Origin: Candidatus Schekmanbacteria bacterium RIFCSPLOWO2_02_FULL_38_14
Lineage (GTDB): Bacteria; Schekmanbacteria; GWA2-38-11
Assembly: GCA_001790855.1 (NCBI GenBank)
Contig: MGDH01000035.1
Coordinates: forward strand, 297-26,708
Direction of reading: 5' to 3'
Length of the DNA: 26,412 bases
Positions within the stretch are counted from its first letter, which is position 1. Each line of letters begins with the position of its first letter. Under the pieces are notes generated by a model. The model had not been told where the DNA came from, searched no databases, and saw nothing but the letters and a program-made list of their open reading frames with translations. Made by a program: the position numbers and the translations under genes. Positions 1 to 26,412 of this stretch are shown piece by piece.

Positions 1-197
1 CCGGTCATAAAAATTAGTAAGTTTTGAGGCGAGAGTGGGCCAGTGTGTGAATCCGTTTCATCCCTCAGAATCTTTGCTCCGATGCCGCTTCCCCCGATGA
101 ATAAATCTGCATCTCTTGAATTCAGCTCCTTTACAGATACTTCATTTTTAGATAAATTAACCCAGAGGAGTTTGCCTGTATAGCCTTTAAATTTCAT
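1..197 (-). CDS. aor: Aldehyde:ferredoxin oxidoreductase family, N-terminal part only
   Basis: Partial gene; the 3' end lies beyond the left window edge. The 65 visible codons start with ATG at 197 and read MKFKGYTGKLLWVNLSKNE, then a GGSGIGAKIL stretch and SPQNLLIFMTG at the edge. This matches the start of the AOR N-terminal domain (MKGYTGKLL..DL, GGRGLGAKLL, GPENKLIFATGP). The family are tungsten enzymes with a pterin cofactor and a 4Fe-4S cluster that oxidise aldehydes to acids with ferredoxin in the cytoplasm; the Fe-S cysteines would lie outside the window. Substrate type cannot be decided from this fragment. There is no Shine-Dalgarno, and a good promoter ends only 8 bases before the ATG, so the mRNA may be leaderless. 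Family call is firm, subfamily is not. Confidence 0.85.
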   Translation of the reverse strand, partial: MKFKGYTGKLLWVNLSKNEVSVKELNSRDADLFIGGSGIGAKILRDETDSHTGPLSPQNLLIFMT

Positions 198-205
198 AAT
201 ATTAA

Positions 206-233
206 TTTATAAAGCAAATTGTTTTCTTTTCAA
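206..233 (-). promoter_or_regulatory. Sigma70-like promoter of the aor gene
   Basis: On the minus strand TTGAAA (233-228) and TATAAA (211-206) are separated by 16 bases. The predicted transcription start, 6-8 bases after the -10 box, falls at about 198-200, on or next to the ATG at 197. Confidence 0.5.
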
Positions 234-245
234 GAGAAATATTTA

Positions 246-275
246 TTGTGGTTTTAAGAGTTCTAATAATATAAA
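246..275 (+). promoter_or_regulatory. Possible promoter of chrA
   Basis: TTGTGG (246-251), 18-base spacer, TATAAA (270-275). The repeat at 298-356 would lie in the transcribed leader. The match is moderate, but it is the only reasonable candidate between the divergent aor and chrA genes. Confidence 0.3.
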
Positions 276-297
276 TAAAATTTGGGGAAAATTTTTC

Positions 298-356
298 GCA
301 GGCTAAAGCCTGCGGCTACAATGATATAATTAATGTAGCCGCACACTTTAGTGTGC
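298..356. repeat. Cruciform-like palindromic repeat ahead of chrA
   Basis: Three nested hairpins. The outer arms TGCGGCTACA (311-320) and TGTAGCCGCA (334-343) are exact complements. On either side are small hairpins GCAGGC-TAAA-GCCTGC (298-313) and GCACAC-TTTA-GTGTGC (341-356). This is the design of a short palindromic mobile repeat. It contains the GTG at 353 that opens the longest chrA frame, which argues against that GTG as a start. Confidence 0.7.
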
Positions 357-394
357 GTTTTTCATCTCAGAGCATTTTTTATGAAGGTAAGATT

Positions 395-1597
395 TTGATT
401 GTAAAGGGTGAGTCAATAGAAAGAAATGTCAGTCTAAAAGAGATCTTCTTTTCTTTCTTAAAACTTGGTGCAACCGCTTATGGCGGACCTGCCATGGTAG
501 CCAATATCAAAGATATGGCTGTTGGAGAAAAAAAATGGATTTCAGAGAAAGAGTTTTTGGAGGGAATAGCTCTCTGCCAGATAATACCCGGAGCTACTGC
601 TTTTCAGGCTGCTTCGTATGTGGGATATAAGCTGAGAGGGATTAAAGGTGCTGTAGCTGCGGCTTTTGCTTTTACTTTCCCTGCTTTTCTTTTAATGCTC
701 GTTCTCTCATCAGCTTATTTTTCATTGAGGAATATTGATATTTTCCAGACAGCTTTCATTGGCATGAGAGCTATAGTGGTAGGCATTATAGTTAATGCAA
801 CTCTTAATATTGGAAGGTCAGCCGTTGATAACTGGAAGGGGTTTTTGCTGTCGCTGCTGGCATTCTGGTTGTTTTTCTACAAGGTAAACATACTCTGGGT
901 AATTTTCATTTCTGCCGTTATTGGGATTTTTTTTTATTATTCAAAAGAGACAACCAACAAAGAACAAAAACAGCTTATTTCTGAAAGCATTGATGGCAAG
1001 AAAAATAAATTTTTTTTATCAGCCTCCATTATTGCCGGCTTTGTAGTGGTATTGATTTTCTTCTGGTGTATAAAATATATTTCTCCTGTCACATCAAAAC
1101 TGTGTTTTGTTTTAATGAAGATAAATGTTGTTGCATTTGGAGGCGCATATTCAAGCTTGCCTCTTTTTCAGGCTGAAGTTGTAGATAAATACGGATGGGT
1201 GAGTACAAAGGAGTTCATAGATGGAATTGCAATGGGTCAGATTACTCCGGGACCGATTATGATAACTGCAACCTTTATTGGATATAAGGTTTATGGATTG
1301 GCTGGAGCTGTGTTGGCTACAATTGCCATGTTTGCTCCAAGCTTTGCTCTTCTGATGTTTCTTTCCCTTCAGTATGAACGCTTTAGGAATTTTAGATTTT
1401 TTCAGCCAATGGTAAAAGGGATACTCTCATCTTTTGTTGGAATGCTTGGGCTGATGGTTTATTATTTTGGCAAGGAAGCCATAGTTGATTTGAAGACTCT
1501 TGTGATGACCATTGCTTCTGCGGTTCTTATATATTTTAATGTAGAGTTGTTTTATATAATTCCAGTGGGGATATTGATTTCCATTGTGTTGTTTTAA
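395..1597 (+). CDS. chrA: Chromate transporter ChrA, two-domain (long) form
   Basis: Inner-membrane CHR-family protein; characterised members export chromate. Both halves of the duplicated domain are present: N-half GATAYGGPAM, EKKWISEKEFLEGIALCQ, IIPGATAF; C-half VVAFGGAYSSLPLF, GWVSTKEFIDGIAMGQ, ITPGPIMI. At about 400 residues it has the usual length of fused ChrA. The open frame extends to a GTG at 353, but that lies inside a palindromic repeat. I prefer the TTG at 395, preceded by AAGGT about 6 bases upstream and giving an N-terminus close to the VSLKEIF start common in the family. The TTG is not certain. Stand-alone gene; divergent from aor and convergent with cadA. Sulfate or another oxyanion is also possible as substrate. 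Confidence 0.88.
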   Translation: MIVKGESIERNVSLKEIFFSFLKLGATAYGGPAMVANIKDMAVGEKKWISEKEFLEGIALCQIIPGATAFQAASYVGYKLRGIKGAVAAAFAFTFPAFLLMLVLSSAYFSLRNIDIFQTAFIGMRAIVVGIIVNATLNIGRSAVDNWKGFLLSLLAFWLFFYKVNILWVIFISAVIGIFFYYSKETTNKEQKQLISESIDGKKNKFFLSASIIAGFVVVLIFFWCIKYISPVTSKLCFVLMKINVVAFGGAYSSLPLFQAEVVDKYGWVSTKEFIDGIAMGQITPGPIMITATFIGYKVYGLAGAVLATIAMFAPSFALLMFLSLQYERFRNFRFFQPMVKGILSSFVGMLGLMVYYFGKEAIVDLKTLVMTIASAVLIYFNVELFYIIPVGILISIVLF

Positions 1598-1637
1598 TGT
1601 CCTTTACCACTTGGGATTACAGCCTGTTCACAGGCTG

Positions 1638-1820
1638 ACCGAGAATTCCCTTTTGTCATTGCGAGCGACCCCTTCGACATGCTCAGGGTAAACTCCGGGA
1701 GCGTGGCAATCTCATTATTTTCAAATGGATTCTGAGATTGCGGAGCCTGTTCCGAGCCAATGAGATTGCTTCGCTATCGCTCGCAATGACAGGCGAAGGA
1801 ATCTTGCTCCTCGCAATGAC
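1638..1820. repeat. Repeat family A copy 1 (GTCATTGCGAG...CTCGCAATGAC), compound
   Basis: The 305-base gap between chrA and cadA is mostly this repeat. It opens with GTCATTGCGAG at 1655 and ends with the inverse CTCGCAATGAC at 1790, with an inner GAGATTGC/GCAATCTC inversion. A second end copy, TCCTCGCAATGAC, closes at 1820. The outer flank 1638-1665 is an exact 28-base inverse of 5148-5175 on the far side of cadCA. The rest of the gap holds a hairpin at 1845-1869 (CTGTTTCT/AGAAACAG) without a clear U-run. No gene seen. Confidence 0.85.
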
Positions 1821-1902
1821 CATTCTCAGTCACCCTGTTCAGGTCTGTTTCTACAATGAGCAGAAACAGGCTTCTTAAACCTGTCAATATTAAACTTTAA
1901 TG

Positions 1903-4590
1903 CTAATGCTTGCCGCAGCAGTTACTTCCTTCGGTATGCTCGTGATGTTCGTGTTCGTCATGGTCATGGTTACCATCACAGCAATCCCCTTCGTGGACGT
2001 GCTCATGCCTGGCACCTTCTTCTTCTTTTTCCCCAAACCTTAGAAGCCTCATTCCATTTGCTATGACAACAAGAGATGTTCCTGTATCTGCAATTACAGC
2101 CATCCAGAGATTGGCTAAGCCTGCGAATGTCATTCCAATAAAAACCGCTTTTACAATCAGGGAAAGAACAATATTACTTTTTATAATTCCAAGAGTCTTC
2201 CTGCTCAGCTGTATAGTATAACTCAGCTTTGACAAATCATCAGCCATAAGTGCGATATCAGCAGTTTCAAGGGCTATATCTGTTCCGGCAACTCCCATTG
2301 AAAATCCAACTGACGCTGTTGCAAGCGCCGGAGCATCATTTACTCCGTCTCCAACCATTCCAACCTTGCCATATCTGCTGATAAGACTTTTGATGACGCT
2401 CACCTTGTCCTGTGGTAGCAGTTCTGCTTCATATTCGTCTACATTCAACTCGCTGGCAATGGCTTTTGCAGTATTTTCATTGTCTCCAGTAAGCATCACT
2501 ATTTTCTTAACTCCAACATTCTTAATTTCTTTCAGGGCATTTTTGCTTATATCCCTTGCTTTATCAGCAAGCGCTATTAATCCCATTACTTTGTCTTTCT
2601 TTGCGACAATTAAAGCAGTTTTTCCCTGAAACTGGAGGTCCTTGATTTTTTCAAGAGAGCCGTTAAGAGGGATGTCAAGCTCTTTTATGAATCTGAGGTT
2701 TCCAATAAAGAAAGTCTCACCTTTTATTTTTGCCTGAGCTCCTTTGCCGGGATGGGAGAGAAACTCATCGGCTTTTTCAATCCTGACAGATATTTTCTTT
2801 GCGTGTTTTACAATTGTTCTTGCAACAGGATGCTCTGACTTTTCCTCTATTGATGCTCCTGCGGAAAGGATTTCATTATTTGAATATCTGTCCAGAGGAA
2901 TTATGTCTGTTACCTCTGCATGTCCCTTTGTGAGTGTTCCGGTTTTATCAAAGGCTATGACAGATAGAGCGCCTGCTTCCTCAAGGAATGCACCGCCTTT
3001 TATCAGGACACCATTTTTTGAAGCAGAGCAGATTGCAGATACAATTGCAACAGGAGTAGAGATGACCAAGGCACAGGGGCATGAAATTACAAGAAGTACC
3101 AGCGCCTTGTAAAACCACGGAGAAAAGGGTTCACCGAGAAAGAGTGGCGGTACAGCCGTTACAGCTATTGCCAGCAAAATTACAAAAGGAGTGTAATATT
3201 TTGCAAATTTATCAACAAATACCTGCGAAGGAGCCTTCTGCGCTTGTGCTTCTTCAACTAAATGGATTATTTTTGAAATAGTGTTGTCCTTGTAAAGCCT
3301 GGTAACTTTTATTTCAAGAGCTCCCCTTTCATTTATGCTTCCTGCATAAACCTCATCTCCGGTATACTTATCAACAGGCATAGATTCGCCTGTAATCGGA
3401 GATTCGTTAACTGATGATTCCCCTCTTATTACAACGCCATCCATTGATATTTTTTCCCCGGGTTTTACAACTATCACGTCATCTACTTTTATCTTTGATA
3501 CAGGCAGCCTGACTAATGAGCCGTTTTGTTTCAGGGATGCTTCTTTTGGAGAAAGGTCAATTAGCGCTTTTATAGCATTTCTTGTTTTGTCCATTGTGTA
3601 GCTCTGGAGGGTATTGCCAAGAGAGAAGAGAAACACTACCATTGCGCCTTCCTCCCATTCCCCTATAGCTGCAGCGCCAACTGCGGCAAGACCCATGAGA
3701 AAATTCATATCAAGAGACAAGGCTTTCAGGGAATAGAACCCGCTGCGTGCCACATAAAAGCCTCCAACAGCAATTGAAAGGGCAAAAAACAGAATACTAA
3801 AAAAACCAAAGAACAAAGATGAGCCGTAGCCCAAAATGATCAGTATTCCTGAGATAAGAGTAAGAAGCCTTCTTTTATCTTTTTTAAGGAATGATGGTTT
3901 GTCCATCAAATCGTCTGCTACAGTTTTAAGTCTTGCCTTGTATCCTGCCTCATCAACAATTTTAATAACTTCATTTATGATATCATCTCTTGCTTCATGG
4001 CGTATAACCATTTCTGCTGAATTAAAATTGACAAGAGTTTCTTTAATCCCTCTGAGTTTGCTGATTCTCCTTTCAAGCTTTGAAGCGCAGTCAGGGCAGT
4101 CCATACCGCTTATCTGGAATATAGACCTATCCTCTCCGATTTCTTCTCCAATATCTTTTATGCTGTATCCGAGATGCTGGATAGTGGTGGAAATTTCTGA
4201 AATGGTTACAACCTCAGACTCAAACTCAACCCACATTTTTCCCGATGCATAGTTAACTGAAACCCAGGCGACTCCCTCAAGGTGCGAGATTGATTTTTCA
4301 AGCTTTGATGCGCAGTCAGGACAGTCAAGCCCTTCAAGCGTCACAGATTCATGTTTATACTGCTTTTCAAGATGTATGCCGATTTCTCTTGTTTTTTCCT
4401 CTATCTTTTCAAGAGAAATAAAATTCGGGTCATATTTTATTTCCATTTTATTGCTGTTTTTCTCAATTGCAAGTTCAACTACACCGCGCAGCGCTGACAG
4501 TTTTTCTCTGAGCCTTTCAATACATAATTCACAGCCGTTGCTCTCAGGCAAGAGAACAGGCAAATCTATAACTTTAATGTTAAGTTTCAT
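1903..4590 (-). CDS. cadA: Zn/Cd/Pb-type P1B ATPase (CadA/ZntA)
   Basis: ATP-driven efflux of soft divalent metals across the inner membrane. The 895 residues show three N-terminal HMA domains: the first with a degenerate GCELC (C20, C23), then LDCPDC (C90, C93) and MDCPDC (C165, C168). Next come TGES (400-403), SCPCAL in the transport helix (CPC 504-506), DKTGT with the phosphorylated D548, HP (587-588), TGDN (701) and GDGVNDAP (747-754). K814 and DTGTS (D835) in the last helices are the pair expected in the P1B-2 Zn/Cd/Pb subgroup. The C-terminal tail (862-895) has ten His and four Cys in two CC pairs. It lies 20 bases after cadC with a GGAG ribosome site, so the two genes form an operon controlled by the upstream operator. 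Confidence 0.95.
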   Translation of the reverse strand: MKLNIKVIDLPVLLPESNGCELCIERLREKLSALRGVVELAIEKNSNKMEIKYDPNFISLEKIEEKTREIGIHLEKQYKHESVTLEGLDCPDCASKLEKSISHLEGVAWVSVNYASGKMWVEFESEVVTISEISTTIQHLGYSIKDIGEEIGEDRSIFQISGMDCPDCASKLERRISKLRGIKETLVNFNSAEMVIRHEARDDIINEVIKIVDEAGYKARLKTVADDLMDKPSFLKKDKRRLLTLISGILIILGYGSSLFFGFFSILFFALSIAVGGFYVARSGFYSLKALSLDMNFLMGLAAVGAAAIGEWEEGAMVVFLFSLGNTLQSYTMDKTRNAIKALIDLSPKEASLKQNGSLVRLPVSKIKVDDVIVVKPGEKISMDGVVIRGESSVNESPITGESMPVDKYTGDEVYAGSINERGALEIKVTRLYKDNTISKIIHLVEEAQAQKAPSQVFVDKFAKYYTPFVILLAIAVTAVPPLFLGEPFSPWFYKALVLLVISCPCALVISTPVAIVSAICSASKNGVLIKGGAFLEEAGALSVIAFDKTGTLTKGHAEVTDIIPLDRYSNNEILSAGASIEEKSEHPVARTIVKHAKKISVRIEKADEFLSHPGKGAQAKIKGETFFIGNLRFIKELDIPLNGSLEKIKDLQFQGKTALIVAKKDKVMGLIALADKARDISKNALKEIKNVGVKKIVMLTGDNENTAKAIASELNVDEYEAELLPQDKVSVIKSLISRYGKVGMVGDGVNDAPALATASVGFSMGVAGTDIALETADIALMADDLSKLSYTIQLSRKTLGIIKSNIVLSLIVKAVFIGMTFAGLANLWMAVIADTGTSLVVIANGMRLLRFGEKEEEGARHEHVHEGDCCDGNHDHDEHEHHEHTEGSNCCGKH

Positions 4591-4610
4591 CAGATTTTCT
4601 CCATAGAAAA

Positions 4611-4973
4611 CTACTTATGCCTGACGTGATCCAAACCTTCTTTAAAAAGCTTTACTATATGTTCATCATCAAGGGAGTAGTAGACTATCCTTCCGTTTTT
4701 TCTCGGCTTAACCAGCCTTAGTGACCTGAGAAACCTTAGCTGGTGTGATATGGCTGATGAGCTTATATTAAGCAGCGTAGATAAATCGCACACACAGAGT
4801 TCGGTTTTTGACAGGACATATAAAATTTTTATACGTGTTGAGTCACCAAGCGCCTTGAAGGTTTCTGCAAGGTCAAGGGTCAAGGAATCTTCAAGCATCT
4901 TCTTTGACAGCTTTTCAACCTTATCCCTGTCAATAATATGAGAACCGCAAAATATGTTTTTCTTTTTGACCAT
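4611..4973 (-). CDS. cadC: ArsR/SmtB-family metal-sensing repressor, CadC-like
   Basis: Winged-helix repressor expected to leave DNA when Cd, Pb or Zn binds. I start it at ATG 4973 (120 residues). The TTG at 4994 of the longer frame lies inside the operator palindrome and would add an unlikely LIYYFF leader. ELCVCD supplies C60 and C62 of the CadC metal site. The N-terminal NIFC gives C9, equivalent to the second N-terminal Cys of CadC, while the first is Lys-Asn here. The second site at the C-terminal helix is also present: D103, H105, H116, with H119 where SmtB/CadC have Glu. SSSAISHQLRFLRSLRLV is the recognition helix and YYSL the wing. First gene of a cadC-cadA operon and probably autoregulated. 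Confidence 0.93.
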   Translation of the reverse strand: MVKKKNIFCGSHIIDRDKVEKLSKKMLEDSLTLDLAETFKALGDSTRIKILYVLSKTELCVCDLSTLLNISSSAISHQLRFLRSLRLVKPRKNGRIVYYSLDDEHIVKLFKEGLDHVRHK

Positions 4974-4982
4974 AAAAAAATA

Positions 4983-5031
4983 ATATATGAGCAATTGTTC
5001 AACTATTCATATATATTATATATTTTGTCAA
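4983..5031 (-). promoter_or_regulatory. cadCA promoter with ArsR/SmtB-type operator
   Basis: TTGACA lies on the minus strand at 5031-5026. Downstream is a 32-base imperfect palindrome (4983-5014) with perfect 8-base outer arms ATATATGA/TCATATAT and 12 of 16 paired positions in all. This resembles the AT-rich 12-2-12 sites of SmtB and CadC. A -10 box is not clean; TATGAA at 5011-5006 gives a 14-base spacer and GAATAG at 5008-5003 a 17-base one. Either way the operator covers the -10 region and the start site, so a bound repressor would block polymerase. Confidence 0.75.
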
Positions 5032-5070
5032 GAAAATTTTTGGAGGTTGCTGAAAAAGTTCCTATTCGGT

Positions 5071-5175
5071 GTCATTGCGAGGAGCGACAGCGACGTGGCA
5101 ATCTCATCTTTTAGCTGACAACTTTTTAATGAGATTGCTTCGCTTTGCTCGCAATGACAAAAGGGAATTCTCGGT
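5071..5175. repeat. Repeat family A copy 2
   Basis: Starts GTCATTGCGAG (5071) and ends CTCGCAATGAC (5158), with a GCAATCTC/GAGATTGC inner inversion and a divergent centre. The tail 5148-5175 is the exact reverse complement of 1638-1665. It occupies most of the gap between cadC and the YkgJ-like gene; the remainder (5176-5323) shows no gene or clear signal. Confidence 0.85.
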
Positions 5176-5323
5176 AAGCCTGTAAAGGTCTGTTTCTACA
5201 GGTAAGAATACCCCGCCTATTGGAATTGCTGTAATGACAATACAAAAAGCTTTAAATATTCTGATAATTTATTTGTGGATTTTGTGAGGAATTCTTGTGT
5301 AAATTGAGATATGATTTATGTGC

Positions 5324-5638
5324 TTAATTTATGAAATAGTACCCGCATTTAAAGTCAACATCAGCAAGGTCTCTTTTATCTATTGGAAAACAGGTACAGG
5401 CTTTTGTTCTTCCGTGGTTGTATATCCTGCAAAATATTTCTCCATTTTTTCTTTTGAGAAGAGGGCATTTTATGCTTAAGTCACAGCATTTACCGCATTG
5501 AAGGCATGTTCCCCTTCTTTTAGCAAGCTGTTGGTTCACATATTTCGTATTAAAGTTGCATAAAAAATAACGCCTTGTTGTTCCTTTGAAGAGGCGTGCC
5601 TTATGAAATATATGTTTTACTCTTTCAACTGATGCCAA
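5324..5638 (-). CDS. Small Cys-rich protein, YkgJ/UPF0153-like
   Basis: Cysteine-rich cytoplasmic protein of about 104 residues with the family signature CLQCGKCC (C48, C51, C54, C55 counted from the TTG at 5647), further Cys at 61, 73, 84, 86 and 101, and the CRIYNHGRTKACTCFP segment typical of the zinc/iron-chelating CxxCxxCC family. The frame could begin at TTG 5647, but that codon directly abuts the AGGAGG ribosome site. TTG 5638, nine bases after it, is the better start. The family probably binds a metal or Fe-S cluster; the reaction is unknown. It has its own strong promoter and no partner gene. Confidence 0.75.
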   Translation of the reverse strand: MASVERVKHIFHKARLFKGTTRRYFLCNFNTKYVNQQLAKRRGTCLQCGKCCDLSIKCPLLKRKNGEIFCRIYNHGRTKACTCFPIDKRDLADVDFKCGYYFIN

Positions 5639-5686
5639 TTCCTTCAACCTCCTTTTATTAAAGCATTAAAACCAAAATTACTTACT

Positions 5687-5715
5687 TATATAAAGTCATA
5701 AATAGATTTTGTCAA
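5687..5715 (-). promoter_or_regulatory. Promoter of the YkgJ-like gene
   Basis: TTGACA (5715-5710), 17-base spacer, TATATA (5692-5687) on the minus strand: near-consensus sigma70 promoter with a leader of about 40 bases to the AGGAGG site and TTG start. Confidence 0.7.
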
Positions 5716-5743
5716 GATTATTACCCATTTTCCTCTAACCCAC

Positions 5744-5771
5744 TTGACAATTTATTTCAGAAATGTACATT
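5744..5771 (+). promoter_or_regulatory. Possible promoter of the ATP-grasp/GNAT pair
   Basis: TTGACA (5744-5749), 16-base spacer, TACATT (5766-5771). If real, repeat A copy 3 would be transcribed in a leader of about 165 bases. Confidence 0.35.
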
Positions 5772-5830
5772 TATAAATTTGTCGCAAATCTTAACAGGTT
5801 TTAGCAGGCGATAGAAAAACTTGCAAGATT

Positions 5831-5923
5831 GTCATTGCGAGCAAAGCGAAGCAATCTCGATAATAACTGACAGCTATCAGCTAAAACTGAGATTGCCACG
5901 TCGCTGTTGCTCCTCGCAATGAC
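5831..5923. repeat. Repeat family A copy 3
   Basis: A compact 93-base copy with GTCATTGCGAG and CTCGCAATGAC ends, inner GCAATCTC and GAGATTGC arms, and an AT-rich centre that is itself inverted (ACTGACAGCTATCAGCT). It lies 20 bases before the ATP-grasp start codon. Apart from the promoters, nothing else is seen in the gap 5648-5943. Confidence 0.85.
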
Positions 5924-5943
5924 ATAGAATAGGCATTTTTTAT

Positions 5944-6957
5944 ATGAATGTACTGGTTCTCTATAACTATTCTGATAAGCAGGAAACTCTGGAAAAAGAT
6001 TATTCAGAAGAAGCAGTTAAGGAGTGTGCTTTTTCTGTCAGAAAGGCACTTGAATGTTTTAATCATCAGGTCATAATGTTTACGCTTATGGATACTACTG
6101 ATAGCCTGAAGTCTATGATTGAACTGTTGGCAAAAGGCAATATTGATATTATATTTAACCTCTGCGAGGGTTTTGGCTGGGATAGTACAATGGAGCATAA
6201 TATTGCAGGAATCTTTGAACTGCTAAATATTAAATTTACAGGCTCCGGCTCATTCACTCTTGCTTCTTGTCTTAACAAGGGAAGAACCAAGGAGGTCCTG
6301 ACATTTTACGGAATAAGAACCCCCAACTTCCAGACGCTTTTTTCTCCTCATAATAAGATAAAAAAGGAACTTACTCTTCCGCTGATTATTAAGCCATTGA
6401 TGGAGGACGCAAGCGTTGGCATACGGAACAACTCTGTCATATATGAGGCTTCAGAAATTGAAAAAATGGTTTCTCTCTTTTTTGAAAGATACAAAAAGTC
6501 TGCATTGGTTGAAGAGTATATTGACGGGCGTGAATTCAATGTGGCTGTTATGGGCAATTCTGAGTTGGAAGTCCTTCCGGTTTCAGAGATTGATTTTTCA
6601 GGATTACCTAAGGAAATGAACAGAATCTGTACTTATGAAAGCAAATGGGATTATGAAAGCATTGCATTTCGGAGAACTCCTCCGGTATGCCCTGCAAAAA
6701 TTGATTCAGGACTTGAGGAAGAGATAAAAGAGGTAGCCATTAAAACCTATAGGGCTATGGAATGCAGCGATTATGCAAGAGTTGATATGCGTTTGTCAAA
6801 TGACGGGAAGTTATATGTTCTCGAGGCAAACCCGAATCCTGACCTTTCAACTGATGCCGGTTTTTCAAACATTGCAAAAGCATCCGGTATGAGTTATGAA
6901 ACGCTCATATTGAAAATTTTGGAGATTGCTCTTATGAGGTATAAAAGCAAGCAATAA
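5944..6957 (+). CDS. ATP-grasp ligase of the D-Ala-D-Ala ligase superfamily
   Basis: 337 residues with the D-Ala-D-Ala ligase fold order: FNLCEG (71-76), where the family has the substrate loop; GSGSFTLASCLNKGRTKEVL (100-119); the ATP-binding PLIIKP lysine K150; the EDASVGI loop (154-160); VEEYIDGREF (189-198); YARVDMR (277-283) and LEANPNPDL (293-301) with the metal-binding Glu and Asn. It should activate a carboxylate as an acyl-phosphate and join it to an amine. Divergence from classical Ddl around the substrate loop and the adjacent GNAT gene suggest a specialised role rather than the housekeeping Ddl. The ribosome site is weak. A GNAT gene follows 21 bases downstream, so co-transcription is likely. 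Confidence 0.8.
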   Translation: MNVLVLYNYSDKQETLEKDYSEEAVKECAFSVRKALECFNHQVIMFTLMDTTDSLKSMIELLAKGNIDIIFNLCEGFGWDSTMEHNIAGIFELLNIKFTGSGSFTLASCLNKGRTKEVLTFYGIRTPNFQTLFSPHNKIKKELTLPLIIKPLMEDASVGIRNNSVIYEASEIEKMVSLFFERYKKSALVEEYIDGREFNVAVMGNSELEVLPVSEIDFSGLPKEMNRICTYESKWDYESIAFRRTPPVCPAKIDSGLEEEIKEVAIKTYRAMECSDYARVDMRLSNDGKLYVLEANPNPDLSTDAGFSNIAKASGMSYETLILKILEIALMRYKSKQ

Positions 6958-6978
6958 GGAAGCCAAAGAAAATTTTTT

Positions 6979-7455
6979 ATGGGTTGTATAATAAGAGAAA
7001 TTGAAAAGAAGGATATTCCGGATATTGAAACTATTTTAGAAACTTCAAACAGTTTCAGCTCAGAGGAAATTCAATGTGCCCTTGAAATGATATATACGAC
7101 TCTTGCAAGCCAGAATGACTACAGGTTTCTTTGCTGTGAAAAAAACAACAGGGTTGTCGGATATACCTGTTATGGTCCCATACCCCTTACTCAGGGGACT
7201 TTTGATTTATACTGGATTTGCGTTAACCAGGAATTTCAGAAACACGGAGTTGGAAAAAGACTTTTGCATGAGACAGAAAATAAAATTATAAACAGCAACG
7301 GAAGGCTTGTTGTTATTGAAACATCATCAGACGAAAAATATCGGTCAGCCATTAAATTCTATAAAAAGAATAACTTTTCTGTTGCCTCAGTAATAAAAGA
7401 CTTTTACCGTGACGGAGAGGATAAGATAATTTTTATAAAAAATGTTAAGGTGTGA
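6979..7455 (+). CDS. GNAT-family N-acetyltransferase
   Basis: 158-residue GNAT fold. The acetyl-CoA pyrophosphate loop QKHGVGKRLL sits at 87-96 after the beta4 strand LYWICVN, and the C-terminal part has the usual RSAIKFYKKNNF motif of the last helix and strand. It transfers an acyl group from CoA to an amine; the acceptor is not predictable from sequence. It directly follows the ATP-grasp gene, with only a distant AAGGA (18 bases) as ribosome site. The pair may make and acylate the same small peptide or amino-acid product; that link is inference from adjacency only. Confidence 0.82.
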   Translation: MGCIIREIEKKDIPDIETILETSNSFSSEEIQCALEMIYTTLASQNDYRFLCCEKNNRVVGYTCYGPIPLTQGTFDLYWICVNQEFQKHGVGKRLLHETENKIINSNGRLVVIETSSDEKYRSAIKFYKKNNFSVASVIKDFYRDGEDKIIFIKNVKV

Positions 7456-7467
7456 ATAAATAAGGTA

Positions 7468-7496
7468 TTGACAGGCAATATATGCAATGGTATTAG
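7468..7496 (+). promoter_or_regulatory. Promoter of the large activator gene
   Basis: TTGACA (7468-7473), exactly 17 bases, TATTAG (7491-7496). This leaves a leader of about 150 bases with no obvious RNA fold, ending in AAAGGAGG (7637-7644) ten bases before the ATG. Confidence 0.55.
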
Positions 7497-7654
7497 CAGG
7501 TTATGGAAAGAAGGTTATTTATTAGTCCTCAGGGTATCCAGTCATAAAATTAGTCCAATATATTGCAATTAGAATTTGCTTTAGTAAATGAAAAAAGAAA
7601 TAAGCCGTTTTTAGTGATGCAGTAGTCTTTATTTGGAAAGGAGGCATTATTTTT

Positions 7655-10600
7655 ATGTCTCTTGAGAGAGCCGGAAAAAGCATTTATATTGGAATTGATG
7701 TAGGTTCTGTCAGCGTAGATTTTGCCATCCTTGATTCAGATAAAAATATAATTAAAACCTGTTACCAACGAACCCATGGACAGCCAGTTCAGGTCTGTAT
7801 TGATATTTTTGAAGACCTGCTCAAAGAAACTTCAAGAGACAGAATAAGCGGAGTTGCAACAACAGGTTCAGGAGGCAAACTGATTGCAAGCCTTCTTAAT
7901 GGTTCTTTCACAAATGAAATAATCTCGCAGGCAAAGGCTTCTGAATATTTATACCCACAGGTAAAGACCGTAATAGAAATGGGAGGAGAGGATTCAAAAC
8001 TGATACTGCTTGATTTTTCTCATGAAACAGGAAGGATTCATATAAAGGATTTTGCCACAAACACAATGTGTGCTGCCGGGACCGGGTCGTTTCTGGACCA
8101 ACAGGCTCACCGCCTTGGAATATCGATTGAGGAAGAATTTTCCAATCTGGCGCTGATGTCACAAAACCCTCCGCGAATTGCCGGAAGATGCAGTGTATTT
8201 GCAAAAAGCGATATGATTCATCTCCAGCAGGTTGCAACACCTGATTATGATATTGTGGCAGGCCTGTGTTATGCGGTTACAAGGAATTTTAAAAGCAACA
8301 TAGCAAAAGGGAAAAAGTTTGTAAAACCGATTGCTTTCCAGGGAGGGGTTGCAGCAAACAAGGGAGTTGCCAAGGCTTTTGAGGATGTGCTCGGGCTTGA
8401 AAGGGGAGAGCTTCTTATTCATGAGTATTACGGAATAACAGGAGCTATTGGAGCCACATTAATTCTAATCGAAAATCCTCCAAAGGAATTTTCATTTACA
8501 GGGATAGAAGTTCTGAAAGGTTATATTAACAGACAGAAAAATTCAGAAAGAAAAGGACTCAAACCTTTAAAAATAACTCAAAGCTCATACTCTCATATTG
8601 AGGATAAGGATATAAAGGGAATTTTCCCAAACAACGGGAATAAGATTGATGTATTTCTTGGAATTGACATTGGCTCTGTAAGTACAAATGTTGTTGCAGT
8701 AGACAGAGATAAAAAAGTAGTTGCAAGAAGGTATCTTATGACTGCAGGCAGGCCTATTGAGGCAGTGAGAAAAGGATTGAAAGAGGTAGGAGAGGAGATT
8801 GGAAGCTATGTTAATGTCAGAGGAGTCGGAACAACGGGTTCAGGAAGATATTTAATAGGAGATTTTGTCGGAGCTGACGTTATAAGAAATGAAATTACCG
8901 CACAGGCTAAAGCAGCAGCTGATATTGACCCTCTTGTTGATACCATATTTGAAATAGGCGGACAAGATTCTAAGTATATCAGCATTTCAGAAGGAGTGGT
9001 AGTTGATTTTGAGATGAACAAGGTCTGTGCTGCCGGGACCGGCTCATTTATTGAAGAACAGGCTGAGAGGTTAGCAATAAATATAAAGGAAGAATTCGGA
9101 AAAATTGCCCTCAGTTCAAGGCATCCTGTCTGCATGGGAGAGCGGTGTACAGTTTTCATTGAATCTGATTTGATGCACCACCAGCAGAAAGGGATACCAA
9201 GAGAGGACCTGATTTCAGGATTAAGCTATTCAATTGCATATAATTATCTCAACCGTGTTGTCGGGAAAAAGAAAATAGGAGAAAGAATATTTTTTCAGGG
9301 GGGAGTTGCAGCCAACACAGGTGTGGTTGCAGCCTTTGAAACCATTCTCAATAAAAAAATAGTAGTTCCGCCCCATCACGATGTAACAGGTGCCATTGGA
9401 GTGGCACTGCTTGCTATGGAAAACAATATATCCTCTTCCGGTTTTAAAGGCTTTGATGTTGGAACCAGGAAATACCAGATTAAAAGTTTTGAATGCAAGG
9501 ACTGTGTAAACCTCTGTGAAATCAGAATGGTAACTGTAGAAGGAGAGAACCCGCTTTTTTATGGAAGCAGATGCGAAAAGTTTGATGTAGATAAAAAATC
9601 ACAAAGAATTTTTGATAAAAAGGATTTATTTGATGAGAGGGAAGAACTTCTTTTTGGTTCTCCACAGGTTCTGAACGGTAAAAAAATAAGAGGGAAAATC
9701 GGGATTCCAAGAACTCTCTACATCTATGAGCTTTATCCATTTTTTAAGGCTTTTTTCAATGAAATCGGTTTTGAGGTCATTCTTTCAAGCCAGACAAACA
9801 AACTTATAATCCATAATGGTCTTGAGAATGTAACCGCAGAGACCTGCTTTCCTATCAAAGTAGCCCATGGGCATATACTGGAACTCTTGGAAAAGGATAT
9901 TGATTATCTTTTCTTGCCAAGCATTATCAATATGTTTGTCAGAAACTCAAAGTATGATAAGAACCAAACCTGTCCCTATATACAGGCAATTCCCTATATG
10001 GTGAATGCTGCGGTAGATTTCAGCTCAAGTGGTGTAAAGGCTTTGTCTCCGGTATTTCATTTTCAGAGGGATGAGAAGCATATAGAAGAAAGCATGGTTG
10101 AGATGGCTAAAGAAATAGGGATTGATGCTGCACAAGCAAGAAACGCAATATATTACGCCTTTAAAGCCCAGAATGAGTTTTATTGTCAGACCAACAAAAA
10201 AGGAAAGGAATTCCTCAGAGGGCTTGATAAAAATGAAAAAGCCCTTGTAATAGTGAGCAGGCCTTATAATGGTTATGACTGTGGTATAAATCTGGACATT
10301 CCAAAGAAACTCATGAATCTTGGTATCTCTGCAATCCCAATGGACTTTCTGCCTCTTGACACAGTGGATTTAACAGACGAACATCCAAATATGTACTGGA
10401 AATCAGGACAGAGGATGCTTTCTGCTGCAAGACTTATAAAATCAGACCCGAGGCTTTTTGCAGTCTATATCACAAACTTTGGGTGTGGTCCTGATTCATT
10501 CATTACACATTTTTTTCATGATATGATGGAAGGAAAGCCTTTCCTTCAGCTTGAGATAGATGAGCACAGTGCTGATGTAGGAGCAATAACACGGTGCGAG

Positions 10601-11857
10601 GCATTTCTTGACAGTCTGAAGAACTACAGAGAAAAGCCTTTTTCCGTGACAAAGAAAAATTCTAAAATTCTTTCTTCATTGAGCGAGAAAAACCGTATAA
10701 TTTTCATTCCGAATATGGATGACCATACATATGCAATAAAGGCTGCTTTTGAGGCAAACAATGTAATGGCAGAAGTAATCCCTGAGTCTGATGAAACGAC
10801 TTCTCTTCTTGGCAGAAAGTTCACTTCTGGCAAAGAGTGCTATCCGTGTATCCTTACAACAGGAGACCTGTTTAAAACAATTGAGAATTGCGGGTTGCCA
10901 AGAGAAAGAATTGCATTTTTTATGCCTTCTGCTGAAGGTCCGTGCAGGTTTGGCCAGTATCATAAATTCCAGAGACTTCTTCTTGATGAGAACGGTTATG
11001 AAGATATTCCGGTTTACTCCCTTGCTCCGAAAAACTCATACTCTGACAAGATATTCGGCAAGGGGTTTGATTTGGCTGCATGGAAGGGGGTAGTTGCTAT
11101 TGATATCATGCAGAAGGCATTAAGGGAAACAAGGCCGTATGAAGTAAATAATGGAGAGACTGATGATGTTTACAGGGAGTCAATAGATATTGTATGCAAG
11201 GCAATTGCAACAAAAAGGAGTTTAATAGAAGCCATGAAAAAGGCTTTAAAGCTTTTCAAAAATATTCCAGTTGATAAGAGTGTCATTAAACTGCGGATAG
11301 GCATAGTTGGCGAAATATATATGAGAACAAACCGCTACGGCAATCAGAACATTGTTAAAAAAATAGAATCCCTTGGGGGAGAAGCCTGGGTTGCTCCTAT
11401 GAGTGAATGGTTTCTTTACACAAACTGTGTTTACAAGGAGAGAAACCTTGGAATGAAAGACTATAAGGGGTATTTGAGGAATATTATAAAAGATAATATT
11501 CAGAAATATTACGAACATAAAATTTATAAGTCTGTAAAAGGGTTCATAAGAAACTGGGGTGAACCTGATACAGAAGAGATTCTGGGATACAGCAAGCCAT
11601 ACCTTGACCCTTCATTTGACGGAGAGGCAGTGTTGAGTATTGGGAAAAGCATTGACTTTATTAAAAACGGAATGAAGGGGATAATAAATATAATACCTTT
11701 TACCTGCCTGCCGGGTACAATTGTAACGGCTGTTTCGAAAAAACTCTCTGGCGACTATGGAAACATTCCGTGGTTAAACATAGCATATGACGGAGTAAAT
11801 GATACAGGGAGTGAGACAAGGCTTGAGGCTTTTATGTACCAGGCAAGGTTATACTGA
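7655..11857 (+). CDS. Giant acyl-CoA dehydratase activase (double BadF/HgdC domain plus DUF2229/HgdB-like part)
   Basis: 1400 residues. Two tandem ASKHA ATPase domains of the BadF/BadG/BcrA/HgdC type lie at about 10-275 and 333-590. Each has the phosphate loop (GIDVGSVS at 13, GIDIGSVS at 336), the MGGEDSK or IGGQDSK motif, and the cysteines that in HgdC bind a dimer-bridging 4Fe-4S cluster (C139 and C179; C458 and C498). A linker has four Cys (C614, C617, C621, C640). A DUF2229 segment starts at about 680 (KIGIPRTLYIYELYPFF), and an HgdB-like C-terminal part contains C731, C944, C1062/C1065 (GKECYPCI) and C1097. Related ATPases couple ATP hydrolysis to low-potential electron delivery to a dehydratase or double-cubane-cluster partner. 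Here activator and acceptor-like parts are fused, which may make it self-contained. No dehydratase subunits adjoin it. Strong AAAGGAGG ribosome site. Confidence 0.9.
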   Translation: MSLERAGKSIYIGIDVGSVSVDFAILDSDKNIIKTCYQRTHGQPVQVCIDIFEDLLKETSRDRISGVATTGSGGKLIASLLNGSFTNEIISQAKASEYLYPQVKTVIEMGGEDSKLILLDFSHETGRIHIKDFATNTMCAAGTGSFLDQQAHRLGISIEEEFSNLALMSQNPPRIAGRCSVFAKSDMIHLQQVATPDYDIVAGLCYAVTRNFKSNIAKGKKFVKPIAFQGGVAANKGVAKAFEDVLGLERGELLIHEYYGITGAIGATLILIENPPKEFSFTGIEVLKGYINRQKNSERKGLKPLKITQSSYSHIEDKDIKGIFPNNGNKIDVFLGIDIGSVSTNVVAVDRDKKVVARRYLMTAGRPIEAVRKGLKEVGEEIGSYVNVRGVGTTGSGRYLIGDFVGADVIRNEITAQAKAAADIDPLVDTIFEIGGQDSKYISISEGVVVDFEMNKVCAAGTGSFIEEQAERLAINIKEEFGKIALSSRHPVCMGERCTVFIESDLMHHQQKGIPREDLISGLSYSIAYNYLNRVVGKKKIGERIFFQGGVAANTGVVAAFETILNKKIVVPPHHDVTGAIGVALLAMENNISSSGFKGFDVGTRKYQIKSFECKDCVNLCEIRMVTVEGENPLFYGSRCEKFDVDKKSQRIFDKKDLFDEREELLFGSPQVLNGKKIRGKIGIPRTLYIYELYPFFKAFFNEIGFEVILSSQTNKLIIHNGLENVTAETCFPIKVAHGHILELLEKDIDYLFLPSIINMFVRNSKYDKNQTCPYIQAIPYMVNAAVDFSSSGVKALSPVFHFQRDEKHIEESMVEMAKEIGIDAAQARNAIYYAFKAQNEFYCQTNKKGKEFLRGLDKNEKALVIVSRPYNGYDCGINLDIPKKLMNLGISAIPMDFLPLDTVDLTDEHPNMYWKSGQRMLSAARLIKSDPRLFAVYITNFGCGPDSFITHFFHDMMEGKPFLQLEIDEHSADVGAITRCEAFLDSLKNYREKPFSVTKKNSKILSSLSEKNRIIFIPNMDDHTYAIKAAFEANNVMAEVIPESDETTSLLGRKFTSGKECYPCILTTGDLFKTIENCGLPRERIAFFMPSAEGPCRFGQYHKFQRLLLDENGYEDIPVYSLAPKNSYSDKIFGKGFDLAAWKGVVAIDIMQKALRETRPYEVNNGETDDVYRESIDIVCKAIATKRSLIEAMKKALKLFKNIPVDKSVIKLRIGIVGEIYMRTNRYGNQNIVKKIESLGGEAWVAPMSEWFLYTNCVYKERNLGMKDYKGYLRNIIKDNIQKYYEHKIYKSVKGFIRNWGEPDTEEILGYSKPYLDPSFDGEAVLSIGKSIDFIKNGMKGIINIIPFTCLPGTIVTAVSKKLSGDYGNIPWLNIAYDGVNDTGSETRLEAFMYQARLY

Positions 11858-12341
11858 TTTCGTATTTTTTGTTGTTGAGACAGTCAATCCTTTCATCTGT
11901 AACAGGAGAGCGCAGGTAAATCTCTGAAGATGGGTAGAAAAACCAGTAGCACTTGTCTCCTTTTATCCAGATTTCTCCGCCACTGATGTCTCTCACTGCA
12001 TTTTCTGAGATGTAGAAGCTTATAAGGGAATTAGAGTCAGCTTTCAGGAATGCCTTATTTATCTGGGGAGCAAATTCTTCCACTTCCTTGTCAGAGAATA
12101 CTTTTTTCCCGTTACACTCCATTGAGGACATCATTGAAGCAATTGTTTTATCACTTATCTTGTATGGGTGGTTAAAGGGCGGGGTTTCATTGCCGTAAAA
12201 ATTTTCCCCGGTCAGGAAAATTTTGCCGTGGTTCTGGACATGGTAGATTATTGACCTGTCAATGCAACCAGTCAGAAAAAGAGATAAGCAAAAAATTGGT
12301 ATGGAGAAAAACTGGCATTTATTTTTTAACATCTGCTTCAA
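11832..12341 (-). CDS. Putative lipoprotein of unknown function
   Basis: 169 residues. A basic start and hydrophobic stretch (FFSIPIFCLSLFLTGC) end in a lipobox LTGC with C26, so it should be exported and lipidated. The rest has no family I recognise; it contains two further Cys (in SMECNGKK and GDKCYWFF) and ends near IDCLNNKKYEISITLPGT. Two starts are possible: TTG 12341, with AAAGGA about 5 bases upstream, and ATG 12332. The 3' end overlaps the activator gene tail to tail by 26 bases. Function unknown. Confidence 0.75.
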   Translation of the reverse strand: MKQMLKNKCQFFSIPIFCLSLFLTGCIDRSIIYHVQNHGKIFLTGENFYGNETPPFNHPYKISDKTIASMMSSMECNGKKVFSDKEVEEFAPQINKAFLKADSNSLISFYISENAVRDISGGEIWIKGDKCYWFFYPSSEIYLRSPVTDERIDCLNNKKYEISITLPGT

Positions 12342-12382
12342 TATTTCCTTTGATTTGAATTTATTAATCCATCTGTGAGCTT

Positions 12383-12412
12383 ATACTACCATCTACCAGA
12401 TTTTTTCTGCAA
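12383..12412 (-). promoter_or_regulatory. Possible promoter of the lipoprotein gene
   Basis: TTGCAG (12412-12407), 18-base spacer, TAGTAT (12388-12383), about 40 bases before the start codon. Weak match. Confidence 0.25.
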
Positions 12413-12451
12413 TGATTTTTTTGCAAAGATGATTACAACGATTAAAGATGA

Positions 12452-12513
12452 GATTACACAGATTAGATTTATTATGAGAAAGTCTCTGTAACCTTTTTTA
12501 AATCTGTGTCATC
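12452..12513. repeat. Inverted repeat in the lipoprotein-carA gap
   Basis: GATTACACAGATT (12452-12464) and AATCTGTGTCATC (12501-12513) pair at 12 of 13 positions around a 36-base loop. It resembles widespread GATTACACAGATT-type intergenic repeats rather than a regulatory site. Confidence 0.45.
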
Positions 12514-12552
12514 AGATATATTTTTAAAGCATAAAAGTATAATTTATTTAAT

Positions 12553-12581
12553 TTGACAATTACGGAGTAATTAAATAATTT
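12553..12581 (+). promoter_or_regulatory. Candidate carA promoter
   Basis: TTGACA (12553-12558), 17 bases, TAATTT (12576-12581). Transcription would start at about 12588-12591, at the ATG, giving a leaderless mRNA; no ribosome site lies near this ATG. An alternative is the perfect TATAAT at 12538-12543, but it has no -35 partner. Confidence 0.35.
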
Positions 12582-12590
12582 CCAAATATT

Positions 12591-13718
12591 ATGAATGCAA
12601 TAATTTGTCTTGAAGACGGAAGGCATTTTGCAGGGAAATCCTTTGGCGCAGAGGGGGAAGCCGTAGGAGAGGTGGTCTTTAATACCAGCATGATGGGATA
12701 TCAGGAGATTCTAACCGACCCCTCCTATCAGGGGCAGATTGTTCTGATGACCTACCCTTTAATAGGGAATTATGGCATAAATTATGAAGATGTTGAATCC
12801 CGCAGAATCTTCCTCTCTGGTTTTATTGTAAAAGAATACTGCTTTTACCCGAGCAATTTCCGCTCTGAAACAAGCCTTGGAGAGTTTTTGAAAAAGGCAG
12901 ATATAGTCGGCATTGAAGGAATAGACACAAGGGCTTTAACAAGGCATATTCGTGACAAGGGAGCGCAGCAGGGAATTATTTCAACACTGGATTTTGATGT
13001 TGAGAGCCTGATAAAAAAAATAAAGAAATCTCCCGGGCTTATAGGGAGGGATTTTGTAAAAGAGGTTACAACAAATTCTCCTTATTCCTGGAATGAAGGA
13101 GGATGGGATCTGGAGAAGGGTTACAGGAAAAATTCCACCAAAAAGCCACAAAGATATAAAGTAGTAGCCTATGATTTTGGCATAAAGCATAATATACTGC
13201 GGATGCTTGTTGATTCAGGCTGTGATGTTGAGGTTGTTCCTGCAAATACAAGAGCAGAGGATGTGCTTGCAAGAAATCCTGACGGAGTTTTCCTGTCAAA
13301 CGGACCCGGAGACCCTGAGGCGGTTTCTTATGCGATAAACAGTACAAAAAGGCTTTTAGGTAAAAAACCGATTTTCGGAATCTGCCTGGGGCACCAAATT
13401 CTGGGGCTTGCCCTTGGCGGAAAGACTTATAAACTTAAATTTGGCCACCACGGAGCAAACCACCCTGTAAAGGAACTCTCATCAGGAAGGATTGAGATAA
13501 CAGCGCAGAACCACGGCTTTGCAGTTGATGTTGATTCAATTTCTGATGCATATCTTACCCACGTCAATTTAAATGACCAGACTGTGGAGGGAATGGCTCA
13601 TAAAAACCTGCCAGTGTTTTCTGTCCAGTACCATCCGGAAGCCTCGCCAGGACCACACGACTCAAGGTATCTTTTTAAAAGGTTTGTTGATTTGATGGAG
13701 AAATACAGAAATTCTTAG
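12591..13718 (+). CDS. carA: Carbamoyl-phosphate synthase small (glutaminase) subunit
   Basis: Hydrolyses glutamine and feeds ammonia to CarB for carbamoyl phosphate, used in pyrimidine and arginine synthesis. 375 residues, full length. The N-terminal CPSase domain shows [20 protein letters not shown] and [15 protein letters not shown]. The class-I amidotransferase domain has FLSNGPGDP (235-243), the nucleophile C265 in GICLGHQ, and H348/E350 in [13 protein letters not shown]. carB is not in the window, so the two subunits are unlinked here. The 3' end overlaps the convergent terC by 4 bases. ATG 12591 gives the normal family start, without a Shine-Dalgarno. Confidence 0.97.
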
Positions 13719-14713
13719 CCATCTTTCTTTGATTCCTGCTTTGATGTGTGGGTTGACTCTGTTTCCTCATCTGAAGGATTGGTTGGTGTTGGAACAAATT
13801 CTGCCTTGAATGGTCTAACAATAGAGGAGATTATGGAAATAAGAAGAATGCTTGCAATCACACCTAAAGCAATCTCAATCGGAATTTTATAGATGTTGGC
13901 AAGAAGCATTTTTACTCCTATAAAGACGAGAATGGCAGAAAGACCATAATGGAGATAGTGAAACAATCGCATAATCCCAGCAAGCGCAAAGTAGAGTGCC
14001 CTTAGTCCTAAAATAGCAAATACATTTGAGGTGTATACAATAAAGGGGTCTACTGTGATGGCAAGGATGGCAGGAATCGAGTCTATGGCAAAGATAACAT
14101 CTGTCGTTTCAACAACCAACAGCACAATGAATAATGGCGTGGCAAAGTACTTTCCCGCTTTCTTAACAAAAAACTTATCTTCTTCATACCTGTCAGTAAC
14201 AGGCATAAATTTTTTGAAGAGCCTTAATACTGGATTTCGTTCCGGATGGATTTCTTTATCTTTCTGCAAAGCCATTTTGATTCCGGTCAGAACCAAAAAG
14301 CCTCCAAAAATATAGATAATCCAGTGAAACTTCTGGATCAGTGTTATACCTATGGCAATGAAAATCGCCCGCATCACCAGCGCACCAAGAATACCCCAAA
14401 AAAGAACCTTGTGACTATATTGAGAAGGCACACGAAAATAGGAAAATATCAGTAAAAAAATAAAGATATTGTCCACGCTGAGAGAATACTCAATTAAATA
14501 ACCGGTCAGAAATTCAAGCGCCTTCTCCGAACCTCTCCAGAAGTAAATTCCCATATTGAAGAGAAGCGCCAAAGTAATCCAGACCGTACACCACGCAAGT
14601 GCCTCTTTGAGCTTGATCTCATGAGCCTTGCGATGGAAAACTCCAAGGTCTATGACAAGCATTGCAAGTACTAAAATGTTAAATATAATCAACAACAGAA
14701 CTTGATTTGGCAT
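13715..14713 (-). CDS. TerC/Alx-family integral membrane protein
   Basis: 332 residues with about nine membrane segments. The paired acidic signatures of the TerC family are EYSLSVDN (75-82) and [11 protein letters not shown] (202-212), and a hydrophilic C-terminal tail follows from about 300. Alx and related TerC proteins have been linked to manganese efflux and are classic members of yybP-ykoY (manganese riboswitch) regulons. This fits the riboswitch-like leader found 2.8 kb upstream at the head of the same gene string. AAGGAAA lies 5 bases before the ATG. It is the last gene of the operon and convergent with carA. A tellurite-resistance role is possible by name only. Confidence 0.9.
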
Positions 14714-14723
14714 TAAAATTTCC

Positions 14724-14774
14724 TTAGTGGGAATCCAGAATAAAAAATTGTAATAACTTTTTTAGATACTCCAC
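14724..14774 (-). CDS. Mini-ORF of 16 codons ahead of terC
   Basis: GTG at 14774 encodes MEYLKKLLQFFILDSH and stops 10 bases before the terC ATG. AAGGAG (14786-14781) lies 6 bases before the GTG, a good ribosome site. It may be a small peptide or a translational coupler for terC. Its last codons fall in a short sequence (AGTGGGAATCCAGAA on the plus strand) shared with the repeat near 18666, so it could also be an accident of repeat insertion. No family recognised. Confidence 0.35.
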   Translation of the reverse strand: MEYLKKLLQFFILDSH

Positions 14775-14792
14775 AGATTGCTCCTTAGAAGG

Positions 14793-15155
14793 TTACTTCT
14801 TAAACACACTAAAAAGCTTATCCATAACTGTCTTTTCAAGTTTTGATACAGCCTCAAGTTCTCCGGCATCAAGCCATATGCCTTCACATTCTGAACATTT
14901 ATCCACTTTTATTCCTTTATAATCAATCTCTATTAACTTCATCCCACATTTAGGACACTGCATAAAATGGAGTTTTTTTAATCGTTTTTTTTCTTTATCT
15001 ATCTCATTTTCAACTGAAAGATTTGTTAGAAGCAGTGGGTTTTGAAGCGCTTCTTCAGCTAACTTTTTTACCTTTTCATCTTCAATTGTTTTTCTTCTTT
15101 CATACTCCATTCTTGCAAAATATTCTTCTTCTTTTTCACTCGGTTTTACTGGCAT
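14793..15155 (-). CDS. Small TFIIB-type zinc-ribbon protein
   Basis: 120 residues. A charged helical N-terminal half (about 5-62) is followed by a zinc ribbon with CPKC (C67, C70), CSEC (C87, C90) and GIWLDAGELE, the signature of the bacterial zf-TFIIB domain. Function of the family is not established. Its first 20 bases overlap the end of the PGPGW gene, with AAGGAGG nine bases before the ATG, so the two are translationally linked. Confidence 0.85.
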   Translation of the reverse strand: MPVKPSEKEEEYFARMEYERRKTIEDEKVKKLAEEALQNPLLLTNLSVENEIDKEKKRLKKLHFMQCPKCGMKLIEIDYKGIKVDKCSECEGIWLDAGELEAVSKLEKTVMDKLFSVFKK

Positions 15156-15399
15156 GATTATTCCCTCCTTTGTTACTTACTTTATCTTTTATGTTATTTA
15201 CTTTATCTTTTACTTTTTCCAAAACTCTTCTTGCCCAGACAAACTCTGTAGCAAGGATTCCGAGGCCAAGAGGTATTACAATGAATGCAGGTCCGGGCAG
15301 TACAATCATTGTAAGTCCAATAAGGAGTACTGTAAAACCAATTACAGCTATAATAAGTTTTTTTGCCTGTTTAATAGTTTTAAGTATAAATACTGTCAT
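15136..15399 (-). CDS. Small PGPGW-family transmembrane protein
   Basis: 87 residues with two hydrophobic segments (about 15-34 and 37-52) around the PGPAFIVIPLGLGILATEF motif, which corresponds to the PGPGW family core, then a basic C-terminal tail. Family function unknown. The ATG is 2 bases after the stop of a 15-codon mini-ORF and has no good ribosome site of its own, so it may depend on translation of that mini-ORF. Confidence 0.8.
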   Translation of the reverse strand: MTVFILKTIKQAKKLIIAVIGFTVLLIGLTMIVLPGPAFIVIPLGLGILATEFVWARRVLEKVKDKVNNIKDKVSNKGGNNHASKTE

Positions 15400-15401
15400 A
15401 G

Positions 15402-15449
15402 CTATCTATCAAAAATATCGAATATCTTTTTAAATGTAGAGTCCTCCAC
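15402..15449 (-). CDS. Mini-ORF of 15 codons ahead of the PGPGW gene
   Basis: GTG at 15449 encodes MEDSTFKKIFDIFDR and stops 2 bases before the next ATG. A perfect AGGAGG (15464-15459) lies nine bases upstream, while the following gene lacks one. Best explanation: a short peptide that couples translation to the PGPGW gene, or a small protein in its own right. Lies between the carbonic anhydrase stop and PGPGW. Confidence 0.45.
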   Translation of the reverse strand: MEDSTFKKIFDIFDR

Positions 15450-15485
15450 AATTTACTTCCTCCTTATTCTTTTCAGGTTCTCCAT

Positions 15486-16109
15486 TTAAGAGGTTTTTTT
15501 AAAAACATTTGTGACTGGGTTGTAGGCATATATGTTTCCTGTTTTAATCTCATAATACCATCCATGCAAATGAAGAGTTCCCTCTTTTAATAATTGATCT
15601 ACAAAAGGATATGTCTGAATATTTTTTATCTGGAAAAGAACATTTTCTTCTTCTGTAATTCTAAGACGGGATTTTGTGGATGAAGCAGAGTAAAAGGTAT
15701 TAACTGCATTAATTACAGGCTTAGCTATTTTCAACCAATCCTTCAGATGTGGCATATTGTTGAATTCCCTTTTATCTTTATAAAGTGCCTGCATTGCCCC
15801 ACAGTTGGAATGTCCACACACGATAATATCAGTTACCTTTAAATCCAACACTGCAAACTCTATCGCTGCTGCAACACTGTTTTTGTCTTTTATAGCATCA
15901 TATGGAGGGATGATATTCCCAACATTTCTTACAATAAAAAGTTCCCCTGGCTTACTCTGGGTAACAAGATTTGGGTCTATTCTTGAATCAGCGCATGTTA
16001 TAAAAAGAACTTCCGGTGTCTGACCTTTAGAGAGCCTGTTGAAGAAGTTCTCTTCTTTCTTAAAGTATGATTCCTGAAATTTATGAATTCCCTGATAAAG
16101 TTTTTTCAT
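15486..16109 (-). CDS. Beta-class carbonic anhydrase
   Basis: Interconverts CO2 and bicarbonate in the cytoplasm. 207 residues with the beta-class zinc site: C39 in ITCADSRIDP (with D41 and R43, the regulatory dyad), and H100 and C103 in VCGHSNCGAM. The PGELFIVRNVGNIIPP and IEFAVLDL motifs and the C-terminal LHGWYYEIKTGNIYAYN are also typical. A GGA lies 7 bases before the ATG. It sits second in the operon behind an MFS gene, 51 bases away. Its placement in a probably manganese-controlled operon is unusual. Confidence 0.95.
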   Translation of the reverse strand: MKKLYQGIHKFQESYFKKEENFFNRLSKGQTPEVLFITCADSRIDPNLVTQSKPGELFIVRNVGNIIPPYDAIKDKNSVAAAIEFAVLDLKVTDIIVCGHSNCGAMQALYKDKREFNNMPHLKDWLKIAKPVINAVNTFYSASSTKSRLRITEEENVLFQIKNIQTYPFVDQLLKEGTLHLHGWYYEIKTGNIYAYNPVTNVFKKTS

Positions 16110-16160
16110 TTATCATCCAACCTTATAGCTACAAATCCTGTTGTTTTGTTTTCTTTGACC

Positions 16161-17474
16161 TTAGTGAAACTTCTTCTGGTTATATATTTCTTCTTCAGCA
16201 TGTGCTTTTTTCCAGGTCATCAGAATAAAAACAACAACAAGCAAATCAGCAATTCCGGTAAGCACAAACGGCATTGAGTGAGCAACAAGGTCAAAGAGAA
16301 ATCCCCCTGCCTGCAAGAAAAACATTATACCTATGGCGGCAGAAGTGTGATATCCTCCAAGGACTGAACCTATAATATTTCTGGGAGCTATGTTAGAAGT
16401 GAGAGTAGATGAACCAACACCTACGCCATTGACTCCAAGTGCAAAAATAAATACACATACTTTCATCCAGATTGAAAAAGGGTTTGTTATAAAAACCATT
16501 AGGGTAAGTCCTGACCCTGCTAAAAATAGTCCCAAAGCGAGAATTTTAAGCTTCCCCCAGTTCTCAACAAGATAACCCCATATAGGATAACAGAGCAGCC
16601 CTATTACGCTTGCCATGGCAACAATAATTCCTGCTTCACCCATTGCCTGCATTGGAGTACGGCCAAACTCTTTTGCAACTTTGATAGCCCACACCATTGT
16701 GAACATTCCGAATATTACAACATCAGCACGTGATGCAAAAGCTGTTGCAAAAGTTATCTTCAAGCAGGGGCTTTCCTTCAACATTCTGAAAACCTCTTTC
16801 CAATTTACTTTTTCTTTTTTCTTCTTGTCTACAAGCTCAACGAGACCTGCCCTTGAGATAACTGAAGCTACTATTGCTATTAGCATTGAGAGTAAAAAAG
16901 TATTATAGAGTCCGATTATCTTAGGGAGCCGAGCAATAAATGAAAAGCAGAATAGAGAGCCTGCTGTAAACATAAAACCCATTATAGCCATTGCTTTTCC
17001 ACGCCCGGCAATAAAAGTATAATCAGTAAATAAGGACTGTATCTGAGGCCAGACGAGAAGCATAGAAAAACCTATAAAAAACCGGAATACATAGACAAGT
17101 AAAAGTGGTTTATTAACTCCTATAAAGTCTGCAATTATGTGAGATGAACCAAAACATAGAAGAGATATTCCGGTAAGAATAAAGCCAGTAACGAGTAAAC
17201 CTCTTCTGCCTATCTTGTCAGATAGTATTCCTATGCCACCGACTAAGAATATAATTGTAATCTCTACAAGCACAGAAAGTGAAGCATTGATTTTTCCTAT
17301 ATGCTGTCTGTCTATTCCTATAACTTCCTGTAGAAAAAGGGGTTGAAGTACTACGGGAAGTATATTCATTGTCATACAAAAAAATGATATAAAAGAGAGG
17401 GTAATAAAATTTAGACGGGCAACTCCTTCACGCAAATTTATTCCTAAAAATGTTGCTCCTTTTGTAGATTCCAT
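16161..17474 (-). CDS. Major facilitator superfamily transporter
   Basis: 437 residues, predicted 12 membrane helices with the cytoplasmic loop between halves at about 215-235 (VDKKKKEKVNWKEV). Motif A is GGIGILSDKIGRRG (79-92) after helix 2, and a related loop in the second half is GYLVENWGKLK. Substrate not predictable by sequence; I do not recognise the subfamily. AAGGAGGT lies 5 bases before the ATG. It is the first gene after the leader with the yybP-ykoY-like aptamer and terminator, so manganese or a manganese-linked solute is a reasonable but untested guess. Confidence 0.88.
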   Translation of the reverse strand: MESTKGATFLGINLREGVARLNFITLSFISFFCMTMNILPVVLQPLFLQEVIGIDRQHIGKINASLSVLVEITIIFLVGGIGILSDKIGRRGLLVTGFILTGISLLCFGSSHIIADFIGVNKPLLLVYVFRFFIGFSMLLVWPQIQSLFTDYTFIAGRGKAMAIMGFMFTAGSLFCFSFIARLPKIIGLYNTFLLSMLIAIVASVISRAGLVELVDKKKKEKVNWKEVFRMLKESPCLKITFATAFASRADVVIFGMFTMVWAIKVAKEFGRTPMQAMGEAGIIVAMASVIGLLCYPIWGYLVENWGKLKILALGLFLAGSGLTLMVFITNPFSIWMKVCVFIFALGVNGVGVGSSTLTSNIAPRNIIGSVLGGYHTSAAIGIMFFLQAGGFLFDLVAHSMPFVLTGIADLLVVVFILMTWKKAHAEEEIYNQKKFH

Positions 17475-17523
17475 TTTACCTCCTTAGTTTGACTAAAAAT
17501 TCAGTGAAATTATTTATCAAGGT

Positions 17524-17563
17524 AAAAAAAAGACCTTTACCTGTCTTCAACAGGTAAAGGTCT
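17524..17563 (-). terminator. Intrinsic terminator of the leader RNA (expression platform)
   Basis: A perfect 14-base stem, AGACCTTTACCTGT (17563-17550) with ACAGGTAAAGGTCT (17544-17531), has a 5-base loop and runs straight into eight U. It lies 50 bases before the MFS start codon. Its 5' arm includes the CCTTTAC that would pair with the aptamer's 5' end, so the two folds exclude each other. Confidence 0.92.
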
Positions 17564-17668
17564 CGTATGTTCCAGTAGAACCGTGGGAACCGGACCAGCC
17601 TTTCGGCTGATCGTGTTGACGACTCTCCACACCTGCTTTCAGCAGATTACTACTCCCCCTTACATATT
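17553..17668 (-). ncRNA. yybP-ykoY-type manganese riboswitch aptamer
   Basis: Read on the minus strand, the leader has the conserved AAGGGGGAGTAG near its 5' end (17661-17650), then a CTGC/GCAG hairpin, GTCGTCAACA, an 8-base stem GATCAGCC-GAAA-GGCTGGTC, a GTTCC/GGAAC stem, and TACGAGACCTTTAC at the 3' end. The GGGGAGTAG and GAGACCTTT blocks are the sequence hallmarks I know for this class, in which Mn2+ docks two loops. The closing helix GTAAGG (17663-17658) with CCTTTAC (17560-17554, one bulge) would take away the terminator's 5' arm. Bound metal would therefore prevent termination, an ON switch. The operon it heads ends in a TerC protein, a known partner of this riboswitch. Confidence 0.85.
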
Positions 17669-17674
17669 GTTTTT

Positions 17675-17705
17675 ATTGTAAACACCCCATCATTTATATT
17701 GTCAA
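17675..17705 (-). promoter_or_regulatory. Promoter of the riboswitch operon
   Basis: TTGACA (17705-17700) and TACAAT (17680-17675) with a 19-base spacer, longer than ideal. Transcription would begin at about 17668, just ahead of the aptamer's first helix, which supports the assignment. Confidence 0.6.
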
Positions 17706-17753
17706 GGGAATTTTAATTGTTAACAGCTATATTTTTAATATTTTACTAATTCA

Positions 17754-17782
17754 TTGACTAAGATATTGTCATAGGATATTTT
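17754..17782 (+). promoter_or_regulatory. Promoter of the acyltransferase gene
   Basis: TTGACT (17754-17759), 17 bases, TATTTT (17777-17782). Divergent from the riboswitch promoter. The rest of the 470-base gap (17783-17944) is a leader with no further clear structure. Confidence 0.45.
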
Positions 17783-17944
17783 TTGTTATAACTTAATTAA
17801 ATGGCAAAGACAGGGTTAGAAAACCTCACCCATCCAAATAGGAATAAAGAATTTTGTTTGTGTAGAATCAGATTCTCTCTGGTATTGAAAGATATAAAGA
17901 ACAGTTTCTACAATTTTTGAACGATGGAGGATTTTATTTTTTAG

Positions 17945-18556
17945 ATGAAACTGCCATCTCTTTCGTATGATTTATTAAAAGCGATAGGAGTTCCTCTTTT
18001 TAAATTATATTTTCGCCTTGAAAGCATCAATGCAAAAAATATTCCTGCAAAAGGCGGTGTTATCATTGTTGCAAACCACTCAAGCTTCATTGACGCTCTT
18101 TTTATTGCAGCAACAGTGCCAAGAAAAATAGGTTTCATGATGCTTCAATCATTCTATAAAAAACCGGTGCTAAACTGGTTCTGCAGAGATATTACCTGTA
18201 TTCCTGTTCCTGATAATGAATCAGGACATCAGGCGCTGAGGCGGGCAATAGAATATCTGAAAGAAGGGAACACCCTCAGCATTTTCCCTGAAGGAGGGAG
18301 GTCTGATGACGGGAAACTGAAAGAGGCAAAAACAGGGACTGCATTCATCGCATTAAAAACTGGAATCCCTGTGATTCCTGCCGGCATTATTGGAAATTTT
18401 AAAGCATATTCCAAACACCACTTGGTTCCAAGACCCTATAAAATCACTGTCCGCTATGGAAAGCCAATGGTATTTGAGAAAAAAAATAAGATTACCAGAA
18501 ACGAATTAAACAGCACAACTCAACTTATAATGGAAAAGATAAAAGGACTGATGTGA
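17945..18556 (+). CDS. 1-acyl-glycerol-3-phosphate acyltransferase family (PlsC)
   Basis: Transfers a fatty acyl group to lysophosphatidate or a related lipid at the inner membrane. 203 residues, a compact PlsC. Motif I is NHSSFID with the catalytic H45 and D50; motif II/III is IFPEGGRSDDGKL (113-125), with the substrate-binding FPEGGRS; VIPAGIIG (143-150) is motif IV. GGAGG lies 14 bases before the ATG, rather far. It stands alone. Without more context it may serve the housekeeping step or another acceptor. Confidence 0.9.
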   Translation: MKLPSLSYDLLKAIGVPLFKLYFRLESINAKNIPAKGGVIIVANHSSFIDALFIAATVPRKIGFMMLQSFYKKPVLNWFCRDITCIPVPDNESGHQALRRAIEYLKEGNTLSIFPEGGRSDDGKLKEAKTGTAFIALKTGIPVIPAGIIGNFKAYSKHHLVPRPYKITVRYGKPMVFEKKNKITRNELNSTTQLIMEKIKGLM

Positions 18557-18654
18557 AATTAACATGCTGAATTCAAACACTCAGAACTTCCTTGTACATT
18601 TTTTTAACTTGTTAATTCTCCGTGGTCTTACCCCGGTGTTTCGTTTGTGTCATC

Positions 18655-18674
18655 ATTCCCACGAAAGTGGGAAT
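18655..18674. repeat. Short hairpin repeat ATTCCCAC-GAAA-GTGGGAAT
   Basis: Perfect 8-base stem with a GAAA loop, of the widespread ATTCCC-type intergenic repeat family. The right arm plus flank, AGTGGGAATCCAGAA (18666-18680), recurs at 14726-14740 in front of terC. No U-run follows it on either strand. The remaining 18557-18731 shows nothing else. Confidence 0.6.
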
Positions 18675-18731
18675 CCAGAAAAAAAGGGATTTATATTGCG
18701 AAGGAATAATAACATAAAAAATTTATTTTAT

Positions 18732-18910
18732 TTATAATTTAATCTCTTTTACCTGTTCAATAAAAAACTTTTTTATTTCTGTTCTTGATACTGGTTTCTT
18801 TAAAAAAAAGATTTCCGCTTCTTCAACATCCTCCAGATAAATAAGCTGCTCAAGAAAAAGATGGGTGAAAAAAAAGCTTTTCCTTTTTCAGTGAGTACCT
18901 CGGGATGCAT
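18732..18910 (-). pseudogene. Remnant of an AbiEii/AbiGii-type nucleotidyltransferase toxin
   Basis: ATG 18910 overlaps the end of the DUF6922-like gene and encodes MHPEVLTEKGKA, the usual start of AbiEii-type partners of that family. At a run of eight T it loses frame. The other frame then reads LEQLIYLEDVEEAEIF, FLKKPVSRTEIKKFF and IEQVKEIKL to a stop at 18732, resembling the C-terminus of the same family. The central catalytic region with the nucleotidyltransferase GG and DFD-type motifs is missing, so it looks like an internal deletion plus a frameshift. Family assignment rests on remembered N- and C-terminal patterns. Confidence 0.6.
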
Positions 18911-19154
18911 AATTAAAATATTTCACCGAGAAAATAATTGATGTTAAACGTCTGGTGCGAGGCTTTATTTCAGTTGCTGGTACCTTTTCCAATATCTCTT
19001 TGATTATTTCTTTGCCATAATAATTAACTATCCATCGCCAATGTCTCAGATCGCCATAGTTTATCGCATTGATGATAATGGTCTTTTTCTGTTTTTCAGG
19101 GTCGATCTTTGTGAAATCATAGGACCATAAAATCTGAGCAAAAAAATCAGGCAA
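18888..19154 (-). CDS. DUF6922-like small protein, partner of AbiEii-type toxin; 5' end frameshifted
   Basis: 88 codons from a TTG at 19154: PDFFAQILWSYDFTKIDP, AINYGDLRHWRWIVNYYG, ILEKVPATEIKPRTRRLTSI and a C-terminal NYASRG. This is the pattern of small proteins usually encoded just before AbiEii/AbiGii nucleotidyltransferase toxins, probably the antitoxin. The TTG has no ribosome site. An ATG at 19191 (also 19185) lies upstream in another frame, ending at a TAA right after a run of nine A (19162-19170). With eight A the frame would join as MGMKTSSKKNKSLPDFF, a more natural start. The gene is thus frameshifted, phase-variable, or affected by a homopolymer sequencing error. Confidence 0.6.
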   Translation of the reverse strand: MPDFFAQILWSYDFTKIDPEKQKKTIIINAINYGDLRHWRWIVNYYGKEIIKEILEKVPATEIKPRTRRLTSIIFSVKYFNYASRGTH

Positions 19155-19272
19155 AGATTTATTTTTTTTTAGAAGATGTTTTCATACCCATTAAAAATAT
19201 AATACCATAAATTTAGAAAAATACCAATTATAAATTGCACTTTTAAATACTTCCAAAGCCATCCCGACAAAT

Positions 19273-19316
19273 AATCCCCCCAGCCCCCCTTTAATAAAGG
19301 GGGGTAAAGGGGGATT
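19273..19316. repeat. Repeat family B copy 1 (AATCCCCC...GGGGGATT)
   Basis: Palindrome with ends AATCCCCC and GGGGGATT and a central CCCCCCTTTAATAAAGGGGGG. It covers the last codons and stop of cofG, which encode SPFTPLY. Confidence 0.85.
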
Positions 19317-20289
19317 TATAATAATCAAATTCTTCGTTTTGTAGATACTTTTCTATTATCTTTCCAACCTCCTCTGAATACCAGCCAAGGTTATAGTATT
19401 TTTTATAGACAGGGAGTCTTCCTGTCAATTTGTGTCCGAGTGAATAAAGCCTTTTTGAAATTTCCTCAACGTTTTCCCACGGGCTATCAGGGTTTACATG
19501 GTCTTTTCCTTCTGAAATTCCACCAATGTCAGAGACTCCAAGTTCAATCATCTTCAAATAATCAATATTGAGATTCTGGGGTATCTGGACAGGAATATCT
19601 GAGTTGTCTCTTACAAAATCAAACAGCTCTTTGTATTCTTCTTCCTTAACCTGTTCAGAGATTCTTATTTTCGAACCTGTGTTTGGAACAAAATTCTGTA
19701 TGATTATTTCCTGTATGTGGTTATATCTGCTGTGGAGGTTAATGATTTCCTTCAGTGAATTAATCCTGTCCTTCTGATTTTCCCCAATGCCAATCAATAT
19801 TCCTGTTGTGAATGGTATCTGAAGCCTTCCTGCATCCTCTATTACTCTCAACCTCTCCTTTATATTTTTTTGAGGGTGTACTGCTTTTCCAAAAACAGAA
19901 TTTATGTTCTCAAGCATTAATCCCATTGAGGCATTGTATTTTTTTAATATGTTTAAATCTTCAAATGGGAGAACTCCTATGTTTGTGTGTGGAAGCAGAT
20001 GTTTTTTTAAAATCAGCTTGGATATGTTGGCTGCATATTCTGCAAAGCTGTTATAGCCAAGGGTTTTTAACTGTCTTGAGACTTTCGGGATTTTCTGAGG
20101 GTTTTCCCCTGACATCACCAGAATTTCCCAGTGCCCTTTTTCTTTTGCAGTTTTCAGGATTTCTTCAGCCTCGGGAAAGAGAATAATCCCTTCATCTTTC
20201 TTGCGGAACCCGCAGTAAAGACACAGATTTGCGCAGGAATGGGTTAAAATGAGTGTGTAGCTTTTTGAGTAGGTTATAATCTGTTCCAT
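19291..20289 (-). CDS. cofG: 7,8-didemethyl-8-hydroxy-5-deazariboflavin (F0) synthase subunit CofG
   Basis: Radical SAM enzyme of coenzyme F420 synthesis; with CofH it builds the deazaflavin F0 from tyrosine and a ribityl-aminouracil. 332 residues. The cluster motif is C19-x3-C23-x2-C26 (SCANLCLYCGFR). CofG-type blocks follow: LLPHTNIGVLPFEDL, SMGLMLENIN, RLRVIEDAGRLQIPFTTGIL, IGIGEN, HIQEIIIQNF, PQNLNIDYL, and DIGGISEGKDHVNPDSPW. These favour CofG over the related CofH, MqnC and MqnE. No cofH, cofC, cofD or cofE is nearby. The C-terminal seven residues come from repeat B. No ribosome site at the ATG, which follows a repeat directly. Confidence 0.9.
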   Translation of the reverse strand: MEQIITYSKSYTLILTHSCANLCLYCGFRKKDEGIILFPEAEEILKTAKEKGHWEILVMSGENPQKIPKVSRQLKTLGYNSFAEYAANISKLILKKHLLPHTNIGVLPFEDLNILKKYNASMGLMLENINSVFGKAVHPQKNIKERLRVIEDAGRLQIPFTTGILIGIGENQKDRINSLKEIINLHSRYNHIQEIIIQNFVPNTGSKIRISEQVKEEEYKELFDFVRDNSDIPVQIPQNLNIDYLKMIELGVSDIGGISEGKDHVNPDSPWENVEEISKRLYSLGHKLTGRLPVYKKYYNLGWYSEEVGKIIEKYLQNEEFDYYKSPFTPLY

Positions 20290-20294
20290 AAAAA

Positions 20295-20457
20295 AGCTGT
20301 AAGCTATAAGCTATAGGCTATAAGTGGTTTTAAAAAAACTAAGCTTCAAAAACCCAAGAGATTTTTCTTGACTATGGATTGTTAGCCAAATAATTACTCC
20401 ATATAAACCAAAGTTTCAATAACAAAACTTATAGCTTACAACTTATAGCTTATAACT
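20295..20457. repeat. MITE-like element filling the cofG-rnz divergent gap
   Basis: 31-base arms at 20295-20325 and 20427-20457 are inverted copies matching at 26 of 31 positions (units of CTTATAGCTTA). About 100 unrelated AT-rich bases lie between. The arms stop 5 bases from the cofG ATG and 3 bases from the rnz ATG, so both genes use sequence inside the element for expression. A weak TTGACT (20368-20373)/TAATTA (20391-20396) pair with a 17-base spacer is the only plus-strand promoter candidate. Confidence 0.75.
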
Positions 20458-20460
20458 GAA

Positions 20461-21414
20461 ATGAAGGTAATTTTTTTAGGTACAAGCGGCGCAATTCCAA
20501 CCCTTTCAAGGAATCTTCCTTCAGTAGCAATTCAGAGGGATGGCGAGATTTTGCTTTTTGACTGTGGTGAATATACCCAGATTCAGCTAATAAAAGCAAA
20601 TCTGAGGATTGGAAGGATTGAGAACATATTTATATCTCATCTCCACGGAGACCATGTAACAGGACTGCCGGGAATTTTGATGCTTCTTAATCATGCAGCA
20701 AGGGAGAGACCTATTAACATCTATGGTCCTCCCGGAATAAAGCAGTATATTTTTACAACAAAAAAGATTTTAAACTTCTTTGCAGGCTATGAGATAAATG
20801 TTAAGGAAATCTCGGAGAAAACTATATTGGCAGAGGTTAAGGGAGAGGATTATTCAGTTAAATTTTTTCTTCTTGAACATACTACCTTTACCCTTGGCTT
20901 TGTTTTTGAAGAAAATGACAAACCTGGAATTCTTGATGTTGAAAAAACAAGAGCATTAGGAGTACCTGAGGGACCTCTTTTGAAAAGGCTTAAAAATGGA
21001 GAGGATATAAAACTGGAAGACGGAAAAATAGTTTATTCCAAAGATGTTGTCGGGGAATCTATAAAGGGAAGAAAAATAGTTTATGCAGTTGACACAAGAC
21101 CTGCAAAAAGTGTTGCAGAAATCAGTGCAGGTGCAGACCTTTTAATACACGATGGCATGTTTGCAGAAGAACTGGCAGATGAAGCAAACCTCAGAGGGCA
21201 TTCCACAGTAATGCAGGCATCAGAAATAGGGAAAAACGCTGAAGTCAAGAAATTGGCTTTAACCCATATAAGTCCCAGATATGCTGACCCAAGACTGCTA
21301 ATTGAGGAGGCAAAATCTGTTTTTCAGAATAGCTACATAGCTTATGATTTGATGGAGATAGAAATACCGTATAAAAAAGGGTTCGAGGGTTCAAGGGTTC
21401 AGGGGTTGAAGTGA
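20461..21414 (+). CDS. rnz: Ribonuclease Z
   Basis: Metallo-beta-lactamase-fold endonuclease that trims tRNA 3' ends. 317 residues with FLGTSGAIPTLSRNLPS at the start, the zinc motif HLHGDH (H60, H62, D64, H65), H140 in LLEHTTFTLGF, D211 in YAVDTRP, and H269 in LTHISPRY; the GVPEGPL region before the YSKDVVG segment and the AANLRGHST-like loop (EANLRGHSTVMQA) fit RNase Z. The last ten or so residues (GFEGSRVQGLK) come from a tandem GGGTTC repeat and are probably not native. No Shine-Dalgarno precedes the ATG. Confidence 0.94.
   Translation: MKVIFLGTSGAIPTLSRNLPSVAIQRDGEILLFDCGEYTQIQLIKANLRIGRIENIFISHLHGDHVTGLPGILMLLNHAARERPINIYGPPGIKQYIFTTKKILNFFAGYEINVKEISEKTILAEVKGEDYSVKFFLLEHTTFTLGFVFEENDKPGILDVEKTRALGVPEGPLLKRLKNGEDIKLEDGKIVYSKDVVGESIKGRKIVYAVDTRPAKSVAEISAGADLLIHDGMFAEELADEANLRGHSTVMQASEIGKNAEVKKLALTHISPRYADPRLLIEEAKSVFQNSYIAYDLMEIEIPYKKGFEGSRVQGLK
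21381..21405. repeat. Short tandem GGGTTCGA/GGGTTCAA repeat at the rnz 3' end
   Basis: Three successive copies of a GGTTC-centred 8-base unit lie within the end of the rnz reading frame and supply its last codons and stop region. Confidence 0.6.
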
Positions 21415-21448
21415 AATTAAAAGTTCAAAAATCAAAAATTAATAAAGT

Positions 21449-21564
21449 GTCATTGCGAGGAGCTTTAGCGACGAAGCAATCCCCCCCCTTACCCCCCCCT
21501 TTAGCAAAGGGGGGGTAAGGGGGGATTTGAGATTGTCACGCTCCCTTTGGTCGTTCGCAATGAC
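21449..21564. repeat. Repeat family A copy 4, interrupted by a family B repeat
   Basis: GTCATTGCGAGG at 21449 and TCGCAATGAC ending at 21564 are the family A ends, with GCAATC and GAGATTG inner arms. The centre is replaced by a complete family B palindrome. The rest of the gap to ubiD (21565-21623) is AT-rich with no promoter or ribosome site that I can support. Confidence 0.85.
21478..21527. repeat. Repeat family B copy 2, nested in family A copy 4
   Basis: AATCCCCCC and GGGGGGATT ends around CCCCCCCCTTTAGCAAAGGG-type arms; a near-perfect palindrome of 50 bases. Confidence 0.88.
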
Positions 21565-21623
21565 TAAGTGGCTATTTTCGGATTAACATGAAACATTACA
21601 ACATTCCAACTTTCTAACATTTT

Positions 21624-23066
21624 ATGGCATACAAGGATTTAAGAGAGTTTATTGAGGTTCTTGAAGGCAAAGGTTTGCTTAAGCGGATAAAAGCGTCTGT
21701 TGACTGTGAGCTTGAGATAACAGAGATTACAGACAGGGTATCAAAGTCTTTGGGACCTGCACTGCTTTTTGAAAAAGTCAGGGGATACGATATGCCTGTT
21801 CTTATAAATGCCTTTGGAACAGAAGAGATGATGAATCTCTCTCTTAAGATAAATTCAGTAGATGCGCTTGCTGAAGAGGTTGCAGACATTCTTGAGACAA
21901 AAACCCCTCAGAGTCTGCTTGAAAAAATAAAACTCATTCCAAAATTAAGAGAGCTTAATTCTTGGTTCCCAAAAACAGTCAGGAGCGGTCCGTGCAAAGA
22001 AGTTATTATAAGGGAAAATCCTTCACTTAAGATTTTTCCGGTTTTGAAATCTTGGCCTCTGGATGCCGGAAAATTCATAACCCTTGCGACTGCATTTATG
22101 AAAGACCCTGAGACAGGAGTCCGCAACTGCGGGATATACCGCATGCAGATTTATGATGATAAAACCACAGGGATGCACTGGCACATCCACAAGGTTGGGG
22201 CGTCAATAATGAGAAAATACAAGGAAAGAGGGATAAGGATGCCTGTTGCCGCCTGCATCGGGACAGACCCTGCTGTTACCTTTTCTGCAATAACACCAAT
22301 GCCTGATTTAATTGATGAGATGATTCTGGCAGGATTTATCCGCAAAAAAGCTGTTGAGATGGTTAAATGCGAGACCATAGACCTTGAAGTTCCTGCAAAT
22401 TCTGAAATTGTCCTTGAGGGATATGTTGACCCTGATGAGTTAAGGCTTGAAGGACCATTTGGTGACCATACAGGTTTTTATTCTTTGCCTGAAAATTTCC
22501 CGGTCTTTCACCTCACATGTATCACCCATAGAAAGAATCCGATTTATCAAACCATAATTGTTGGAAGGCCTCCGATGGAGGACTGTCATATGGGCGCAGT
22601 GATCGAAAAACTTTTTCTTCCTTTGATTAAAAAACAATTTCCGGAAGTTGTTGACATGCACATGCCGTTTGAGGGAGTTTTTCACAATCTCCTGATTGTT
22701 TCCATAAGAAAACATTATCCGGGTCATGCCCGTAAGATGATGCACGCCCTTTGGGGGATGGGACAGGCAATGTATACAAAGGCAATAATTGTGGTTGATG
22801 AAGATGTTGATATCAGGGATTTGAGTAATCTTACATGGAAGGTCCTCAACAACATTGACCCTGAAAGGGACACAGAATTTGTTATGGGACCAACAGAAAC
22901 TCTTGACCACGCTTCAAGGTCTTTTACCTATGGCTCAAAGATGGGGATTGACGGCACACGGAAATGGAAGGAGGAGGGTTTTAACAGGGAATGGCCTGAA
23001 GAAAGCAGAATGACTCCTGAAATAGCAGAACTGGTTAAAAAAAGATGGAAGGAATATGGGTTCTGA
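21624..23066 (+). CDS. ubiD: UbiD-family decarboxylase (probable menaquinone-pathway decarboxylase)
   Basis: 480-residue prenylated-FMN decarboxylase. Visible family marks: RNCGIYRMQIYDDKTTGMHW (167-186) with the cofactor-contacting RNxGxYR, HIHKVGA (187-193), RLEGPFGDHTGFYS (274-287) carrying the catalytic Arg/Glu/Asp set, and the C-terminal LDHASR and GIDGTRKWKEEG. Family members decarboxylate aromatic or unsaturated acids. Because mqnA overlaps its end by 11 bases, it may be the decarboxylase of the futalosine route (role called MqnL) rather than of ubiquinone synthesis; that is inferred from context. No UbiX-like prFMN synthase is in the window. ATG 21624 lacks a Shine-Dalgarno. Confidence 0.9.
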   Translation: MAYKDLREFIEVLEGKGLLKRIKASVDCELEITEITDRVSKSLGPALLFEKVRGYDMPVLINAFGTEEMMNLSLKINSVDALAEEVADILETKTPQSLLEKIKLIPKLRELNSWFPKTVRSGPCKEVIIRENPSLKIFPVLKSWPLDAGKFITLATAFMKDPETGVRNCGIYRMQIYDDKTTGMHWHIHKVGASIMRKYKERGIRMPVAACIGTDPAVTFSAITPMPDLIDEMILAGFIRKKAVEMVKCETIDLEVPANSEIVLEGYVDPDELRLEGPFGDHTGFYSLPENFPVFHLTCITHRKNPIYQTIIVGRPPMEDCHMGAVIEKLFLPLIKKQFPEVVDMHMPFEGVFHNLLIVSIRKHYPGHARKMMHALWGMGQAMYTKAIIVVDEDVDIRDLSNLTWKVLNNIDPERDTEFVMGPTETLDHASRSFTYGSKMGIDGTRKWKEEGFNREWPEESRMTPEIAELVKKRWKEYGF

Positions 23067-23871
23067 AAAAAGAAAGCTGAAGTTTGGATGTCATGATTTT
23101 CTGAATTCAAAGCCACTTATTATTCCTTTTTTCAGAGAAGATTTAGGGCGTTTTTTTGATATTGTCTTTGATACACCTGCAAAGATTTCTGAGAAGCTTA
23201 TTGACGGGAAACTTGACATAGCCTTTATACCATCAATTGATTTTCTTAAAGATAGCAGCTTGAAGCTTGTTCCTGATATTTCAATTTCTTCTGATGGTGA
23301 AGTAAAGAGTGTAATACTTTTATTAAAAAAAGAAATTAAGAATGTTAAAACTATTGTCCTTGACAAAAAATCAAAAACATCAGTGGTGCTACTGAAAATT
23401 CTTTTTAAAAAATTTTATAAAAAAAATGTGAAATTTCTTGATGACACAAAGGCTAACCTGAAAATTGCTGATGCAAGGCTTATAATAGGAGATGAAGCCC
23501 TTATGCATACTTATCCATTTCCTAAGAAAATAGATGGAAAAGAATCTTTTCATTATGTTGTTGACCTTGGGAAAGAGTGGAAGAGATTTACAGAACTTCC
23601 ATTTGTCTTTGCTGTTATAGCTGCAAGGGAATCAGTTGATTTGGATTTTGCAATGGAGAAACTGCTCAAATCTAAGTCTATCGGGACAAAAGATATGGCA
23701 GATATTGCAATGAAAGCATCAGATTCAACAGATTTCCCTTTTAAGTATTGCTATGACTATCTTTCAAAAAGAATAAAGTATGACCTTGGGAAAGAAGAAC
23801 TCAAAGGACTTTCCAAATTTCAGGATTTAGCTTTTGAGATAGGGGAGTTGAAAAGGAAAAGGAAAATTTAA
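23056..23871 (+). CDS. mqnA: Chorismate dehydratase MqnA
   Basis: First committed step of the futalosine menaquinone pathway: removes water from chorismate to give 3-enolpyruvoyl-benzoate. 271 residues with the periplasmic-binding-protein-like fold and MqnA marks: KFGCHDFLNSKPL (9-21), GKLDIAFIPSIDFL (51-64), SSDGEVKSVILL (78-89), LDKKSKTSVVLLKILF (102-117), IIGDEAL (143-149), and DLGKEWKRFTELPFVFA (170-186). Its ATG lies within the end of ubiD (11-base overlap) behind GGAAGGA, so translation is coupled. The C-terminal KRKRKI tail is very basic. Confidence 0.93.
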   Translation: MGSEKRKLKFGCHDFLNSKPLIIPFFREDLGRFFDIVFDTPAKISEKLIDGKLDIAFIPSIDFLKDSSLKLVPDISISSDGEVKSVILLLKKEIKNVKTIVLDKKSKTSVVLLKILFKKFYKKNVKFLDDTKANLKIADARLIIGDEALMHTYPFPKKIDGKESFHYVVDLGKEWKRFTELPFVFAVIAARESVDLDFAMEKLLKSKSIGTKDMADIAMKASDSTDFPFKYCYDYLSKRIKYDLGKEELKGLSKFQDLAFEIGELKRKRKI

Positions 23872-23873
23872 GG

Positions 23874-24638
23874 ATGGAAATACTTTTTCTTGGAACTGGC
23901 ACATCCCACGGCATTCCAAAGATTGCATGCAGGTGTGATGTATGCACCTCAAAGAATCCAAAAAACAAACGAAACCGTTCCTCTGCTTACCTTTGTTTGG
24001 AAGACGGGTTTTCCATACTCATAGACACATCAATAGATTTAAGAACACAGTCATTACAATACAATATAGAAAGAGTGGATGCTGTTTTTTATACACACTA
24101 TCACGCGGACCATATCTTCGGTCTTGATGAACTAAGGCGCTTTAACGAGCTTTCAGGAAAAACAATACCTATTTATGGGAGCAAAGAAACTATTGATGGG
24201 ATAAAATCAATATTTTCTTATGTCTTTGAAAATAATTATATCCCCGGAGGCGGAATTCCTTCTCTTGGAACAAATGTAATAAACAGCAGGTTTGATATTA
24301 ACGGCGTTCACTTTGAAAGATTAGAAGGCAAACACGGTATTTTCGAGGTCTCAGGATTCAGGACAGGTAAGTTTGCCTATTTTACAGACGTAAATTATAT
24401 CAGCAGGAGAACTCTTGATAAGATGAAAGGACTTGATGTGCTGGTGCTTGGGGCTCTGCGCGATACACCGCACCCAACACATTTTACAATTGATGAAGCT
24501 GTTGAAATTATAGAAAAGGTAAAGCCGGAAAAAAGCTATTTGACGCACATCTCACACGAAATTGACCACGAAGAGATATCTTCTGTTCTTCCTAAAAATG
24601 TGTTTCTTGCTTATGACGGATTGAAGCTAACGGTTTGA
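23874..24638 (+). CDS. MBL-fold hydrolase, PhnP-like
   Basis: 254-residue metallo-beta-lactamase-fold protein. GTGTSHGIP (7-15) leads to C19, C21 and C24 and NKRNRSS, the extra zinc site and start seen in PhnP-type phosphodiesterases. The catalytic metal motif is HYHADH (H75, H77, D79, H80), followed by GLDELRRFN; later parts include KHGIFEVSGFRTGKFAYFTD and LTHISHEIDHEE. It likely hydrolyses a phosphodiester or cyclic phosphate. Only 2 bases separate it from mqnA, so it probably belongs to the menaquinone operon, but no known futalosine step needs this enzyme. It is not RNase Z: it lacks that family's central insert. Confidence 0.87.
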   Translation: MEILFLGTGTSHGIPKIACRCDVCTSKNPKNKRNRSSAYLCLEDGFSILIDTSIDLRTQSLQYNIERVDAVFYTHYHADHIFGLDELRRFNELSGKTIPIYGSKETIDGIKSIFSYVFENNYIPGGGIPSLGTNVINSRFDINGVHFERLEGKHGIFEVSGFRTGKFAYFTDVNYISRRTLDKMKGLDVLVLGALRDTPHPTHFTIDEAVEIIEKVKPEKSYLTHISHEIDHEEISSVLPKNVFLAYDGLKLTV

Positions 24639-24648
24639 TTGCAGATTT

Positions 24649-24693
24649 AATCCCCCCTTAACCCCCCTTTGTCAAGGGGGGGCTGGGGGGATT
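24649..24693. repeat. Repeat family B copy 3, possible operon-end hairpin
   Basis: AATCCCCCC...GGGGGGATT palindrome 10 bases after the MBL gene stop. The stem is followed by ATTTTCATT, so it could also act as a weak terminator. Confidence 0.8.
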
Positions 24694-24825
24694 TTCATTA
24701 TTCGAATGACATTGTGAAACAGCCCGTAAAGGGAGTTTCTGGATATACTTGACTAATAAATTAATATAGTAACTTATTGAATTAAATTATTATATTATTT
24801 ATAAAACTAAAACATATATATTAAC

Positions 24826-24855
24826 TTGACAAAATCAACAGGATATTATTATGAA
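24826..24855 (+). promoter_or_regulatory. Promoter of cysH
   Basis: TTGACA (24826-24831), 18 bases, TATGAA (24850-24855). Upstream at 24740-24825 is a very AT-rich stretch that could hold a regulator site, but I recognise no specific motif. Confidence 0.5.
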
Positions 24856-24896
24856 TATAAAAGGAAAGAAATTAGGGTTATAGAGCAGAGGTGATT

Positions 24897-25661
24897 ATGG
24901 AAGCAGTTACAGAGACAGGAGAAATAGGACAAGAAAATGAGTACTCTTTTCTTGAAAAATTTTCTGCTGAGCAGATGCTTGAATGGGCATTTAAAAATTA
25001 CGGTAAAAGGGCAGCAATAGGGACAAGTCTTCAAAAAACCGGAATGGTTATCATGGACCTTGGTTTAAAAATAAGCAAGGACTACAGAATCTTTTTTGTT
25101 GATACCTTAAACCACTATAAAGAAACCTATGAGCTTCTTGATGAGGTTGAGAAATTTTATGGCATAAAAATTGAAAAATTTTCTCCTTCTGCGGAAGATA
25201 TTGAAAAACTAAACAAAGGAATGGGGCAATTCCCCTACTACTCACGCTTTGGACGTGGTGAGTGCTGCAAAGTAAGAAAGATGATTCCAAATGAAAAGGC
25301 GCTTGAGACGCTTGATGTGTGGATAAGCGGATTGAGGGCTGACCAGTCTGCATTCAGGCAGATAAACGCTGGCAAGGTAGAGATTGTTTATAAGGATGAA
25401 AGAAAGATTATAAAACTTAATCCGCTATTTGACTGGTCAGAGGAACAGGTTGCAAGATATAGCAAAGAGAAGAAATTGCCCTACAATAAACTCTACGATT
25501 ATAAATCTCCTTATGGTGAGGTATTCAAGGAGATAGGTTGTGTTCCGTGCCATATTCCTGTGTTTTCTTCAAGAAGCAAAAGGGCAGGGAAATTTCCATG
25601 GGAGACAGGGGAGAAGGAGTGCGGTATACACATTGACCACTCTGACGGAAGCGGAATATAA
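24897..25661 (+). CDS. cysH: Phosphoadenylyl/adenylyl-sulfate reductase (APS-reductase type, 4Fe-4S)
   Basis: Assimilatory reduction of activated sulfate to sulfite with thioredoxin-type reductant. 254 residues from ATG 24897, which has GAGGT four bases upstream; the GTG at 24891 of the longer frame is part of that ribosome site. IFFVDTLNHYKETYELLDE is the substrate loop region. GECCKVRK (C123, C124) with CVPC (C215, C218) forms the cluster site found in APS-type and dual enzymes but not in cluster-free PAPS reductases. KECGIH (C242) is the catalytic tail. CVPCH replaces the usual CxxCT. Other sulfate-assimilation genes are not adjacent. Confidence 0.93.
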   Translation: MEAVTETGEIGQENEYSFLEKFSAEQMLEWAFKNYGKRAAIGTSLQKTGMVIMDLGLKISKDYRIFFVDTLNHYKETYELLDEVEKFYGIKIEKFSPSAEDIEKLNKGMGQFPYYSRFGRGECCKVRKMIPNEKALETLDVWISGLRADQSAFRQINAGKVEIVYKDERKIIKLNPLFDWSEEQVARYSKEKKLPYNKLYDYKSPYGEVFKEIGCVPCHIPVFSSRSKRAGKFPWETGEKECGIHIDHSDGSGI

Positions 25662-25700
25662 GAAAAGTTCAAATGTCAAAGTTCAAAGTTCAAAATTTTT

Positions 25701-25824
25701 TCCCTCACCCTTGCCCTCTCCCGCAAGGGGAGAGGGATTTAGTCTGAGTATACCCTCCATTGAGTTGGATTTCTCTTGGCAATTATCCCCTCCCTTGATG
25801 GGAGGGGAATAAGGGGAGGGTGAA
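25701..25824. repeat. Double palindrome between convergent cysH and LVIVD genes
   Basis: Hairpin CCCTCTCCC/GGGAGAGGG (25714-25736) and hairpin CCCCTCCC/GGGAGGGG (25787-25807) are enclosed by inverted outer ends (TCCCTCACCC and GGGAGGGTGA). It is preceded by GTTCAAAGTTCAAA-type repeats at 25666-25693. It is probably a diverged relative of family B or a separate repeat, and may serve as a two-way terminator between the converging genes. Confidence 0.7.
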
Positions 25825-25831
25825 ATTATTA

Positions 25832-26412
25832 CTACTTCTTCTTCACTACAAACATTTTTCCCTCGCCTGTTCTGAAGCCGTCTGCGGTTTCAACAAAAAT
25901 TTTTACTTTGCCGGGTTTGGCTCCTGAGGGAACGGTTACGGTTATGCTGGTATTTTTCCATGAAACAACATCACATTCAGTTTCAACATCATTCTTTATT
26001 ATTAATACTTTGCCCTGTTCATTCCCCAAATCACTTCCCCTTATAATTACTTTTTTCCCGACTGAACCACTTCCCGGATTAAGAGCTTTTACCTGAGGAT
26101 ATTTAGAAGGAAGCCCGATTATCTGAAGCCCTGCGCCACCAGCAGTAACATAAGCTGTGGCTCCAGAAACATAAATTCCTGCAGTCGAACCAGGCGTGTC
26201 GTATGTTGCAAGAAGCCTTGGTCTTGAGGGATTGCTGACATCAACAACTGCAAACCCCACTCCATTAACAACATAAGCTGTGGTACCTGAAACATAAGCA
26301 TTAATGGAATTGCCAGGAATTTTTATTGAGCCAAGCTGCTTTGGCTTTTGAGGTTTTTTGAGAGCTATACTCAAAAAGAGTGTAAAAAGTAAATAGAGGT
26401 GGTGTATCCTTT
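25832..26412 (-). CDS. Secreted LVIVD-repeat and IPT/TIG-domain protein, N-terminus outside window
   Basis: The frame is open to the right window edge, so the true start lies beyond it. The first visible residues, RIHHLYLLFTLFLSIAL, look like a signal peptide core, so a TTG at 26374 is not the start. Two LVIVD-type beta-propeller repeats follow (SGTTAYVVNGVGFAVVDVS and SGATAYVTAGGAGLQIIG). Then comes an IPT/TIG immunoglobulin-like domain of about 85 residues (VKALNPGSGSVGKKVIIRGS, then VTVPSGAKPGKVKIFVET). Expected outside the cytoplasm, in adhesion or a surface complex; no enzymatic residues seen. Only two propeller repeats are present, far too few for a whole propeller, so it may be a short relic of a larger protein. 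Confidence 0.7.
   Translation of the reverse strand, partial: RIHHLYLLFTLFLSIALKKPQKPKQLGSIKIPGNSINAYVSGTTAYVVNGVGFAVVDVSNPSRPRLLATYDTPGSTAGIYVSGATAYVTAGGAGLQIIGLPSKYPQVKALNPGSGSVGKKVIIRGSDLGNEQGKVLIIKNDVETECDVVSWKNTSITVTVPSGAKPGKVKIFVETADGFRTGEGKMFVVKKK

Follow-up and report, generated by a model that had tools for sequence, protein, structure and literature searches.

The analysed stretch of 26,412 nucleotides from a Candidatus Schekmanbacteria genome (hereafter, the window) contains five genes on the minus strand downstream of a structured leader. From the leader outward, the genes are the following:

16161..17474, minus strand: MFS transporter, 437 aa, with the ribosome-binding site AAGGAGG (Pfam MFS_1, E 3.5e-32)
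15486..16109, minus strand: beta-carbonic anhydrase, 207 aa (Pfam Pro_CA, E 5.5e-51)
15136..15399, minus strand: PGPGW small membrane protein, 87 aa (Pfam PF09656, E 1e-20)
14793..15155, minus strand: Zn-ribbon (TFIIB-type) protein, 120 aa (Pfam PF13453, E 2e-15)
13715..14713, minus strand: TerC/Alx family membrane protein, 332 aa, the last gene (TIGR03718 R_switched_Alx, 433 bits against a cut-off of 246)

The genes are separated by gaps of 51, 86, -20 and 79 nt, a scan between them revealed no terminator-like site, and they are probably read as a single operon transcript. The order put forward in the original prediction, with the MFS gene first and TerC, the known target family, fifth and last, agrees with the Pfam and NCBIfam assignments. 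The gap between the carbonic anhydrase and PGPGW genes (15400-15485) includes a minus-strand ORF of 15 codons that starts with GTG, has the ribosome-binding site AAGGAGG and ends 2 nt before the PGPGW start; translational coupling is possible. Elsewhere in the window, the translation of positions 1903-4994 reads as a P-type ATPase for heavy metals, bearing metal-binding repeats at its N terminus and a His-rich tail; it is preceded by an ArsR-type regulator, likewise read from its translation, and the two form a separate metal resistance unit. The mntP gene of the source genome is split by a contig break (L186, G000:C38:93500-95132, and G000:C32:10-273), and its 1.3-kb upstream region contains no Mn riboswitch.

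The leader comprises the following elements, of which the aptamer and the overlapping terminator can, like the gene order, be read from the sequence itself:

17675..17705, minus strand: probable sigma-70 promoter (TTGACA 17705-17700, 19-nt spacer, TACAAT 17680-17675)
17553..17663, minus strand: predicted Mn2+ (yybP-ykoY) riboswitch aptamer (covariance model R1; pair counts with relatives)
17657..17663, minus strand: 5' strand of the P1.1 switch helix, GUAAGGG (seven standard pairs with 17560-17554)
17554..17560, minus strand: 3' strand of the P1.1 switch helix, CCUUUAC, common to the terminator 5' arm
17524..17564, minus strand: intrinsic terminator (16-bp stem 17564-17530, 3-nt loop, run of U)

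The promoter was recognized by consensus only, and its 19-nt spacer exceeds the scanned range of 16-18 nt; given a perfect -35 box (TTGACA) from 17705 and TACAAT, the RNA is expected to start a few bases upstream of P1.1. Of the region 17524-17705 originally assigned to the riboswitch, the aptamer (17663-17553) and the terminator stand, while the upper part is probably promoter and not RNA.

On the minus strand the leader reads GUAAGGGGGAGUAGUAAUCUGCUGAAAGCAGGUGUGGAGAGUCGUCAACACGAUCAGCCGAAAGGCUGGUCCGGUUCCCACGGUUCUACUGGAACAUACGAGACCUUUACCUGUUGAAGACAGGUAAAGGUCUUUUUUUU. The three blocks singled out in the original prediction are present in the proposed order: GGGGGAGTAG from 17659, GTCGTCAA from 17623 and GAGACCTTT from 17564. 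The aptamer elements follow each other as P1.1, loop L1 (GGAGUA), P1.2 (GUA/UAC), P2, P3.1, loop L3 (UCGUCAACAC), P3.2, CGG and P4. The P1.1 helix GUAAGGG/CCUUUAC consists of seven pairs, one of them G-U; P2 has seven pairs, P3.1 has seven pairs and one bulged A, P3.2 has eight pairs, and P4, which comes after CGG, is GUUCU/GGAAC. Both metal-site loops, L1 (GGGAGUAG) and L3 (UCGUCAA), are present in the four-way junction. Alignment with the Lactococcus sequence shows that the leader keeps the L3 adenosine responsible for Mn2+ sensing in L. lactis (A41) and X. oryzae (A48).

The terminator hairpin was predicted to be mutually exclusive with the aptamer, and it is indeed a strong candidate, with 16 pairs, a 3-nt loop, a run of U and a fold z-score of -7.1. 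The CCTTTAC sequence that closes the aptamer doubles as part of the terminator 5' arm, as had been proposed, since the 3' strand of P1.1 (17560-17554) lies within that arm (17564-17549). Formation of P1.1 reduces the terminator to a 5-bp remnant. Folding without ligand gives -58.4 kcal/mol for the terminator versus -49.7 kcal/mol with P1.1 forced, a gap of about 9 kcal/mol; this preference is expected for an ON switch and has no bearing on Mn2+. P1.1 and terminator overlap in this way at 83 of 115 other riboswitch loci among the matches listed.

Riboswitches of the yybP-ykoY class are known to bind Mn2+ and to act by antitermination. To assign the leader to this class we relied on a sequence pattern and a covariance model. 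The pattern GGGAGTAG-N18-48-GTCGTCAA has one match in the window and none in 100 shuffles; in the 2.68-Mb genome it also matches once, and the reversed control pattern does not match. The covariance model R1 was trained on 22 riboswitches gathered from GTDB genomes by an exact-pattern search, the window not being among them; its training structure has a covariation of 0.542 against 0.222 in shuffled alignments and at most 0.14 when slid. R1 matches positions 17663-17553 of the minus strand over its full length (51.7 bits, E 1.5e-11), in support of the proposed class and strand. The training set was gathered with blocks that the window also carries, so part of the 51.7 bits reflects these blocks and the structural part was judged separately by covariation. 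The window holds the only strong R1 match in the genome, the next best scoring 18.6 bits; among 36 matches compared, its score is in the lower part of the range. Features common to 37 aligned riboswitches are all present in the window, namely the blocks of L1 and L3, the CGG and an A preceding GACCUUU; L1 and L3 had belonged to the pattern by which the 37 were collected.

The original prediction had named a missing RF00080 hit, together with a lack of Mn2+-dependent change in termination, as grounds for refutation, and the Rfam model RF00080 indeed has no match in the window, either at its gathering score (45 bits) or at E<=10, the same copy of the model underscoring canonical members as well. 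At relaxed thresholds it gives 39 bits for Bacillus velezensis and 37.6 bits for Lactococcus, both under the cut-off of 45, and misses the Nitrospirota riboswitch L060 altogether; at the gathering score it matches none of ten pattern-bearing loci (Bacillus, Lactococcus and others). The silence of RF00080 thus refutes nothing, because Bacillus and Lactococcus members of the known type also fall below the cut-off. The RF00080 model of this Rfam copy, which has 177 positions, scores the canonical Mn riboswitches of L066:3922-4023, L068:1035-1130 and L060 under its own cut-off. The other Rfam matches of the window at E<=10 are weak (SSRC10, 23 bits; PyrR, 20.5 bits). The SSRC10 family (RF02617), a streptococcal 'sRNA', aligns to positions 17525-17654 of the minus strand along GGGAGUAG, CGUCAA, GAGACCU and the terminator; it may be a mis-filed streptococcal Mn riboswitch.

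The structure is conserved in related leaders. In 11 close leaders the covariation of the aptamer is 0.286 versus 0.168 after shuffling and at most 0.11 when slid, and 16 pairs have changed on both sides (shuffled mean 10.3). In these leaders 84% of the aptamer helix cells are paired, which is probably a low-side figure, as the ends of P3.1 and P4 were drawn by hand and match the window but are offset in the relatives. P1.1 is paired in 100% of cases. The terminator retains 92% of its pairs, with compensatory changes as for the aptamer.

Taken together, the leader is very probably a transcriptional Mn2+ riboswitch of the yybP-ykoY class that works as an ON switch. The ON-switch logic of the original prediction finds its parallel in L. 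lactis, where Mn2+ binding stabilizes P1.1 and blocks the terminator (PMC11087558); overlap of P1.1 and terminator is likewise the studied mechanism in X. oryzae (PMC6754395). The yoaB leader of L. lactis resembles that of the window in its four-way junction, L1 (GGGGAGUAG), L3 (UCGUCAA) and CGG, in the identity of the P1.1 3' strand with the terminator 5' arm, and in being a transcriptional ON switch. By analogy, at low Mn2+ the nascent CCUUUAC would be drawn into the 16-bp terminator and the polymerase would halt before the MFS gene. At high Mn2+, L1 and L3 would be locked together, stabilizing P1.1 and withholding its 3' strand from the terminator; with only the 5-bp remnant hairpin left, transcription would read through into the MFS, carbonic anhydrase, PGPGW, Zn-ribbon and TerC genes. 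The most likely output would be TerC relieving Mn excess, by export and by metal loading of exported proteins. A second transporter, perhaps also metal-related, could be provided by the MFS protein, and bicarbonate or pH could be adjusted by the carbonic anhydrase. As in E. coli alx and B. subtilis meeY (ykoY), an Mn riboswitch is combined here with a TerC-family gene; there, however, TerC is right behind the riboswitch, whereas in the window it is the fifth gene.

The targets of other Mn riboswitches were collected from a GTDB pattern scan, the matches listed being mostly from Firmicutes and Proteobacteria, and from 690 further genomes of two phyla. Among the matches listed, the ORF nearest to 98 other Mn riboswitches encodes TerC in 65 cases, a P-type ATPase in nine, HtpX (Peptidase_M48) in three, and GDT1 and a Na/Ca exchanger in two each; the ORFs were called mechanically, and a few of the remainder are perhaps not the true first gene. 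In this comparison an MFS gene is nearest only in the window, consistent with the earlier view of it as an uncommon first gene. In Lactococcus loci L068 and L099, the first gene is a large ORF of about 890 aa, the size of a P-type ATPase, in contrast to the MFS gene of the window. Neither the MFS protein nor the carbonic anhydrase has a relative in about 115 other riboswitch loci among the matches listed, and the few true riboswitch matches in the 690 further genomes are also without such relatives. A protein scan of genome contigs with the MFS protein as query returned no relatives, so the rarity of MFS genes behind the riboswitch rests on the pattern scan and the 690 genomes.

Three of the five window genes (PGPGW, Zn-ribbon and TerC) belong to the set found behind near-identical leaders. 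The PGPGW protein is 65-67% identical over 54 aa to products of riboswitch operons L033 and L067, and the Zn-ribbon protein is 62-67.5% identical to those of L033, L059 and L175. The closest leaders among the matches listed (L033, L059, L060, L067 and L080) were found in Nitrospirota and deltaproteobacterial MAGs. The operons they head contain HtpX, Zn-ribbon, P-type ATPase, PGPGW, SPFH-like, UPF0182 and TerC genes; Pfam supplied the names HtpX, P-type ATPase, UPF0182 and TerC, and SPFH was recognized by eye in the translated sequence. The leaders of L033, L059/L179, L067, L174 and L178, all from Nitrospirota or deltaproteobacterial MAGs, are nearly identical to that of the window (GUAGUAACC...GGUGUGAGGAGUCGUCAA...GAACAUACGAGACCUUUACC), with the same terminator, and their operons share PGPGW, Zn-ribbon or TerC with it; they differ in starting with HtpX, P-type ATPase or UPF0182 genes and in having no relative of the MFS or carbonic anhydrase gene.

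A recurrent set of genes lies downstream of near-identical Mn riboswitches in L033, L059, L067, L173, L174, L175 and L180: HtpX, Zn-ribbon, UPF0182, P-type ATPase, PGPGW and SPFH (HflC/flotillin-like). Locus L175 has two Mn riboswitches (923-1035 and 3473-3568), separated by 2.5 kb within a single gene cluster; HtpX follows one of them, and UPF0182-like and P-type ATPase genes follow the other. The TerC proteins of B. subtilis co-purify with HtpX, FtsH and flotillin (PMC10246235). Because of this co-purification with HtpX and flotillin, the recurrent operons, found across unrelated phyla, provide independent genomic support for an Mn-linked membrane-protein quality-control module.

The MFS protein passes the NCBIfam MamH model (NF040986) marginally, by 2.7 bits (302.7 bits against a cut-off of 300), which places it in the subfamily that includes the magnetosome transporter MamH. 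Its orthologue L003 scores 298.7 bits, and four paralogues in the source genome score 244-281 bits. Specific orthology to MamH was rejected, as 24 matches of 220-308 bits occur across four genomes of the order. Unlike MamH and MamZ, the protein belongs to a broad native family of paralogues that score similarly, and it has no magnetosome neighbours, the adjacent genes being those for carbonic anhydrase, PGPGW, Zn-ribbon and TerC. A search of the genome for magnetochrome domains gave no match, and neither did its controls.

In the tree, the MFS protein groups with one gene of genome G003 (67% identical) and two genes of G002, and these orthologues have no riboswitch upstream. The leader, the Zn-ribbon gene and TerC were not found in the three other genomes compared. 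Given the 67% identical orthologue without a leader, the MFS gene is native to the phylum; the lack of these three elements in the other genomes suggests, as the simplest account, that a horizontally acquired riboswitch cassette was joined to this resident gene. Loss in the other genomes may be the alternative, the comparison covering four genomes, one of them 70% complete.

With almost even chances, a rearrangement placed the MFS and carbonic anhydrase genes there as passengers that are co-transcribed and have no role in manganese, the real targets being TerC, Zn-ribbon and PGPGW; this is compatible with the riboswitch. In its favour, MFS orthologues occur without the leader in two other genera, whose genomes also lack the Zn-ribbon gene and TerC, and no relative of the MFS or the carbonic anhydrase gene is present in other riboswitch loci among the matches listed. 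Still, no gene lies nearer to the riboswitch than the MFS gene, the first of the operon, which has kept a strong ribosome-binding site, and passengers located between riboswitch and target are prone to loss; the arrangement was, however, seen in one genome. It is a fair hypothesis that the Mn regulon may extend to the MFS and carbonic anhydrase genes. More tentatively, and with rather low probability, the MFS protein represents a novel type of metal transporter induced by Mn2+, MamH-like and probably an exporter, encoded by a resident gene under an imported riboswitch.

It is improbable that the aptamer, though of this RNA class, has another divalent ion or alkaline pH as its main signal, with pH/bicarbonate balance as the purpose of the operon. 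A carbonic anhydrase is unusual in an Mn-riboswitch operon, and E. coli alx is activated at high pH, which mobilizes intracellular Mn (PMC12096827), but even the alx RNA senses Mn2+, the L3 and L1 residues of the window are those of the Mn2+-sensing class, and TerC is tied to Mn export (PMC10246235, PMC12096827). Least probable of all is a degenerate aptamer, a former riboswitch that now acts as an intrinsic terminator with constant partial termination: despite the bulged A in P3.1, the modest R1 score relative to relatives and the missing RF00080 match (from a model that also underscores canonical members), the helices and the two metal-site loops are all intact, and constant attenuation would not maintain the compensatory differences from relatives.

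Judged by its sequence and structure, the window leader is an Mn2+ riboswitch of a known class with a classical antitermination platform, and ordinary as a riboswitch; the class is well known, and the targets are mildly surprising. The new element is the target list, in which an MFS transporter and a carbonic anhydrase, both probably under Mn control, stand beside recurring small membrane and Zn-ribbon genes. Since the RF00080 model used misses true members of the class, surveys of Mn riboswitches based on Rfam may underestimate their number. If the reading of the MFS protein as an Mn2+-induced metal transporter is true, its regulation would point to a divalent metal for the MamH-like family, and carbonic anhydrase would join the Mn response.
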